DNA from: a virus
Length of the DNA stretch: 64,000 nucleotides
Virus record (IMG/VR): IMGVR_UViG_3300025646_005060
Coordinates: 1 to 64,000 of that record
Direction: 5' to 3' (one strand)
The first letter of the stretch is position 1. Each line of letters opens with the position of its first letter. Made by a program: the position numbers and the translations under genes. The notes below the pieces were generated by a model. That model worked only from the letters and a program-made list of their open reading frames with translations. It was not told the origin of the DNA and ran no database searches. Below, piece after piece: positions 1 to 64,000 of the stretch.

Positions 1-108
1 CCTTGTTCTCCAGTAGCACCAGTTGGACCTTGAATTCCTTGTTCTCCAGTAGCACCAGTTGGACCTTGAATTCCTTGTTCTCCAGTAGCACCAGTTGGAC
101 CTTGAATT
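1..108. repeat. Three perfect tandem copies of a 36-bp unit
   Basis: Positions 1-36, 37-72 and 73-108 are identical. Each copy encodes, on the minus strand, the 12-residue collagen-like unit [12 protein letters not shown]. The next stretch (109 onward) is a diverged version. The array touches the window edge, so the copy number is unknown. Identity at the DNA level suggests recent expansion by slippage or recombination. Confidence 0.97.
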
Positions 109-572
109 CCTTGTTCGCCTGTAGCTCCTGTAGCACCAGTTGGTCCTGTTGGTCCAATATCACCTTGTATTCCCTTTGGTCCTTGTAATCCAGGATCTCC
201 CTGTGGACCTTGAATACCTTGTTCACCAGTGGGACCAGTTGGACCCGTTGGACCGATAGGACCAGTTGGACCCGTTGGACCTGTTGGACCATCATTTGGT
301 GGAAGGAAAAAATTAGTATTATCCTCTGCTATCCATTTACCAGCAGAATTTCTGAATACTAAAATTCTACCGTCAAGATAATCAAATTCTGGATCCAAAG
401 AGACATCTAAAAGCTCATATAAATTTGAAGCACCAGTTGGTCCTGTCGGTCCTGTTGGTCCAGTAACTCCTTGAATACCTTGTGATCCAGGGAGTGCGAC
501 ACCAGGTGCTGTGGCAACAATCGTTGTTGCCATTCCCTGTTGTGTCACTGTTATTGTAGTTTCATTCGCCAT
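1..572 (-). CDS. Collagen-like tail fibre protein, 3' end beyond the window
   Basis: The gene starts at the ATG at 572 and runs off the left edge; about 190 codons are visible. The protein begins [20 protein letters not shown], then has a short collagen-like stretch of [10 protein letters not shown] type, a globular spacer of about 50 residues ([15 protein letters not shown]...), and a long Gly-X-Y region that enters perfect 12-residue repeats [12 protein letters not shown] at the window edge. Collagen-like repeats in phage fibres are known to form trimeric rods. The start overlaps the stop of the fibre gene upstream (TGATG), so translation is probably coupled. I infer a fibre or fibre-tip component. 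The missing C-terminus, which would hold any receptor-binding domain, prevents a firmer call. Confidence 0.8.
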
Positions 573-1798
573 CAATAAATTCCCCCATCAATTGGTATAT
601 CGCTGAAAGGTTTATTGATCCATTCGACTCCACTATAATAAAGAATATCAGCAGCAGTGACTCCAGAAAGAGTAACATCTGTAAGATCGCCTAATGCAGC
701 TGCACCTCCCCCACCGCCACCTCCACCACCAACAAGACGACAAAATCCAGATTGAAGGATTTTCGCATCACTTGTGCTGCTGAGATCTGCTGCTCCTCCG
801 CGAACAATAAGATGTCCAAGAAAGACTGCATTCAGGGCAGTGATTGGTGCTTCCGTAAAGATTTCATCCTGAACCCCAGCCAATGCATCGGAATATGAAT
901 TATAGATAACTCTTCCGTAGTATGTCATTATGACATCAGGAAGATTTGGAAACATATACATTCGTTGAATTGTATATTGATTGTTGTTTACTGTGGCAAG
1001 AGTTCCCGTGCCATCATCATATTTGGAAGGATCAACAACGCTGTAAAACGAAAGACTGTTAGTATCGTATATCCAATCCCCAGATCCATCACGATATATT
1101 CTTGCGAAGCTTGTAGAAATCTTTTCCGCAATATCAACATCATCAGGTTCAAACTGATCTGTTGGATAATGTCCACCTATGACAAGAGCATCACCAGCAG
1201 AACGATTGAGGGAGAGATTTGTTCCGTTTGGACTGACGATCAATCCAGACTTCTTGATTGGTCCTAATGTATCGTATAGTTCATAAACCTTGTGTGGAAT
1301 TTGATATGGAGTGAATTGCTTATTAGTGACAAGAGCGATTGTTGCCTGATCTATATGACTGATCGTTCCGATAATTATCTTATCGTTGTAATCCTCATGG
1401 GTGAACTCTGCTGTTTGTTGTATCAAATCTCCGTTGGTGTCGATGTAGACTCTTGTAAAATCGCTTGTTCCAAGATCCGTGATGGCAACATTATTGTAAG
1501 CATCCCATGTGACATATGTTGTATCAGCAGTAATGCCATTTATAGATGCACTATAATCTACAATTTGACCTATACCAGCAGAGACACTAAATGTAGTTCC
1601 ACCGACTGTGGCACTTAGAATACCCCCATAAAGGATGCCACTAAAGCTTTGCGGGGTATATTTGACATCACCAGTTAGACCATTCCAAGAAGAAACCGAT
1701 GAACCAATATATCGTTTCCATGCATAACCAGTCCACCTCCAAGTGGACTGGTCTATTGTATGCGTATCGGATAAAGAAGGTGATCTCGGGAATGCCAT
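572..1798 (-). CDS. Tail fibre / virion structural protein
   Basis: This 408-residue protein has the look of marine T4-like tail fibre subunits. The N-terminus ([20 protein letters not shown]) resembles a particle-attachment segment. The middle is rich in beta-strand-like sequence with Thr, Gly and Asp. Near residues 355-375 a poly-glycine run (nine Gly) leads to [20 protein letters not shown], a short motif typical of phage fibre proteins. It ends in GGIY and overlaps the next fibre gene by TGATG. A late-promoter box abuts the start codon and no Shine-Dalgarno is visible, so a leaderless late transcript is likely. The role as a fibre is inferred from composition and position; the receptor is unknown. 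Confidence 0.7.
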
Positions 1799-1805
1799 GC
1801 AATAT

Positions 1806-1813
1806 TATTTATA
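1806..1813 (-). promoter_or_regulatory. Late promoter box (TATAAATA) abutting fibre gene
   Basis: The minus strand reads TATAAATA, a perfect match to the T4 late (gp55/gp33) promoter. Seven bases separate it from the ATG at 1798. With T4 spacing (+1 six bases after the box) transcription would start about two bases before the ATG. No Shine-Dalgarno lies in the gap. Confidence 0.75.
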
Positions 1814-3046
1814 TTACTTGGCCTTCACCTTTTTCTTCTGCTTGCGAGTATTGACCTTTTTTGGTGCTTCTTGGGGAAGATTTGTCTTTGGTTGTGATTC
1901 CATGAACTTCTTTCGTTCCTCTCCAATCTGTTGAAGTATTTTGGTATATTGATTGAAATTATTGATCACTCGTTCCATATGTTCCTGTGGAATGCGATTT
2001 TCCTCTAGTAATTTCTTACATGCCAGATACCCGATTTCTGGTTTTCCTGCGGCATGTGCTGTAGCACCCACTTCGTCCAGTGCTGCGAACTTGTAGATAA
2101 AGTCTGGAACGAATAGAATCTCACCAGGAGGGAATGGAATTTCTGCTGCCTGACGAGCAAAGACAAATGCTGCTGCTGGTTTATTTTCAAGTTGTCTCAG
2201 AATTTGAGCAATATGAACAAGTGGTTCTGCGCGAATTGGACGATAATTGTATGCATCAAGGAACGCAGTAATAATTTCTCCCACTGGGTGTGCAAGAGTT
2301 GCTTTGCATACGGCAATGCGATACTTGGAATAATAGACTTCTTCTGCCCATCCTCCCATGTCCACTCTCTTCTGATATGCTTCAATTGCCTTATCGTATT
2401 GCTGAGAATCAAAGTACGACTGTGCCAAGTAGAATTGGTAACGAGTATTCTCTGGTTCGTCCTTGAGTGCTTCTACGAGAACTTCGGCATCTCGGGTATA
2501 CTTTTCAATCGCAGTGATTCCAACATTACGAGCACCAAGTGTTCTTGCGTTGATTGTGTAGTTAGGAACTTCAATCTTTACAAGTTTTGGTTTCTCTACA
2601 CCAGAGCAATGTGGGTATTCGTGAAGTACACCCTTATATTCCCAACCAACTCCAGTCTTAAATACTTGTGTTCTCCACCATGAGAATTCTGGTCTTCCCA
2701 TTCTGACGACATACCCATCGGCATCCATCTCTGGTGGGAATTGAATTGCTCCCTCCACAACGTCGTCTGCGTCAATCATCCACGCATATTGTGCCTTTCC
2801 ATCGCAATGACGCAGTGCAAGTGTTCGGTTGTGTCCGAAATTCTTCCACTCGTCTTGGTGAAGTTCTCCTGGAATTCCTTTTTCCTTGAAGAAGTTCTGG
2901 ATGATTTCCTGCGTTCCATCAGTGGAACCCGTATCGGAAATAACCCAGTAGTCAATATACTTGTGAATAGAGTTGAGACATTGTTCAATGATATGCGATT
3001 CATTTTTAACGATCATGCACAGGGCAATCTTTGGTTTACCATCCAT
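1814..3046 (-). CDS. Family 2 glycosyltransferase with TPR-like C-terminal part
   Basis: This is a 410-residue GT-A glycosyltransferase. The N-terminus MDGKPKIALCMIVKNESHII and the following SDTGSTDGTQEII and MIDADD segments are the usual GT2 nucleotide-sugar and metal-binding motifs (DxD within residues ~92-95). Residues ~195-350 are helical repeats (YQFYLAQSYFDSQQYDKAIE) of TPR type, an arrangement known in bacterial and phage glycosyltransferases that modify proteins. The C-terminus is a lysine-rich tail (RKQKKKVKAK), perhaps a nucleic-acid or surface interaction. It is the last gene of the glycan island and sits directly before the fibre genes. Fibre glycosylation is an inference from this position only. 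Confidence 0.85.
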   Translation of the reverse strand: MDGKPKIALCMIVKNESHIIEQCLNSIHKYIDYWVISDTGSTDGTQEIIQNFFKEKGIPGELHQDEWKNFGHNRTLALRHCDGKAQYAWMIDADDVVEGAIQFPPEMDADGYVVRMGRPEFSWWRTQVFKTGVGWEYKGVLHEYPHCSGVEKPKLVKIEVPNYTINARTLGARNVGITAIEKYTRDAEVLVEALKDEPENTRYQFYLAQSYFDSQQYDKAIEAYQKRVDMGGWAEEVYYSKYRIAVCKATLAHPVGEIITAFLDAYNYRPIRAEPLVHIAQILRQLENKPAAAFVFARQAAEIPFPPGEILFVPDFIYKFAALDEVGATAHAAGKPEIGYLACKKLLEENRIPQEHMERVINNFNQYTKILQQIGEERKKFMESQPKTNLPQEAPKKVNTRKQKKKVKAK

Positions 3047-3224
3047 AAAAAGGTTCTCTCTTTGTTAATTTAAATTTCACTTTTCCACATTGTGATATAT
3101 CTTTTATAAATCTATTTTTAATATGCGATATATCCTTTTTATTTATACACAATGATGAATGGACTTCACCATTCAAATATACAGTTATCCATATTTGTTC
3201 ACCAAATTTTAATTGAGTTTTCAC
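3036..3224 (-). CDS. Small hypothetical protein (62 residues)
   Basis: The GTG start at 3224 overlaps the TGA stop of the methyltransferase gene upstream (GTGA), and the reading frame runs 62 codons to overlap the start of the next gene. It fills what would otherwise be a 175-base gap. The protein (KTQLKFGEQIWITVYLNGEV...) has beta-strand character and one cysteine pair. No family is recognised. The overlap at both ends favours a real gene, but the region is AT-rich and a chance frame cannot be excluded. Confidence 0.5.
   Translation of the reverse strand: MKTQLKFGEQIWITVYLNGEVHSSLCINKKDISHIKNRFIKDISQCGKVKFKLTKREPFYGW
3140..3147 (-). promoter_or_regulatory. Possible late promoter box upstream of the TPR glycosyltransferase
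   Basis: The minus strand reads TATAAATA followed by AAAAGG. The box lies inside the small gene, 93 bases from the glycosyltransferase start at 3046. The surrounding sequence is AT-rich, so a chance match is possible. Confidence 0.35.
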
Positions 3225-3829
3225 AATCTTGCCTTTGCAAAGATGATATTTGTATGATTATGAAAATGAGTATAATAACCGATAGAAGAAAAATGTTCTT
3301 GTAATCGTTGTTGTTGATTGTCATGTTCAATGCAAATAACTTTAGTATTGAGTTTATTGTAATCCAATAATGTAGAAAAATTAGCAGATTGTCCTTCAAC
3401 ATCTATATTCACAAAATCGATATTTGATGGAAGTAATTGATAAAGAATATTTTTATCAATTACTGGAGCAAATATTTTTTTAAATTTACATCCAGATCCA
3501 TTCTTCCATTTTTCAATATGGTTTGCATCTGTAGATGATATCCCATCACCAATGCTGTCATAAAATAAAGTAACACCAGATTTATCTCCAAACAAAGAAT
3601 CAATTAAAGTTATTTTATCATTATCTTTATATTCATCAATAAATCTAGACATAGCAGAAGGTGATCCTTCCACATAACATCCAGACCAATTTCTTTCAAC
3701 TAAAAAACGAGTATTTGAAAAAATAGTAGGATGATATGCACCTATCTCTAAAAAATATCCATCATCACCAAGAATATCTTTTAATATTTTATCTTCTTCA
3801 TATTGACTATAGGATACAAATTCAGACAT
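3221..3829 (-). CDS. FkbM-family methyltransferase
   Basis: This 202-residue protein has the class I SAM-methyltransferase pattern of the FkbM family: the SAM-binding GDDGYFLEIGAYHP segment near residues 20-34, an acidic YVEGSPSAM strand, and the FVNIDVEGQ motif near residue 140 that is typical of FkbM. FkbM enzymes O-methylate sugars or polyketides. In this island a sugar hydroxyl is the likely substrate. It overlaps the epimerase gene upstream by 8 bases. A second FkbM-like gene lies at 9829-10506 and the two are clearly diverged. Confidence 0.85.
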   Translation of the reverse strand: MSEFVSYSQYEEDKILKDILGDDGYFLEIGAYHPTIFSNTRFLVERNWSGCYVEGSPSAMSRFIDEYKDNDKITLIDSLFGDKSGVTLFYDSIGDGISSTDANHIEKWKNGSGCKFKKIFAPVIDKNILYQLLPSNIDFVNIDVEGQSANFSTLLDYNKLNTKVICIEHDNQQQRLQEHFSSIGYYTHFHNHTNIIFAKARL

Positions 3830-4832
3830 TAAATCTATCCCTCATGTCTAGATCCGCAGTGCTCAGTGATGGTAGACCATTTAATTGAACATCAATCCAC
3901 TCATAAGTCTTCTCAATGCCAACACGAAGAGATTGAGTAGGTTCCCATCCGACTTTCTCAGTATAAAGTTTATTATCAGAATTTCTTCCTCTAACCCCAA
4001 CAGGTCCAGAAATATTATTCACCGAAAGATTCTTACCAGATACATCAATGACCATCTGAGCAAGATCGTTGATCTTGATCATTTCCTCTGAACCGATATT
4101 TACTGGTCCTGTAAAATCAGATTCCATCAAGCGACAAGTTGCCTCTACACATTCATCAATATAAAGGAAGGAACGAGTCTGTTGTCCATCTCCCCAGACA
4201 TCAATGCCAGTACCATTTTCTGCTTGTGCAACTTTACGACAGAGTGCAGCAGGAGCTTTCTCCTTACCACCCTGCCATGTGCCTTCTGGACCAAAGATAT
4301 TATGATAACGAGCAACACGAACATTTAACCCATGATTGCGCGCATATGCGAGGTAAAGTCTTTCACTGAAAAGTTTCTCCCACCCATATTCACTGTCTGG
4401 TGCTGCTGGATAAGCGGAGTCTTCCGAACACTTTGGATTTTCTGGATCTTCTTGGTTGTATGCTGGATACATACATGCCGAAGATGAGTAGAAAACTTTT
4501 CCTACTTTAGTTTTGTGACATCGTTCCACAACATTCAAATTAATGAGTGCAGAATTGTGCATGATGTCAGCATCGTGCTCTCCAGTAAAGATATACCCAG
4601 CACCACCCATATCTGCTGCTAATTGATATACTTCGTCAAATTGAATATTGAAAGCTTTATCACAAACTTGCTGTGATCTTAAATCTCCAATAATAAAATC
4701 ATCTGCTGGAGACTTTGAAAAATCTGGGTATTTGAGATCAACTACTCTTACCCAATGACCTTCTCTCTTGAATCGCTTTACAAGATGAGAACCAATAAAT
4801 CCACCACCACCAAGTACAAGTATCTTTTTCAT
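3822..4832 (-). CDS. GDP-mannose 3,5-epimerase-like SDR enzyme
   Basis: This is a 336-residue extended short-chain dehydrogenase/epimerase. The Rossmann glycine motif is GGGGFIGSH (residues 8-16). Residues C120, Y149, K153 and K192 lie in SSSACMYP, SEYGWEK and GTWQGGKEKAP contexts. These correspond, with a constant offset of 25, to the Arabidopsis GME residues C145, Y174, K178 and K217 as I recall them. Further GME signatures are GDGQQTRSFLYIDECVEA, PVNIGSEEM and GVRGRNSDN. Known GMEs convert GDP-D-mannose to GDP-L-galactose and GDP-L-gulose. In the island it would supply an unusual nucleotide sugar for the glycosyltransferases. A related UDP- or GDP-sugar epimerase of different specificity is the main alternative. 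Confidence 0.85.
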   Translation of the reverse strand: MKKILVLGGGGFIGSHLVKRFKREGHWVRVVDLKYPDFSKSPADDFIIGDLRSQQVCDKAFNIQFDEVYQLAADMGGAGYIFTGEHDADIMHNSALINLNVVERCHKTKVGKVFYSSSACMYPAYNQEDPENPKCSEDSAYPAAPDSEYGWEKLFSERLYLAYARNHGLNVRVARYHNIFGPEGTWQGGKEKAPAALCRKVAQAENGTGIDVWGDGQQTRSFLYIDECVEATCRLMESDFTGPVNIGSEEMIKINDLAQMVIDVSGKNLSVNNISGPVGVRGRNSDNKLYTEKVGWEPTQSLRVGIEKTYEWIDVQLNGLPSLSTADLDMRDRFNV

Positions 4833-4844
4833 ATTAAATATCCT

Positions 4845-5477
4845 TTATTTTTTAGTAAATACTTTAAACAATGTTTTGTTCTCTATAAACCTTTGATTGA
4901 AAGGTTCGTGTGGTTGTAAAACATTGTAATCAATATCATGATCAAAAATTTCATGACCAAAATCATGCGCCATCATCATATCACCACTCTTAAGTAAAGA
5001 AGAATACATATAAACTTCTTTAGCTTTATTTCCCCCATCACATATAATTAAAGTTTTATATTTTTTAATATTCTCAGAAATGACATTATAAGAAAATTCT
5101 GAGAATATATCAGACTCAAATGATTTACAAAATGGACAGATTGATTCCATTTTTTCAAACCAATGCCCAGCACCTTCATGTTCTCTATTATTCCAATCTG
5201 ATTTAGTAATATCAAATGTATGAAATATAAATTGCTCAGTCACGCATGCAATCGTGCCAAGGTATATAGACAATCCACCCTTCTGAGATCCTATTTCCAC
5301 CACATATTCTGGTTTTTCATGTGCAATGTAATTTTCTAGCAATTTAAATGCAGCAAAATTTTGAGAAGCTCCACCCCCCAAAATTCTAGTATTTACTTGC
5401 CGCATAGACTCACAATCTATAGAAACATCAAAACTATGCCTCGGTATAGAAATACCATGTTTTTCATTAAATTTCAT
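4845..5477 (-). CDS. CmcI-like / class I SAM-dependent methyltransferase
   Basis: This 210-residue protein resembles the cephalosporin hydroxylase (CmcI)/RhmT-like methyltransferases found in polysaccharide clusters. VVEIGSQKGGLSIYLG (residues ~59-74) is the SAM-binding loop, a conserved acidic residue follows in FHTFDITKSDW, and LIICDGGNKAKEVY plus MMMAHDFGHE form the later strand and metal-site-like segment. Such enzymes methylate sugar hydroxyls in glycans. Its start overlaps the upstream stop (TAATG). The gene is AT-rich compared with the epimerase gene beside it. Substrate unknown. Confidence 0.7.
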   Translation of the reverse strand: MKFNEKHGISIPRHSFDVSIDCESMRQVNTRILGGGASQNFAAFKLLENYIAHEKPEYVVEIGSQKGGLSIYLGTIACVTEQFIFHTFDITKSDWNNREHEGAGHWFEKMESICPFCKSFESDIFSEFSYNVISENIKKYKTLIICDGGNKAKEVYMYSSLLKSGDMMMAHDFGHEIFDHDIDYNVLQPHEPFNQRFIENKTLFKVFTKK

Positions 5478-6196
5478 TATAATCCTCTGTTGATAAAAAT
5501 ATGTTGCTTTTCCTCATAATCACTTTCAAATGTCAAAACATTATTGTGTATCGATATCAATGACATATATTTTAACTCATCAAACCATTGATATGATATA
5601 TTCTTATAATGTAATTGTTCTGCCAAACAACACTCTGGAATCATAGTTCGTATGTAACTATTTAGACCGAGATATACTGATGAATATTCTTTCATTGAAT
5701 TATAGTCACCAATAGCAAAATTATCAGCAACAAAAGGTAAATTATAACCTTCTAAAATAAAATTATTTCTAGGCGCATATGTGTTTTTGTTCCATCCATT
5801 TAATCTAATATGCACATTATTAGGTATTATTTTTGGTAAAACAAATTTATTTATATAAAGAGAATCAAATCTACTTCTAATAATTATATCATAATCGTCA
5901 GGGACAAGAGAAAAACTCTTGTATATACTATAATACATTGGGACAATGTTTGCTTTTTTTGTGCATTTCAAAAAATTCCAATCAGAATTGAAATTTTCTA
6001 TTTCATATTTTTTTGCTAACCTAGAATATAATTTTTCATTATTTTTATTTTCAATAAATCTATCAGTTAATGAATCTGATTTCCATGTGTGGATAAACAC
6101 ATCCGCATTTAGTGGTTTTATGACATTTTCTACTAAAAATGATGAAGTTTCGTCAAAGCACCTATCTATACCAGATAAACATATAGCAATTTTCAT
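5477..6196 (-). CDS. Putative GT-A type glycosyltransferase
   Basis: This 239-residue protein begins MKIAICLSGIDRCF and continues with NADVFIHTWKSDS and DYDIIIRSRFDSLY. These patterns recur in phage and bacterial proteins of surface-polysaccharide clusters that are annotated as glycosyltransferase-like. The RSRFD segment probably plays the metal/nucleotide-sugar role of a DxD motif. No exact family is recognised. ATGA coupling joins it to the GDPD-like gene upstream, and it has very low GC. The function is inferred mainly from context. Confidence 0.5.
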   Translation of the reverse strand: MKIAICLSGIDRCFDETSSFLVENVIKPLNADVFIHTWKSDSLTDRFIENKNNEKLYSRLAKKYEIENFNSDWNFLKCTKKANIVPMYYSIYKSFSLVPDDYDIIIRSRFDSLYINKFVLPKIIPNNVHIRLNGWNKNTYAPRNNFILEGYNLPFVADNFAIGDYNSMKEYSSVYLGLNSYIRTMIPECCLAEQLHYKNISYQWFDELKYMSLISIHNNVLTFESDYEEKQHIFINRGL

Positions 6197-6627
6197 AAAC
6201 TATTCCTCCATAATAAAGGATGATCGGTACAGACACCCCATACATTGGGAATCTTACTAGGCTTTCCCAACTCAACAGTCACACCCAAACTGCTATAGTT
6301 TCCAGGATACATCCAAGGAGTACCATTGCTAGTCAAGGTCATCTTGTCAGTCTGATGCCAGAAGCAGTTTACATCTCCCCACAATAGAAGTTTTTCCATT
6401 GCTTCTGTATTTTTCACATGACACCAAAGGGAAGTTCGACTTGTTATCCAACTACGATCTACAAGATAGGTTGGTGCATCGTGACCAAGGAAGAACTCTC
6501 CATCAACAAACCACACATCCACCTCGACATCAAATCCCCTTGCGATTGCCTCCTCGATATAGAGAGGATTGTTTTCGCAATCAGGCATTCTGCCATCTAG
6601 GTTTCCGCGATGCGAGATGATCTTCAT
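6193..6627 (-). CDS. Compact glycerophosphodiester phosphodiesterase-like protein
   Basis: This 144-residue protein shows the GDPD catalytic pattern: ISHRGN (H6, R7), FDVEVDVW (E35, D37) and FLGHD (H49). The C-terminal GVCTDHP matches the closing strand of the TIM barrel. Full GDPD enzymes are usually about 230-250 residues, so the barrel here is shortened in the middle. Short versions occur in bacterial capsule clusters. The substrate could be a phosphodiester-linked decoration of a glycan. It is ATGA-coupled on both sides. Activity is uncertain because of the short length. Confidence 0.65.
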   Translation of the reverse strand: MKIISHRGNLDGRMPDCENNPLYIEEAIARGFDVEVDVWFVDGEFFLGHDAPTYLVDRSWITSRTSLWCHVKNTEAMEKLLLWGDVNCFWHQTDKMTLTSNGTPWMYPGNYSSLGVTVELGKPSKIPNVWGVCTDHPLLWRNSL

Positions 6628-7343
6628 CTTCCCTTCCTATTCATGTAGGCATTCAGATCCTCGGGTGTGCCGATTCCGTGCATCTTGTCTACGAAGAACG
6701 GAATCAGAGTTCCACCCCAACCGATCAACTCATTGTAGACAGGGGCAATGTAGAACTCGTTGTTCACGCGGATGTTCTTATCGATCATCTGCTCCGCAGC
6801 CTTGACGAAATCCGATCCTTTGCGATACCAATAGATTCCACAGGTGGCGATATCGGAGATTGGATTCTTTTCCGCAACCTTCGTGATGACACCTCGCGAG
6901 TTGGTCTTGACGAATGACCACTTAGGATGCACCGCATGGAAGCAGAACACCAAGGCATCTACGCTGGAGAAGTTCTTGATGTATTGGAAGTTCTCTGGGC
7001 TATATTCTATGATCTGATCTGAGTTGGCAATCAGAAGATCGTCATCATTGTTGATATGATACTTCGCAAGTAGTGCCGTGCATGCAGCACCTTCAGTAAG
7101 ACCATCGACCTCCACAATCTTGTACTTGCCATTCGTGATGCGGTCTAGTGTGGATTCCAGACCTGCATATTTGTCGATATGCTCCTTGCGAACAAGAAAG
7201 ATGTATGTCGCATCGAAGTCGAGGTTCTCAACAACCCGCTGAATCATGGGCTTGCCTTCGACATCAATCAGAGGCTTTGGGAAGGTATACCCTTCCTTCG
7301 CAAACCTGCTACCCTCTCCCGCCATCGGAATCAAAATCTGCAT
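6624..7343 (-). CDS. Sugar-phosphate nucleotidyltransferase
   Basis: This 239-residue protein is a nucleotidyltransferase of the glucose-1-phosphate uridylyl/thymidylyltransferase type. Evidence is the N-terminal IPMAGEGSRF signature (GxGxR), FPKPLIDVEGKPMI, the LLIANSDQII acidic strand with the metal-binding aspartate, and a late HGIGTPEDL segment. Such enzymes make NDP-sugars from sugar-1-phosphate and NTP. It overlaps the HAD gene upstream by 13 bases. This gene and the HAD gene are GC-rich relative to the rest of the island, suggesting a separate origin. The nucleotide and sugar cannot be fixed from the sequence alone. Confidence 0.8.
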   Translation of the reverse strand: MQILIPMAGEGSRFAKEGYTFPKPLIDVEGKPMIQRVVENLDFDATYIFLVRKEHIDKYAGLESTLDRITNGKYKIVEVDGLTEGAACTALLAKYHINNDDDLLIANSDQIIEYSPENFQYIKNFSSVDALVFCFHAVHPKWSFVKTNSRGVITKVAEKNPISDIATCGIYWYRKGSDFVKAAEQMIDKNIRVNNEFYIAPVYNELIGWGGTLIPFFVDKMHGIGTPEDLNAYMNRKGR

Positions 7344-7954
7344 CGTTCACTCTCCACAAAGTTGATGTAGTTCTTTAGTGTAACCTTGGTTGTATCCGTC
7401 ACAACCCATATGTGTCCTGCAATACTGCCTACTGCCGCCTCTATTCCCTTGGGTGAATCCTCCACACAGACACATGCAGTTGGCTCGACTCCAAGAGTAG
7501 TTATAGCATGGTTGTAGCAGTCGGGATAGGGCTTGTTCCTCGCGACCATCTCATTGCTGACGAGCAAGTCGATGTACGGCATCTGTCCCGTTGCCGTGAG
7601 CATCTCTCTTGCAGTCTCTTCAATTGAGTTCGTCACGCATGCTATCTTGATGCCCTTGGATTTCAGGTACTCATGAAGTTCAATCTTCTCATGCATGATG
7701 TTAGCAGATGATTGTATGATGTCAAGAGTATGCTTCTGCTTGCTTGCATTTATGGAAGTGGCAACATCATCAGGGACTCCAAGCATCTGCAACTTGACTC
7801 GCGTGGGCAAACCGTTGTAGGTGGATAGGTGCGACTCTCTGTCGATGACAGGGTAGCCTGCACCGACTAGAGCAGCATTCAATGCCTCGTAGTGCCAATC
7901 ACATGCATCCACAAGAACACCATCAAGATCAAATAATACACATTTAATCTTCAT
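7331..7954 (-). CDS. HAD-superfamily phosphatase / beta-phosphoglucomutase-like
   Basis: The start is placed at the ATG at 7954 so that the protein begins MKIKCVLFDLDGVLVD. An in-frame upstream extension only covers the preceding gene. The protein has 207 residues with all four HAD motifs: DLDGV (nucleophile D), VTNS, the lysine in RNKPYPDCY, and VEDSPKGI. The cap insertion after motif I is of the beta-phosphoglucomutase/phosphatase subfamily. Next to a nucleotidyltransferase, a sugar-phosphate phosphatase or mutase step is likely. The start overlaps the WavE-like stop by 11 bases. The coding sequence is GC-rich compared with its upstream neighbours. Confidence 0.8.
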   Translation of the reverse strand: MKIKCVLFDLDGVLVDACDWHYEALNAALVGAGYPVIDRESHLSTYNGLPTRVKLQMLGVPDDVATSINASKQKHTLDIIQSSANIMHEKIELHEYLKSKGIKIACVTNSIEETAREMLTATGQMPYIDLLVSNEMVARNKPYPDCYNHAITTLGVEPTACVCVEDSPKGIEAAVGSIAGHIWVVTDTTKVTLKNYINFVESERCRF

Positions 7955-8738
7955 ATGGTCCATATAAATCTTCATAATAATATTCACCTTCACTCGGATA
8001 CCAATTATATGGATACGAATTCCAATTATATTTTGTCCAGACCAAATCGATCTTGGGAATTACTTTAAACACTTTGTCTCTTACTTTTTCTGAAAAAATT
8101 CTTGCATCAGGTTTAATTGAGTTATCTACCAAATATTCTTTAAAATTTTGCAGATATAAATCGACTTCTTCATATATTTGCCTAAAATACATTGCTCCAA
8201 GATAAATATTAGGCCTCATGTATTGTTTAAAATCATTTGATTCTATTTTCATTTTTTCTGGTTTCAATGGAATGTCAAAAAGTCGATAAATATCATCCCT
8301 ATATCCCCAGAAAAGATGGTCTTGTGGATGAAAAGGATGTCGATTATTCATCCCTATTACAAAAATATTACCTTTTCTTTTAATTCCATCAGAATATACC
8401 AACTCAGTGTCATTGATATTTTTATTAACAAAATTAAAAAGCATATTCATGCTATTAATATTAATTGTTTGATCTGAGCGAACTTTAACAACCATTTCAC
8501 TGGTTGTTGCTTTTATTCCTTCAAAAGAGGATACAATCTGTAAATTCATATTTCCCAAATCACTAGAATCTGGTTTTTTTGATTTAATAATAAATATTTT
8601 TGAATTATCAATTGATTCGACATCATCTGTATCCCATGTTGAAATTATTACCTTATTGACAAATGGCAACGTCGAATAATATTTTGCTGTTGATGTTGTG
8701 GTATTCCACATACCACCTTGTATTACAATATCAAGCAT
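7944..8738 (-). CDS. WavE-like lipopolysaccharide synthesis protein
   Basis: This 264-residue protein matches the WavE family pattern: VIQGGMWNTTTSTAKYY at the N-terminus, FVNKVIISTWDTDD, and MVVKVRSDQTINI, where the KxRxDQ segment is the family hallmark. WavE was described in Vibrio cholerae LPS core biosynthesis and is presumed to be a glycosyltransferase. The tail is rich in Tyr, Trp and Asp. It overlaps the DUF6165 gene by 8 bases. The gene is strongly AT-rich. The acceptor sugar is unknown. Confidence 0.7.
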   Translation of the reverse strand: MLDIVIQGGMWNTTTSTAKYYSTLPFVNKVIISTWDTDDVESIDNSKIFIIKSKKPDSSDLGNMNLQIVSSFEGIKATTSEMVVKVRSDQTININSMNMLFNFVNKNINDTELVYSDGIKRKGNIFVIGMNNRHPFHPQDHLFWGYRDDIYRLFDIPLKPEKMKIESNDFKQYMRPNIYLGAMYFRQIYEEVDLYLQNFKEYLVDNSIKPDARIFSEKVRDKVFKVIPKIDLVWTKYNWNSYPYNWYPSEGEYYYEDLYGPYED

Positions 8739-9102
8739 ATGATTTTTCTTCCCTTATAGTCGAATTGCTTAATTTATTAATTTTGTTCTTAATACTGAAT
8801 CTAATATCGTTGGATATATAAACAGAACGAGCAAGTTCAATGAATTCATAATCAAATTCCATTTTAGATTCCTTTATTCTTATTTTATCCTCAATGTCCC
8901 ACAATTTTTCATTTATTTCTTTTAATTTTTTTATTTCAGATTCAAATATATTTAAATAATCATTCTCATTTAAAGAAAAAAATAATGTATTCTTTTCTTT
9001 TATTATATTTGCTAACTTATTATCATCTTTTATCCTTTCAGATTTAATAACAAGTATAGTATATTTATCAATTACTTCTCCAACAGATGCTTCTATAATC
9101 AT
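8731..9102 (-). CDS. DUF6165-like protein of glycan clusters
   Basis: The start is set at the ATG at 9102 because it overlaps the upstream stop (ATGA). The protein then begins MIIEASVGEVIDKYTIL. The pattern SVGEVIDKYTILVIKSERI, KLWDIEDKIR and FIELARSVYISND, ending EEKSYA, matches what I know as DUF6165. These are small, mostly helical proteins encoded beside glycosyltransferases in bacteria and phages. The molecular role is not known; an accessory or scaffolding part is possible. Base composition is extremely AT-rich. Confidence 0.65.
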   Translation of the reverse strand: MIIEASVGEVIDKYTILVIKSERIKDDNKLANIIKEKNTLFFSLNENDYLNIFESEIKKLKEINEKLWDIEDKIRIKESKMEFDYEFIELARSVYISNDIRFSIKNKINKLSNSTIREEKSYA

Positions 9103-9824
9103 GAAATATATTTCCAATCTTTTTTATAAATTTTATTGATGTAATTAAAGTTTGAATATTGCGGTGAACCATCAATGACTCTCCCATATACAAATAATTT
9201 ATTAGTTGTATTTAAACATTCAATCAAATAACACAGAGATGTTTCCACTGTATGAATTTCCTCTGCATTTTCCAAAATCCAACTTAAGTCAAAAAAATTA
9301 AACTGGTGTAAATGCTCTTCCGTTTGTTCAATGATTCTCCAATTCGTTTCTACAGTAATATTTCTTTGATATATCTTGGGGGGAGATGCAAATAATGAAT
9401 TAACAAATACAAATTTTTCATTATCATTTAAACCAAGTTTTTCTTTACATGCTTTTTCTCTATCTGCAAATCTCTTAAAATTAATATAATTTTGCCAATT
9501 GTTAAAATCAGAATTTACTAATTTATATTTTGCCTCCATAAAATCAAAATGACGCCCAGGAATTTTTGCAACATCAAATGGAATATACATATAATCTTTA
9601 TTAGATATTAAATTATCTGATTTGTACAATTCTTGTATCTCACATGACAAATCATTCATAGAAACATAATTAATATTATCTGATGAATTATAATCTTTAA
9701 GATATTGATAATGCTCAATGACTGGCCAGATCACTTGATAATCTTTTTCAACAAATTTATTTACTGCTTTTTGTAAAAAAAGAATATCACCAATTCCTGC
9801 GGGTTGTCGAATATAAACAATCAT
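9099..9824 (-). CDS. Putative GT9/GT-B-like glycosyltransferase
   Basis: The start is placed at the ATG at 9824, five bases after the upstream stop. An earlier in-frame start would overlap the FkbM gene. The protein (241 residues) begins MIVYIRQPAGIGDILFLQKA, the N-terminal Rossmann loop seen in ADP-heptose/LPS heptosyltransferases. The C-terminal part includes FFDLSWILENAEEIHTVETS, like the nucleotide-sugar side of GT-B enzymes. It is shorter than the usual 320-350 residues of GT9. Assignment rests on these two segments plus the glycan-island context. Confidence 0.5.
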   Translation of the reverse strand: MIVYIRQPAGIGDILFLQKAVNKFVEKDYQVIWPVIEHYQYLKDYNSSDNINYVSMNDLSCEIQELYKSDNLISNKDYMYIPFDVAKIPGRHFDFMEAKYKLVNSDFNNWQNYINFKRFADREKACKEKLGLNDNEKFVFVNSLFASPPKIYQRNITVETNWRIIEQTEEHLHQFNFFDLSWILENAEEIHTVETSLCYLIECLNTTNKLFVYGRVIDGSPQYSNFNYINKIYKKDWKYIS

Positions 9825-9828
9825 TTTA

Positions 9829-10506
9829 TTATTTTTTAATCCAAAATGCGTTTCCAGTTCCATTCTTTATTTCATTATCAAGTCCTATAGAATGTAAAGA
9901 AAATTTATCATCTAAATAGTTTTTCAAATCATCCATAAAACATTGCCCATCATATATTTGATTGATTTTATTTTCAGACAATTGAACTTCCGCAAATATA
10001 GAAGAAACGTTATCTAAATTTGTTCCTTTCAGCACTTCAAGTTCTGCTCCTTGAACATCTATACTTAGAAGATCTATATTTTCTTTTATTATATTTTCTA
10101 GTTTATCAGATTTTACTTTAATTTTAAATACAGACTTGAAAGAATAACCACTATTATTATTTTCTATAACTGGATAAATCGAATCAGATCCAGGTGAAGA
10201 TGTTCTGTAAAAATAAATATCGCCTACGATATTGGATATGGCAATGTTGTGCAGTTCGCATCTTGGATTCGATCCATATTTTTGTTTTATAATGTCAAAA
10301 AATTCAGAAACTGGTTCAAAAATATAAATTTTAGCATTTTTATACAATTGCAAATAAATTTCTGCTTCCCAACAATGATATCCACCTACAATTGCTATCA
10401 CGTTAATATCATCTTTTGATTTGTTGATATATAAATTAAAATTTGATTCGATATCTCTTGATATAATATCGTATGCGTTGGATTCGTTGTAAATTATTGT
10501 TTTCAT
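9829..10506 (-). CDS. FkbM-family methyltransferase (second copy)
   Basis: This 225-residue protein has VIAIVGGYHCWEAEIY (SAM-binding loop), KIYIFEPVSEFF (acidic residue contacting SAM ribose), ELHNIAISN and LLSIDVQGAELEVLKG, the full FkbM series. Substrates in this setting are probably sugar hydroxyls. It is ATGA-coupled to the bifunctional glycosyltransferase gene upstream and is very AT-rich. It is diverged from the FkbM gene at 3221-3829, so the pair may methylate different positions or sugars. Confidence 0.85.
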   Translation of the reverse strand: MKTIIYNESNAYDIISRDIESNFNLYINKSKDDINVIAIVGGYHCWEAEIYLQLYKNAKIYIFEPVSEFFDIIKQKYGSNPRCELHNIAISNIVGDIYFYRTSSPGSDSIYPVIENNNSGYSFKSVFKIKVKSDKLENIIKENIDLLSIDVQGAELEVLKGTNLDNVSSIFAEVQLSENKINQIYDGQCFMDDLKNYLDDKFSLHSIGLDNEIKNGTGNAFWIKK

Positions 10507-12038
10507 TTTTGAGTCTCAGTTGTATTGGGGTCGAATAGGTAATGATACATTACTTTGTCTATATTAAAATTGTATTCGGATTTAATAAGTTTAGACTCTA
10601 ATAATCTATCACAGTAATCTGCATCTTCTGCAAAGTTTTTCTCTGGGAATTTAATTTGCCTAGCAAATTCAGTCCTTACTGGATTTAGATGATTGAGTGG
10701 TCTGTGTTGTTTTCCATCTTTCTTAAAATGCCCACCGTTGGCATTTGAATGATTAAACTCCATAACGGGGTTTCCAGAAACATAATATATTCCCCAAAAT
10801 CCAACACCATCATATAAATCAGTATCAAGAACATTGAGTATTTCACTTAAATACCATTTTGAAACAATATCATCATCGTCTATAAAGCAAACATATTTTC
10901 CTTTTGCTTTATCTAATATTTCATTTCGTTTTGTGCCTACAGATTTTTCTTTGTTATCTTCGGAAATGACAATTTCTATTCTGTGTGAAAACGTTACAGG
11001 ACAAGTTTTTTGTAATATGTTTAAAAGATTATTTAATTTTTCTTTTCTCTGTGGGAGTGTCAATATTCCTATGGTTAATAATATATCTTCTTTATTCATT
11101 TTATAATTTCTTTCAGTAGTTATTACTTCTTCTATGCGTCTGAAAAGATCTCTTCCATATTCTTTTGCTTTTTCATAATTTTTATCAATATATTTTTTCA
11201 TTTTATCATATGTTTTTTCATTTATAGAATTAACTTTTTCTAAAAAATCTTCATATGATTCGAATTGTATGATTCCTCTAATATCAAAAAAATCACCAAT
11301 ATTAGGACATCCCCAGTAAATTGGAACTGTTTTTGTTAATAAACAATCTATTAATTTTTCTGTAAAATAATTAACTTCAGAACTACTTTCAATTGCAATG
11401 CTAAACATTGAATTGTATAAATGAATTTTATCATCATTTGGAAGCAATCCATCGTGCAATGTATTTGAAAATTTCCCATCATTTGTGGGGTATCGCGTGC
11501 TGCTGTAAAAAACTGTATTGTTTTCTATTAATTCTTTTTTATTCCAAATCATACATCTCAAATTATAACCAGTTTTGCCCAAATGAGAAGTTGTAAGAAA
11601 TGATATATTATACTGTTTTGTGATATCACTTAATATCGATTCATCAAATACTCCAAGACTGTCATTATGTCTGGATTTATTTTTATTCAACCACGTTCCA
11701 CCGTATGGTAAAAATTTAGCATTTGGTAAATTTAATAATACCTCTTCTTCGGTGCAAATTATTAAATCATATTGATATCCATTAAAAATAATATTTTTAT
11801 TAGATTCTCTATTATATGATGAACTAGGTTCTGTATTACACACAAAAACTTTAAAAGAATTTTTATTTTCAAATTCAATAATCTTATCAACAATAGGTCT
11901 ATGTAAATAATTAGTAACATATTTGTGATCAATGCAGGTTGCAGTGTTCCCAAATCTGGTGAAATGAATTTCACATGGAAACTCAAATTCCATTGGATCA
12001 AATCCAAAATAATCAGCATTATATACAGTTGCTTTCAT
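10503..12038 (-). CDS. Two-domain glycosyltransferase: GT10-like plus GT2
   Basis: This 511-residue protein joins two catalytic units. Residues ~1-300 resemble GT10 (alpha-1,3-fucosyltransferase-like) enzymes, with the C-terminal-lobe motif YFTEKLIDCLLTKTVPIYWG and then GDFFD near residues 220-250. Residues ~315-500 form a GT2 GT-A domain with LLTIGILTLPQRKEKL, VGTKRNEILDKAKG and the acidic cluster FIDDDD. The two active sites may add successive sugars. The GT10-like half is paralogous to the gene at 12693-13529. Start and stop both overlap neighbours by ATGA. Fusion by an assembly error is unlikely because the frame is continuous across the join. Confidence 0.8.
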   Translation of the reverse strand: MKATVYNADYFGFDPMEFEFPCEIHFTRFGNTATCIDHKYVTNYLHRPIVDKIIEFENKNSFKVFVCNTEPSSSYNRESNKNIIFNGYQYDLIICTEEEVLLNLPNAKFLPYGGTWLNKNKSRHNDSLGVFDESILSDITKQYNISFLTTSHLGKTGYNLRCMIWNKKELIENNTVFYSSTRYPTNDGKFSNTLHDGLLPNDDKIHLYNSMFSIAIESSSEVNYFTEKLIDCLLTKTVPIYWGCPNIGDFFDIRGIIQFESYEDFLEKVNSINEKTYDKMKKYIDKNYEKAKEYGRDLFRRIEEVITTERNYKMNKEDILLTIGILTLPQRKEKLNNLLNILQKTCPVTFSHRIEIVISEDNKEKSVGTKRNEILDKAKGKYVCFIDDDDIVSKWYLSEILNVLDTDLYDGVGFWGIYYVSGNPVMEFNHSNANGGHFKKDGKQHRPLNHLNPVRTEFARQIKFPEKNFAEDADYCDRLLESKLIKSEYNFNIDKVMYHYLFDPNTTETQK

Positions 12039-12703
12039 TTCTTATTTCCCACTAAATTATAATTAACAAGTTCTTCAGTCAGACCCATTTCGCGAAGACT
12101 CTTTTCCTTTGACTCTCCATCAGCAACACCAATTGTTATCATTGCCACGGTTCCATCTGGTGGTAAATTGCCAGGCCATATGGCATAGTTCTGACCAAGC
12201 ATACCAATACGCATCTTTCCAAGATACTTTGGCATTACATAGTGCATCAAAATTTCATGATCAAATACTTTAATTCCTTTTTCGGAATTTTCATGACCTT
12301 CGCAAGCATCAACCCATGTTTTCAAGAATTCAATGGCAATTGGTGTGTAGTTGATATAGATTGGCGATGCCTTCGGTGTGGTGGGTTTCACATGTGGTGG
12401 CATTCCATCATAGGCAAATGCCATGTCACATTTATCTTGCAAATCATCAAATACCTTCAACTCGGCATGAATGAGTGAATCTACGTCCAACCAGACGAAT
12501 GGTTTCTTCTTATGCTCCAATGTCTTGAGAAGAAACTTTGGTTTTGCCAGACAATTTAAACGATACTCACCACGCGATTTCATCTTCTTGATGTCGTGGG
12601 GTATATTATTCTCATTGCAATTAATACGCAACCGTGCTGCATGATCGCTATAGTAAGTGCGATTGTCTATGTCGCAATAAAAGGAAACGATTTCAGTCTT
12701 CAT
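12035..12703 (-). CDS. Putative glycosyltransferase (nucleotide-diphospho-sugar type)
   Basis: This 222-residue protein begins MKTEIVSFYCDIDNRTYYSD and has KKPFVWLDVDSLIHAEL, where LDVDS is a DxD motif of GT-A fold enzymes. FDHEILMHYVMPKY and YAIWPGN fit the acceptor side of small GT-A transferases that act in polysaccharide clusters. It overlaps the GT10-like gene upstream by 11 bases and the two-domain gene downstream by 4. GC content is moderate, unlike its AT-rich downstream neighbours. The sugar donor is unknown. Confidence 0.65.
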   Translation of the reverse strand: MKTEIVSFYCDIDNRTYYSDHAARLRINCNENNIPHDIKKMKSRGEYRLNCLAKPKFLLKTLEHKKKPFVWLDVDSLIHAELKVFDDLQDKCDMAFAYDGMPPHVKPTTPKASPIYINYTPIAIEFLKTWVDACEGHENSEKGIKVFDHEILMHYVMPKYLGKMRIGMLGQNYAIWPGNLPPDGTVAMITIGVADGESKEKSLREMGLTEELVNYNLVGNKK

Positions 12704-13529
12704 AAATTAACCTGTATAATGTGTCGTCTGCGTTCTCTAACCTTTGAACCCTTTCAAAGTTATCACGAACAGCATCCATTTTAGATTGATAAAGATCTAT
12801 TGTCAAGTCTTTTGGATTAAATGATGGAGTTAATTCTATAATTCCATCCTTGTTAAACACATCACCGATGTCTGGTGCTCCCCAGTAAATCGGGATAGTT
12901 CCAGTGGCAAAGCAGTCTGTAAGTTTTTCAGTATAGTATGTTTCGTACTTATCGTTCTCGACTACAATCTGAAAACGATAGTCGTTCAGTGCCTCTTCCT
13001 TATCCCATGTGGTCTTGCCAATACGATTAGACCCATGAGCACCACCGAAGAGGTCTAAGGAGTCTCTGTAGATACGAGCAACGTTATGCCTTAGATTGTG
13101 ACCAAAGACAAAGGTCTTGGGCGATGCGACCATTGAAAGAGATCTTGTCTTGAAGAAGATCTGCTGATTCTTCGTCCATGGAAGATTTGATCCTGCTGGG
13201 CAATATCTTACATTTGGGTGCTTGCCCACCCACGATTTCTCAGATGTAAAGAGCAGATCGTATGAGTCGCAAATATTGTTGAATTGACTTTCCCACACAT
13301 CCCGTGGACATGACATGACATGAAAAATAGCACGGGATTCGCATACCCATGCTATTTTCTTTTCTCCAGGTTTCTTATCATAAGGTATACCCGAAAGTAT
13401 ACCACGATCAATGAAAACCTTTACTGGACAATCATCTGTCGTCCATTCAAATGTTTTTGGTTTTAAATCAGAGCAAGAGGAGTGCTGTATATCAAAGGGA
13501 GCACCAATCGCTTGGAATTTTGGTAACAT
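12693..13529 (-). CDS. GT10-like glycosyltransferase
   Basis: This 278-residue protein is the first gene of the glycan island. Its C-terminal lobe carries YYTEKLTDCFATGTIPIYWG followed by APDIGDVFNKDGI, the donor-binding signature of GT10 (fucosyltransferase-like) enzymes. The N-terminal part (PKTFEWTTDDCPVKVFIDRG, KKIAWVCESRAIF) fits the acceptor lobe. It has a GGAG Shine-Dalgarno, and an 8-bp inverted repeat (ACATAGTA/TACTATGT) encloses the ribosome-binding site and start codon. The gene follows regA by 25 bases. GDP-fucose or a related GDP-sugar would be the expected donor, consistent with the GDP-mannose epimerase nearby. Confidence 0.75.
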   Translation of the reverse strand: MLPKFQAIGAPFDIQHSSCSDLKPKTFEWTTDDCPVKVFIDRGILSGIPYDKKPGEKKIAWVCESRAIFHVMSCPRDVWESQFNNICDSYDLLFTSEKSWVGKHPNVRYCPAGSNLPWTKNQQIFFKTRSLSMVASPKTFVFGHNLRHNVARIYRDSLDLFGGAHGSNRIGKTTWDKEEALNDYRFQIVVENDKYETYYTEKLTDCFATGTIPIYWGAPDIGDVFNKDGIIELTPSFNPKDLTIDLYQSKMDAVRDNFERVQRLENADDTLYRLIYED

Positions 13530-13554
13530 AGTATAGAATCTCCATTACTATGTA

Positions 13555-13950
13555 TCACTTTCCAATGTGGTACTTTGGAATCAATTGCCAATTCTTTTTG
13601 TCTTTGTGAGGAATGATTTTTAGTCTGGCAAGCGACAATTGAGGAGAAGCATATGACTGCGAATCTACTGCTTCAACGAGTCCCCATTCGATGAGAAGTT
13701 TGACGATGGTGTTTCTTCTGCCGATGTCGTCGTCAGACATATCCGAATCCAACCCATCAAGAATAAACATTTCCTTAAAATGTACGATAGCATAACGACC
13801 TCTCTTGTGAAGAATATGACACGATTGATACAGTTTATTTTCAGTCTTTGATGATACCCCAATTCGGGTTAACGTTTCTTTGACTTTCAAGAAGTCTTCT
13901 TCTTTGTTTAGGCGGACTTCTACACCTACACCTTCAAAAATATCTTCCAT
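13555..13950 (-). CDS. regA: RegA translational repressor
   Basis: This 131-residue protein matches T4 RegA (122 residues) strongly: EEDFLKVKETLTRIG, KLYQSCHILHKRGRYAIVHF, KEMFILDG, LLIEWGLVEAV and LIPKYHIG near the C-terminus. RegA binds start regions of many early phage mRNAs and blocks their translation, including its own. It follows gp62 as in T4, completing the 45-44-62-regA order. A late-promoter box lies 24 bases upstream, and AATATC/GATATT arms flank its GGAG ribosome-binding site. In T4 the next gene is DNA polymerase 43; here the glycan island follows. Confidence 0.96.
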   Translation of the reverse strand: MEDIFEGVGVEVRLNKEEDFLKVKETLTRIGVSSKTENKLYQSCHILHKRGRYAIVHFKEMFILDGLDSDMSDDDIGRRNTIVKLLIEWGLVEAVDSQSYASPQLSLARLKIIPHKDKKNWQLIPKYHIGK

Positions 13951-13973
13951 AATATCTCCATTATTACGAAAGA

Positions 13974-13981
13974 TATTTATA
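13974..13981 (-). promoter_or_regulatory. Late promoter box upstream of regA
   Basis: The minus strand reads TATAAATA with +1 expected near 13968, about 18 bases before the regA ATG, leaving room for the GGAG ribosome-binding site. Its natural targets may be regA and the glycan island downstream. It lies in the 34-base gap between gp62 and regA. Confidence 0.65.
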
Positions 13982-13984
13982 TTT

Positions 13985-14356
13985 TTAACGTTTTTGACCC
14001 CCTCTTTGGGTCATCTGGCGCAGGGTTTCCATAGGAACCAAATCCAATACCTCTCTTGCGCGTGTGTCTGAATACCCATAGACCTCCTTGATAACCTCTA
14101 TGTCGGCATTCTCTTCAGATTTAATCCACTTGGAGAATCTCTTTCGCTTGGAGATGGATTCCCGCAGGTAATCATACTGCATCTTCTTGTCCAGAAACGA
14201 CACCTCATTCATACGGTTGGCATAAAAGATTGTGTCTGGAAAGTAAGAAAAGCACTTATTAACTACAAAAGGAACATAATCCTTCTCTAGACGGGGGTCT
14301 TTGAGAAGATCTTCCTTGGTCTGATTGATGGAATTAAGTATATCCGAAAGGTTCAT
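13985..14356 (-). CDS. 62: Clamp loader small subunit (gp62)
   Basis: The start at 14356 (MNLSDILNS) is preferred because its ATGA overlaps the gp44 stop. An upstream in-frame start would overlap gp44 by 40 bases. The protein has 123 residues, shorter than T4 gp62 (187), which is usual for marine T4-like phages. Recognisable segments are VNKCFSYFPDTIFYANRMNE and WIKSEENADIEVIKEVYGYS. With gp44 it forms the gp44/62 complex that loads the sliding clamp. Position between gp44 and regA supports the call strongly. Confidence 0.9.
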   Translation of the reverse strand: MNLSDILNSINQTKEDLLKDPRLEKDYVPFVVNKCFSYFPDTIFYANRMNEVSFLDKKMQYDYLRESISKRKRFSKWIKSEENADIEVIKEVYGYSDTRAREVLDLVPMETLRQMTQRGGQKR

Positions 14357-15297
14357 GAGAATGCACAAGACATCATTAGTTGCACCAGACATGCCACCAG
14401 ATTGATCTCCTGGTCAGCAACGAACGCCGACTTGTACTGGTAGTCAGCGAGGATTAGGATTGCCTCTGGAATGCTCTGCTTCTCCAGATGGTCTGTAAGG
14501 GCATCGTAGATTTTACGGTAGATCTCCTGTGGAGATGTCTCTGCATTGATTGCTGCCCACCGACGAACTGAAGCAAAATCCTTACTGGACAATGCCTTCA
14601 TCAGACTGTTGATCTCAGCATCCTGAACGGATGAAAGGATACCAATGTCAATCTTACCCGACACCGAATACCTCTGAAGTTCATTCAGAATACGACGCAT
14701 GTCGGGAAAGTGCTTCATGATCAATTGACCAAGCACCTTCTTGTCAAATGTGATACCTTCCTTACCCAGAATATAGGAACATCGCTCCATCATCTGAGCA
14801 GCAATCTTCGGTTTCTCAGAATTTGGAAGCGAGAAGTCAATACAAGTGCATCGCGAATGAATCGGTTCAATGATACGAGACTTGTAATTGCATGTTAGAA
14901 CAAATCTACAGTTGTTTGAGAACTCCTCAATCGCACCACGAAGGGCGGGTTGAATGCTGTTGGCATTTGAGTAGTCAAACTCGTCTAGGATGACTACCTT
15001 CTTCACATCACCCGTCAGAGATACAGTACTGGCAAACTGACGAATCTTGGTTCGCAGTGTGTCAATGTTTCCTTCCTCTGAGCAGTTGATGATAATCCAA
15101 TCACAACCCATCTCATTACAGAGTGCCTTGGCAACGGTAGTCTTGCCCACTCCCGCAGATCCAGAGAATAGAAGGTTTTGTGGTTCTCCCTTAGCAACCA
15201 TGTCGCTGAAGGTTGACTTCAGCGACACGGGGAGAACACACTCTTCTATGGTCTGGGGACGATACTTCTCTACCCACAGAAAATTTTCAGGTTTCAT
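14353..15297 (-). CDS. 44: Clamp loader ATPase subunit (gp44)
   Basis: This 314-residue AAA+ protein is close in length to T4 gp44 (319). Motifs: EKYRPQTIEECVLP at the N-terminus, Walker A SGSAGVGKTTVAKALC (residues ~45-60), Walker B VVILDEFDYSN, and the SRC arginine-finger motif in HSRCTCIDF. It is the motor of the sliding-clamp loader gp44/62. It starts directly after the gp45 stop (TAAATG) and ends in an ATGA overlap with gp62. Confidence 0.96.
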   Translation of the reverse strand: MKPENFLWVEKYRPQTIEECVLPVSLKSTFSDMVAKGEPQNLLFSGSAGVGKTTVAKALCNEMGCDWIIINCSEEGNIDTLRTKIRQFASTVSLTGDVKKVVILDEFDYSNANSIQPALRGAIEEFSNNCRFVLTCNYKSRIIEPIHSRCTCIDFSLPNSEKPKIAAQMMERCSYILGKEGITFDKKVLGQLIMKHFPDMRRILNELQRYSVSGKIDIGILSSVQDAEINSLMKALSSKDFASVRRWAAINAETSPQEIYRKIYDALTDHLEKQSIPEAILILADYQYKSAFVADQEINLVACLVQLMMSCAFS

Positions 15298-15984
15298 TTA
15301 ACCCCCATAGGTTGAAGTGTTTGCTTCCATGGCAAACCAGTACTTCAGTGAGATTGACTTATGAACAAACTCACCGACGATGTTCTTTGCAAAGTTGACT
15401 GTGTAATCTCCAGGAAGGATCTTGATGTTGTCCATCTTGAAGTTGAATTCAAACGGGGGTGCTTCTTCCGCATCACCAACAACGACCTTGTAACTATTCG
15501 TAGTTGGATCTGACAGATCAGAAACCTTGGCAAAGATCTTGCCATTTCGTTCGCGAACAAACGAAAGGTCTGGAAGTTGCATGACAGATGCTGCCTTCTG
15601 GAGTTCAGAGAACTGCTTTTCGGTAAGAGTAATACTCACCGAAATCTCTGGCATGATGACATCCTTGGTTGGGAACGACAGCAACTTTGGTTCTGAGTAA
15701 AAGTAGTTGACTACAGAATCTCCACCGTTCTTAATGCGGACACTCTTCTCACCGAAATCAAAAGTCGGATTATTGAAAAGACTGACTACACCAAGAAACT
15801 TGTTAAGATCCCAGATGCCAAATTCAACATCAAATGTTTCATCCACGGTTGCGACTGCCATTCCTGCCTTTGAAGGCGTAATGGTCTTAATTACATTACC
15901 AGGATTGACCAAAAGATTTGAATTTAGGTTTGAAAAGTTTTTTAGGATTGCTAGGGTATTCTTTGAAAAGGTCACTTGACTCAT
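15298..15984 (-). CDS. 45: Sliding clamp (gp45)
   Basis: The ATG at 15984 gives 228 residues, exactly the length of T4 gp45, and has an AGGTG ribosome-binding site. A GTG three codons upstream is a weaker choice. Matching segments include TLAILKNFSNLNSNLLVNPG, FGIWDLNKFLGVVSLF and ILPGDYTVNFAKN. The protein forms the trimeric ring that tethers the DNA polymerase and, in T4, also activates late transcription with gp55 and gp33. It follows a 56-codon gene at the place where T4 has rpbA. Confidence 0.95.
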   Translation of the reverse strand: MSQVTFSKNTLAILKNFSNLNSNLLVNPGNVIKTITPSKAGMAVATVDETFDVEFGIWDLNKFLGVVSLFNNPTFDFGEKSVRIKNGGDSVVNYFYSEPKLLSFPTKDVIMPEISVSITLTEKQFSELQKAASVMQLPDLSFVRERNGKIFAKVSDLSDPTTNSYKVVVGDAEEAPPFEFNFKMDNIKILPGDYTVNFAKNIVGEFVHKSISLKYWFAMEANTSTYGG

Positions 15985-15989
15985 AATAT

Positions 15990-16160
15990 TCACCTCATGA
16001 ATTCATCTTCAAAATCGTCATTCTCAAAACCACTTTGCCAATATTCCTTAAGTTGGTGCTTGGACTTTACTCTTTCTGAATTTTTCTCCTTCTTGGAGAC
16101 TGACTTTAAATTCTTTTGTGGTTTTGGTTTCTCGTACTTATGCTTGTCATCGTTTCTCAT
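15990..16160 (-). CDS. Small charged protein upstream of gp45
   Basis: This 56-codon frame starts at the ATG at 16160 (TGGAG ribosome-binding site eight bases upstream) and ends 5 bases before the gp45 ATG. The protein begins MRNDDKHKYEKPKPQKNLKS and ends FENDDFEDEFMR: a basic N-terminal half and an acidic C-terminal tail. The location corresponds to T4 rpbA (RNA polymerase-binding protein), but I see no sequence match. The hydrophobic-acidic end recalls the C-terminal clamp-binding tails of gp33 and gp55, so a clamp or polymerase partner is conceivable. That is inference only. Confidence 0.65.
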   Translation of the reverse strand: MRNDDKHKYEKPKPQKNLKSVSKKEKNSERVKSKHQLKEYWQSGFENDDFEDEFMR

Positions 16161-16187
16161 GTTTGCTCCATTGTACCATACTAAAAG

Positions 16188-16508
16188 TTACAGTTCAACC
16201 CAAAAACTATTATTCCCTTCTTTTACAAAAGTATATTCTGCACCGTCTGTGGGTTTATACCAACGATCTCCAATATCTGTATTTACAGGGGTACGCTCTT
16301 GAATATAATACGCACTGTCGCCACCTAAAGAGCGCCAGTAATTATTACCCTCAATTGTTCCTGGAATTTTATTCTGGGTAGGTTTTATGGCAACATATTT
16401 TTCGCCATTATACTCTACGGTATCCCCTATTCTATAAAGAAATGGATTTCCGTCAACATCATACTGACGATACTTGCCACGAAAATTTACTTTATCAGAA
16501 GCATTCAT
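16188..16508 (-). CDS. Small carbohydrate-binding-like or fibre-like protein
   Basis: This 106-residue protein contains IGDTVEYNGEKYVAIKPTQN and NNYWRSLGG, the spacing of aromatic residues seen in chitin-binding type 3 / CBM5/12 modules (GD.V.Y.G..Y.A ... W). A second half, DIGDRWYKPTDGAEYTFVKE to FWVEL, is like beta-structured fibre modules. Such a protein is unexpected between gp46 and gp45. A late-type box abuts the start and no Shine-Dalgarno is visible, so it may be expressed late as a virion protein despite its replication-gene neighbours. Confidence 0.55.
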   Translation of the reverse strand: MNASDKVNFRGKYRQYDVDGNPFLYRIGDTVEYNGEKYVAIKPTQNKIPGTIEGNNYWRSLGGDSAYYIQERTPVNTDIGDRWYKPTDGAEYTFVKEGNNSFWVEL

Positions 16509-16509
16509 A

Positions 16510-18234
16510 TCAGTTATTTATCATCTTACTGAAATTATTCTTCTTCTCAAAATACACAACATTTGAAAATTTATCAACTAATTGATCAGACTTGTGACTG
16601 ATGACATACACATTGGCATTATTACTGACCATCTTAAGAAGTTTCATCAGTTCATCCATACCAACACCATCAAGAGACGAATCAAAAACCTCATCTAATA
16701 TTAGAAGATTACAACTAATACTGTTCTTAAGTCTGGCAATCTCTCTCCATGCGAGTACTAGTGCCAGATCTATACGCATCTTTTCGCCTTCGCTGAAGTT
16801 CATATAACTGAATTCATCGCGATATCTTGACTTGATCTGCTCATTGAATTCTTCATCTAGATTGAATTGAACAAAGAAATCCATAGCAGAAAGGAACTTG
16901 TTGATGTGCTTATTCATATGTGGAAGATAATACTTGATAATCTTGGTCTTAACTCCACCATCCTTCAAGAGTTCCGATGCCAACTCATGATACATGATTT
17001 CACTTGAAATTTCAGATCTCTCGTCTTCCAACTTCTCAAGTCCACCTTCAAGGTGTGAGAGTTTATCTTTTTCGGAAGAAATGTCACCAACCAGAGAAGA
17101 AGTATTGATTGTTTTTCTTATTCTTTCAATCTCTCTTTGATATGCTTCTGCTTCGTTTCGCTTGACATTTGCCTCTTGAATATTCTTCCTCAGATGTTCA
17201 AGGTTGGTTTCAATATCCCGAATGATATTCTCTACCTCTTCGATGTGCTCATTTGCGAAATCGATTCCAGAGTTCATATCGGATATCTCAATGTTTGTAG
17301 AGATGATCTTGTTCTTTTTCATCTCCTCTGAAATTGACTGTGAGCATGTAGGACAAACTTGATTCTCTCGAAAGAACTTGATGTCTTTTTCCTTTTGTTC
17401 TTTTTTGACTTCAAGTTCTGCTTTCTTTCTGTTGTATTCTTTAATCTTGTTTTTCTTTTCAAGAATATGATTTACAGCAGACTCAAAATTATTCTCATCA
17501 ATAGATGCTCCCTTTACTACGAGTTCGTGTTCAATGCTTTTTATCTTTTCTTCAAGTTCTTGAATTCTTGCTTCCTTCTCGGAATTGTCTTCATTGTTCT
17601 TTCTTTCAAGATTTTCAATATAACTCTTTTGAACTCCGATCTTTGACTTTTCAATTTCAAGTTTTGTATTAATATCTTTGTATGTTTCCTTGAAAGAAAG
17701 AATCTTTCCCTTAAGAACAACATTCATCGTACTAAAAATATTAATATCAAGAATATTTTCAATCACTGATCTGCGGTCAGCAGCACTCAGTTGCATGAAT
17801 GGAACAAAGGACGAACTTCCAAGTATCACGACTTGCGTGAATGTCTTGTAGTTCATCTTCAATATTTGATCTTCTAGAACTTGCTGATAATCAAGACTCT
17901 TTGCATCTTGGTTGACCAAGTCACCATTTCTATAAATCTCAAAAATTCTTGGTCCCTGTCCTCTGCGAACCAAGAATTTGTCAGATCCGCGACGAAACTC
18001 AATCTCTACAAGGCAACCCTTTTCGTTGATTGAATTGACTAACTGGGGAATGTTGATCTTACGAAAAGGTTTGCCAAATAGAGCATATGTGATTGAATCA
18101 AGAAAAGCAAAAGACTTACCAGATCCATTGTTTCCATGAATCAGAGTAGTGTTGTTCTTATCCAACACGATCTCTGTCATGTTCTTTCCAAACGAACCAA
18201 AGTTTTTAAATCTAACTTTTTCAAAGTAAATCAT
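16510..18234 (-). CDS. 46: Recombination nuclease ATPase subunit (gp46, Rad50-like)
   Basis: This 574-residue SMC/Rad50-type protein is close to T4 gp46 (560). The Walker A motif IHGNNGSGKSFAFLDS is at residues ~33-48. A long coiled coil spans ~170-430, interrupted by the zinc-hook CPTC near residue 296. The signature FSEGEKMRIDLALVLAW and Walker B LLILDEVFDSSLDG are in the C-terminal lobe. With gp47 it resects DNA ends for recombination-dependent replication and degrades host DNA. ATGA coupling to gp47 upstream supports co-translation. Confidence 0.96.
   Translation of the reverse strand: MIYFEKVRFKNFGSFGKNMTEIVLDKNNTTLIHGNNGSGKSFAFLDSITYALFGKPFRKINIPQLVNSINEKGCLVEIEFRRGSDKFLVRRGQGPRIFEIYRNGDLVNQDAKSLDYQQVLEDQILKMNYKTFTQVVILGSSSFVPFMQLSAADRRSVIENILDINIFSTMNVVLKGKILSFKETYKDINTKLEIEKSKIGVQKSYIENLERKNNEDNSEKEARIQELEEKIKSIEHELVVKGASIDENNFESAVNHILEKKNKIKEYNRKKAELEVKKEQKEKDIKFFRENQVCPTCSQSISEEMKKNKIISTNIEISDMNSGIDFANEHIEEVENIIRDIETNLEHLRKNIQEANVKRNEAEAYQREIERIRKTINTSSLVGDISSEKDKLSHLEGGLEKLEDERSEISSEIMYHELASELLKDGGVKTKIIKYYLPHMNKHINKFLSAMDFFVQFNLDEEFNEQIKSRYRDEFSYMNFSEGEKMRIDLALVLAWREIARLKNSISCNLLILDEVFDSSLDGVGMDELMKLLKMVSNNANVYVISHKSDQLVDKFSNVVYFEKKNNFSKMINN
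16515..16522 (-). promoter_or_regulatory. Late-type box (GATAAATA) abutting the sugar-binding-like gene
   Basis: The minus strand reads GATAAATA, seven of eight bases of the late consensus, with six bases to the ATG at 16508. The spacing equals that of the perfect box before the tail-tube-like gene at 23228, giving +1 one base before the ATG. Confidence 0.45.
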
Positions 18235-19289
18235 ATTTTAAGACTTTCCATATACAAATCACGAATGATTGTCTTGAGTTTTACTTTATCAATATCTCTT
18301 TCAATTCCGTCTATTTCGCGAGAAATAATACTCATTGTATCTTCTGTTTCTTCAAAGTCAACACCTTCGGACTTCTCAAGTTGTTCTTCAATTACTGCCA
18401 GACTTTGAATTCCTTTTTCCCAAAGAGCATCAATAAACTTGTCAAAAATCTTTTGCTTTGTTTTCTTTCTTACGATTAGACGAATAAAGCAGTTCTTTAG
18501 TTTTGTTTCAGAGACAAATTCTCCCATATTCTTGAGATCTTCTTTGGTAGAGTCGTCGTAAACGAAAGCATAAAACATATTGTTTGCGTTTTCAACATAG
18601 AGCATTTCGTCCATTTCAGTGTCATATATGTGAAATCCTTTCTTAACATTCACGTCTGAAAAATTCAACTGATACTGTGTCCCAAGGTAATGAATATTTC
18701 CTTCACTCTGTCTGATGTGAAAATGTCCAGAAAGAACACGATCAAATCTCTTGAATTCGGAAACATTAAATCCACCATGATGCTTGACACCAGGAATTAC
18801 CTGAAATCCTACAATCTCAAAATGCCCACCGATCATTCTGCATGGACATGAGCGAAGATAGTCTACAACCTCCTGCTCGTTTTCCTTGACTACCCAAGGT
18901 ATGATTCCAAAACAAAAATCACCAAACTTCAAAGAAGTCGGTTTCTCGTATATGCTGATTGTAGGATAACTATCGGAAATCAATTCATTCAATGAATTTA
19001 AATCATTTGAATTGCGATAATAAGTATCATGATTTCCGATAGTTATGTGAAGATTGATCTTCTTTTCCTTGAACACGTTGAGTATTCTTTTTCTTACTTG
19101 TGAAAGAGTATTGAAGTTTACATACTTTCTACGATCAAAAAAATCACCCAAGTGTACAACTTCGGTGATTTTATTCTCTTCTAAGTATGGAAAGAATTGT
19201 TGCTCAAAGAATTCAATTGCGTTTTCCAGGAAAAACGGTGAATCATTACGAACCCCGAAATGGGTATCACATAAAAATGCTATTTTCAC
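18231..19289 (-). CDS. 47: Recombination nuclease subunit (gp47, Mre11-like)
   Basis: This 352-residue metallophosphoesterase is close to T4 gp47 (339). All five motifs are visible: CDTHFG (residues 7-12), VVHLGDFFDRRKY, ITIGNHDTYY, MIGGHFEIVG and VLSGHFHIRQ. It starts with GTG at 19289, overlapping the gp55 stop (GTGA). With gp46 it forms the end-processing nuclease used in recombination and host-DNA breakdown. Confidence 0.96.
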   Translation of the reverse strand: MKIAFLCDTHFGVRNDSPFFLENAIEFFEQQFFPYLEENKITEVVHLGDFFDRRKYVNFNTLSQVRKRILNVFKEKKINLHITIGNHDTYYRNSNDLNSLNELISDSYPTISIYEKPTSLKFGDFCFGIIPWVVKENEQEVVDYLRSCPCRMIGGHFEIVGFQVIPGVKHHGGFNVSEFKRFDRVLSGHFHIRQSEGNIHYLGTQYQLNFSDVNVKKGFHIYDTEMDEMLYVENANNMFYAFVYDDSTKEDLKNMGEFVSETKLKNCFIRLIVRKKTKQKIFDKFIDALWEKGIQSLAVIEEQLEKSEGVDFEETEDTMSIISREIDGIERDIDKVKLKTIIRDLYMESLKI

Positions 19290-19894
19290 TTTTTCTTCCT
19301 TCTTCGTTTTCTTTTCTTCTTTTCCTTTGGTTCCATCTTCTCAAGATCGCTTTCTGTTAGAGAAAATGTTTTCTGAATAAATTCAGAGTAACTACCATCT
19401 GTATTTTTCTTCAACCAGTTTGTAAATTTGCCATCCATATCTGCCATCTGTAGACACTTATATTTTATAAATGCCTGTTTCTTTTCTTTTTCAATTCGTC
19501 GCAGAAAGGCATAATATATGATCTGCGTAAAATACGAAAACGGATTACTTGATTTTGCAGGATCAAAATTATGAGCATAAAGAAGACAATTTTCTACACC
19601 GTCTCCAATCATATCCTCCCTAAAGGGATAGTTGATAAAGTTGGGACGATGTGAAAGATGTTCGGCAATCTTTAAAAAACTCTCAGCAATGTAATTTGTC
19701 ACTGGTGGTCGTTTTTCACCGACTGCTTCTGCCTTATTGACCTTCTTTTTCCATTCGGTCATTGACTTGCAAAACTTTTCATTATCAATGTAATGTCTTA
19801 AAGTCTTGACTTCGTCTTCAATTTCTTTTTCGTCGTTTTCATTCATAGGACACATCATATCACTTTGTTCACGAATGTCAAGAGATCTTGACAT
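19286..19894 (-). CDS. 55: Late-transcription sigma factor (gp55)
   Basis: This 202-residue protein corresponds to T4 gp55 (185). The conserved core is NFINYPFREDMIGDGVENCL followed by NPFSYFTQIIYYAFLRRIEK, a reduced sigma region 2 that binds the RNA polymerase beta' coiled coil and recognises TATAAATA. The C-terminus is a lysine/arginine run (KEKKKRKRRRKKK) rather than a recognisable clamp-binding tail. No Shine-Dalgarno is visible before the ATG at 19894, and a second start at MNENDEK (residue 17) is possible. The many TATAAATA boxes in the window fit its activity. Confidence 0.93.
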   Translation of the reverse strand: MSRSLDIREQSDMMCPMNENDEKEIEDEVKTLRHYIDNEKFCKSMTEWKKKVNKAEAVGEKRPPVTNYIAESFLKIAEHLSHRPNFINYPFREDMIGDGVENCLLYAHNFDPAKSSNPFSYFTQIIYYAFLRRIEKEKKQAFIKYKCLQMADMDGKFTNWLKKNTDGSYSEFIQKTFSLTESDLEKMEPKEKKKRKRRRKKK

Positions 19895-19920
19895 TTTTCA
19901 AGTGAAAATGTAATTAGGGC

Positions 19921-19950
19921 TTGACAGGTTCTTGGAAGTATCTGTATAAT
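19921..19950 (+). promoter_or_regulatory. Consensus sigma70 promoter on the opposite strand
   Basis: TTGACA (19921-19926), an 18-base spacer and TATAAT (19945-19950) form a 12-of-12 match to the bacterial sigma70 consensus. It lies in the 100-base gap between gp55 and the Sm-like gene and points away from gp55, into the 3' end of the Sm-like gene. No plus-strand gene follows, so the product would be an antisense or small RNA starting near 19957. Confidence 0.6.
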
Positions 19951-19994
19951 CTTTGTGTGGGAATGAAGAAGATCTAGAGCTATCAAGTACTCTA

Positions 19995-20732
19995 TTACTT
20001 ATAGTCATCTGAGTTAGGATCTGGATTCCAATCAGTATACTTAGTACCGAAGTCTTCACGCTTCTTTTCGTCTCCAGTAAAGCGGTTTCGCTTTTTCACT
20101 TCATCAACCATATCTAAAAGAGTCTGGGGATCTAACATTCCCGATGTAATCATATTCATGATTGCTTCAGCAGGAATATAGAGTTGCATCATAATCATAT
20201 GACGATCCAATTCTGATTCGTCTACCATGTCAGGTGGAAGATAAGAGGACTTAGATTTTTTGTTTCTTCTCTTCTTTCTCTTTGGTTTTGGATAATCTTC
20301 TTCTGACATTTGTTCTAGTTCTTCCATTTCGGCAGATGCTTTATTGATGTCTTGAATAAGTTCGTCAATAAATGTACCAAAATCTTCTGCACTTGGTGCT
20401 TTCATGCTGATGTCTTCAGTCTCTTTGATTGATACGCTTCTTGAGTTCTCTGAAAACTCACGATTGCTTTCAATTTTATAAAGTTCAACTGTTGATTTAT
20501 TTGGTTCACTCATGAGTGCAACGTGATTTGATGGAAGTACTGCTTCTTTATTATCTGTATTCATCAACCAATCGTGTAGACTTGTTACATCAACCATGCG
20601 TCCCATTGGATCATATGTAGAAGAAGTTTTGAACAGCATTGGTTGAAAAATCTTGATATTCTCGTTGCCTTCTTCCAGAACTTGACATGCAATTTCTTCA
20701 CCACTACGAAGTTTAAGAATCTTGATGTTCAT
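19995..20732 (-). CDS. Sm-like (LSm/Hfq-fold) N-terminal domain protein
   Basis: This 245-residue protein begins MNIKILKLRSGEEIACQVLE and continues with IKIFQPMLFKTSS. This is the Sm1-like strand order (residues ~1-45) seen in small phage Sm-like proteins. The middle is acidic (MEELEQMSEEDYPKPKRKKR, then a basic patch), and a conserved-looking C-terminal helix LYIPAEAIMNMITSGMLDPQ follows. Sm folds usually bind RNA as rings. It overlaps uvsW upstream by 20 bases and precedes gp55, a place where marine T4-like phages often carry a hypothetical gene. RNA binding is an inference; the fold call is moderate. Confidence 0.55.
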   Translation of the reverse strand: MNIKILKLRSGEEIACQVLEEGNENIKIFQPMLFKTSSTYDPMGRMVDVTSLHDWLMNTDNKEAVLPSNHVALMSEPNKSTVELYKIESNREFSENSRSVSIKETEDISMKAPSAEDFGTFIDELIQDINKASAEMEELEQMSEEDYPKPKRKKRRNKKSKSSYLPPDMVDESELDRHMIMMQLYIPAEAIMNMITSGMLDPQTLLDMVDEVKKRNRFTGDEKKREDFGTKYTDWNPDPNSDDYK

Positions 20733-22188
20733 TCAGCGAATCTCCTAGATTGATTTTAGTCTTCTTGAATGTGAACTGCTCATTAGTATATATGGTAGTT
20801 CTCTCATCCAGATGACGAAGAGCATGATTACGATAAGACTTCCAACTAAGATCATCTCCTATATCAAAAAGAGTTACTTTGTCCTTGGTATCTGACTTAC
20901 GAAGTCCTCGACCTATTGATTGAAGAACACGCACGACAGACTTTGAAGGTGAGGCAAATATAATCGCATGAATGTTCTTGATATTGATGCCTGTACTACA
21001 CGTTCCATAAGATGCGACAAGTACACTGTTATCATGCTTGTCCACGATCTTGCGTATCTGTTCACGATCTTCCACATCCGTCTTACCAGAAATAAAGAAT
21101 ACTTCTTTCTTTTTGTCTTTTGACAATTGTTGGAAAAGTGGGACTCCGTGCTTTTCCACAAAATTAAACAAGACAAGGACGTTGCCAGGAATATGGTTAG
21201 CAAGATTACATATAAAATTGTTCCTCTTATCATTAAGAACCAACCATTCTATTTCTTCTTGATACTTTGCTCTCTTGATCTGCGAGACATCAGATTCAGG
21301 ATATTTGAGTATCAGACAATTAATATTTAGTTGTGCCAATACTTCACGGTCAATTAGTTCTTTGGTGTGTGTGACCCGATAGAGTGTTCCAAATAGTCCT
21401 TCGAGAACCAACTGATGAACCTGAGTTCCGTCAAGAGTTCCCGTGGTTCCGATACGATATTCACATTGCTTCAATCTTGTCATGATTTTTGTCAATGACT
21501 TTGCTTTGAATAAATGGGATTCGTCTCCAATGATCGCATCAAACTGTTCAAAAAAAGATTCGGGAAGAGTGTGAAGACTTTGCCATGTGGAAATAATGAT
21601 ACGAGCATTTGTCTGCTTTTCCTGACCACCATAGATCAAGTGAATGTTCTTAGCAAACTTCTTGTCATTTGCGTAGTCTATAAAGTCCGAACACATCTGA
21701 GTAACCAGACCTGTCGTTGGTACAACCACCAAAATCTTTTTGTCGGTTCTCTTCATGAGTTCTAAAATGCAAAAATAGATGATCAAACTCTTACCACTTC
21801 CCGTTGGAGAGATCAGGAGAGTTCTACGCTTTGATATGGCGTGCTTTACCGCGTCTATCTGGTAGTCGTGCGGTTGAATGACCTGACCGTTAGAATGGAC
21901 TGTAGGGAATTCTACGGGGTCTTCTGAGGGGTGTAGACCGTCTTCGTACTCTACCTTATACCCACGGTCCTTGGCAAATGACAGAACATATGGTAAAAGA
22001 CCAGCATATATCTTATTCGTCAGAATATTAAAAAGACGAATCTTTCCATCCCATCGCTTCTTGCGAAACGCAGGATTATATTGAGAGTTCGGAACACGAA
22101 ATGTGAAGAAGGAACTTAATTCTTTTGCGATTCCTTTTTCACAATCAATCTCAATGTAGACGGAATCTATGGTCTTTATACGAATCAT
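20713..22188 (-). CDS. uvsW: UvsW helicase
   Basis: The ATG at 22188 (MIRIKTIDSVYIEIDCEKG) is chosen because it overlaps the uvsY stop (ATGA) and aligns with the T4 UvsW start region. A longer in-frame start adds eight residues. The 491-residue protein is an SF2 helicase: SYNPAF/RWDGKIRLF accessory domain, Q-like PHDYQIDAV, Walker A ISPTGSGKSLIIYF, DESH box (IIGDESHLF), motif III-like GTTGTL, SYGTCSTGI and VI QSIGRGLRK. T4 UvsW (503 residues) migrates Holliday junctions and unwinds R-loops at origins, switching replication mode late. Confidence 0.95.
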   Translation of the reverse strand: MIRIKTIDSVYIEIDCEKGIAKELSSFFTFRVPNSQYNPAFRKKRWDGKIRLFNILTNKIYAGLLPYVLSFAKDRGYKVEYEDGLHPSEDPVEFPTVHSNGQVIQPHDYQIDAVKHAISKRRTLLISPTGSGKSLIIYFCILELMKRTDKKILVVVPTTGLVTQMCSDFIDYANDKKFAKNIHLIYGGQEKQTNARIIISTWQSLHTLPESFFEQFDAIIGDESHLFKAKSLTKIMTRLKQCEYRIGTTGTLDGTQVHQLVLEGLFGTLYRVTHTKELIDREVLAQLNINCLILKYPESDVSQIKRAKYQEEIEWLVLNDKRNNFICNLANHIPGNVLVLFNFVEKHGVPLFQQLSKDKKKEVFFISGKTDVEDREQIRKIVDKHDNSVLVASYGTCSTGINIKNIHAIIFASPSKSVVRVLQSIGRGLRKSDTKDKVTLFDIGDDLSWKSYRNHALRHLDERTTIYTNEQFTFKKTKINLGDSLNEHQDS

Positions 22189-22619
22189 AGTCCTTGAGTG
22201 AACTTGATCCATTCAATTGAAGATCTTATATTCCAAATCTTATTGGAAATGATCTTGGCAACTGATTCAATATAGTTCACCTTCTCCTTCTGAAGAAATA
22301 CTTTATTTGAAAGATTGATGACACTTGAGTCACTTTCAATAAAGCGATCAAGTTCGTTCTTGAGAATTGCCAGATCAAAGGGTTCCCATCCCTTTTCTCT
22401 TAATTCTTCTTCTGACATTTTGCCAGAATAGTACAACCACTTGTCGCGACGAAGAACTTTGAGTTCTGATTCGTATCTTTCAAGAATCAACTTCTCATCC
22501 ATCAACATACAGAGATATTTGTTGTGAAGTTGAGGAATCTTTGAAGATTCGTCGTCTAAATGATTGATGTCAATTGCGGTATCAAGTTCTGCTTGTGCTT
22601 TAATTTGTTGAATATTCAT
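22185..22619 (-). CDS. uvsY: UvsY recombination mediator
   Basis: This 144-residue helical protein is similar in size and pattern to T4 UvsY (137): DTAIDINHLDDESSKIPQLH, KWLYYSGKMSEEE, NELDRFIESDSSV and ESVAKIISNKIWNIRSSIEW. UvsY loads the UvsX recombinase on gp32-coated single-stranded DNA. Its coupling with uvsW is as in T4. The start lacks a Shine-Dalgarno, and a sigma70-like promoter ends 7 bases before it. Confidence 0.9.
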   Translation of the reverse strand: MNIQQIKAQAELDTAIDINHLDDESSKIPQLHNKYLCMLMDEKLILERYESELKVLRRDKWLYYSGKMSEEELREKGWEPFDLAILKNELDRFIESDSSVINLSNKVFLQKEKVNYIESVAKIISNKIWNIRSSIEWIKFTQGL

Positions 22620-22626
22620 AATAAAG

Positions 22627-22654
22627 AGTATACCAAATCAGGGGGTGTTTTCAA
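22627..22654 (-). promoter_or_regulatory. Sigma70-like promoter for uvsY-uvsW
   Basis: On the minus strand TTGAAA (22654-22649), a 16-base spacer and TATACT (22632-22627), preceded by TGG, resemble a sigma70 or middle-type promoter. The predicted +1 is within about one base of the uvsY ATG. It overlaps the 3' end of the gene upstream. Confidence 0.45.
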
Positions 22655-23228
22655 ATACTTCTACTTCATAGTGAGTATATGCAAATGTAGAAGTGGCAAT
22701 CACTGTTTCAGAATCTACTGCCGAAGAGTCAAAATCAATTCCACTCAAAAATGTGGGAAATACATTTCTAAATTTAATTGCCATTTGTGGTCTGTAATTG
22801 CTATTCATGACAAGAATATACGCACTGGCGACCTTTTGTGGTTCATTGAGAACTTCATATGAAGTCTTATATCCGATACCGAGATCCTGCATCCAGTTGT
22901 ATATTTCCAACCAGTTCTTCATTTCTTCGTCTACGGCAAATCCAATTTGAAGATCCTCGTAAACATATGAAGTTCCAGGTCTACGAGAGACAATACCAGT
23001 AGGGTTTGAATTTTGAGACACACCAAATGATAGAGAAGGAATGTTTGCTCTTTGACAGAAGTATGTGACGGTTGGGCATCTTGTTAATACAAATCTAAAC
23101 TTATTGCCAGTAAGAACATTGTGTGTTGCTGGTTGAAATTCATTCTCAAATAGAAAATCTCCAGGCATATCGCGAAGAATATTACTTGGCACATTTCCTG
23201 AAATAATTTGTTCGCTATTGTTTGGCAT
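22638..23228 (-). CDS. Tail-tube-fold protein, candidate gp3 tail completion protein
   Basis: This 196-residue protein has the look of the gp19-like tube fold: FRFVLTRCPTVTYFCQRANI then PSLSF (first sheet), YEDLQIGFAVDEEMKNW and a C-terminal TSTFAYTHYEVEVFE strand. In marine T4-like genomes a gene in this exact place (between gp23 and uvsY) is usually called gp3, the tail completion and sheath-stabilising terminator. gp54 (tube initiator) shares the fold and cannot be excluded. It follows the terminator after gp23 and has its own perfect late box six bases from the ATG, so its mRNA is probably leaderless. Confidence 0.65.
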   Translation of the reverse strand: MPNNSEQIISGNVPSNILRDMPGDFLFENEFQPATHNVLTGNKFRFVLTRCPTVTYFCQRANIPSLSFGVSQNSNPTGIVSRRPGTSYVYEDLQIGFAVDEEMKNWLEIYNWMQDLGIGYKTSYEVLNEPQKVASAYILVMNSNYRPQMAIKFRNVFPTFLSGIDFDSSAVDSETVIATSTFAYTHYEVEVFENTP

Positions 23229-23234
23229 ATAGAG

Positions 23235-23242
23235 TATTTATA
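23235..23242 (-). promoter_or_regulatory. Late promoter box abutting the tail-tube-like gene
   Basis: The minus strand reads TATAAATACT, matching the extended T4 late consensus. Six bases separate the box from the ATG at 23228, and no Shine-Dalgarno is present. It directly follows the terminator of gp23. Confidence 0.8.
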
Positions 23243-23272
23243 AAGAAAAACCCACGGGTTTCCCCGTGGGTT
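23243..23272 (-). terminator. Rho-independent terminator after gp23
   Basis: The minus strand has a 10-bp stem AACCCACGGG/CCCGTGGGTT closed by a GAAA tetraloop, followed by TTTTTCTTT. It lies 24 bases after the gp23 stop and just before the late promoter of the next gene, isolating the abundant capsid transcript. Confidence 0.92.
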
Positions 23273-23295
23273 CTCTGATGACTATTGTCTACTTA

Positions 23296-24792
23296 TCACC
23301 AAGTTACGCCAGCGGCATTGCCGTGGAGGTTCTTGACTGCGAAGAGACGGTAGTATGCGTTGGTTGATGCCTCAAGACCATCACTGGTGTTGAGGTTGCT
23401 GAAGGTTGACTCACGACCACCTGCGAATGGATTGGCGACAAGACCGTAACGAGTCTTGAAACCAATCTTTGGTTGGAAGGTGTCTTGACCAACTGCACGG
23501 ACCATTTGTAGAGGAACGTATGGGCAGTAGAAGAATCCTGCGTCGTATGGCGAGGTTCCCTTGTAACCAACGGTGATGAAGTTGATGTTGTTGGCAACAA
23601 ATGGGTCAATGTAGACCTTGAACTTGTTGTTGAGAACACCTGCGAATACGTTACCAGTGTCGTCAACTTGCATGTCAACGTTGAGTGCTGGCGAGAGGTT
23701 AAGGAATCCACCCATTGCGAGAGCACTTGCAACGTCTGCGGAGCAAACGATGAAGTTACCCTTTCCTCTACGAGTATCCTTAGCAATTTGGTTTGCTTCG
23801 CGTTCAATTTGGAACATAAGTCCGCGATAACGTTCTGCTGACCAACGACCGTCTGAGTCTGCGAGAAGGTCGTAGATACCACCATTGCCTGCTGCTGAGT
23901 AACCAGCGAGGTCGCGGTTGACTGCACCAGTCTTAGCAACGTAATACATTGCGCGAAGAATTTCGCGGTTGATTTCGTTCATGATTTCAACCGAAAGGAT
24001 GTTGGCGAGTTCTGCCTCTGCGTCAAGACCGTGAACTGCGCGAAGGTCTTGTGCAAGTTCTGTGGTGTATTCTGCCTTGAGAGCGCGTGATCTTGCTTGT
24101 ACTGCGACTCTTTCAATGCTGAATGCCATCTCACGGAAGTCACCTGACGATGAGTTCTTGCCGAGAGTTTCAGCAGTCGAGGTAAGCATACCGCGGAATG
24201 AAGTAAAGGTGTCTGGACGCGATTCAAGATATGTTTCACCTTCAGTATAAAGACCAGTGAATGTACCAAGAGTGTGACCAGAAAGAAGGTCTGCATACGA
24301 AAGAGTTCCGCCTGCGCCACCAAGTCTGGTTGCACCAGAAGCACCAGAAACTTTTGCCCATGGTTCGTCAAAGAGTGCTTCGTCACCTTGAGTGTAACCA
24401 TTGTTGTCGTTTCCGTAACGAGCGCGCATTGCAAAGATAAGACCAGTTGGAGCACTCATTGGTTGAACGCCTGCGATGTCGTATGCTACGACGTTTGGCA
24501 TTGCGCGACGAACGAGTGAGATAAGAACTGGATCGTAACCAGCAAAGTTACCTGCTAAACCGACTTGACCAGTGATGAAGTTGCCACCGACACCGATTGG
24601 GCCCATGGTATCTTCAAAGAGATTTCCTGCTCTCTCTTCTTTCATTGCCTTGACTTGGTTCTCAAGAAGAACTGCGGTTACGCGCTTCTTGTGAAGATCG
24701 CCAATGCTTGGAAGATCGCCGTGCTCAAGTACTGGGGACCACTTCTCTACGAGTGAATCATATGGGGTTGTGTTGTTAAAATCTACTGACAT
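23296..24792 (-). CDS. 23: Major capsid protein (gp23)
   Basis: This 498-residue HK97-fold protein is a T4 gp23 relative (521). Diagnostic segments: MGPIGVGGNFITGQVGLAG, DPVLISLVRRAMPNVVAYDI then AGVQPMSAPTGLIFAMRARY, ARSRALKAEYTTELAQDLRA and GNFIVCSADVASALAMGG. T4 gp23 loses its N-terminus to protease gp21 after an (L/I)xE motif. Here LFE at residues 58-60 is a plausible equivalent of T4 E65. It has a strong AGGAGAG ribosome-binding site, a late-type box, higher GC than its neighbours and a terminator: the features of a very highly expressed late gene. Confidence 0.98.
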   Translation of the reverse strand: MSVDFNNTTPYDSLVEKWSPVLEHGDLPSIGDLHKKRVTAVLLENQVKAMKEERAGNLFEDTMGPIGVGGNFITGQVGLAGNFAGYDPVLISLVRRAMPNVVAYDIAGVQPMSAPTGLIFAMRARYGNDNNGYTQGDEALFDEPWAKVSGASGATRLGGAGGTLSYADLLSGHTLGTFTGLYTEGETYLESRPDTFTSFRGMLTSTAETLGKNSSSGDFREMAFSIERVAVQARSRALKAEYTTELAQDLRAVHGLDAEAELANILSVEIMNEINREILRAMYYVAKTGAVNRDLAGYSAAGNGGIYDLLADSDGRWSAERYRGLMFQIEREANQIAKDTRRGKGNFIVCSADVASALAMGGFLNLSPALNVDMQVDDTGNVFAGVLNNKFKVYIDPFVANNINFITVGYKGTSPYDAGFFYCPYVPLQMVRAVGQDTFQPKIGFKTRYGLVANPFAGGRESTFSNLNTSDGLEASTNAYYRLFAVKNLHGNAAGVTW

Positions 24793-24817
24793 GTGTTTTC
24801 TCTCCTGTATTCCTTTT

Positions 24818-24825
24818 TATTTATT
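24818..24825 (-). promoter_or_regulatory. Late-type box (AATAAATA) upstream of gp23
   Basis: The minus strand reads AATAAATA (seven of eight), followed by AAAAGG and the AGGAGAG ribosome-binding site. The predicted +1 near 24812 leaves a 20-base leader to the gp23 ATG at 24792. Confidence 0.5.
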
Positions 24826-24837
24826 AAATTTAATATT

Positions 24838-25911
24838 TCAGATGAAATTGTCCTTGACAATGTTTGGATTAATTAATGATGCCAATTTTTGATTTTGCTC
24901 TGGAACTGCTTTCTGAATCATTGGTTTATTCTTCTGAAGAAGCGAAAGAGTATTGACTACAGATTCCATCATTGGATCCGTAGAGTCTGAAGTTCCGACA
25001 AACGATCCATCGGTATCTTCGGTGAGCATTGCCTGTCTTGAAGCACCTCTAGATTGAGTCTTGCCATTTCCAAAGTATGATTCGCGAAGAAGTGCTACTT
25101 TTTCCGAATATTGCTCTGGACTTTCAAACTCAATGCCTTCTGCTAGTTTAGCAAGTTTCTCGACTTGAGTGTCAGCAAGACCTTGTGCTTGTTGCATGAA
25201 TGCTTCTGCACAGAGGTGAGCATTTACTTCATTCTTAAGTGCAACATTCTGACGAATAAGATCATTTACACTCTCTTGAAGTTCTTCGTTGGCATCATAA
25301 AGATCATCAAGAACATCATACTTTTCATGTGGGACATCAATGAATGAAGATTCAAATAGATCCTTGAGTCCGTGAATGAAGTTTTCTGCGATTTCAGTGC
25401 GAAGACCTCTCTCGACGGCAACCTTATTCTCTGTCATCCACTCAGAAATTACATAATTAAGGTAGTTATCAACTTGCTCAATAAGTGCTTCTGAAGTTCC
25501 AGCAGTTGATTCAAGAACTACTTCCTTTGCTGCCTGTTGTGATTCTAGAACTACTTCCTTTGCTGCTTGTTGCTGTTCTTCAATTATTTCTTTTGCTGCT
25601 TCAAGAATATGAGACTCAAGGAAAGTTACTCTTTCGTTGATTGCTGCTTCAAAGATGGTCTTTGCCTTTTCTTTGAAATCTTCGCTGAGATCTTCTCCAT
25701 CAAAAAGTGCCTCTAAGTAATCAACTCCTTCTTCTTGGACTTGTTGATTTTTCTTTGCCTTCTTGAGAAGTTGCGCTGGTGATAATGTTTGCATATTTCC
25801 CATAGCAACATTTGGATCAGCAAGAGGAGGATTGATTACAGCACCACGACCTGTTCCGTCGTCGTAAAGTGCTGGTGACGAATATTCTGCATATGGGTTA
25901 TTATCTGGCAT
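24838..25911 (-). CDS. 22: Prohead scaffold protein (gp22)
   Basis: This 357-residue, highly helical and acidic protein sits between the prohead protease and gp23. It contains YLEALFDGEDLSEDFKEKAK then TIFEAAINERVTFLE, a typical gp22 core, and a long predicted coiled coil from ~60 to ~270. Two exact copies of an 11-residue repeat (QQAAKEVVLES) occur near residues 115-136. gp22 forms the prohead core and is cut to small peptides by gp21 during maturation; T4 gp22 has 269 residues, so this form is longer. GGAG ribosome-binding site and a late box lie upstream. Confidence 0.9.
   Translation of the reverse strand: MPDNNPYAEYSSPALYDDGTGRGAVINPPLADPNVAMGNMQTLSPAQLLKKAKKNQQVQEEGVDYLEALFDGEDLSEDFKEKAKTIFEAAINERVTFLESHILEAAKEIIEEQQQAAKEVVLESQQAAKEVVLESTAGTSEALIEQVDNYLNYVISEWMTENKVAVERGLRTEIAENFIHGLKDLFESSFIDVPHEKYDVLDDLYDANEELQESVNDLIRQNVALKNEVNAHLCAEAFMQQAQGLADTQVEKLAKLAEGIEFESPEQYSEKVALLRESYFGNGKTQSRGASRQAMLTEDTDGSFVGTSDSTDPMMESVVNTLSLLQKNKPMIQKAVPEQNQKLASLINPNIVKDNFI
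25511..25576 (-). repeat. 33-bp tandem duplication inside gp22
   Basis: Two nearly identical 33-bp units (25511-25543 and 25544-25576) encode an 11-residue (hendecad) repeat with core AKEVVLES. An 11-residue period keeps coiled-coil register, so the duplication would lengthen the scaffold helix without breaking it. Confidence 0.85.
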
Positions 25912-25950
25912 TATTTTTCTCCATTTAATGTTCTAAAAACTATTTAGAAT

Positions 25951-25958
25951 TATTTATA
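25951..25958 (-). promoter_or_regulatory. Late promoter box upstream of gp22
   Basis: The minus strand reads TATAAATA in the 54-base gap before gp22. Predicted +1 near 25945 gives a leader of about 34 bases containing the GGAG ribosome-binding site. Confidence 0.75.
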
Positions 25959-25965
25959 ATTTCAC

Positions 25966-26724
25966 TTAAATTCTTGGTCTAAGTAGTCCTATTCTGAGTC
26001 TATTCAAAAATGAATCTGGATCTCCACCCCGTGCTCTTATAACGTTTCTTCCTGCTGCTCGGTGTCTTACGACATCGTCTTGCCTGTTTCTGCGAAGAGC
26101 ATCTGCTGTGGTTTTTGCATCTTTTTCTGTATCTTGTGCCGCTTTATACAATCCACCAAGTCCAATTTTTCGTAATCGTATTGGACTACCACTAGCGGTC
26201 CAGTTTGGATTTCTTCCTGCTAGTTGTTCACGATTTCTAGCATCTTGTGTCTTTAATGTAAAAACACTTCTTGCGTAATTTGGATCCTTTGCTCTTTCAG
26301 ATCTAGTCCTATCATGAAGAGATTTTCCAAGTCTGTATGTTTCCGAATCTGATTGGAATTTTGCCACATCCGCACTGCTAGCACCAGGTCCAGGATGTTT
26401 TGGGGCCTGACCTCCGAGACGAGCAAAATCATCTCTGACATTTTGCAATTTTCCAGGATCCATTCCTAATTTTTCGGCAGTTTTGTTAAGTTCCCATCTA
26501 CCACTAACATGTTGTTGATAAGCAGTTTTTCTCTCAAGAGCTTTCTGGGAAAGGTTTGCTGCTCCTTGAACTACTCTATTACCAATTTCTTGTGCGAATC
26601 TGGCAATTCTACCACCAGTTCCTAATTGTTGCTCACTAATCATCTGAGCAATAAATGGAATATTGCTTCTGATGAGAGAAGCAACTTCCGAATTATTTTG
26701 AACTGATTCTTTTAGAATATTCAT
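25966..26724 (-). CDS. Unidentified basic protein of the prohead cluster
   Basis: This 252-residue protein sits between protease gp21 (ATGA overlap) and scaffold gp22. It is rich in Arg, Gly and Ala and looks largely helical: GRIARFAQEIGNRVVQGAAN, SQKALERKTAYQQHVSGRWE, then a low-complexity APKHPGPGASSADVAK stretch and a very basic C-terminal third (RRNRQDDVVRHRAAGRNVIR). The N-terminal IAQMISEQ contains an (L/I)xE element near residue 32 like those cut by T4 prohead protease. A DNA-binding internal head protein packaged with the core is a reasonable guess. No family match is recognised. Confidence 0.6.
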   Translation of the reverse strand: MNILKESVQNNSEVASLIRSNIPFIAQMISEQQLGTGGRIARFAQEIGNRVVQGAANLSQKALERKTAYQQHVSGRWELNKTAEKLGMDPGKLQNVRDDFARLGGQAPKHPGPGASSADVAKFQSDSETYRLGKSLHDRTRSERAKDPNYARSVFTLKTQDARNREQLAGRNPNWTASGSPIRLRKIGLGGLYKAAQDTEKDAKTTADALRRNRQDDVVRHRAAGRNVIRARGGDPDSFLNRLRIGLLRPRI

Positions 26725-27365
26725 AGTCTTCCCAAGAAGTCTTTAAATAACTTTAGAGCATTTTCTTCTAGTTTTCTTTTTGGAGTTCTTTTTAATTGTT
26801 TTTCATATGTTGCAATTTGCTTTTCAACTAGAAGTCCATTCTCCCATATCCATTCCTTACCCTCAAGAATGCCATTGACAAATGCGTTTGGTGCTGAAGG
26901 ATCTGCGACTATATCAATTGCTGCAAGAGTAAAGTCTTCTTGTACAATATTTACTCCACCTTGAGCTTTCAGTGATCCCATGCCTCTGGAAGAAACTCCA
27001 AGTTGTGCTCCTTCGTCAATGAGAGATTTTACAATCTTACCCATTGGAGTATCAAGAACCTTTGCCTTTCCTATGATCTGATTGCCACTCTCATTTAGAT
27101 TTACAACCATATGACAAACGCGATCAAGATTAACAGTAGGACCAGATGGATGGTTTAATTCGCCAAGTGCTCTATTTTTATTGACATATTCTTTGATATA
27201 TCTTTGACATTCTTTTTTAAGAATGCTTTCATTATACATTCTCTTATTACGATTGACAACACCAGCTTCCATCATGACACCAGTGATGAAGTAATTCTTA
27301 CCACCAGCTTCATTAGATTCAACGATGGTTTTAACGTCTTCAATTGTTTCTGTGATTAGTTTCAT
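26721..27365 (-). CDS. 21: Prohead core protease (gp21)
   Basis: This 214-residue protein has nearly the length of T4 gp21 (212). The assemblin-like serine protease dyad is visible: H72 in LGELNHPSG and Ser125/126 in GVSSRGMG. FITGVMMEAGVVNRNKRMY near the N-terminus and FTLAAIDIVADPSAPNAFV after the active site complete the fold. It matures the head by cutting scaffold and capsid proteins. It has an AGGAAC ribosome-binding site. Confidence 0.95.
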   Translation of the reverse strand: MKLITETIEDVKTIVESNEAGGKNYFITGVMMEAGVVNRNKRMYNESILKKECQRYIKEYVNKNRALGELNHPSGPTVNLDRVCHMVVNLNESGNQIIGKAKVLDTPMGKIVKSLIDEGAQLGVSSRGMGSLKAQGGVNIVQEDFTLAAIDIVADPSAPNAFVNGILEGKEWIWENGLLVEKQIATYEKQLKRTPKRKLEENALKLFKDFLGRL

Positions 27366-27381
27366 GATGGTTCCTAAATTA

Positions 27382-27795
27382 TTATTCGTCTTCTGACGTA
27401 TCTTCTAGAATAGAAAGATATTCTTGGGCAATTTCTTGAATTTCTTCTTCGGTTAATTCTTCGCCAGTTTCTTCTTGAATCTCTTGAACAATCTGAACAA
27501 TTTCGTTTTGGAATTCTTCAAGAAGCATGTCATCTGTGATTTCTATGTCTTCTTTTACTTCCTTTGCTGCCTTTTTCATTGGTTCTTTTTTATTACCATC
27601 TTTATCCAAATCTAGAAAATCTGGTTTAGAACCTTTCTTGGATTTGCCTTCGTTAAAAAGAGAAGGACCATAATCTGCTAATTTGTCTTCAAGAGCATTT
27701 CCCAATTTGGAAAAAAGCGATTCGTTAATAAGTTTCTTGGCAGAAACGATGTCTTCTTGTATAAGTGCGTTTAAAATTTCTCTACTATTTGACAT
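27382..27795 (-). CDS. Prohead core protein (gp68/gp67-like)
   Basis: This 137-residue acidic protein lies between the portal and protease genes, the place of T4 genes 67 and 68. The N-terminus SREILNALIQEDIVSAKKLI then NESLFSKLG is typical of prohead core proteins in T4-like phages. A basic middle (GKSKKGSKPDFLDLDKDGNK) leads to a glutamate-rich helix (EIQEETGEELTEEEIQEIAQ). It is likely an internal scaffold component removed by gp21. The number 67 versus 68 cannot be fixed by sequence here. Confidence 0.7.
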   Translation of the reverse strand: MSNSREILNALIQEDIVSAKKLINESLFSKLGNALEDKLADYGPSLFNEGKSKKGSKPDFLDLDKDGNKKEPMKKAAKEVKEDIEITDDMLLEEFQNEIVQIVQEIQEETGEELTEEEIQEIAQEYLSILEDTSEDE

Positions 27796-27823
27796 TTTTA
27801 TCTCCTAAACTTATATATAAGAT

Positions 27824-29398
27824 TTATTGAGGTGGTTGTCCTTGTTCGTCTACCAGACCCAATTGCTGCATTTCTATTTGCTGCTGTATTTGTTTCTGAC
27901 GATCCACTTCCATTTCTTCATCCATACGAGCAATTTCTTCTTCAGACTGCTTAAGAATATTCTTTCTCACATACTTGGCAGAGAAGAACATTCCAGTATA
28001 TTGACCAATCGTGTTAAGCATGTTGATTCGTTCGGCAAGAATCTCGTTCTCTTTTAGATCGTTGAAATATGAATCTTTGCTATAGACAATCTTCATGTCC
28101 TGATAATGATCTTTCCAGTCATCAGGAGTCAAGATTCCTTTTAGAATTGACTGCTTCTTGAGCATGTCCAGGAACATAAAAGAGAACTTATTCTGAAGTC
28201 TTTCAATGAACTTGTAGAACTTCACTTCGTCTCTGGTTATTTCACTGCTTCTGCCTAGATTGAATCCAGTCTGAACTTCCATTCGTGTAAGTGGAACATT
28301 AAGTGCTCTGTATACCTTACGGAGTAAATATTCAACGTCTTCCATTTCGCTGAGTCCTTGACCACCTGGAAGTGTTTGAATCTCAGTTCCTCTTCCACCC
28401 TCTCTACGAGGCAACCAGTAATCTTCAAGCATGGAGAAATGGTTTCTCTGGTCTTTAATTTCTCCACTTGATGAATCGTATGTGAGTTTATTACGATAAC
28501 GATTCATGAGTGACTTCATGTATTCTTCTGCTTTGTTCTTTGGAAGATTTCCAACGTCAACGTAGAATACTCTTCGTTCTGGAGCACGGGCAATGCGGTA
28601 TACGACCATTGCGTCTTCTGTCTGACGCAACATGTTGAGTGGACGAATTGCCTTGTGTAAATGTCCTACGACTCTCTTTGTGGTCTGATCAAGATATCCA
28701 GAGTGACAATATGTGATTGAGTCTGGAGCAATCTTAACACCAGCAGAACTTGTGGTTGGTATGTTGCTTGCCTCAAAATCTGTAAAGACAAAGTATTCAT
28801 CTACTTTACTGACAATAGGAATTGCTGTATTGTTTACACGCTTGACTTGCTTTTGAACCTTACGAATCTTACGAATCTTAATTGGATCAATTGCCCGAAT
28901 TTCTTGTATTCCTTTTTCTGGATGATCAGTATCAATAATTAACTGGTAGTAGACTCTTCCATCTACATACCAGCGCCTAAAGATATCGTATCCTCTGCTA
29001 GAAAAGTCTAGCAATTTAAGAATATTGTTGAATTCGATTTGAAGTTTTGCCTTAACATTGTCTGAAAGATCAACATTATCAAGATTTAGTTTGACAGCAG
29101 AATTCTGATTGTCAAAGCATATTGCCTGAGTAACAATATCTTCAATTGCCATGTCAACCTCTGGATAGAGAGACATGCTACGATATTGCTTGATAAGAGA
29201 ATTTTCATCAAGAAACGATCCACCAAAGTCATAAACGGAGGACATAAATCCTCCTGATTCTATGACTTGAGTTCCATCATAATTTTCTGGAGCGACAAAG
29301 GAAGCATTGGAGGAACTGTCTCCAGTTAATCCTCCAATGAATTCCTTATCGTCCTTTGCTTTCCCAAAGGAAAACCCAAAATAATCAGTCCACGACAT
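27824..29398 (-). CDS. 20: Portal vertex protein (gp20)
   Basis: This 524-residue protein has exactly the length of T4 gp20. Segments typical of the family: YRSMSLYPEVDMAIEDIVTQ, GRVYYQLIIDTDHPEKGIQE then IRAIDPIKIRKIRKV, RIARAPERRVFYVDVGNLPK and YLLRKVYRALNVPLTRM. It forms the dodecameric ring through which gp17 packages DNA and to which the neck attaches. The C-terminus is Gln-rich (RQKQIQQQIEMQQLG). The AAGGAAC ribosome-binding site supports the start. Confidence 0.97.
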   Translation of the reverse strand: MSWTDYFGFSFGKAKDDKEFIGGLTGDSSSNASFVAPENYDGTQVIESGGFMSSVYDFGGSFLDENSLIKQYRSMSLYPEVDMAIEDIVTQAICFDNQNSAVKLNLDNVDLSDNVKAKLQIEFNNILKLLDFSSRGYDIFRRWYVDGRVYYQLIIDTDHPEKGIQEIRAIDPIKIRKIRKVQKQVKRVNNTAIPIVSKVDEYFVFTDFEASNIPTTSSAGVKIAPDSITYCHSGYLDQTTKRVVGHLHKAIRPLNMLRQTEDAMVVYRIARAPERRVFYVDVGNLPKNKAEEYMKSLMNRYRNKLTYDSSSGEIKDQRNHFSMLEDYWLPRREGGRGTEIQTLPGGQGLSEMEDVEYLLRKVYRALNVPLTRMEVQTGFNLGRSSEITRDEVKFYKFIERLQNKFSFMFLDMLKKQSILKGILTPDDWKDHYQDMKIVYSKDSYFNDLKENEILAERINMLNTIGQYTGMFFSAKYVRKNILKQSEEEIARMDEEMEVDRQKQIQQQIEMQQLGLVDEQGQPPQ

Positions 29399-29411
29399 TT
29401 ATGTTCCTTAC

Positions 29412-29972
29412 TTAGTCTATAAATTCCCAGTAATCGTATGCCATTGTTACTGTAAATTCTGAAAACGAGTCTGACAAATCATAGTTAAGGGTGACTGATC
29501 CAACATCTGTTGGGAAGCAATTCTTAAGTCTGACTGATTTATTGAAATATGCAGCATCTTGAGATTCGTTAGCTGGTGCGCTGACACTAGTGCCAGGTAC
29601 AATATCCGACCATCTGACTATCCAATCTTCTGTTAAATTATAATCAATTGTATGATCATTTCTTCCATCCATTTCTTCCATCCAACGTTCAAATGCATCT
29701 CTTAAATCATCAGCAGGAACATTGGATTCATAGCAATTGATCGCCCAGTCAGCATACATTCTTTCGCCAGAAAACTTGACAACACGACCCATCCATGCGA
29801 CTGGAATCGTTCCGATTGTGGATCCTGGAAGATCTGCTGCCTTAATGTAGATCCAACTCTTTGAATTATCTGGTGCTGGACTGATTGTGTTAGGAAATGC
29901 AGCTTCAACTAAAAATCTGTTTGGTCGTACACCTTTAAAACCATTTCTAAAATTATTTAAGGTATTACCCAT
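29412..29972 (-). CDS. 19: Tail tube protein (gp19)
   Basis: This 186-residue protein matches the T4 gp19 family (163): RPNRFLVEAAFPN, AADLPGSTIGTIPVAWMGRV then VKFSGERMYADWAINCYES, FERWMEEMDGRNDHTIDYNL, and the C-terminal FTVTMAYDYWEF. It polymerises into the inner tail tube. It lies between sheath and portal genes as expected, with an AGGAG ribosome-binding site. Confidence 0.95.
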   Translation of the reverse strand: MGNTLNNFRNGFKGVRPNRFLVEAAFPNTISPAPDNSKSWIYIKAADLPGSTIGTIPVAWMGRVVKFSGERMYADWAINCYESNVPADDLRDAFERWMEEMDGRNDHTIDYNLTEDWIVRWSDIVPGTSVSAPANESQDAAYFNKSVRLKNCFPTDVGSVTLNYDLSDSFSEFTVTMAYDYWEFID

Positions 29973-29997
29973 TTATTTATTCTCCTATTCTTATGTA

Positions 29998-31230
29998 TCA
30001 GATGGTATCTGATAGATCCTTATTCGTAAGTGTAATCTTGACATAATTAATAGAAGTGATTGGTTTGACTAGAATATCTGCTACGAAGTAATTTGCCTCA
30101 ACAATTTCTGGTGTGTTATTGGTTGAATCGCAAATTACTCTGTATTCGGTAATTCCTCTTTGACCAACGATACGATCAAGGAATCCTTCAGCAGCAATCT
30201 TAAATCTTGAACGAGTTACAGAATCGTTTTGTTCAAAGAGAATTGAACGAGCAACTGGTGCGAGTGCCTTCTTGATGTAGTGGAACAGTCTGACAACGTT
30301 GATTCTTGAAAGAGTACTCGTTGGAGAACCACTGGTCTTGTCTCCGAAAAGAATGGTTCCATCTCCACGGAAAGTTACTACTGGATTGATTCCGTCATCG
30401 TAAAGAATGTCTTGTTCTGTTTCATTAAGATTGTCGTTGAGTCTGACTGCGTTGAGAATTCTTCCTCTTCTTGGTCCTGCTGGTGAGAACCATGGATATG
30501 CTTCACGGTCAGTTCTGGCAATGCAACCAGCAACGTCTGCTGCGAGAGGAGTCGTAATATAGGTTGAACCAGTGAGATCAAGATGAACTTTTTCTCCATA
30601 CACTGCGGCAATGTTTTCATCTGCTGAAGCTGCTAGGTTGTATCCAATTAAATTAGCAACATTTGCTTCTGAAATTGCTTCTGTTGTAGAACCAACATTA
30701 AGAATACCAAACACAGGTTCTGATCCTGCTGCGCGATCTGTTACGATACTTGTGACTGCCGACGCATAGTTAGAACCAGAAACTCCTGCTGTTCCTCCTT
30801 GGAATACTACATCGTATCCAAGTAAACTGAAGGTATCAGTGACTGATGACGATCCCCATCCAACGTAGCAAGGTGCTCCGTATTGAAGGAAGTTGTTGAT
30901 TGGCCACCACTCGTCGGCAAATTCTGCCGAAATGCCAGCGCCACTATATGTGCCATTGACATATGATGCAGCACATGCGCCGACGTTAATTGCTGCCGCT
31001 GCTGCTGCTCCTCCTGCGTTGTTAATGACTGCGTTGGTGAGTCTTGCGTACCAGTCTGATTGATTTGGTACGAAGATATACCCCTGATCTCTTTCAGCAG
31101 TGGATCCTGCCAGGACTTTCAAAGCAATTGTTGGATTATAACAACCACCAATTGTGGTTGATTCTGCTTCGCCTACTGGAACCACTAAAGATTCGTCTAC
31201 GACGGTAAATGTTACATTTGGTCTTGCCAT
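29998..31230 (-). CDS. 18: Contractile tail sheath protein (gp18), short form
   Basis: This 410-residue protein occupies the gp18 place before the tube gene. The C-terminal part is clearly sheath-like: LFGDKTSG region, RINVVRLFHYIKKALAPVAR and SRFKIAAEGFLDRIVGQRGI followed by TEYRVICDSTNNTP and VADILVKPITSINYVKITL. T4 gp18 has 659 residues, so about 250 residues, probably the surface-exposed protruding domains, are missing. The N-terminus MARPNVTFTVVDES and the alanine/glycine-rich middle form the core. It has an AAGGAGAG ribosome-binding site. Confidence 0.92.
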   Translation of the reverse strand: MARPNVTFTVVDESLVVPVGEAESTTIGGCYNPTIALKVLAGSTAERDQGYIFVPNQSDWYARLTNAVINNAGGAAAAAAINVGACAASYVNGTYSGAGISAEFADEWWPINNFLQYGAPCYVGWGSSSVTDTFSLLGYDVVFQGGTAGVSGSNYASAVTSIVTDRAAGSEPVFGILNVGSTTEAISEANVANLIGYNLAASADENIAAVYGEKVHLDLTGSTYITTPLAADVAGCIARTDREAYPWFSPAGPRRGRILNAVRLNDNLNETEQDILYDDGINPVVTFRGDGTILFGDKTSGSPTSTLSRINVVRLFHYIKKALAPVARSILFEQNDSVTRSRFKIAAEGFLDRIVGQRGITEYRVICDSTNNTPEIVEANYFVADILVKPITSINYVKITLTNKDLSDTI

Positions 31231-31279
31231 TTATCTCTCCTTGGTATGAATGCTATGTATATGTATTTTTTTCGATATT

Positions 31280-33025
31280 TTAGAAAAGACCATCATTCCT
31301 CATACGAGAAATCCATAGAGGGTTTCTTATATCTTTTTTTTCTTTTATTAACCATTTTTCATCAGAACCTTCTGACCATTCGTCCTGCTCTTGTTCTATA
31401 TCTTCAGAAAACCCATCCGAAAAGTATCCAAATGGTAACATATCGTCTTCAATTTTCTCAATCTCGTTTTGATACATTGCCAGACGAACATCCATATCGG
31501 TGAGATTTTTAAAGTATTGCTGTCTTGTTGCCCACGCAAACAATACAAGACACATAACCAGATCGTCGTTGTGTCCGTCCTCTGCTTCAAAACTTTGCTT
31601 CTTTGATATAAAGGTCGTGAATTCAGAAATGGTATCCGCATCCTCTACGATGAGTTTGTCCTCTTCAATCAGGTTTTTTAGAACCTGACATCCAATCTTC
31701 TTAGTCATGACCGATGTCTTGACACCCATCTGTACTTTCTTTACAGGTCCAAACCCTTCGGTAATGATCTGACCCTTGCGACCCATCATCGCGGTCTTGA
31801 CAATATTTTCATATTCAAGATCGGTATGAAGAATATTGGCAACTTCCATTCCTATGCTATTGACTTCAATCAACACATATGCGTTATTATATTTTTTGGC
31901 AACCGTCCTCAATACGGAAGCAAAGAGAAGAGGAGATACCGTATTATTTCTATATGTCGCAACGACTCTATATGGAAACTGAGTAACGTCAATCACAGAC
32001 ATTGCGGTGTAGTCCTTGCCCTGCCCTTCCGCAACGTCAGCAGTTATGAAGTAAATATGATCCTGAGACTTTTCCTCTTCATCATTTTTTCTCTTGGGTT
32101 CTTCATAAACGTTCATTCCGTCCTTTGACCGAATCATTGGTTTTGAATATACCAGAGTGTGCAGTTTCTCTGCCGATATGAGAGTATTGGAACTGCCCAA
32201 GAAGTCACACTCCATCTCCTGAGCAAACTGCTTCTCAGAAGTCTTGGAGATCATATCATTCTTCCACTTCTCGTCTCTTAAAGGACCACCTGGATATTGC
32301 GGAACCTGACTCCAATGGACCTCGAATGCCTTGTATCCGTTTTGGTTGTTGATTGCTCCCTTCCAGTAATAGTAAAACATATTCAACCCGTTTGGAGTTG
32401 AAATGATAAACATCTTGGTAGATTGACCCGAGGTAATGGTTGGATATACAGAGGTGAAGAACTCTTCGGCAATCTGTGTTGGAATGTGAGCAAACTCGTC
32501 AAGAAGAATACAGTTGAAGGAGAATCCACGAATCGCAGAAGATGATGTTGCTGCTGCCAAAACGCGGGATCCATTCTCTAGTATGATTGATCCCTTATTC
32601 CATTCAATTATTCCTTGTTGTAACCATTTTGGCAGATATTCATATGCCATCTTCAATCTTCCTAGAATTTCAATTGCGGTAGATTGTTTGTTTGCCAAAA
32701 TACCAACGTTCATATTTTGATTGAAAAGAACATAGTGAAGTAGATAAGCACCTACGGTTGTAGTCTTTCCTACCTGACGTGGAAGTTTACCAATAACGAA
32801 GCGATTATCATGTAGTATCTCTATGAGTTCCTTCTGAAAGTCATACATCTCAAAAGGAACAAGACCTTTATCTACAGCAACGATGCGTACATACTTTTCA
32901 ACAAAGTAGACAGGATCATTGGCACACTTAATATACTCCTGTACTTGTTCGGGAGTAAATTGTTGCTGTATGCCTACTGGTTTTAAATTGGGATTACCAA
33001 GATATCCATCTTTTTTTGCTGTCAC
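31280..33025 (-). CDS. 17: Large terminase subunit (gp17)
   Basis: The 581-residue protein starts with GTG at 33025 overlapping the gp16 stop (GTGA). ATPase motifs: Walker A LPRQVGKTTT (K87), Walker B CILLDEFAHIP (E177) and the C-motif IISTPNGLN. The nuclease half begins with FITADVAEGQGKDYTAMSVI, where D330 and D338 fit the RNase H-like metal site, and ends near EDGHNDDLVMCLVLFAWA. gp17 is the motor that cuts concatemers and pumps DNA into the prohead. T4 gp17 has 610 residues. Confidence 0.97.
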   Translation of the reverse strand: MTAKKDGYLGNPNLKPVGIQQQFTPEQVQEYIKCANDPVYFVEKYVRIVAVDKGLVPFEMYDFQKELIEILHDNRFVIGKLPRQVGKTTTVGAYLLHYVLFNQNMNVGILANKQSTAIEILGRLKMAYEYLPKWLQQGIIEWNKGSIILENGSRVLAAATSSSAIRGFSFNCILLDEFAHIPTQIAEEFFTSVYPTITSGQSTKMFIISTPNGLNMFYYYWKGAINNQNGYKAFEVHWSQVPQYPGGPLRDEKWKNDMISKTSEKQFAQEMECDFLGSSNTLISAEKLHTLVYSKPMIRSKDGMNVYEEPKRKNDEEEKSQDHIYFITADVAEGQGKDYTAMSVIDVTQFPYRVVATYRNNTVSPLLFASVLRTVAKKYNNAYVLIEVNSIGMEVANILHTDLEYENIVKTAMMGRKGQIITEGFGPVKKVQMGVKTSVMTKKIGCQVLKNLIEEDKLIVEDADTISEFTTFISKKQSFEAEDGHNDDLVMCLVLFAWATRQQYFKNLTDMDVRLAMYQNEIEKIEDDMLPFGYFSDGFSEDIEQEQDEWSEGSDEKWLIKEKKDIRNPLWISRMRNDGLF

Positions 33026-33474
33026 TCTGAATCCTCATGGTCTATAACTTTAGTTTGACTTCTTGACTGATTGATAATATTTTGTAGATCTTTTGTAGAT
33101 CCGACAAAAATAGAATTATTTGTGGTCTTCTGGACGACCTTATTAGTTCCTAGTGCGTCAGCAGTAGTCTTGTGCATATTCATCAGATCCGTATTAAGTT
33201 CACTCACGGTCTTGATGAGTATGGATGCAACTTCGTAAGCACGGGGAGAGTCTCCTGCTTCGGCAACACGCATGATCCCATCAAGTGCTTCAAATCCACT
33301 TGATATCAGATCTTTCATATTCTTACGAGCAGAATCAAAGTCCTGACGAACTTGATCTCTTCTCTTGATCTTTACTTTCTTGACAGTATCTTCTGCTTTG
33401 ACAATTTCAATTGGTTCTTTTTTTGAAACTTCAATATCAAGAATTTCGGAAAGTTTTTCATCGGAATTTTTCAT
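33022..33474 (-). CDS. 16: Small terminase subunit (gp16)
   Basis: The ATG at 33474 (MKNSDEKLSEIL) overlaps the gp15 stop (ATGA) and is preferred to an upstream TTG in frame. The 150-residue protein has DQVRQDFDSARKNMKDLIS and VAEAGDSPRAYEVASILIKT, the conserved core of marine T4-like gp16. It binds packaging sites and stimulates gp17. The N-terminus is charged and probably flexible. Confidence 0.9.
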   Translation of the reverse strand: MKNSDEKLSEILDIEVSKKEPIEIVKAEDTVKKVKIKRRDQVRQDFDSARKNMKDLISSGFEALDGIMRVAEAGDSPRAYEVASILIKTVSELNTDLMNMHKTTADALGTNKVVQKTTNNSIFVGSTKDLQNIINQSRSQTKVIDHEDSE

Positions 33475-34235
33475 GATGGGGGCCAATCTCCTAAGACTTC
33501 GGTAATATCACCAGTTATAACATCTCCAGTATATCCAACATCGTCTACATAATAACCATATTCAACAGAACCCGTAGTCCCGTATCCATAGAAATTAACA
33601 TCGGATCTTTCAATAATGCCACCAGAAGATCCGCAAATTTGTGGGTATATAAATGTCTTGGCAGTAAAGTCAAAAGTAGAAATTAGAGTTCTACGATTGT
33701 CAAATGTTCCTTCGTAATTCTCTGCCAAGTTGACATTGTTCAGAATGAAAGGTACATCCACTGATTGATGAAGATCATTCATTTTCATCGTGACCGTGTA
33801 CTCTGGTGTAAAGTAAGGTACGATCTGCTCAATGATCTGAAGCATATCGTCCATATTGCGCGTAAAGGCGAATAGAGAAAAATTAATATTATATGGTGCT
33901 TCGGAATGTGCCGATTTGTATACACCGTCTACGACCTGTGATCTTTCAACAAGACGATTAATTTTTCTTGTGGGATCGTACATCATTGTGGTGATCTCAA
34001 ATCCCATCTTTGGAAGCACGATTTGAACTCTTGAATTCTTTGAAAGACTGTTCTCTTGAGTCAGTCTGAGTGCGAATTTTTCCTTACTGCCATATGCCAA
34101 TGGTACACGAATCTTTTCCTTTTCGCTTCCATCTGCTTCATAACGAGTGACATATACAGAATCAAAAAGAGATCCGAAGGCAATGACAATTTTTCGTATG
34201 GACTGATTGTAAAATGATTTATTTACGTTAAACAT
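33471..34235 (-). CDS. 15: Tail sheath stabiliser / neck protein (gp15)
   Basis: This 254-residue protein corresponds to T4 gp15 (272). Matching parts are FYNQSIRKIVIAFGSLFDSV, EKIRVPLAYGSKEKFALRL, VQIVLPKMGFEITTMMYDPT, NINFSLFAFTRNMDDMLQII and PYFTPEYTVTM. It caps the tail tube and sheath and joins the tail to the neck. The start overlaps the gp14 stop (TAATG). Confidence 0.93.
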   Translation of the reverse strand: MFNVNKSFYNQSIRKIVIAFGSLFDSVYVTRYEADGSEKEKIRVPLAYGSKEKFALRLTQENSLSKNSRVQIVLPKMGFEITTMMYDPTRKINRLVERSQVVDGVYKSAHSEAPYNINFSLFAFTRNMDDMLQIIEQIVPYFTPEYTVTMKMNDLHQSVDVPFILNNVNLAENYEGTFDNRRTLISTFDFTAKTFIYPQICGSSGGIIERSDVNFYGYGTTGSVEYGYYVDDVGYTGDVITGDITEVLGDWPPS

Positions 34236-35158
34236 TAGTCACATGCCTCCGAGAATGGATTATCTGCGCTAAAATTAAGTTCACTGTCTGCCTTCTCCGC
34301 GTAGTAATCATTCTCAATTTCGCTGACACCAGATATTGGATCAATTGAGAGATTGATATTTGTTTCTTGGTAGTCGAGAAGGTAGTATTCTGCTCCACTC
34401 TCGACAGACTTGATGGATTCTGTTCCAGATGGACCAGTAACAAAGGTTCCAGAGACTCCCTTGATATATGTGGTGTTTCCAGTATATTCAACAATGACAC
34501 CTTCGGCAGTGGAATCTCCGTATATTGCACCAGCACCCGTGACTCCAGAAACCTGGAATACGGTATCTCCTCTTTTGAGAATATTCAATCCAGTGATAGG
34601 AGCACCAGAAAGAGAAAGAGAAATCATGTTGTATTTTCTCTTGGTCTGAATTTCGTCAATGTCACTGACTCCAGTTTCAATATCTTCAAACGAATATGTG
34701 AAGAGTTCGCATGTTAGTGTATATGTGTTGAGTGTTCCAAACTGGAAGAATGGAATCTTATCTTCAACATAGTTTATCTCAAACATGTTCTTATTCAATG
34801 GAAAGTAAAGCAAATCGCCTTCTCTTGGAGTTCGAATTGCTGGTTGCTTTCTTGATACTTCTTCTTCAAATCTTGTCTTTGAAACCTTAAGTGTAACTCT
34901 GTCGGTAATGTTGATACCGAACTTATTTACGATATTCATCTGACCACCGAACTCAAGTATGTTCTCAATATACATTTCAATCGTATATGCGTACTTGAAT
35001 TCTGAAATTGGATCCTCACCAAAGATAATATCCCTGTTCAGGTATTCTCTGGGAATATAGATCATATCACGACCCATAGTCTTGATTGTTTCTATGGTGA
35101 GATCATTCAATAGATCTTGTTCACCTTTATAATCTTTGAAATATGGGTTTACTGCCAT
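34235..35158 (-). CDS. 14: Neck protein (gp14)
   Basis: This 307-residue protein has EQDLLNDLTIETIKTMGRDM, IYIPREYLNRDIIFGEDPIS and FKYAYTIEMYIENILEFGGQ, the typical gp14 N-terminal half, followed by INITDRVTLKVSKTRFEEEV. T4 gp14 has 256 residues; the extra length lies in an acidic C-terminal part with a Thr/Gly-rich middle (ITGLNILKRGDTVFQVSG). It forms the neck with gp13 and closes the filled head. Confidence 0.93.
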   Translation of the reverse strand: MAVNPYFKDYKGEQDLLNDLTIETIKTMGRDMIYIPREYLNRDIIFGEDPISEFKYAYTIEMYIENILEFGGQMNIVNKFGINITDRVTLKVSKTRFEEEVSRKQPAIRTPREGDLLYFPLNKNMFEINYVEDKIPFFQFGTLNTYTLTCELFTYSFEDIETGVSDIDEIQTKRKYNMISLSLSGAPITGLNILKRGDTVFQVSGVTGAGAIYGDSTAEGVIVEYTGNTTYIKGVSGTFVTGPSGTESIKSVESGAEYYLLDYQETNINLSIDPISGVSEIENDYYAEKADSELNFSADNPFSEACD

Positions 35159-35161
35159 TTG

Positions 35162-35965
35162 TTATCCTATCATGAAATCAATTGGCAACTCGTATGCCAT
35201 TGAAAGTTCCTGCTCTACCAGTTGTATTTCTTGTACTGCCTGATCGTAGATCTGTTGACCCTTGAATGTGATACCACCTGGAAGTTGAACTCCGTCATAC
35301 TTGAGCATGTTTGCTCCCCATTGTCTCTTGATGAGAGCGGTGAGATACTTCTTCAATAGACGGTCATTGTAGATCTTGGTATATACATCTGGATCAAGCA
35401 TTGCGTATGCTTCAATTACTAGATAATATCCTGCTGGAATATCTTGATCCAATGCGTCAACGTAGATTCTGTCAGTTACTTTGCTAAAACGAACCGACTT
35501 CTCTGGACTGAAGAATTGCTCAAGAAGACTGATATACTGCATGGTTACTTCATAACCAGCAACGGGTGTGCTTTGACTTCCGTTAAGACCTCTGTTGATT
35601 CCGAAATAATCGGTGAGTGCCAACTGGTAGCGAACATCAAACATATTGACACCAGTCAACGTACCGAATCTGAATACTTTGACAACCGACAATATATCCT
35701 TACCAGATGGGGAATCGTTAAGATCTCCAGTTGGTGGATCAATATCATTTATATCAATATATCCACGATCAATATCAGTCTGAGTCAACAGATACTTGAA
35801 ATATACCTTCTGAACACCGTCAAAATGTCTTTCGGCAAAATATTGAAGTGCTTCATCAAGACGATCTTCACATTGCTCATAATCAACATTGACTTGAACC
35901 ACAGGATGTCCCAGGTTGCGAAGACAAAGTTCTATGAGTGATCTTCTTGAGTCTGGTGTTGCCAT
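35162..35965 (-). CDS. 13: Neck protein (gp13)
   Basis: This 267-residue protein begins with SRRSLIELCLRNLGHPVVQV and continues NVDYEQCEDRLDEALQYFAE then RHFDGV, the well-conserved start of gp13 in marine T4-like phages. Other segments are VVKVFRFGTLTGVNMFDVRY and LLKKYLTALIKRQWGANMLK. It binds the portal after packaging. Its AAGGAG ribosome-binding site lies in the 3' arm of a 13-bp hairpin that carries a late promoter in its loop, so early read-through transcripts are probably not translated. Confidence 0.95.
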   Translation of the reverse strand: MATPDSRRSLIELCLRNLGHPVVQVNVDYEQCEDRLDEALQYFAERHFDGVQKVYFKYLLTQTDIDRGYIDINDIDPPTGDLNDSPSGKDILSVVKVFRFGTLTGVNMFDVRYQLALTDYFGINRGLNGSQSTPVAGYEVTMQYISLLEQFFSPEKSVRFSKVTDRIYVDALDQDIPAGYYLVIEAYAMLDPDVYTKIYNDRLLKKYLTALIKRQWGANMLKYDGVQLPGGITFKGQQIYDQAVQEIQLVEQELSMAYELPIDFMIG

Positions 35966-35968
35966 ATA

Positions 35969-36003
35969 AAAACTCTCCTTACTTTATTTATAAGGAGAGT
36001 TTT
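35969..36003 (-). promoter_or_regulatory. Hairpin with late promoter in the loop, controlling gp13
   Basis: Arms 35969-35981 and 35991-36003 are a perfect 13-bp inverted repeat around a 9-base loop. TATAAATA (minus strand) occupies 35985-35992, mostly in the loop. The 3' arm holds AAGGAG, the ribosome-binding site of gp13. T-runs follow the stem on both strands, so it may also terminate transcription. Initiation near 35979 would drop the 5' arm and free the ribosome-binding site. Confidence 0.8.
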
Positions 36004-36008
36004 TTATA

Positions 36009-36581
36009 TTATTTGGAATCCGTATTTTCTGCTGGTTTCTCTGGTTGAATTGGAGGTTCGTGCGTTGTCACTTTGATCTTCTCCATTTCCTTATACGGCA
36101 TTTGTTCAATATAATATCTACGAGTAATTGGTGGTTCTGCTTCGTCTGGTTTGGACTTTTCGTAGTTGGTAAACCCTGGCATCTTCAACGGACATGCCAG
36201 ACGAGGGTAATCCAACTTGCTATATTCTTCACCATCTGCGAGCAACCAGGTTCCTTTACGGTCGCCACATCCACAACCCCCACAAAAGAATTTACCTGGG
36301 GTTGAAGATTGTTTCAGATGTTCGCATGGAGGAAGAACTCCACCCTTGTCTTGATTTCCGAAACAAGAAAGAACGCGAAGTTGTTTGATTGGTTTTGTGA
36401 CCTTTTCATTATTAAAACCACGCGAAGAAATGGCAGATGCAAAACTTTGCATCATGGTCATCTTTTCCTTGATCGCGCCTTCTTTCTTGATTGGTTCTGC
36501 CTTACGAAACTCTACTGATTGATTTTCGTTCTTTGGTTGTTCATTATTTTTATTCTTGTTTTTATTACATCCACATCCCAT
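36009..36581 (-). CDS. Cysteine-cluster protein, possible metal binder
   Basis: This 190-residue protein starts MGCGCNKNKNKNNEQPKNEN and has a conserved-looking core: LSCFGNQDKGGVLPPCEHLK, then FFCGGCGCGDRKGTWL and YSKLDYPRLACPLKMPGF. Seven cysteines in this core, in pairs, suggest zinc or iron-sulfur binding. Both ends are low-complexity (Asn/Lys-rich and Pro/Glu-rich). It stands between fibre genes and the neck genes and is followed by a hairpin terminator. I do not recognise the family. It has an AAGGAT ribosome-binding site. Confidence 0.65.
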   Translation of the reverse strand: MGCGCNKNKNKNNEQPKNENQSVEFRKAEPIKKEGAIKEKMTMMQSFASAISSRGFNNEKVTKPIKQLRVLSCFGNQDKGGVLPPCEHLKQSSTPGKFFCGGCGCGDRKGTWLLADGEEYSKLDYPRLACPLKMPGFTNYEKSKPDEAEPPITRRYYIEQMPYKEMEKIKVTTHEPPIQPEKPAENTDSK

Positions 36582-36591
36582 AGCAAAATCC

Positions 36592-38094
36592 TTATGTTAA
36601 AATAATACGACGGAAGAAGTAAACTGTTTCTTTATTTCTCTTATTGAAGAGTGCTGTCTTGTAGTTGACGGCATATTCTGAATTGATCAACTGACCATAG
36701 ACATGTCCACTATTATATATCTTGGATTTAGAAGTCGATGGGTTGATGTATTTGCTGTTATATACAGAAGATGAAATTAAATTCCCTCTAGTCGTTACTC
36801 CTTTATTATAGAGGTACGCAGAGTAGAAGTAAAGTTCATATATGGATGGAAGATAATAATCTATAAATCCTTTTCTATTTCTATATCTGACAGTATTTGT
36901 AAGTGCTGTCTGTATACCGAGGAATGTAGTATTATTTCCATAGGTATTGTAGTAACCATCCCAGAGGGAGGTGTTGAAATAATCGTCTGTTTCCTTTTCC
37001 AACAAGAAAGGAACGGAATAAGCAGTTTCATCCACGATCAATGCCCATTGCTTGTCTGTTCCACCGATGGAATCGGCAGTAAATCTTCCAAGTTTTGGTT
37101 CACCGAAATTTAAATTTCCATATACGTCACTGCTACGAGAATTGAGAGGTGATGGTTTGAATATTCCAATGTATATACCACCTTGGAATTCGTCACCTGT
37201 TGTGACTCCAAGAGCATTGAAACTGGCAAGTGACATTCGTTGAACATCATATGCTCCGTTCAATGAAACTGGATCTGATGGTTGGTGAGTAGAAGTACAA
37301 TATGGATTTTCCTGATCAAGTTCCTTTACCCAATATCCATCGCAAAGTGCCTTTGGAGAAAGCGCGCACTCATACTCAAGAACTCCATCGTTATCTTCAA
37401 GTGTATAGCAAGAACCAATATCAAATCCTTCGTAGAGTTCTGTTTTTGTTGCCAGAATGGACATTGTCAAATGTTGAGCACATGAAGTATCTGTACATTT
37501 TTCTCCCACACCACCAAAAATTGAAGGGTATGCGTCAGTGCTTAACAATGAACAATCGTATGCGGTACACACATCAGAGCAAGTTAACCCAACTGGCCAA
37601 CCAGTATCGGAATCATATCCTAGATGGCAGCATCTTCTTGGAGTACGAACGTCTACATTTGTTCCTTCTATAGTTCTTAGACACAGATTTTGCCAATTGT
37701 CAGATGTCAAATCTGGACAAGCACCAGCAGTCCATTTGCCACCTTTTCTTTCACACTCGCAACGAGAAACATTTGATCTCACTCCAGATGCCAAGTATGG
37801 ATAATTTGGATTACCAGTGTCATTATAATTGGGAACAGAAGATAATTCTCCTGGAGTAACATACGCACATGAACAACAGCATCCCAATTCGGAATCTATG
37901 ATAGGGCAAGGAGTGGCATTATCTGGAATTGTATTTGGATCTATTGGAAGAAAATGACCACCTTCATTGAAGCATTCTATGAATACTTTATTGCTATATG
38001 TTCCGTCATCACTACAACATACACCAAAATCATTTAACTTTGGTGTATAGTTGATTGCTGGTTTAATTCTTGATCTGAATTGAATTGATGACAT
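36592..38094 (-). CDS. Cysteine-rich virion protein with degenerate DUF1566 end
   Basis: This 500-residue protein has an N-terminal FGVCC/LGCCC cysteine-rich region with about two modules (RCECERKGGKWTAGACPDL), then DEFQGGIYIGIFKPSP and a C-terminal part with DYYLPSIYELYFY, SSSVYNS and FFRRI. These three correspond in order to the (P-S-x-x-E-L), WSS and RPVR elements of DUF1566 in the two larger neighbours, with the tryptophan replaced. It lacks the collagen-like head. The start follows the upstream stop directly (TAAATG). Likely an adhesin or fibre accessory; receptor unknown. Confidence 0.65.
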   Translation of the reverse strand: MSSIQFRSRIKPAINYTPKLNDFGVCCSDDGTYSNKVFIECFNEGGHFLPIDPNTIPDNATPCPIIDSELGCCCSCAYVTPGELSSVPNYNDTGNPNYPYLASGVRSNVSRCECERKGGKWTAGACPDLTSDNWQNLCLRTIEGTNVDVRTPRRCCHLGYDSDTGWPVGLTCSDVCTAYDCSLLSTDAYPSIFGGVGEKCTDTSCAQHLTMSILATKTELYEGFDIGSCYTLEDNDGVLEYECALSPKALCDGYWVKELDQENPYCTSTHQPSDPVSLNGAYDVQRMSLASFNALGVTTGDEFQGGIYIGIFKPSPLNSRSSDVYGNLNFGEPKLGRFTADSIGGTDKQWALIVDETAYSVPFLLEKETDDYFNTSLWDGYYNTYGNNTTFLGIQTALTNTVRYRNRKGFIDYYLPSIYELYFYSAYLYNKGVTTRGNLISSSVYNSKYINPSTSKSKIYNSGHVYGQLINSEYAVNYKTALFNKRNKETVYFFRRIILT

Positions 38095-41000
38095 TTATGA
38101 CTCTTCGCAAAGTTCGTATTCATCGCAACCAGTATCACAGAGAATAGGAATACACACTTCCTCATTATTTAGGACAATTTTAACGTTAAGCAATGTTTGA
38201 TTCGTGGATTCGTCTGGTAAGAAGTTAGAAATTCCGCAACCTATGACTTTAAACGATGGGCATATTTCTGCGGGTATGCCAAGTTGTTGACACTCATTCC
38301 ATATACAAGGATCACTAAATCCAACACAAGATTCCTTACATGGATCGTATTGTTCTATTGAACATACAGATTCTCCTTGAGAATTTGTTATACATGAACC
38401 ATAATCAATTACAAATCCACCACCACCAGATCCATATCCAGGTGGTTGTTCTCCAGAAGATACGCAATTATCTGGATTATTGTCTGCTGCGTCTGTTCCT
38501 GTGCCTTCAACGGCACATGAATTTAATTGACACAATGATTGTTGATCGCATGGACAGCATGAATTAAAAGTAACATCACTTAATGGATAACAAGTATGAG
38601 TTCTTAAGTATGAATTGAATACATTATCGTCTATGTTTGCACAAAGTTGATTAAATTGATCTTGACCTCCTGGTAGTTTTGATATCACATCGGCACAATC
38701 TAGACATGTACATGGATACAGTGACTGAGAACATCCTCCACTTTGTTGTTGTCTCTGTCTATAACAACAAACTGCTAAATTGTAGATATCAGTTGCTCTT
38801 AATTTATTTGATCCCTCGGTATTATTACACACGTTGAATGTGCTACAACTTACTGGAGGTTTTCCAGATACTGTACATATTCCTCTTTTTACAGTATTTT
38901 GGGACAACTGATTATTGCTAGGATTGTAACGACACCAATTATATTCAACGCAGCAGCAATTCTGCGTAAAATCTGTACATGGTTCCTCACCACCACCGCC
39001 GCCGCCTCCACCTCCGCCACCACCGCCGTCATCATCATCGTCACCGTCAGTACCGCCACCGCCACCGCCACCGCCACCGCCGCCATCGCCATCGCATCCT
39101 GGTGGTGGATTTGGACCATTACATGGATCTTCTTCGCATCCTGGTGGTGGATTTGGACAAGAGCAAGGATCTCCTTCACATGGTGTACACCAGTCTGGTG
39201 GATTGTCAGCTGCACAAAGGCAGGATCTTGGATCTTCTCTACATGCATCACAATCAGTTCCTCCACCTGGACAGCAATCATCTACGCAACACCATTCTGG
39301 AGGATTTGGTAAATCACATGGTCCTGGACGTGGACATACTGGACAACCTGGACCAGCATTACATTGATTGCATGGTGGAGAACGATCACAAGGAGCATTT
39401 GTTGCAACCCAATTGCAATTCTTTCCAGGATAAAACAATCCATAAACACAGTCGGTAGCAAAAATGTTATCTACGCAACGATCATTCAAATAATCGCAAC
39501 ACGCTCCGATTGGATTTTCAGCACATACACAACCACAACTTACTTCTTCACACACACTTCCTGGTCCCATGAATGCAGTTTTTAAATTTGTGTATTGGTT
39601 ATTAGTATAATTTTTACATTCGGTTGGTGTTAAATTGGGTAGACAGAATGTGGTAACAAGTTGTCCCTGACTGTCTTCAGCGCATACACAACAAGCACCT
39701 TTTACTTCTGTCAATTCACAACAGTTAAAGTCTTCACATGATGCTGCATTTATTGATTTTCCACCAAGAACCAATTCACATTGAACTCTTGTATAGTTTC
39801 CAAGACATACTCCATCTTTACAACAAATGGCATAGTCTCCTTCTGCGTGACAATGATCATAACAGAATCTTCCATCTGCCTTTAGTTGTTCCTCTGTAAG
39901 AACTTCACCCTGTGGATCTGCAACGTAGTTCGTTCCTGTGGGATTGTAATCTCCACAATCAACATTAGACCAGAACTTGCCACCAAATTGCTGACAGAGT
40001 GTCACCGAAACACCAGCAACACAGTCTCCATTCGCGCAACAAATTGAATTGGCATCTCCGCATGAAGATTCACAAGTAGTCGCTGGTCTGAATGTTCCAA
40101 AGAGAAGATCACAAGTTCTTGAATCTGTATAGTCTAAACAATTCAAAGTTCCATCGGTACTTGTGTAGCAACAAGATCCAAGAGCAAACCCAGGAATACA
40201 TTGTCTTTTTGTGTTGTTAATTCCTTGACCACGATGAGAAGGAACTGCCAACCATGTATTTCCAGCATCATATGAAATGATACCGATTATATTGTTACCA
40301 CACGAAAGATAATTTTCACTTGATTCAAAGTAGATATTCTGTGGAAACTTCCAGACATTATCTGAATCTATCTTGAGAGTCAGTGCAACAATTTCGCCTT
40401 GCTTAAACGTTCCCGTGATTCCAGCAATTCCAATTGGTGTCTTTATGTCAAACAGACCACCAGCATTTGAATCAAGATAGATTCCACTTGTGGTTCCTAC
40501 ACCACCAATTGCTGGTGTTCCTGTATACCCGACAAAATCTCCCTGACGAACTGGACCGACCGTGAGAATTCTTGCTCCAGCATTCAAATGACGAATGATC
40601 TCATCGCTGAAGAAATCAAAAGCACCACAGTATCCATTTGAACCATTCTCAGTTGATTGTTCTAGATTTGCTCCTTCTACCAGATCTGGATTTGCCAGAT
40701 ATAGAGCTTCATTTGTAGAAATTTCAAGAGGATCGTAATCGCCTAATACATCAGATCCCCAATAGATCGTATCAATTGAAATATATTCATTGTCGTCTCC
40801 AGCATAGGAAACACGAAGAGAACCATAGGCACAGATTCCACGAATGTTGAATGTTCCACCAACAATATTGTAGAGAAGTGCGGATCCAGAATACCCTGGA
40901 GTATTTGCTCCTGTGACTGCTCCTGCTGTCTTGTCTGCGGTGGTTGCTCCCTTGAAAGTTCCTTGAATGTCAAAGGTAGTTCCATCCGAAAGAGTAATCA

Positions 41001-41169
41001 GAATGTTATTTCCAGATGCTTCGTAATTCGCGTAGTAAACACCAAGTGGACCGATTGCTCCTGTGTTTCCAGTTTCTCCTGGATTGCCAGTTTCACCTGA
41101 ATTTCCAGTAGGACCAATAGGACCAGATGGTCCCTCTACTACGAATTTGATTATAGCACTGCTACTCAT
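38095..41169 (-). CDS. Large collagen-like, cysteine-rich fibre protein
   Basis: The 1024-residue protein starts with a short attachment segment and a collagen-like run (GPSGPIGPTGNSGETGNPGE). Residues ~45-320 form a beta-rich domain. From ~325 onward there are five or more GxCC modules (LGSCCYTSTDGTLNC, NSICCANGDCVAG, YAICCKDGVCLGN, KGACCVCAEDSQG, IGACCDYLNDRC), then a proline/cysteine segment and a glycine/aspartate run near residues 690-725. More cysteine-rich sequence follows to the end (CDTGCDEYELCEES). Disulfide cross-linking of an extracellular rod is likely. It is ATGA-coupled to the 1043-residue paralogue. Confidence 0.75.
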   Translation of the reverse strand: MSSSAIIKFVVEGPSGPIGPTGNSGETGNPGETGNTGAIGPLGVYYANYEASGNNILITLSDGTTFDIQGTFKGATTADKTAGAVTGANTPGYSGSALLYNIVGGTFNIRGICAYGSLRVSYAGDDNEYISIDTIYWGSDVLGDYDPLEISTNEALYLANPDLVEGANLEQSTENGSNGYCGAFDFFSDEIIRHLNAGARILTVGPVRQGDFVGYTGTPAIGGVGTTSGIYLDSNAGGLFDIKTPIGIAGITGTFKQGEIVALTLKIDSDNVWKFPQNIYFESSENYLSCGNNIIGIISYDAGNTWLAVPSHRGQGINNTKRQCIPGFALGSCCYTSTDGTLNCLDYTDSRTCDLLFGTFRPATTCESSCGDANSICCANGDCVAGVSVTLCQQFGGKFWSNVDCGDYNPTGTNYVADPQGEVLTEEQLKADGRFCYDHCHAEGDYAICCKDGVCLGNYTRVQCELVLGGKSINAASCEDFNCCELTEVKGACCVCAEDSQGQLVTTFCLPNLTPTECKNYTNNQYTNLKTAFMGPGSVCEEVSCGCVCAENPIGACCDYLNDRCVDNIFATDCVYGLFYPGKNCNWVATNAPCDRSPPCNQCNAGPGCPVCPRPGPCDLPNPPEWCCVDDCCPGGGTDCDACREDPRSCLCAADNPPDWCTPCEGDPCSCPNPPPGCEEDPCNGPNPPPGCDGDGGGGGGGGGGGTDGDDDDDGGGGGGGGGGGGGEEPCTDFTQNCCCVEYNWCRYNPSNNQLSQNTVKRGICTVSGKPPVSCSTFNVCNNTEGSNKLRATDIYNLAVCCYRQRQQQSGGCSQSLYPCTCLDCADVISKLPGGQDQFNQLCANIDDNVFNSYLRTHTCYPLSDVTFNSCCPCDQQSLCQLNSCAVEGTGTDAADNNPDNCVSSGEQPPGYGSGGGGFVIDYGSCITNSQGESVCSIEQYDPCKESCVGFSDPCIWNECQQLGIPAEICPSFKVIGCGISNFLPDESTNQTLLNVKIVLNNEEVCIPILCDTGCDEYELCEES
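38978..39160 (-). repeat. Low-complexity Gly/Asp microsatellite and PPPGC duplication
   Basis: On the plus strand (CCACCG)n-like DNA with a TCATCG interruption encodes runs of 11 and 13 glycines around an aspartate run. The neighbouring 39096-39116 and 39136-39156 repeat the same 21 bases and encode NPPPGC twice. Such tracts change length easily. Confidence 0.85.
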
Positions 41170-44100
41170 TCACACATTCCTTCTTCTACATCAAGACATG
41201 CTGGACAACCAGTTGCTCCACCAGTCCAATAGTTATTTAGAATATTTTCGTTCCATCGGAAGTTAGAACATGTGACTACAATTGGAATTCTTCTCACTGG
41301 TCTAAAGTTTGCGACTCTGGCATTTCTGTTTCTGCTTTGCATTCTTCCCAAAATGATGGGTGCATTATTTTCGTCTTCCCAGTTGAAAGTCTGAGTCAGC
41401 ATGTTTTGACCATTGGCAACTGCCATTGTGAACTTATAAGCATCATCTTCGTCAAGACCGAATGAATTGTCACTTGTCAATCTTGTAGATGCCAAGTATG
41501 GTTCTACTGTAGAATCAATTGCTTCCAGTTGATACTTGTCCTTATTTAGAGGATCAAATTGGTCCCAACCAGTAAGTCTAGTAACACTGGTAGAACTCCA
41601 GTATTCTTCCCCTGCCATGATTTGAGCATCATCGGCAAATAATCTACCATTAAGTTCATCCTTGACATTGTATATGTAATTCAATTCCGTGATGCTTGGA
41701 ACATACCAGTCGTTGTGACCATATGATCCAGTTTCATTGAGAATAGAAACCTGACGAATTACAGAGTCGAGTGGATTGTGGTCATTCCACATATCTGTGT
41801 ATGCTTGCTTAAATGCGTTCTTATTATTATTGATCACATCTGGATCTACAGATGAATCCCATGCTGGACCATTTCCAAAAGAGAAACGCATGTATGCCTT
41901 TGGATCTGAATTCGTTCCTCTAAACCAGAGTTCTGGTTTTTGCTTTGAAGACGAATCATGTAGACGAGTGGTGAGTAATCCATCAACTGGATATGTGGCA
42001 ACGCCTTCAACATTTACTTCAGTTGGAACTCCATTGTCATCTGGAATATGAGTACCCTGCATCATGCCCCAACTCAACTTGCGATTTGATGTGGCATCAA
42101 ATGTTGTGTCTCCAGATGTGATGAGTGGTTCTACTTCAACATCCTCTGGAGCAACAATCAATGCCCACATGATGTGAATATCGTTCGCACCATATACTTG
42201 CTCTGCGAGGTAACGATAAGTACCCTGACCAGATCCTACAAAGTATTCAACCGACAATCCAGATCCAACTAGACTATATGCGAATGTTCCTCTGAAAGTA
42301 GAATAGTTGACTCCACCTTCGAACATCGTATCCGAAGGCCATTCAATTCCTTTATATTCGAGCAACTGCTGTACAAACGGAACACCTGCTTTGAGCAGAC
42401 ATCTTGAATCCTTGGAGTTCTTTGGAAGAATACGAGGGTATGTTCTTGAGAAATATTCAACGCACGAATTGTTGGAATTTGGAACATGCGATCTACATGT
42501 TTTTAGATACCAATTTGGAACATTGTATATTTCACCTCTTGGGAAAATTCTACACTCAAGAGGTTGTCCATATGCGGTATTTGGTTCATTGAACGAGTCG
42601 CATGGATTTGGAGATCCAATGAATCCAATGAAGTATCCTCCACCGATCTTAGTTCCGACTGGAAGACACGAATATGTTTGTGTTTCCGTGGTCTTACATG
42701 AATTGGCAAACTGCCCTCTAAAGTAATCGTCACTGTATGCCGAACCAGAACCACAGCATGAAACTTCGGTACAAGTTGTTCCGACTCCTTGGAATATACC
42801 ATTGTTATTTGTGCATTGTACAGGAGTTACGTTGTCTACACATGTTCCATTTTGGCAACAAGCACCTACACGATCAACTCCAATTAAACAGCATATAGAG
42901 TCGGATGTTTCGGACTCGCATGTACCACCAGCAACAAATGTAGAGTTCGCAATGGAAGCACAGTCTGCTCTTGAAAGACTAAAGCATCTTCCTTGAACAC
43001 AACATCTTCCCAGTTCTGCGGAACCTACATTACACAGATTCGTTGGACATTCAAATATCAATCCATTATTCCAGACATTGTTACACGACTTTCCTAGATT
43101 GAAAATTCCAGAGAACTGAGCACATCTTTCTTCTGTGGTGTTGATACACTTCGTCTGTTGTGTATCAGAGTCATAGACGCAGCAAGCACCCTCTGTGAAG
43201 CAGTCTGAACTGGTAGAACGGTTCACACACGATTGATTGCTGAACGACCCTGATATTGCTTCACAGAATTCACGCGAGGTGTAGTCAAGGCATATATTCT
43301 GTCCTTGAGAAATTGCGTTACAATAGCAGCAAGATCCTATATTTGTTCTTGAGAAGTTCTGAGGATTGAAAGTATTTGTATAAGACAATCCAGAACTTTG
43401 AATGAATGAAATATATTCAAGATTCTCTGCTGTGTATCCAAGTATGATCTTTGAATTGTATGCTATATCTCCTGGTCTTTGAAGATATGTTGAATCATTT
43501 GAATTGAAGATTATATCTGGAGACAGAACATTTTGTACAAATGAAGTTCCATATGTGGCACTTGTAACACCACCATAATCATTGAATGCTACTGGATTGA
43601 ATGTAGTTTCAAATGTTTGAGTACTTTCATATGTCCAGTTTTTATTATTTACAATTGCTTCTCTTGATATGTTCTGATCAATTATGAGTTGCTTCTCGTC
43701 TGGAACCCATTTGGTGTTTGGTGCTGCTCCTGCTTTGAGATTTCCAATGCCAAACCCTGCATTTCCACTGACATATAGAAGTTCTCCAGTATTTCCATAT
43801 ACCGTGTTTTCGTCCTCGACAGTAGCACCGTATATGTAAAGAGTATTGAGATCATAACTGATACCGACAAATGGTCCATTGGTAACTGGAACTGGAGTCT
43901 GTCCAGCAATTGTGAGTGCCTTGAATGTTACTCCTTGTCCATATGCAATTTCATTGACTTGTGTGTTTTGCTGAACTATGTTCGTGGAACGAAGCGTTGC
44001 CTCGGTTGCCAGACCTTGAATTCTATATCTTTCGGTTCCAGAAGAAGCACCAGCATCTCCTTGAAGATTATCAAATGTAAATGCCGTAGATCCTTCAATT

Positions 44101-44297
44101 ATAAATTCAATGTAAGTGGTGGTTCCAGTGACACCAGTAACACTTGCTCCAGTTGGTCCAGTAGATCCATCGTTTCCAGTAGAACCAGTGGCGCCAGTCG
44201 GACCTGTATTTCCAGTAAAACCAGTTGGTCCCTGTGTTGCTCCAGGGACATTCTGATTTTTAATGAACTGTTGTATTCTTGATGAACCGTATATCAT
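41166..44297 (-). CDS. Collagen-like, cysteine-rich, DUF1566 fibre/adhesin
   Basis: This 1043-residue protein has three parts. Residues ~18-52 are collagen-like ([20 protein letters not shown]). Residues ~320-515 hold four GxCC modules (IGSCCYCNAISQG, EGACCVYDSDTQQ, LGRCCVQGRCFSL, VGACCQNGTCVDN) each ending in a GTxC element. The C-terminal ~450 residues have GGGYFIGF, NDWYVPSITELNYIYN, EEYWSSTS and NFRPVRRI, the DUF1566 (Legionella collagen-like Lcl C-domain) series. The same order of collagen rod and DUF1566 head exists in Lcl adhesin. It is a paralogue of the next gene and ATGA-coupled to it. Confidence 0.8.
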   Translation of the reverse strand: MIYGSSRIQQFIKNQNVPGATQGPTGFTGNTGPTGATGSTGNDGSTGPTGASVTGVTGTTTYIEFIIEGSTAFTFDNLQGDAGASSGTERYRIQGLATEATLRSTNIVQQNTQVNEIAYGQGVTFKALTIAGQTPVPVTNGPFVGISYDLNTLYIYGATVEDENTVYGNTGELLYVSGNAGFGIGNLKAGAAPNTKWVPDEKQLIIDQNISREAIVNNKNWTYESTQTFETTFNPVAFNDYGGVTSATYGTSFVQNVLSPDIIFNSNDSTYLQRPGDIAYNSKIILGYTAENLEYISFIQSSGLSYTNTFNPQNFSRTNIGSCCYCNAISQGQNICLDYTSREFCEAISGSFSNQSCVNRSTSSDCFTEGACCVYDSDTQQTKCINTTEERCAQFSGIFNLGKSCNNVWNNGLIFECPTNLCNVGSAELGRCCVQGRCFSLSRADCASIANSTFVAGGTCESETSDSICCLIGVDRVGACCQNGTCVDNVTPVQCTNNNGIFQGVGTTCTEVSCCGSGSAYSDDYFRGQFANSCKTTETQTYSCLPVGTKIGGGYFIGFIGSPNPCDSFNEPNTAYGQPLECRIFPRGEIYNVPNWYLKTCRSHVPNSNNSCVEYFSRTYPRILPKNSKDSRCLLKAGVPFVQQLLEYKGIEWPSDTMFEGGVNYSTFRGTFAYSLVGSGLSVEYFVGSGQGTYRYLAEQVYGANDIHIMWALIVAPEDVEVEPLITSGDTTFDATSNRKLSWGMMQGTHIPDDNGVPTEVNVEGVATYPVDGLLTTRLHDSSSKQKPELWFRGTNSDPKAYMRFSFGNGPAWDSSVDPDVINNNKNAFKQAYTDMWNDHNPLDSVIRQVSILNETGSYGHNDWYVPSITELNYIYNVKDELNGRLFADDAQIMAGEEYWSSTSVTRLTGWDQFDPLNKDKYQLEAIDSTVEPYLASTRLTSDNSFGLDEDDAYKFTMAVANGQNMLTQTFNWEDENNAPIILGRMQSRNRNARVANFRPVRRIPIVVTCSNFRWNENILNNYWTGGATGCPACLDVEEGMCE

Positions 44298-47200
44298 AAC
44301 ATTGGATTATCTGTTGGGTTATAATTTTTGTAAATATCACTCTCGGGATCGGGAGAATTGTTGTACAATTCTTGTGTATTTATTTTATTAGGAAGAGTTC
44401 CAGATTTTGTACTAGTTGTTCCGCTCGTAATTAAAGCATCGCTGAATCTTGGAACAAACCAAGTGGCATTTCTAATTAAATCTGGATCTGCATTTTTATA
44501 AAATTGTTCATCACAACGAATTATACGAATTGGTCTTAATTCTGCTTCAAATGTAAAGTTATCCTTTTTAGCAATTTTAACATTCGTTGCTAGACTATTT
44601 GGATTCATATTAATTGCCCATGCCTTTGTCATTCTGTCAGTGACACCATTTGAATTTGATGGATTTTGAGTTTCATCTGTTATTGGAGCACCAGTTCCAT
44701 CCTGTAAATATTGATTTTCATCTATGATTGTAGAAAAAGGTACAGCTCCAAATGCAGCAGTCGAAGACCATACCCAAGAATTAGAACCACCACCAGATGC
44801 TGCTCCAATCGCCAATCCACCTGTTTCTGTGATACGAGTATTTAATGGAGTTTCTCCTGGTGGTGCATTTCTAGTTTTGTATGCTATATACGCCAATTCG
44901 TCAATTGAAGGAATAAACCATCTACTCACCTGATAAAAACCAGTAGCACCTTCAACTTGGGTTGAAATATTTCCGTACCAATCCTGATATGTTCCATCTG
45001 GGTCATTTCCTTGAAGATTGAATTGGGGTCCAAGTGGAAGAGAATATGTAAATCCTCCTTGAACTAAGGTTTGACTGTCTCCTGAGAAATTTCTTCTAGT
45101 TTTATAATTACCAGGATAGCAAGCTCCCAATTTATCTACTGGATAATAATAATTATTAAATACAGACAGTCCTTCTGCTAAACATGTTTTCATTATTGTT
45201 TGAGATTGATCGATTGTTGCACTAATTTCATTAGTTAAAGGATAGTCATAATAAGTTTGAGGATCCCCTCCGTCGTTTGGTCCATATTGTTGATATAAAT
45301 TAGAATAATAACTAGAATATGGTGAACTTGTAGTTACTGTATTTGATCCACCAGATGCTATTGGTCCAAGGAAACTTTCTATTGCAAATCCTGCTCCCAG
45401 TCTGCAAGAATTCATAAGACCATTGTTCAATGACCATCTTCCTGATGCTCTAAGATATTTAAATCCATTTGAAATTAATCTACCAAGCGGAGAAGATTCA
45501 CAATCTTCTGTGCATAAAATACTTTCTCCCGAAGGACAACTGATAAATGTATTGTTTATTCCTGCATCATACTTTGTAGTTTGATTTCCAAATGCGCCGT
45601 CACTGTAAAGATAATTACCAAAACTTGCCAATATTGGAGTAGTTGAAGTACAGTTGTCAGGTGAAACCGCATCGAAGGCAACGTTTAGATTGTCGGGTAA
45701 GTAAGGAGCAAATGAAGCAGTTGCTCCATGACCCCATATAAATGTTTTTACATAATTATATTTAAATAATGTATTTATACTGTCGTCTGTAAGTGAAATA
45801 AAGTTATAATAATCATTTCTCCATCCAACATTGTCGTATGGTATTATACCAGTTATATAATCCGCAGTCATTACAGTTGCTGGATTTTTGGTGATTAAGT
45901 CGATTTGACTTCTTTGTTTGCCAAATCGTTTAGTGCCTGCTGAATTTATATCAGCATCAATTGTATCAGTATCGTAATTTTGACGCATGAATACTTTTTG
46001 TCTAAACATTACTGGATATTTTGACACGATGATTATGTATTTGTCTTGATCTTGATTTTGAGAATATGGTGCTACTACTGGGAATCCATATCCCTGTGGA
46101 TCAAATGATGAATTATAAATTTCACAACTAGCACCATTTGTGCTGTTTACGGCAGTTATTTCAGGATAAACATTATCAATGTATCCATTTGCATTTGGAT
46201 TTGGATTTGGAAAAAAGACAGAAGTAGTTGATGTGACTTTTCCACCCAGCAAGGCTGCCGCTTTCAATTCTTGAGCATTGACATTGGGAAAAGCGGATTC
46301 TAAGCCATTTACAGTATTGCTAAAAATTTCAAATTGTTTAGCACCATGATATGGATATCCAAAGCAAGTAGCACCATTTGGATTGAAAACTCCAACAACA
46401 ATTCCACCAGCAAATTCGGAACCATACGTCAAAGGAAGTTGAGATCCATATGGCACTTCTGGATTTTCAAAATTACCGTATCTGTTGACATACCATGGGC
46501 CAACATCGTCGTTTGATTTACATATGTTTGGAAGAAGAGCATCGATGGTTTCGTCTGTACATGTGTAAACATTTTCATTACACACAACACCGCATCCATA
46601 AAACTTTTTCAAAGAACCATTACAATTGCCATATGTTTGATCAGTACATGTGCCATCATCATTGTTACAGCATCCACCAGTTCCAGTTGTGCATATGTCT
46701 ACTGTAGTAGATCCATCCGAATACGAGCAAACAGATCCTAGTCCTTGCCAATATCCAGTACATTGAGATTGTTGTAGATTTTCTGTGCAAACTCCAGTAC
46801 CGTTGCAACATGCTCCTCTGTTACCAAACGCCGCATTACAGTTAATAGAATTTACATTCTTTCGGCAATCTGTAATTTCTGTCCATATGAACCTGCTGTT
46901 AATATCTTCTACTAGTTCGGAACAATCACAGAGTTTCAGAGGAACTTGCCATTTTTGCACAACGTTTTCAGAATCCAAGTAGCAACACACACCTAACGAT
47001 GCGTCTTGATCTGTAGAGCATAACGGAGATCCAAGAGTTCCACCTTCAATGAAAACACCATCTGTGCAATTTCCTTGCATACCTTCAAAAGATCCACCAT
47101 CAAGACATGCTCTACAGCAAAGACCAGGAACCGAATTCCAGTTTTCTTGACAATCCTCACAAGTCAATTCAGATTGACCACTACATTGTGATGCTTTAAT

Positions 47201-48652
47201 TTGTGGTACACACACTCCAGTAGAAGTATCACAACAATCAATGATAGGATCTGTAATAACACAGTCAGATTTGTTTTGAACAATTGTTCTTGGATCTAAA
47301 CACTGGGATTGTGGAATTGTAGTTACACCATAGGTATCGTCACAGCAATACACAAATGGATCTATTTCTGATTGATCACACTCGTCACATGAATTGATAC
47401 TTGAGCCTTTTAGGGTAATACATTGACTTTGTAGAATATTTGGAGTGCAAATATTTACAAAAACTCCACTTGGATCTGGTGAACAACATGTCACGATTGG
47501 ATCTGGTTCGGGTCCATTTGGATTATATGGAGGATCGTTTGGATTTGTAACACAGTTGAAATATTCAGAATCCCAGTTTACCTGATCCTCTCCATTTCCC
47601 AATATGCCGAAGTTGGCATACCAAAGACCATTGATGTAGAGCATATTGATTACATCAATATTATCTGTAAAACAAGGAGGGTATGTCAAAGGCCATGATA
47701 TGTTATGCCTTCCGTCTCCAAGTGTATATCCAGCAGCAAGATCTTCCGTTGTAACAAATCTTGTAAGAATACGAATATCAGAAGTTGCTGGATCATATCC
47801 ACTTGTGACTCCTGGTGGAATGATAAGTGTCAGAGACTTGGCAAACTCTGAATTTGGAGGGTTCTCAATGTTAATGACTTGGGCAATTGTTGTTCTGCCT
47901 TCGCCTGGTTGACCAGATGCCAATTGATCTGTATACGAATTGAGAATGAAAGTGTTTGCTTCTTCCCAGTCAATATTCCAGACAAAATATTGAGATTCTG
48001 TTGAATTTCCATCTAATCTATAGAAGTCTTTTCTTTCTGGTCTTACAAATTGAACTCGTTCACCATAGTTTACGATCTGAGCATCTACGGTTCGTTTGAC
48101 GACATCATAATATGTACCAGTGAGTCCACGGAATTGAGTGGAAGACGAAGCAACCACAAGTTGTCCAGTGGATCCACCAGAGAGTCCAAGATATGGAAGA
48201 CCAGTAAGACTGTATGTAATTCCAATCAGTCCTGAATTTGCCTGACTATTGATTGTGATGAATTTCAGATCATCGTTCTGAGAACCAGTAGTGAATCCAC
48301 GGAATCTTACAGTATGTTGAAGGTTGCCATCACCGATGTCATTGATCGTGACTCCCTCTACAAGTGATAACTGAGTTCCGAGAGAATTCGCATCGGCAAA
48401 GATGTAGTAATTTCCATCCTCTCCTTTTATTTCTGGAGAGAATTGTGAACTGCCATCTGAATATTCGGTTTTGATTTCACCATTGATGAGAGTCATTCCA
48501 ACAATGCCAGGACCAGTTTCGCCAGTGTTTCCCGTATTGCCAAGTAATCCATCATTTCCAGTTGGACCAGTAGGACCAGTGGATCCAGTTGGTCCAGTGA
48601 TTCCTACAATTACTCTGTTGATATAAGGACTACTTCCATATGGATTTGGCAT
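44294..48652 (-). CDS. Giant collagen-like, cysteine-rich, DUF1566 fibre/adhesin
   Basis: This 1452-residue protein has a collagen-like head ([20 protein letters not shown]), a beta-rich domain to ~380, about seven cysteine-rich modules at residues ~385-700 (VTCCSPDPSGVFV, IIDCCDTSTGVCV, RGACCNGTGVCTE, TGGCCNNDDGTCT and others), and a long C-terminal half. The latter has SEFAGGIVVGVFNPNG, SRWFIPSIDELAYIAYK, SWVWSSTAAFG and ELRPIRIIRC, which match DUF1566 elements. An extra tail of ~85 residues follows. It is the largest member of the fibre array and probably a receptor-binding trimer. Confidence 0.8.
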   Translation of the reverse strand: MPNPYGSSPYINRVIVGITGPTGSTGPTGPTGNDGLLGNTGNTGETGPGIVGMTLINGEIKTEYSDGSSQFSPEIKGEDGNYYIFADANSLGTQLSLVEGVTINDIGDGNLQHTVRFRGFTTGSQNDDLKFITINSQANSGLIGITYSLTGLPYLGLSGGSTGQLVVASSSTQFRGLTGTYYDVVKRTVDAQIVNYGERVQFVRPERKDFYRLDGNSTESQYFVWNIDWEEANTFILNSYTDQLASGQPGEGRTTIAQVINIENPPNSEFAKSLTLIIPPGVTSGYDPATSDIRILTRFVTTEDLAAGYTLGDGRHNISWPLTYPPCFTDNIDVINMLYINGLWYANFGILGNGEDQVNWDSEYFNCVTNPNDPPYNPNGPEPDPIVTCCSPDPSGVFVNICTPNILQSQCITLKGSSINSCDECDQSEIDPFVYCCDDTYGVTTIPQSQCLDPRTIVQNKSDCVITDPIIDCCDTSTGVCVPQIKASQCSGQSELTCEDCQENWNSVPGLCCRACLDGGSFEGMQGNCTDGVFIEGGTLGSPLCSTDQDASLGVCCYLDSENVVQKWQVPLKLCDCSELVEDINSRFIWTEITDCRKNVNSINCNAAFGNRGACCNGTGVCTENLQQSQCTGYWQGLGSVCSYSDGSTTVDICTTGTGGCCNNDDGTCTDQTYGNCNGSLKKFYGCGVVCNENVYTCTDETIDALLPNICKSNDDVGPWYVNRYGNFENPEVPYGSQLPLTYGSEFAGGIVVGVFNPNGATCFGYPYHGAKQFEIFSNTVNGLESAFPNVNAQELKAAALLGGKVTSTTSVFFPNPNPNANGYIDNVYPEITAVNSTNGASCEIYNSSFDPQGYGFPVVAPYSQNQDQDKYIIIVSKYPVMFRQKVFMRQNYDTDTIDADINSAGTKRFGKQRSQIDLITKNPATVMTADYITGIIPYDNVGWRNDYYNFISLTDDSINTLFKYNYVKTFIWGHGATASFAPYLPDNLNVAFDAVSPDNCTSTTPILASFGNYLYSDGAFGNQTTKYDAGINNTFISCPSGESILCTEDCESSPLGRLISNGFKYLRASGRWSLNNGLMNSCRLGAGFAIESFLGPIASGGSNTVTTSSPYSSYYSNLYQQYGPNDGGDPQTYYDYPLTNEISATIDQSQTIMKTCLAEGLSVFNNYYYPVDKLGACYPGNYKTRRNFSGDSQTLVQGGFTYSLPLGPQFNLQGNDPDGTYQDWYGNISTQVEGATGFYQVSRWFIPSIDELAYIAYKTRNAPPGETPLNTRITETGGLAIGAASGGGSNSWVWSSTAAFGAVPFSTIIDENQYLQDGTGAPITDETQNPSNSNGVTDRMTKAWAINMNPNSLATNVKIAKKDNFTFEAELRPIRIIRCDEQFYKNADPDLIRNATWFVPRFSDALITSGTTSTKSGTLPNKINTQELYNNSPDPESDIYKNYNPTDNPML

Positions 48653-48653
48653 A

Positions 48654-49769
48654 TTACATTCTCAATCTTGTTTCAATGGCAGCAATTCTGCTCTCAAAAT
48701 TATTTAGGGTTGATTCTACATTCACTTCGCTAGTACCAACATACATTTCGGTTGCCGTAATGCTGTTGATTGAAGCATTGGTAGGAACCGAAACTCTGGT
48801 TCCAGTTGGACTGACTTTGAGTCCTACCTTAATTGTCTGTGGAACCGTGATTGATGCTCCACTCTTTCCTGTAATTCTGACAGGTTGAGTCAATGATACG
48901 ATTGGAGTGTTTACTGCGTAAATTGAAGTAGCAGTAATCGTACTCTTTGTATTTCCACTCGTTGTCGTGAAAGAAGCAAGTTTATTAGTTGATGCGAGAG
49001 ATGTATTTGGTGCTCTGAACACATAAACATATTTGTTTGCGTAGTCAACAGAAACAACAGTTCCGTCGTAGGTTGAAGTTGTTTGAGATACTTTATTATT
49101 TGGAGCAATTGCTCCAGAAACAGAATCAAGAGTCAGTCTTTCAACATATCCATATTGTGTTCCGTACTTCGCATAGAAATCTGGATAATCCCCAATTGGA
49201 AGTTCATGCGAAACAGAAGCATCAACATATCCCTCGTCAAATGTTCCAGAACCGATCAAGAATGTAAAGTTTCCAACTGAGTCGTCGGCAAACGATGCTT
49301 CAATGTCACCACCGATCTTGTATCCCAAGTAATTGATCACAACACCAGTGAATGCTCCGTGTGGTGCTACTTGATATACGGGTTTGACAATATGATCAAG
49401 ATCTGTTGGAGCAAGATTTTGAAGAACACCAGCAGTCTCTCCACTGAGGAAGTAAATGTCGTTTCCACCCGATCCGCCACCAGAACCCATATCGGCAAAT
49501 TTGGTAGAATCAAGATTTACAGATCCGTAAATGACTACGCCGAATGTAGATGATGTGGCACTTTCAATCACTCCAAAAACTTCTGAAGTATCGGCAGCAT
49601 TTGCGATTGCGGCAGTATATCCAGATGTCGCAATATCGTAACGAATTACATCTCCAAGTGTCAGTCCACTGACAAATGGAATACTGACGAAGAGTCGTGA
49701 ACCACCTTGTGAGACACTTATGGTGTTGAGTGATGCTTGGATATTTGAACTGCTGCTACAACTTGGCAT
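48654..49769 (-). CDS. Fibre protein with C-terminal coiled coil
   Basis: This 371-residue protein begins MPSCSSSSNIQASLNT. Residues ~35-75 (SGLTLGDVIRYDIATSGYTA then AIANAADTSEVFGV) are paralogous to a segment of the 781-residue neighbour. The C-terminus VNVESTLNNFESRIAAIETR is a short coiled coil that probably trimerises the protein. The region between is beta-rich (Thr/Ser/Val). Ribosome-binding site AGAGAG. It is likely a fibre segment linking baseplate to the large adhesins, inferred from position. Confidence 0.6.
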   Translation of the reverse strand: MPSCSSSSNIQASLNTISVSQGGSRLFVSIPFVSGLTLGDVIRYDIATSGYTAAIANAADTSEVFGVIESATSSTFGVVIYGSVNLDSTKFADMGSGGGSGGNDIYFLSGETAGVLQNLAPTDLDHIVKPVYQVAPHGAFTGVVINYLGYKIGGDIEASFADDSVGNFTFLIGSGTFDEGYVDASVSHELPIGDYPDFYAKYGTQYGYVERLTLDSVSGAIAPNNKVSQTTSTYDGTVVSVDYANKYVYVFRAPNTSLASTNKLASFTTTSGNTKSTITATSIYAVNTPIVSLTQPVRITGKSGASITVPQTIKVGLKVSPTGTRVSVPTNASINSITATEMYVGTSEVNVESTLNNFESRIAAIETRLRM

Positions 49770-49780
49770 GGGTTACTCTC

Positions 49781-52126
49781 TTAGATTGGATAACTGGCAT
49801 CTGCTACGATATGACAATTCAATACATCATAGGGAACACTACCCGACGAAATATTTATTTTAACCGAGGTTTCATCTGACGAAGTATTCACTGTTGGAGT
49901 TCCAAGTTTAGAAACTCTGTTTTGACTGGCATATCCAATAGTTCCACTTGTATTCTTGAGATCTCTTCCTGCGGTGTAGTTGTAGACTTCATTGACAACA
50001 CCAGTAAGTGGAGAATAAAGAGCAACCGTGGGTTCGCTTCTCATTCGCGTTGGAAGTTGGAAAACACCAAATGGTGCGGTTGGTAATTGACTAAATCCAA
50101 AAGTATTCAATGATGGATTTGTGGAAGACAACATGGTCTTTGATCCAATCAATTGATTTTCCTTATAGGTTGAGAAGTAGAATCTCTGTGCTTTTCTGAG
50201 TTTATCGGGATACTTCTCAAACTGATGTGGTGGGTTTGCGTATGTTCCGACATAGACACACATAGAAGCAAAACTGACATACAATCCAGTTCCCGTGGCA
50301 ACCGAAGAATCAAACGCAGTCTCTACTAAAGGAATTAGATCCAAACCAATTTCAACATAATCGTCTGTGTATGATGATGCTGGAAGAGAGTCAACATCGT
50401 AATTTATTACATGCTTATTCCATGAAGTCTGGAGTGAGATTGTTCCAATCGTAGTCTTGCTTACTTGCGATCCACCAGAGTAACGAGCGAAATATACATT
50501 CGCGGTATATGATGGAAGACTGCACTTGGCATAGAAACTGACGGTGATTGAAGATCCGTTGAATGTCTCAATATCTTCAATGACATGACCTACTGAATAC
50601 ACACCACCCGCAGGATCTGCTCCACCAGGATCGGCAACACACTTGAGATCTATGTAATATTCTGGATTTCCTTCAACATCAGTGCTTGTGACTGCGAAAG
50701 ATTGTCTCTGAATGTATTGAGCACTTCCAGCAGCAATTCCAGATTGACGACGAATCCAGTTATCGGCAAAGTAGATATCACCAGAGGTGGAGTATTGTGA
50801 CTTGCCAGTATTTCTTTGCCATACAGAGAAGTCACCATTGAACGCATTGTTCAGCAATCCACTACTGAAAGTTGTGGCAGAACTCGTTGAACGTAGACTG
50901 TTGGTTATCTCTAGTTGTTCTGTTGGTTTTGGATTGACATACCAATAAGTAGGTGAAGAATCAAAGACAAAACCAAGTTGATATGAAACCCTGTCTATTG
51001 TGCTATATAGTGGTTGTGGAACCATCTGCTGAGTGATGCCAGAAGCATTAACCTCATATGTAAACCCATTAAGATTCCAGGATCCTCTCTTTTCTCCAGT
51101 ATATTGAGAAATACTTTCTGGAATTATAGTACTTGTTCCCTTGATGATAATCTGATAAAGATTTTCATTTGAGGTCGGAGTATCTGGAGTCACAGATTCA
51201 ATCATACCGACAATGAAATTTTCTTCATGGGCATAGTCCTGAATGGCAGATGTATCGTCTGTGTTTATATCATAAGCATAGAATTTACTTCCAGACAAGA
51301 ACCATCCATCTATAGCAGTTCTTCCTGTATTTGTCAGAACCTGATTGAAGAATGTATTTCCTGCCAGAATTCCAGGAGCATATGATATGAAATTTCCTGC
51401 CGAGAATCCATGATCGCTTGGATTTGTTGGATTGTTTGATATGGCAACATAAACACGATTTGCTCCAGATTCACCACCACCAGCAACTGACGAGTTTAAG
51501 TAATTTCCACGATATGGAACAATGACTCCTGAAGTTTCACTCAAACCAAGAATTACTGGTTTGGAAACTTGTCCAAGAGTAGAAGGTTCAGTGACTGTAA
51601 TCTGTCCGTGATTGCTTGGATCTAGGAAGTAAACACATCCTGGAGATAAGGTTCCACCAGCAACATCAGAAAAGTCTCCATCAATCTTTCCAGAGATCGT
51701 CACGATTGAGTATGAATCCTCAATGGAAGAAAGAACACCTACCACTTCTGCGGCATCTGGGTCATTGGCAATTGCGAATGTATATCCATCTGTGGTGATT
51801 CTGACCACCGTGCCGAAAGTAAATCCAGAAGTACCTGTGGTAATTCCTGAAATTCTATAGGAAAGGTTTGGAAGATTTACATTTCCACTGAAGACGATAT
51901 CTCCAGCAAAAGTCAATCCAGTTGCGATTGTGCCAGATGTTCCACCGATACTAAGAGTGACAAGTCCGCTTGTGGCATTTAATGACGCAAGAATACCATC
52001 ACCACCAGTAACACTAGATACTTGTGCTAGGTTTAACTTGGAAATGATTTCATCATTTTCTTTTATGAACCAATCATAAAATGTTGAATTTCCAGTTAAT
52101 TGTGAAATTGAATCATTGAACGCCAT
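49781..52126 (-). CDS. Tail fibre / baseplate-attached structural protein
   Basis: This 781-residue protein begins with FNDSISQLTGNSTFYDWFIK then ENDEIISKLN, a start often seen in marine T4-like structural proteins that bind the baseplate. Residues ~100-145 carry a module shared with the 371-residue neighbour (FGTVVRITTDGYTFAIANDP). Residues ~430-640 (FNGDFSVWQRNTGKS, NWIRRQSGIAAGSAQYIQRQ) resemble a carbohydrate-binding jelly roll. The C-terminal ~100 residues (LRKAQRFYFSTYKENQLIGS) form a knob typical of phage tail fibres. Receptor binding is inferred. Confidence 0.7.
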   Translation of the reverse strand: MAFNDSISQLTGNSTFYDWFIKENDEIISKLNLAQVSSVTGGDGILASLNATSGLVTLSIGGTSGTIATGLTFAGDIVFSGNVNLPNLSYRISGITTGTSGFTFGTVVRITTDGYTFAIANDPDAAEVVGVLSSIEDSYSIVTISGKIDGDFSDVAGGTLSPGCVYFLDPSNHGQITVTEPSTLGQVSKPVILGLSETSGVIVPYRGNYLNSSVAGGGESGANRVYVAISNNPTNPSDHGFSAGNFISYAPGILAGNTFFNQVLTNTGRTAIDGWFLSGSKFYAYDINTDDTSAIQDYAHEENFIVGMIESVTPDTPTSNENLYQIIIKGTSTIIPESISQYTGEKRGSWNLNGFTYEVNASGITQQMVPQPLYSTIDRVSYQLGFVFDSSPTYWYVNPKPTEQLEITNSLRSTSSATTFSSGLLNNAFNGDFSVWQRNTGKSQYSTSGDIYFADNWIRRQSGIAAGSAQYIQRQSFAVTSTDVEGNPEYYIDLKCVADPGGADPAGGVYSVGHVIEDIETFNGSSITVSFYAKCSLPSYTANVYFARYSGGSQVSKTTIGTISLQTSWNKHVINYDVDSLPASSYTDDYVEIGLDLIPLVETAFDSSVATGTGLYVSFASMCVYVGTYANPPHQFEKYPDKLRKAQRFYFSTYKENQLIGSKTMLSSTNPSLNTFGFSQLPTAPFGVFQLPTRMRSEPTVALYSPLTGVVNEVYNYTAGRDLKNTSGTIGYASQNRVSKLGTPTVNTSSDETSVKINISSGSVPYDVLNCHIVADASYPI

Positions 52127-52137
52127 TTATAATCCTC

Positions 52138-52887
52138 TTATTGTGCGGTTAAATCTGTTGCTGGGACTGTTATTGATTGCCCATCTATGAATGTGGCAGT
52201 TCCATTCGAATTATATTGTAGAAGTGGCAGGAATGTTGTACTATATGTGCCAGTAATTCTTACTTGTACTTCGGTGAATGACATCTTAAAGCGTGAAGCA
52301 CCACATGTATTTTCAGTCACTGTGTTTCCCTGTGAATTGTCTCTGAGTTCATCGTCTTGAATAGTAGGCGCATTTTCATCTGAATTTGTACAATCTCCTG
52401 CCGCACAGCACGATACGACTTGAGGAAGAACTTCAAATCCAATAATGGCATTTGCGTTTACCTGCTGTGCTGTAAATTCTTCTTGAGATGTAAATGCCTG
52501 GTCATTGTAAATCCAGAAACTCAACTTGCTAGTAAAATCGGTCCAAAGATACCACCCCTCGTTTACTGTAATATTGATGGTCAATGTGCTTCCGCTAAAA
52601 GATATTGGAGCATTGATTGTGATATAATTTGGATCAAGAGGAATTGCTCCCTCCCAGAAAGGAATATTAAACCCCTCTCTCATCCAATTGGCATTCATTC
52701 TTTGAGTAAGACTTTGATTGATAAAAAATAATTCCTGAATTTCGTTCAATTCAGATGCCTGAAGAGCATATCCAGGATTAAATGGAAGCAAGTAAAAATT
52801 CTCAGATGGATCTAAATTTAATTTAGTCTGATATCTGCTATTGTAAGGAGCAATTGATAAAGGTAGAGTTCCAAACGGTGATGGCAT
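52138..52887 (-). CDS. Virion structural protein of the baseplate/fibre cluster
   Basis: This 249-residue protein has an N-terminal YNSRYQTKLNLDPSENFYLL and ALQASELNEIQELFFINQSL, a pattern often found at the start of phage baseplate-to-fibre adaptor proteins (DUF4815-like). The middle is beta-rich with aromatic residues (INVTVNEGWYLWTDFTSKLS-like), and a VSCCAAGDCTNSDEN loop recalls the GxCC modules of the large fibres. It lies between gp8 and the 781-residue fibre gene. An attachment role is inferred. AAGGAA ribosome-binding site. Confidence 0.55.
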   Translation of the reverse strand: MPSPFGTLPLSIAPYNSRYQTKLNLDPSENFYLLPFNPGYALQASELNEIQELFFINQSLTQRMNANWMREGFNIPFWEGAIPLDPNYITINAPISFSGSTLTINITVNEGWYLWTDFTSKLSFWIYNDQAFTSQEEFTAQQVNANAIIGFEVLPQVVSCCAAGDCTNSDENAPTIQDDELRDNSQGNTVTENTCGASRFKMSFTEVQVRITGTYSTTFLPLLQYNSNGTATFIDGQSITVPATDLTAQ

Positions 52888-52890
52888 TTA

Positions 52891-54627
52891 TTACATTCCT
52901 TTTACCATATTTATACGAATAATTACAGAATCAATATCGGATATGGGTAGATTTGTAGTTAGTTTTGTAGTTGACAATACAGAACCAGTGTATTGTTGAA
53001 ATACTGGTTTTGAAACAATCGTAGTGATATTGGCATCCTTTGAGGTTGAAGTCAATTCTCCATCAACCATATCATCAGCATCAGAATATAAAATATTCTT
53101 CAACTCCACAAGTTCTGTTGTGGCAGAAGTTGCCGAAACTCCTCCGACCTTACCATCGGTTATGGTCTTGTCAGTGGAACCCTTGGTATATGTTATTATA
53201 TACTTTTCGTCTGTTTCTGGAAGTCCACCTCTGGTGTACTGTATGGTTGCCTTTACTGTGGTTCTAAAGATATAATCAAGTTTCTTGTTCAGATCAGATC
53301 CAGTAGTGACTGAAGTGGAAGTTGAGATTCCCGTTGGATTCTCTACAAGTCCGAAGAAATTAACACTTTCTGGTAATAGAATTCCAGCACTCTCTATATC
53401 TTGCTTTTTCAAACGAGCATCAATCATTACATGCTGAGATCCGAGAACATTCACAGGATCAAATCCGAGTCCGTCTATTGTATCAAGATTTACATCAATT
53501 GCCGCCACCAGAACACTTTCAATCCAAGAAGCGCCACTTAATATTCCATTTGCGAGAGAAACTGTAATGTCTCTGTATCCAGATCCTACAGAAATTATCT
53601 CAATTCCATCTACGACATAATTATTTTCAAGAATTGAGGTCAGAAGACGAATTCTTCCACCAGAACCAGTATTGCTGGTGATCGTCAATTCAGGATTTGC
53701 GGTGGTAACAGTGAGTTGCTTTTTGGTAAAGGCACTCAGATCAATTGCCACAGATACGATAGATCCTTCTTCTAGATTGTCGTTAATATTGCACTGATAC
53801 AAATACCAATATGGAGAAGAAGTGGTCAACTGATTGTTTGCTATTAAATTGCCAATTTCAGTAAACTTATCATTGATTGTAATTGAAGTTGGAATGGTAT
53901 CTCCATCTTCATAGAAAACAGAAACAAAGTTTTCATTGTTTCTCATTAAGTAATAGCAATCGGAGCATGTGATATTTTCTGCCGTTGTGAAAAGATCTCC
54001 AATTTGGTATTCTATGGTATCTTCGTCGTTGTCTGTGTTTAGTGCTTTTTTCGCATATATCGCGCAATTGCCAGTGAGAGTGGTGAAACCAACACCGCAA
54101 CGATCTTGTGCTTGTTGAAGTTGTGTCTTTTGATCTCCACTGTCAAATGTATCCAAGGATACCACAGGAATCCACTGTGCGGATACAAATCTTTCCAATC
54201 CAGATGTCACTCTGTACATCGGACGCCATGCGTATCCATCGGAGTAGCGAACAATGCCAGCAGTGTGTGTTGGTCGTATAGTAGAGACTATATCCTGTAC
54301 ATCTTTTCTATTTTTTGCGTTATTGGAAACGCAAAGATAAACATATCCGTTCTCGGAATTGTATGCATAAAAATTATCAGTATTGACCGAAACCGCAGAC
54401 CATGGTCTGTAATAGTTTGATCGTGACCAACGAACGTTTGGAATAACTGCCGAAAGACTGTTTTGACCAACTCTTACTGAAAAATCAGATTGTCTCCATA
54501 CATCAATTCCACTCTGAGTAGAGTTTGAAGAAGTAGATGCTTCATCTGAACCAACAAAGACAAATAATTGACTTTTGGTTCCAGCATCTGCTATAAATTT
54601 TTTAACATTATTGCTTTTTATACTCAT
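52891..54627 (-). CDS. 8: Baseplate wedge protein gp8-like
   Basis: This 578-residue protein has VIPNVRWSRSNYYRPWSAVS, NSENGYVYLCVSNNAKNRKD and RYSDGYAWRPMYRV, which parallel the gp8 pattern of T4 (IPRRDW..., YRCL..., DGYVWEYLF). T4 gp8 has 334 residues; this one is larger, as in other marine T4-like phages. The C-terminal third (ETDEKYIITYTKGST to PISDIDSVIIRINMVKG) is beta-rich. It is part of the baseplate wedge with gp6, gp25 and gp53. Position after gp6 and its gp7-place neighbour supports the call. Confidence 0.8.
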   Translation of the reverse strand: MSIKSNNVKKFIADAGTKSQLFVFVGSDEASTSSNSTQSGIDVWRQSDFSVRVGQNSLSAVIPNVRWSRSNYYRPWSAVSVNTDNFYAYNSENGYVYLCVSNNAKNRKDVQDIVSTIRPTHTAGIVRYSDGYAWRPMYRVTSGLERFVSAQWIPVVSLDTFDSGDQKTQLQQAQDRCGVGFTTLTGNCAIYAKKALNTDNDEDTIEYQIGDLFTTAENITCSDCYYLMRNNENFVSVFYEDGDTIPTSITINDKFTEIGNLIANNQLTTSSPYWYLYQCNINDNLEEGSIVSVAIDLSAFTKKQLTVTTANPELTITSNTGSGGRIRLLTSILENNYVVDGIEIISVGSGYRDITVSLANGILSGASWIESVLVAAIDVNLDTIDGLGFDPVNVLGSQHVMIDARLKKQDIESAGILLPESVNFFGLVENPTGISTSTSVTTGSDLNKKLDYIFRTTVKATIQYTRGGLPETDEKYIITYTKGSTDKTITDGKVGGVSATSATTELVELKNILYSDADDMVDGELTSTSKDANITTIVSKPVFQQYTGSVLSTTKLTTNLPISDIDSVIIRINMVKGM

Positions 54628-54637
54628 TTGTAGTCTC

Positions 54638-55801
54638 TTATGGTGGCAATATTATTGTACATTCGGATCCACTGTTTGGAGATCCCAACTCTGCGGGATA
54701 ACACATTTCAATTAAAGTACTAATATTTATGTCAAACAATGTATTTGTGGTATATTGTCCATTCCAATTTGGGAATAGATGAGTAGGACCAGAAAATCCA
54801 GTATTACCGTTTACGCAATATGCCTGATAATTCAATCCGATAAAAGTAAACCCTTGCGCTGCTGCTTCAGCAGTCCACCCATCGGCAATGTAAAGATTGC
54901 TGGTAGATGAAGAATAATCGTTTCCTATGACATATCCAGAATAATTTCTCAGTATGGGAAGTTCACATACTGTTGGATTATCTTCGTCAAACAATGGTCC
55001 TTGGTAATCCGAAAGAAGATGCTCATATACGATCTTAAGACCAGCAGGATGCATTATGTCTTTATAGATTTGCTTATATGAATTTACATCCACTCCAGTC
55101 TTGATGAGATATGACCAATCCTGAATCCAGTTTCCATCCTGCATTCTGGATCCATTCAAGTGACTTCCACTCAAATCATTGGTGATGTCGTAATCTCCAG
55201 TTCTACCTATTGGAAATGAATAGACCGAATCTGGAAAGCGACCACCGTTCAGACGTAAAATGTTTTTCTTTGGAACATCAATTCCTATATTTTCCTCAGA
55301 TACACCAAATAATTTTATGAAAAAGTAACGAATTGCGTCTTCTGTTGTTTTCTTCTGATGAATTGCTCTTCGTATTCCGTTGAGAAACTTTCTAAGATTT
55401 TCTTCGGAAACAGCACCACCATTAGATTTCAGTGCCTCTGGAACGAATCCATTGGCATAAGTATCTGCCAGTCTCTCTAAAAACTGACTTCTGGTTCTGT
55501 CTATGTCAATCAGATCTAAAAAGTCTTGACTCAATTCATATTGAGCACCGCTTTCATTGTCACAGTACAACCAGTCATAATACTTCTGTAGAAAGTCAAA
55601 TACGTTGACACCAGACAATCCATCTTCTTCTCTTGATTTCTTTTCCTGAACGATCCAAAGAGGTATTTGACTTGTTATGTCATAATTTGTAGGACAAGAT
55701 CTTCCAAATAACAAAGAAGTCAATTCATCAATAGTAGTGCTTAACTCTGCTAATTGATTTCTTGGTGTTTCTGTTTGAGTGTTGACTACGGAAGGTATCA
55801 T
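54638..55801 (-). CDS. Baseplate-associated structural protein at the gp7 position
   Basis: This 387-residue protein lies between gp6 and gp8, where T4 has gp7, but it is much shorter than T4 gp7 (1032 residues). Segments: FDFLQKYYDWLYCDNESGAQ, FLERLADTYANGFVPEALKS, LRKFLNGIRRAIHQKKTTED then AIRYFFIKLFGVSEENIGID and VPKKNILRLNGGRFP. The order of helices and the HQKKTTEDAIRYFF motif resemble proteins found beside gp6 in other marine T4-like phages. The Gly/Thr/Tyr-rich C-terminus is probably exposed. A wedge component is likely; exact T4 equivalent uncertain. Confidence 0.6.
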   Translation of the reverse strand: MIPSVVNTQTETPRNQLAELSTTIDELTSLLFGRSCPTNYDITSQIPLWIVQEKKSREEDGLSGVNVFDFLQKYYDWLYCDNESGAQYELSQDFLDLIDIDRTRSQFLERLADTYANGFVPEALKSNGGAVSEENLRKFLNGIRRAIHQKKTTEDAIRYFFIKLFGVSEENIGIDVPKKNILRLNGGRFPDSVYSFPIGRTGDYDITNDLSGSHLNGSRMQDGNWIQDWSYLIKTGVDVNSYKQIYKDIMHPAGLKIVYEHLLSDYQGPLFDEDNPTVCELPILRNYSGYVIGNDYSSSTSNLYIADGWTAEAAAQGFTFIGLNYQAYCVNGNTGFSGPTHLFPNWNGQYTTNTLFDINISTLIEMCYPAELGSPNSGSECTIILPP

Positions 55802-57546
55802 TATAGTAGTGTTATGTTATTTGCGTTGAATGACGTTAAATTATTCAGTCCACTGCGGAATGTCTTGTATCTGAAATAGATTTTCAATCTGGCACTGGTT
55901 CCTGGAGAAATGATTCCAGATTTAATATTCAACACACCCTTAGATGCTATGAAATAACCAAAGTCTCCAGTCAACTGCTGTTCAGTTCCTGTCGTTTCGT
56001 TTTGGGTCCAAAGTTGAAGAGCAATTCTTGTATTCTTTGCTGATGTTGTCTGTGCGTATATCTTGAATACACCCTTGGTTCCTGCTGGTTGTGCTCCAAA
56101 TGTATTCACGTCAAGATCAAATGGTTCTGAGATATCGGTAGGAGTAAATAGTGGAAGATAGAATTCATTTTCAAGATTGAATGTGTATTCTCTTCCAGCA
56201 TTGATATCTTCCTGTAGATATATCTCAAAGTCATCTGTGGATATTATGAGTTCATTTTCATATTCCTCTTGTGCTCGCGTAATGAAATCTGAAGCACTGA
56301 AGAAAATATTGTATGAGTTTTGTACTGCAAATTCGCTATTGAATAGTGAGCGAATTCCACTCAACACCGAAGAACGATTCGAAGTAGTCGAAGATATCTT
56401 GAAGTTGAAATCAGTATAAATGTTTATTGAATTTGATTCAATGTATTCTGGAAGTACGGTAATGACACTTCTTTCTTTCAAGAAGTTTATCATTTCCGCT
56501 ATTTCTTCTTCGGTCAAACTTTCATTTGAAGCAATGAACACTCTTCCAAATCTGGATGGAGATAGATCTTGACCTCCGAACACATTGAATTTTGTCTCGT
56601 CTGTGAAGAACCCTGCTTCAAGTAGAAGTGCTTTGTAGTCGTTGGGAGTTACTGCTCTCTCCTGAGCGGAGAACCATTTGGGTGCTAGAAAACGAACACT
56701 GTCAAGATCTGGATTATTTTTTCCACCACTTGCCTGTGAAACGGTAATCACTATTGCTCCTGGAAGAGTGAAATTGATCAAACCATTTCCAGATACACCA
56801 TTTGTTTCCAAATAACGAACCCTGATACTTGATGTGTCTTCTCCGATTGCCTTTCCTAGAGAATTCACGGAACCAAAAACGACTGCGAATCCATTTGGTG
56901 TTCTTTCTATGAAGTAGATTCTTTCATCTACTTGTGAAGCATATCCGATGGAATCCACCTTTGTCCAGACATACTCAATCTCATCCTCAACGGTGATTAC
57001 ACGAATCGTGCTCAAATCAAAAGAATCAGTGACAAATACAATCTTTTGATTATCAAAGTCAAAGTCTGGAAACACTTCGGCATCAATGTATGCAGAAGCT
57101 TCGTATATATTGAAAGAAGAAGCAGATCCATCAATTACTGGAATATCTTCAAGTGTGAATAGAGAAAACTGTACACCATCAGAGTTTTTAGAAGTAAACT
57201 GAGTTCCTTCTGCCAATGATGTTATGGAAGCACCAAGTCCAGCAACACTGACCGTAGCAATCGCGGCAGTTCTTGCGGGAACGGTATACCCTAATGGTTT
57301 AACCAATGAAATGACCGAAGATTCTCTCTGTGCGCTGTCAAGAAATGCTTCGGCATTGATTATATTCGCATAGTAGGCATAAAAGTAAGTGTTATATGCC
57401 ATGAGATCAATCATGGTCCGTAGAGCACTTCCTTCAAAGTTATATCCAGAAAATATTGACTGATTTCTTAAATAATCAGTCAGACTCTTTTTGATATCTG
57501 TGAACTCTAAATTGCCTAAAGTTGTTGGTGTTCTGGATACTGCCAT
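55801..57546 (-). CDS. 6: Baseplate wedge protein gp6
   Basis: This 581-residue protein has FTDIKKSLTDYLRNQSIFSG then YNFEGSALRTMIDLMAYNTY, the conserved gp6 / gpJ-like N-terminus. ESSVISLVKPLGYTVPARTA and RAVTPNDYKALLLEAGF follow, with a characteristic GRVFIASNESLTEEEIAEMI segment. T4 gp6 has 660 residues. gp6 dimers form the continuous ring of the baseplate and trigger sheath contraction. It overlaps the gp25 stop (TAATG) and has an AAGGAA ribosome-binding site and a late-type box. Confidence 0.93.
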   Translation of the reverse strand: MAVSRTPTTLGNLEFTDIKKSLTDYLRNQSIFSGYNFEGSALRTMIDLMAYNTYFYAYYANIINAEAFLDSAQRESSVISLVKPLGYTVPARTAAIATVSVAGLGASITSLAEGTQFTSKNSDGVQFSLFTLEDIPVIDGSASSFNIYEASAYIDAEVFPDFDFDNQKIVFVTDSFDLSTIRVITVEDEIEYVWTKVDSIGYASQVDERIYFIERTPNGFAVVFGSVNSLGKAIGEDTSSIRVRYLETNGVSGNGLINFTLPGAIVITVSQASGGKNNPDLDSVRFLAPKWFSAQERAVTPNDYKALLLEAGFFTDETKFNVFGGQDLSPSRFGRVFIASNESLTEEEIAEMINFLKERSVITVLPEYIESNSINIYTDFNFKISSTTSNRSSVLSGIRSLFNSEFAVQNSYNIFFSASDFITRAQEEYENELIISTDDFEIYLQEDINAGREYTFNLENEFYLPLFTPTDISEPFDLDVNTFGAQPAGTKGVFKIYAQTTSAKNTRIALQLWTQNETTGTEQQLTGDFGYFIASKGVLNIKSGIISPGTSARLKIYFRYKTFRSGLNNLTSFNANNITLL

Positions 57547-57941
57547 TATCTGTTCCTTGATATTTGAATATTTATTTCATCTTGAACATTTCCTTCTTCC
57601 AAGAGATAACTAAAATATAAAGTTATAGTATTTGGCAAGTCTGGGTCAAATTCAAACCGAATGTCCCGAATTGAAATTCTTGGTTCATATCCAGCAAATG
57701 CACTTTGAATTCTTGCTTGCATCTCTATGTGCATTTCCGATGTGTTGTTTTCAAACAACGAATTGAATAGATTACATCCAAATCCATAATCAAATGGTCT
57801 TTCTCCGACATTTGACAACAGAATGTTCTTAATTGATTGACGAACCGCACTTAAATTACGAGAAATGTTCAAATCACCAGTAAACGTATTGCTACTGATA
57901 AAGAACGGAATGTCTGCGTAATTGTTGGTAAATGCTTTCAT
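57546..57941 (-). CDS. 25: Baseplate wedge protein gp25
   Basis: This 131-residue protein matches gp25 / GPW (T4 gp25, 132 residues). Signatures are NLSAVRQSIKNILLSNVGER then PFDYGFGCNLFNSLFENNTS and the AGYEPRISIRDIRFEFD strand with the conserved EPR motif. It joins the tail tube and sheath baseplate ends and is a conserved lysozyme-like-fold initiator of sheath assembly. No clear Shine-Dalgarno is visible before ATG 57941. Confidence 0.95.
   Translation of the reverse strand: MKAFTNNYADIPFFISSNTFTGDLNISRNLSAVRQSIKNILLSNVGERPFDYGFGCNLFNSLFENNTSEMHIEMQARIQSAFAGYEPRISIRDIRFEFDPDLPNTITLYFSYLLEEGNVQDEINIQISRNR
57569..57576 (-). promoter_or_regulatory. Late-type box (AATAAATA) upstream of gp6
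   Basis: The minus strand reads AATAAATA inside the 3' end of gp25, with predicted +1 near 57563 and a 16-base leader containing AAGGAA before the gp6 ATG. Seven of eight bases match; chance cannot be excluded. Confidence 0.35.
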
Positions 57942-57949
57942 ATAATTAT

Positions 57950-60900
57950 TTAGGTTAAAACAAATGGTTTGACTGGAGATGTTATATCGTTTGGATCAAA
58001 ATAATTAGAGTCTCTTACTAGGGTGAGAATCATGTAATATGTTCTCGGAGTCGCGAACATGTGTTGGATTCCCGAAACCATCCAAGTTCCAGAAATTGCC
58101 TTATATTGATCTTGCGTATATAAAGGAGCATCATTTTCATTGATGACCGATACCAAAGATCCAACATTGACAACCGAATTTGAAGTGACTTTAATTCTGA
58201 TTTGCTGAGAACTCAACTGAGCAGAATGGGCATTTCTCATGAGTGGAACTTCATAAGGTGTTTCCCAGAAAGTCGCATATGTTCTGGTATATGCCAGATA
58301 TTCATTGAACTTCTCTCCCCACTCTGGACAATTACAACTACATGTAGATTCTGGATCAGAATACTCACAACCAAGATATTCCTCCCCAAGAACTTCTTCA
58401 ATCATCGCACATTCATTGATTTCCTTTTCCAGTCTGTACAGTTCCAAATATGTTGGTTCTGTTTCTGTTGGTTTTACGTTCTGTGCTGGACAGTTACAGT
58501 AGTAGTTCGTATTTGGACAACCATCGGAATTTACAATAACTTGATTTGGATTTGCACAGGAAAGACCTAAATCGTTACATGTACGAAGTCTTGACTTGGC
58601 AAATACCACAAATTGTGCTGCAAAGTTACGATCAAAGAATTCGTACTCTGTATCCACTGGTGGAGTGATCAATCCATATTCAGTCTCACCACTGAGATCA
58701 TATTTCCAGAGATCTGTCGCAACCAATCCTGGTCTGTAAAGATTGTAATTTCCAGCGATATAATTCATCAGAGATTCGTGGAAATAACCTTGTAAGTCGG
58801 TTGTGTACGGAGAAATGGAATCTCCATCTTTGCCTTCAATAAAGAATGTAAGGTCTGGAGCACTGTTTTCCATCAATGCCTTTGTTGTTGGATTGTTGTC
58901 CAAGGTCAACCAGGTTTCAAATTCACTTCCATACCAAGTTCTCCAGTAATTTGGATTGATTGTGAATATTGCCTTGCCACCAAACAAGTCTCTTGCCTTG
59001 GTATTTGGAGTCTTGAACATATTCGCAAAACGAATTGGTATGAATAGATTTCTTGGCACAAACAACGACCACCACGAACGGTGTGGTTTTAACTTACGAT
59101 AACTGTTTGGAAGAATATAAGATCCTACAACTGACGTTCTATAAAGTGGATCAAATTGCTTGCCAGAAGAAACCCCGTAGTGGTATAGAGATTCCATCCA
59201 GTCTTGAGACTCATTCTCAAAGTAGTATCCACCACCCATGTGGAAATCTAGATCATACCCTCCACCATGAAGATCTTCTTGTGCTGGATCGTATGCGTAA
59301 TATGGATAATCAGTTTCAAATCCAGGTTCAGGCCAAAGATCCATGCCATTGTAATCTGGTGTTAGATAATCTGCCTTTGACAAAACAGATCCAGTATCGT
59401 GATTCCACCAGTTGTAATAATTGCCCTTGTTAATGCCTTGTAATTTGCGATTGCTTGGAAGATCATCCTTGATCTTCTTTACGGCAACATCAAATCCGTA
59501 AGGATCCATTCCAATGACGGCAATATTGTACTTGACACCTTGTCTTCCGAATGGACCAGGAGTTACATTCACAAGATATGGCAAGAAGTATTCAATACCA
59601 GCATCACGGATGAACGCATTTGGGAAATCCTTAATTGTATCAAGACCGATGGGCGTATTGAATTCAATTCTGACATAAGAAGAGATTTCTTCCTTCTTGA
59701 CATTTGCTGGTTTCCTTCCAGTCACATCATAGAAGTTGTAAGTGTCTTTAAAATCAGTAAGAGTTCCAGAAAGATCCGATTGTGCCTGTCCATACGAACT
59801 ATTCAGCAATCTGCTTGCTGGAACTATGTTGTTTGGATTGTGAGAATACAAATCAATATGAGCAACACCAGGAACTACTGCTTCATTTCCAGAATACGAT
59901 GGATAATAATTTCCAGCATTTGCCGTAAATGAAGTATTATCAATAAAGAATGTAAAGTCATCTGTTCCATCTGCGTCAGTTCTTCCGAACCAAACATGAG
60001 GAGATCTTGATGTCACAAATGGTTGAGAATTATACCCCTGATCGTAGTATGGATGTGCTGTAGAACCAGCATCTCCTCCGAAGAATATTTCATACAACCA
60101 CTCTCCCGCAGAAGCACCAGTGATTCCTACCTTGTTTGATAAGAGTTCGTATCTACTTCCACGAATTTCTTTTCTTGTTATTTTCTTTACATTCTGAAGA
60201 GAAAGAGGTGAATTTATACCAGAAACACCTGTTTGTTCGTTTCTGAATATCGAAGCACCTGGATTCTTCGAGAAGAAGAAAGCATTTCTCTGATACCACT
60301 CTTGATAAGAAGTGTTCCAAGAATTGATAAATTTGCTTGCTATTTCTGATTTGAGTTTTTCTGTTAATTCAAACTCTACAAGCAACAATTGTTTTTCAAC
60401 TACTACTGTTCTTCTTAGAGTTTCCAGAGAAACGGGACTGAGACATGTCGTGTTGTAGCATTGTACATTTTCTAAACATTCTTTGGTCGTGTTTCTAATT
60501 TCTTCGTCGGTGATTGCTGGTATCAATCCAGATTCTGATCCATAATCAAAGAACGACCAATCCTTGACACCATCATCCCAAAGATATGGAGCAGCGTAAT
60601 CATATATAGGAGAATACTCAGATGCTGCTTGTCGGTTGATGTGTTTGATGTATCCACGAACAACTGGATCGTTTGAGCATTGTGCCAGTAGATTGGGATT
60701 TACATAAACCACATCTTCGTCTGTTGGCAATCCAGATGGTCCTGTGGGTCCAGTTGGTCCTGTGGGTCCAGTTGGTCCAGTTGGACCAGGAGTTCCAGGA
60801 ACGATTATAACGGTTACGTCGTCATCTACTATACACTCTGAACAATTTTCAACTACAGATCCTAGGAAATCTTGAGTTCCACAAAATCCATTTGGAAGAG

Positions 60901-63736
60901 GAACACAAACACTCACACCAAATGCCGCAACACTTAAGCAGCAATTTTCAACTCCGTCGTCTGGAGTTCCTGGATCGTATGTACATTGTTCTGGATCTTC
61001 AATGCTATAACCACGAGCTGGATTTTCTGCTGCCAATGCCGCACATTCTGGAATTGGAATAAATGCTGGATAGCTTGGATCTCCTGCTTGTGCTCCACGA
61101 ATACAACACCATGTACAGTTTTCTGGGTTGGTGTCACAATCGTAACTTTCACATGTCAGGAATCCATTATCATCAATACAAGATGTTCCTGGTCCTTGCC
61201 ATTGTCCACCAGAACATCCTGCTTCTATTTCTATGCTGCAATTTCCAAAATTACCAAATGTACCTTCGCGACAACATGCTCCACCCGCACATGCGTCTTC
61301 TGACCATGCTTGTGCGATACTCGCACCTGGTCCAAATGAATAATATCCCTGACATCCATACGAATTGTTAGCCCAGTCTGGTGGGTATTGTGGAAGATCA
61401 TTATATGGTAAATTTCCATTAACTATAGCACCATAATAAGAACATGAACCTTCTAATATATACGATTCATTCGGATTACCTGTACAATATTGACAACATC
61501 CCTCACCGCCTGCAAAATTGGAAAATCTATAGGTGAGTTGATTTCCATTTGGATCTTCTCCAAAAACAACAACACCCAATCCTTTGTTTATAGGAATGGC
61601 AGTATATGGGACAAGACCGTATTCTTGTTCAGATATAGGCCACTGTCTGGTTTCGCTTCCAATGAATGGTCCTAGATTTTCTCCTGGGAAAGAATCTCCG
61701 ACATATCTAAATCCTTGAGAAAGATCAACTGGTCTATAAGAATCCGACTGTTTGTCAATAGTTGCTTTATCTAGGATCTGTATGGCATTGAATTTATATT
61801 GATTTACATTTCCCAAAAATAGATCAATATCATTAATTCTTTTGCTGATCTTTTGAAGGAGTATATTATAGAGATTTAAAGATCTTTGTAGTGCGTATTT
61901 TTTATATGCTGCTGGTGCTTCTGGTCCAACTATATTGAAGAACTGACCAATTGTTTCATTGTATGGTGCTTTTGTAAGATCATACGAGTATGTTAGACCA
62001 TACTGATTTGCAGTATTGCCTGGATCGTAGTTGATTAGATCTGTGAAAGATCCAGCAGCAACGATCTTATATTCGTCTTCTTTGATTGATCCATAGATGC
62101 CAGTTGCTCCAAAGAGTGCCTGATATGTAATGCCATCAATTGGTCCTGGGTTTTCCAGAATTTCTAAATCTTCCTTGGAACCAAGAGGTCCATCGGCATG
62201 ACAGCAGACGGTACATCTATACGTTTCCCATTTTCGTTTGATGTCTTTTTTCTCTGCGTATTCTTGTCTTTTCGCTTTAAGTGGAACACGAATCTCTTTG
62301 TGTATCTTTTCAAATGTAGAGAATGTAAGGTCTGTCAAATCAAATTGAGGTTGCCATGCCTTCCTCGACCAAGGAGAACTTGCTCTGTGGTTATATACTT
62401 CCCACTTGACTGGATGTGGATTGTTGAGTACTTTTTCGCTAAAGTATCCATATATCTCATCATCTACTTTTGAATTCTGTTTGGCAGTTGTGAGTTCGTT
62501 GAATGGTGAAGTATCAATATCATCCGAAACTAGTTTATTCTTCTCAATATGCTCTATTCTGGAGTAATCTCTATGATAATCATAGGTTACGGTTTTCTTG
62601 ATAAAGCAATCATCGCTACTTGTGAAGTCAATGTAAGGATTAGTATAGTCTGGATCAATTCTCTCATAATAAGAAAACAAACCACCAGAATCATACAACC
62701 ACTGAATATTATTTTGACTCAACACTTCGTAGTTGTGAATTCTCTTTGGATTGTTTTGATCAATCGTAATTAAGAATGTATCGTCAAGTTCTGAATTCTT
62801 TTCCTTTAAGATCTTGGAAAGAGATCTGAAGTTCCATCCGTTTCTATCGTGCCAGCAGTAATAATCTGCATACAGAGTAGGAGCATACAAGTCAAGAACA
62901 TCAACAAATGACAATACTCCAAGAGGATGTCCATTTGTTCCAGTGCCATCCCAGGCATACTTTGAGATATAATTGAGCATTTGAGTGATTCTCATTTGCC
63001 CTTTTCTCTTCATCCAGGGGTAAGAGACATGATCGTGCTTCAACCATATGCCATTCTTGGCAGAGTCAATCTTTCCAATTGGCAATTTATAATATTCAAA
63101 AAGAACATTTATAAGTCCAACTTCAGATTCGCCAAACACAAACTCACTTATACTTTGTATTGCTGTAGAAATTAATCCCTGATTTCCTTCTTGATCTGTT
63201 GCTATTTTTCCAACAAAGTCTTCATTGTCATTGAGAAATGATGTTGTATAGTTTGGAAGAAATATTTCAGAACTAATGAGATCCAACTTCCAAAGACTAT
63301 ATCTCTCATCCAATGTGGTATAGTCAGTTTGCTTTGCTTCGTTTGTTATATTTTTTGCAGCATGGATATGAAATCTAAATTCGGTGACATCTTCCGAATC
63401 ACCAATTTTTACCTTTAAGACTAAAGTGTCTTTTCCATTTAATTTAATTTCATTAGTCCAGTTTCTAACATCATACAACACTACAGAACCAGTCATCGGT
63501 CCAACAAACAAAGATTCCTCAAATGTCATGGAAACTAAAGGAGAATCTGTATATACTTCAGATTCCCAAGGAATTATTGTGAAGGATGTGTTAAAAAAGA
63601 ATGAAGATCCAGATTCAATGTATAGTTCTTGAATTCTTGATTCTGCTGGACTGATTGGATTTGGCAAATCTGGTGTAGGAGTGAAATAATCAGAAATTGC
63701 CTGTCCAAGTAATGATGCTAAAGAAAATATAGACAT
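57950..63736 (-). CDS. Giant baseplate hub-like protein with cysteine-rich and collagen inserts
   Basis: This 1928-residue protein precedes gp25. The N-terminal ~380 residues (FNTSFTIIPWESEVYTDSPL, VKIGDSEDVTEFRFHIHAAK, YSLWKLDLISSEIFLPNYTT) and the C-terminal ~90 (ISGTWMVSGIQHMFATPRTY then YMILTLVRDS) fit a gp27-type hub, which in T4 has 391 residues. Between them lies a large insertion with a GEGCCQYC segment, three GxCC modules at ~825-960 (GGACCREGTFGNF, CTWCCIRGAQ, VENCCLSVAA), a Gly-Pro-Thr collagen run of about 20 residues near 985, and several Tyr/Trp-rich domains. The protein probably forms the hub plus exposed spokes. Hub identity is moderately supported; insert function is unknown. 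Confidence 0.6.
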   Translation of the reverse strand: MSIFSLASLLGQAISDYFTPTPDLPNPISPAESRIQELYIESGSSFFFNTSFTIIPWESEVYTDSPLVSMTFEESLFVGPMTGSVVLYDVRNWTNEIKLNGKDTLVLKVKIGDSEDVTEFRFHIHAAKNITNEAKQTDYTTLDERYSLWKLDLISSEIFLPNYTTSFLNDNEDFVGKIATDQEGNQGLISTAIQSISEFVFGESEVGLINVLFEYYKLPIGKIDSAKNGIWLKHDHVSYPWMKRKGQMRITQMLNYISKYAWDGTGTNGHPLGVLSFVDVLDLYAPTLYADYYCWHDRNGWNFRSLSKILKEKNSELDDTFLITIDQNNPKRIHNYEVLSQNNIQWLYDSGGLFSYYERIDPDYTNPYIDFTSSDDCFIKKTVTYDYHRDYSRIEHIEKNKLVSDDIDTSPFNELTTAKQNSKVDDEIYGYFSEKVLNNPHPVKWEVYNHRASSPWSRKAWQPQFDLTDLTFSTFEKIHKEIRVPLKAKRQEYAEKKDIKRKWETYRCTVCCHADGPLGSKEDLEILENPGPIDGITYQALFGATGIYGSIKEDEYKIVAAGSFTDLINYDPGNTANQYGLTYSYDLTKAPYNETIGQFFNIVGPEAPAAYKKYALQRSLNLYNILLQKISKRINDIDLFLGNVNQYKFNAIQILDKATIDKQSDSYRPVDLSQGFRYVGDSFPGENLGPFIGSETRQWPISEQEYGLVPYTAIPINKGLGVVVFGEDPNGNQLTYRFSNFAGGEGCCQYCTGNPNESYILEGSCSYYGAIVNGNLPYNDLPQYPPDWANNSYGCQGYYSFGPGASIAQAWSEDACAGGACCREGTFGNFGNCSIEIEAGCSGGQWQGPGTSCIDDNGFLTCESYDCDTNPENCTWCCIRGAQAGDPSYPAFIPIPECAALAAENPARGYSIEDPEQCTYDPGTPDDGVENCCLSVAAFGVSVCVPLPNGFCGTQDFLGSVVENCSECIVDDDVTVIIVPGTPGPTGPTGPTGPTGPTGPSGLPTDEDVVYVNPNLLAQCSNDPVVRGYIKHINRQAASEYSPIYDYAAPYLWDDGVKDWSFFDYGSESGLIPAITDEEIRNTTKECLENVQCYNTTCLSPVSLETLRRTVVVEKQLLLVEFELTEKLKSEIASKFINSWNTSYQEWYQRNAFFFSKNPGASIFRNEQTGVSGINSPLSLQNVKKITRKEIRGSRYELLSNKVGITGASAGEWLYEIFFGGDAGSTAHPYYDQGYNSQPFVTSRSPHVWFGRTDADGTDDFTFFIDNTSFTANAGNYYPSYSGNEAVVPGVAHIDLYSHNPNNIVPASRLLNSSYGQAQSDLSGTLTDFKDTYNFYDVTGRKPANVKKEEISSYVRIEFNTPIGLDTIKDFPNAFIRDAGIEYFLPYLVNVTPGPFGRQGVKYNIAVIGMDPYGFDVAVKKIKDDLPSNRKLQGINKGNYYNWWNHDTGSVLSKADYLTPDYNGMDLWPEPGFETDYPYYAYDPAQEDLHGGGYDLDFHMGGGYYFENESQDWMESLYHYGVSSGKQFDPLYRTSVVGSYILPNSYRKLKPHRSWWSLFVPRNLFIPIRFANMFKTPNTKARDLFGGKAIFTINPNYWRTWYGSEFETWLTLDNNPTTKALMENSAPDLTFFIEGKDGDSISPYTTDLQGYFHESLMNYIAGNYNLYRPGLVATDLWKYDLSGETEYGLITPPVDTEYEFFDRNFAAQFVVFAKSRLRTCNDLGLSCANPNQVIVNSDGCPNTNYYCNCPAQNVKPTETEPTYLELYRLEKEINECAMIEEVLGEEYLGCEYSDPESTCSCNCPEWGEKFNEYLAYTRTYATFWETPYEVPLMRNAHSAQLSSQQIRIKVTSNSVVNVGSLVSVINENDAPLYTQDQYKAISGTWMVSGIQHMFATPRTYYMILTLVRDSNYFDPNDITSPVKPFVLT

Positions 63737-63738
63737 AA

Positions 63739-64000
63739 TTAAACTAGTACCTTAAATGATCTACCTATCTGATTTGTTTCCAATGCCGTCTGAATAGTCG
63801 CCATTACACTATTTAGATAATCTGCCTTGAGTACTTTGATCTTTTGACTTTCAAATCTGGAAACGACTAATTCTTCGCTTAGATATTTGTATCGTATATT
63901 TGTCGTAGTTGGCGATCCATCATTTGTCACATAATCATAAAGAACAGTATCCGAGAAGTTGGAGGTAACTGCATCAGTTGGATCTGTATATGTTTCAGAT
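63739..64000 (-). CDS. Baseplate-region protein, 5' end beyond the window
   Basis: The reading frame is open to the right edge; about 86 codons are visible and it ends at 63739, two bases before the ATG of the hub-like gene. The visible part reads SETYTDPTDAVTSNFSDTVL at the edge and ends NSVMATIQTALETNQIGRSF then KVLV. An internal GTG at 63930 is not likely to be the true start. The place upstream of the hub suggests a baseplate component such as gp53, but I do not recognise it. Confidence 0.7.
   Translation of the reverse strand, partial: SETYTDPTDAVTSNFSDTVLYDYVTNDGSPTTTNIRYKYLSEELVVSRFESQKIKVLKADYLNSVMATIQTALETNQIGRSFKVLV

Follow-up and report, generated by a model that had tools for sequence, protein, structure and literature searches.

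A conserved sigma70-type promoter pointing against the gene direction upstream of the late sigma factor gene 55 of Kyanoviridae-type phages

Introduction

The early promoters of bacteriophage T4, which capture the host polymerase at once, are near-consensus sigma70 promoters with extra conserved bases outside the hexamers, and carry TGn extensions and UP elements (PMC2988021). Antisense transcription is already known in related phages, according to the text of the citing sources, from CfrI at psbA of the T4-like cyanophage S-PM2 (Millard 2010, cited in PMC5931967) and from sense and antisense transcription of gene 32 in T4 (Belin 1987, cited in PMC2988021). Marine T4-like phages are described, in a passage that cites Doron 2016, as lacking MotA and AsiA, the middle regulators of T4 (PMC5780444).

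The locus described here lies in a stretch of 64 000 nucleotides (the window; positions 1–64 000 of IMG/VR record IMGVR_UViG_3300025646_005060) from a T4-like (Kyanoviridae-type) phage. Next to gene 55, which encodes the late sigma factor, a promoter points against the direction of the genes. It resembles the T4 early promoters in its near-consensus hexamers and in the extra conserved bases outside them, and differs from them in the absence of a TGn extension, in its direction and, among relatives, in an inverted repeat centred on the predicted start. Like CfrI, it is an antisense element of a T4-like phage, but CfrI, as presented in the citing source, is confined to a single locus, that of psbA and a homing endonuclease, whereas the gene 55 site is kept family-wide. 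As at T4 gene 32, antisense transcription would run across a replication gene; we know of no link between the gene 32 case and a late sigma gene or a divergent promoter pair.

Methods

Gene 55 loci were taken from IMG/VR and from isolates, and the regions upstream of the gene were grouped into 195 clusters at an 88% identity cut. The score was that of the best antisense promoter within 220 nt upstream of gene 55, with shuffles of the same regions as the control.

Results

A perfect plus-strand sigma70 promoter had been claimed at this locus by a first-pass annotation and is confirmed (Table 1): TTGACA-N18-TATAAT agrees with the consensus at 12 of 12 positions and thus has the near-consensus hexamers at 16–18 nt spacing expected of a sigma70 promoter, with a spacer 1 nt above the usual 17 and without a TGn extension. 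The start predicted in that annotation agrees with a G at the position concerned, as placed from the sequence, and the T-G-T conserved among relatives at positions 6–8 past the antisense −10 hexamer is compatible with a G start at position 7. Against the single perfect promoter observed, dinucleotide shuffles of the window give a mean of 0.09 per 64 kb, and 8.7% of the shuffles contain one or more; the whole 73.9-kb record contains two in total. The accompanying statement that all genes are on the minus strand holds, plus-strand ORFs of at least 100 aa being shadows of minus-strand ORFs with the exception of one of 108 aa, which is 40% covered. No same-strand gene was found ahead of the antisense promoter in the window, nor any ORF of at least 40 aa near the 5′ end of the predicted antisense transcript. 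Elsewhere in the window, positions 8001–12000 have a G+C content of 0.27 compared with 0.35–0.42 in the rest, which suggests an acquired stretch.

Table 1. Features of the gene 55 locus in window coordinates
Feature	Position	Strand	Details
Gene 55, late sigma factor	19286..19846	−	ORF extends to 19894; phrog_234, E 1e-57
Sense promoter of gene 55	19854..19881	−	−35 TTGACA 19881–19876; −10 TATGAT 19859–19854
Antisense sigma70 promoter	19921..19950	+	−35 TTGACA 19921–19926; −10 TATAAT 19945–19950
Stretch after antisense −10 (CTTTGTGTGGGAATGAAGAAGATCT)	19951..19975	+	Conserved; predicted start G 19957; degenerate repeat
Predicted antisense transcript	19957..22212	+	Would span the Sm-like gene, then uvsW unless terminated before it
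Sm-like protein gene	19995..20732	−	PF20198, phrog_471; opposite the predicted antisense transcription
uvsW helicase gene	20713..22212	−	Next in the path of the predicted antisense transcript

On the high-coordinate side of the antisense promoter, the minus strand carries the PF20198 gene, uvsW and uvsY. The profile of the PF20198 protein matches PDB entry 3by7, whose title likens it to Sm/LSm-like RNA-binding proteins, at 2.5e-13, and a predicted model of the protein (pLDDT 93–97 over the first 90 residues) matches the same entry. By profile and predicted model, the N-terminal domain is an Sm fold. Both the Sm-like identity proposed earlier for this neighbour and the placement of the promoter antisense to it and adjoining the late sigma gene are borne out. 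The frequent annotation of the PF20198 protein as 'methylamine utilization' looks misleading given this domain, and in many relatives the protein ends in a conserved tail resembling DWNPDPxSDDYK.

Gene 55 has a promoter of its own, TTGACA-16-TATGAT, in which the 16-nt spacer ends in TGA and forms an extended −10 (TGn). The most likely start of the gene is the ATG at 19846–19844 rather than the longer ORF's start at 19894, because the sense promoter sits within the opening codons of that ORF and because many relatives place the gene 55 ATG at the expected start of the sense promoter. The ATG is exactly 7 nt past the sense −10 hexamer in 35 clusters and, counted by eye, 8 nt past it in the window (19844–19859), and gene 55 is probably leaderless. 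The antisense promoter is intergenic, as had been described, but with gene 55 starting at 19846 the gap is probably larger than the size first given. The sense promoter, the probable leaderless start and the start-site inverted repeat of relatives described below were absent from the first-pass annotation. A 20-bp inverted repeat, ATGTCAAGA-GA-TCTTGACAT (19875–19894), contains the −35 hexamer of the gene 55 promoter; within it is a second antisense TTGACA (19888–19893) without a good −10 hexamer.

An antisense promoter matching the consensus at 11 or more of 12 positions is present in 117 of the 195 clusters (60%), with 12/12 in 54 and 11/12 in 63, compared with 0.03% and 0.7%, respectively, in the shuffles; as the clusters share kinship, such counts do not represent independent events. 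The sense promoter reaches at least 11/12 in 117 of 195 as well. Spacers of the antisense promoter in relatives are 16–18 nt. Loss of the motif where the gap is kept, which would have refuted the earlier proposal, is not the pattern found: in 188 clusters the gap measures 60 nt or more, and 160 of these retain the antisense promoter at 10/12 or better. The remaining ∼15% have no 10/12 match within 220 nt, and eight of them carry an 11–12/12 antisense promoter farther upstream; in some loci it lies 200–340 nt from gene 55.

Among isolates, HTVC008M and Syn33 have perfect antisense copies (both TTGACA-17-TATAAT), seven cyanophages (S-RIM2, S-RIM8, S-RIM14, S-WAM1 and ACG-2014d, f and h) have copies matching at 10–11 of 12 positions, and Melnitz, inspected by eye, has a degenerate form, TATATT-AGCTATGTAGGG. 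A convincing antisense promoter was not found at gene 55 of S-N03, and it is absent from T6 and Vibrio phage Va3, both of which are outside the family and have different neighbouring genes. The extended motif (the promoter plus CTGTGTAGG) gave 14 matches in 2.9 million viral contigs, all 14 upstream of gene 55. Relatives thus keep the promoter at the same place and on the same strand, as expected if it has a function throughout the phage family. At the level of sequence, this comparison shows selection on the antisense and sense promoters across Kyanoviridae-type phages; upstream regions so divergent would otherwise hardly keep both hexamers and the strand of the antisense promoter.

Both promoters score at least 10/12 in 130 clusters. 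In 24 of these they overlap by 7–18 bp, mostly 16 (the geometry of Syn33), and in 86 a distance of 0–45 bp separates the −35 boxes. The 39 bp between the −35 boxes in the window is near the limit for both being occupied. Polymerases bound at closely spaced divergent promoters would exclude or hinder each other, given their footprints. In geometry the two promoters fit a divergent competing pair, pointing apart and lying close together, and exclusion between them may follow from this arrangement.

When relatives are aligned on the antisense −10 hexamer, a conserved block follows that consists of T(−1)G(+1)T(+2), flanking arms and then an A/G-rich stretch, and conservation fades ∼25 nt past the hexamer. 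In many relatives, the arms form an inverted repeat centred on the predicted start; the window copy of this repeat is degenerate. Stems of four or more Watson–Crick pairs can be formed by 45 of 130 distinct sequences, compared with 10.9 ± 3.0 after exchange of the right arms; with one sequence per left arm the count is 21–27 of 64 against ∼4, the maximum of 500 permutations being 12. At five downstream control positions, no count exceeded the largest of its own permutations. There are 33 distinct stems, such as CAACTG/CAGTTG, AACGG/CCGTT, AGGGG/CCCCT and CCCCT/AGGGG. Sequence comparison thus shows that the arms covary across relatives, a result that holds for the family and not for the window copy. 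Read on the antisense strand, the mispairs comprise 60 G-T and 12 A-C, a hint that the strand pairs with itself, although a G-rich right arm may contribute to the excess (T-G 42, G-T 18).

Several roles for the repeat and the block behind it were rejected. An intrinsic terminator was set aside since, by eye, neither strand has a T-run after the repeat, and the ratio of G-T to A-C mispairs argues against a hairpin in sense read-through RNA. Nor can the repeat simply be a stem of the antisense RNA, because the left arm precedes the expected start. Two readings are left: the non-template strand may fold into a hairpin within the open complex, or the repeat may be an operator that co-evolves. An antisense peptide was likewise dismissed, the longest ORFs past the start site varying freely among relatives with no conserved ORF, and Rfam gave no match at gathering thresholds.

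The form of the element found in marine cyanophages, TTGACA-17-TANAAT-AACnnTGTnnnGGTTC, has 120 matches in IMG/VR: 82 lie in antisense orientation ahead of gene 55. Of the other 38, 33 have a same-strand ORF beginning shortly after, from families that include CP12 and a GIY-YIG protein. Extra sense copies occur in Syn33 (two), S-RIM2 (two) and S-RIM8 (one), whereas ACG-2014h and S-WAM1 have the gene 55 copy only; both Syn33 copies have the repeat, one (13830–13873) upstream of cpeT and the other (46909–46952) upstream of a 67-aa unknown gene. Since the cyanophage element also precedes sense genes, it appears to be a working promoter type. Searches of HTVC008M, Melnitz, genome G001 and the genome of the window gave no clear excess of such promoters over shuffles that would indicate a genome-wide family.

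Discussion

Because most relatives retain it, the conserved promoter probably serves the timing of transcription rather than being a product of chance. It is about an even proposition that the locus is a conserved divergent promoter pair with an antisense arm that acts early, directs transcription against the genes for the Sm-like protein and UvsW, and is in competition with the gene 55 promoter. From the earliest minutes of infection onwards, host sigma70 polymerase would load at the antisense promoter. The noncoding transcript started there would be antisense to the Sm-like gene and, unless terminated before it, to uvsW as well, while the sense promoter would drive gene 55 together with the genes that follow. 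The antisense polymerase would occupy the shared site and oppose the uvsY–uvsW–Sm operon, and both gene 55 and read-through into it would be held down by antisense initiation. As early transcription declines, the sense promoter would win and the late sigma factor would be made. The act of transcription would matter more than the sequence of the RNA, a role that fits the fading of conservation past about +25 and the absence of an ORF and of a same-strand gene ahead.

We infer the activity, the earliness and the effect of the antisense promoter from sequence, the earliness from its resemblance to host promoters and from the use of the element at other phage genes. Doron et al. in 2016 reportedly described a novel element that controls early genes in cyanophage Syn9 and is conserved in T4-like cyanophages; the antisense promoter element may be the same, which is a lead rather than a result.

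Promoter competition or transcriptional interference is favoured over a specific regulatory RNA because nothing is conserved beyond about +25 and because the promoter lies close to, or overlaps, that of gene 55. Points against the competing pair are the 39 bp between the −35 boxes of the window and the clusters without a 10/12 match within 220 nt; where the antisense promoter lies farther upstream, direct competition is less likely. A tentative extension, well short of even, is a family-wide switch in which the early antisense promoter and the covarying repeat, as hairpin or operator, keep the late sigma gene silent pending release by a factor of the phage or the host, MotA/AsiA middle control being replaced by promoter exclusion.

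A classical cis-antisense RNA, the idea of the first-pass annotation, would pair with the 3′ end of the Sm-like/uvsW mRNA and alter its stability or translation. Any RNA from the antisense promoter would be complementary to this mRNA, the target encodes an Sm-fold protein and CfrI offers a precedent at psbA of S-PM2 in the account of PMC5931967, which cites Millard 2010. The reading is nevertheless doubtful: conservation does not extend past about +25 (though complementarity would not require any), the distance to the Sm-like gene varies, some promoters are 200–340 nt from gene 55, and the overlap with the gene 55 promoter would be left unexplained.

A small trans-acting RNA or small peptide could account for the conserved 5′ block of ∼18 nt past the −10 hexamer, but is unlikely in the face of the missing conserved ORF, the missing Rfam match and the lack of conservation after about +25. 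Origins of T4 are primed by transcripts, and a strong lone promoter opposing the gene direction beside uvsY–uvsW could similarly serve an R-loop replication origin, with the R-loop helicase UvsW encoded next door. This is very unlikely. Cumulative GC skew, a weak proxy for origins given co-oriented genes and the recombination-driven replication of T4-type phages, climbs steadily through the site without a turning point in HTVC008M, Syn33, Melnitz and G001 and lends the idea no support. A chance match without function is hardly credible: perfect promoters do arise in shuffled windows, but well over 100 divergent relatives keep the place, the strand and both hexamers, and the extended motif occurs at gene 55 every time.

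The papers searched, mostly non-subscription ones, contain no phage in which an antisense promoter is connected to a late sigma factor, and no promoter kept family-wide beside the late sigma gene and bearing a covarying repeat at its start site. That repeat is an unusual promoter feature and would need a separate explanation. The backward promoter at the late sigma gene is a candidate part of a timing clock that may run without MotA and AsiA.
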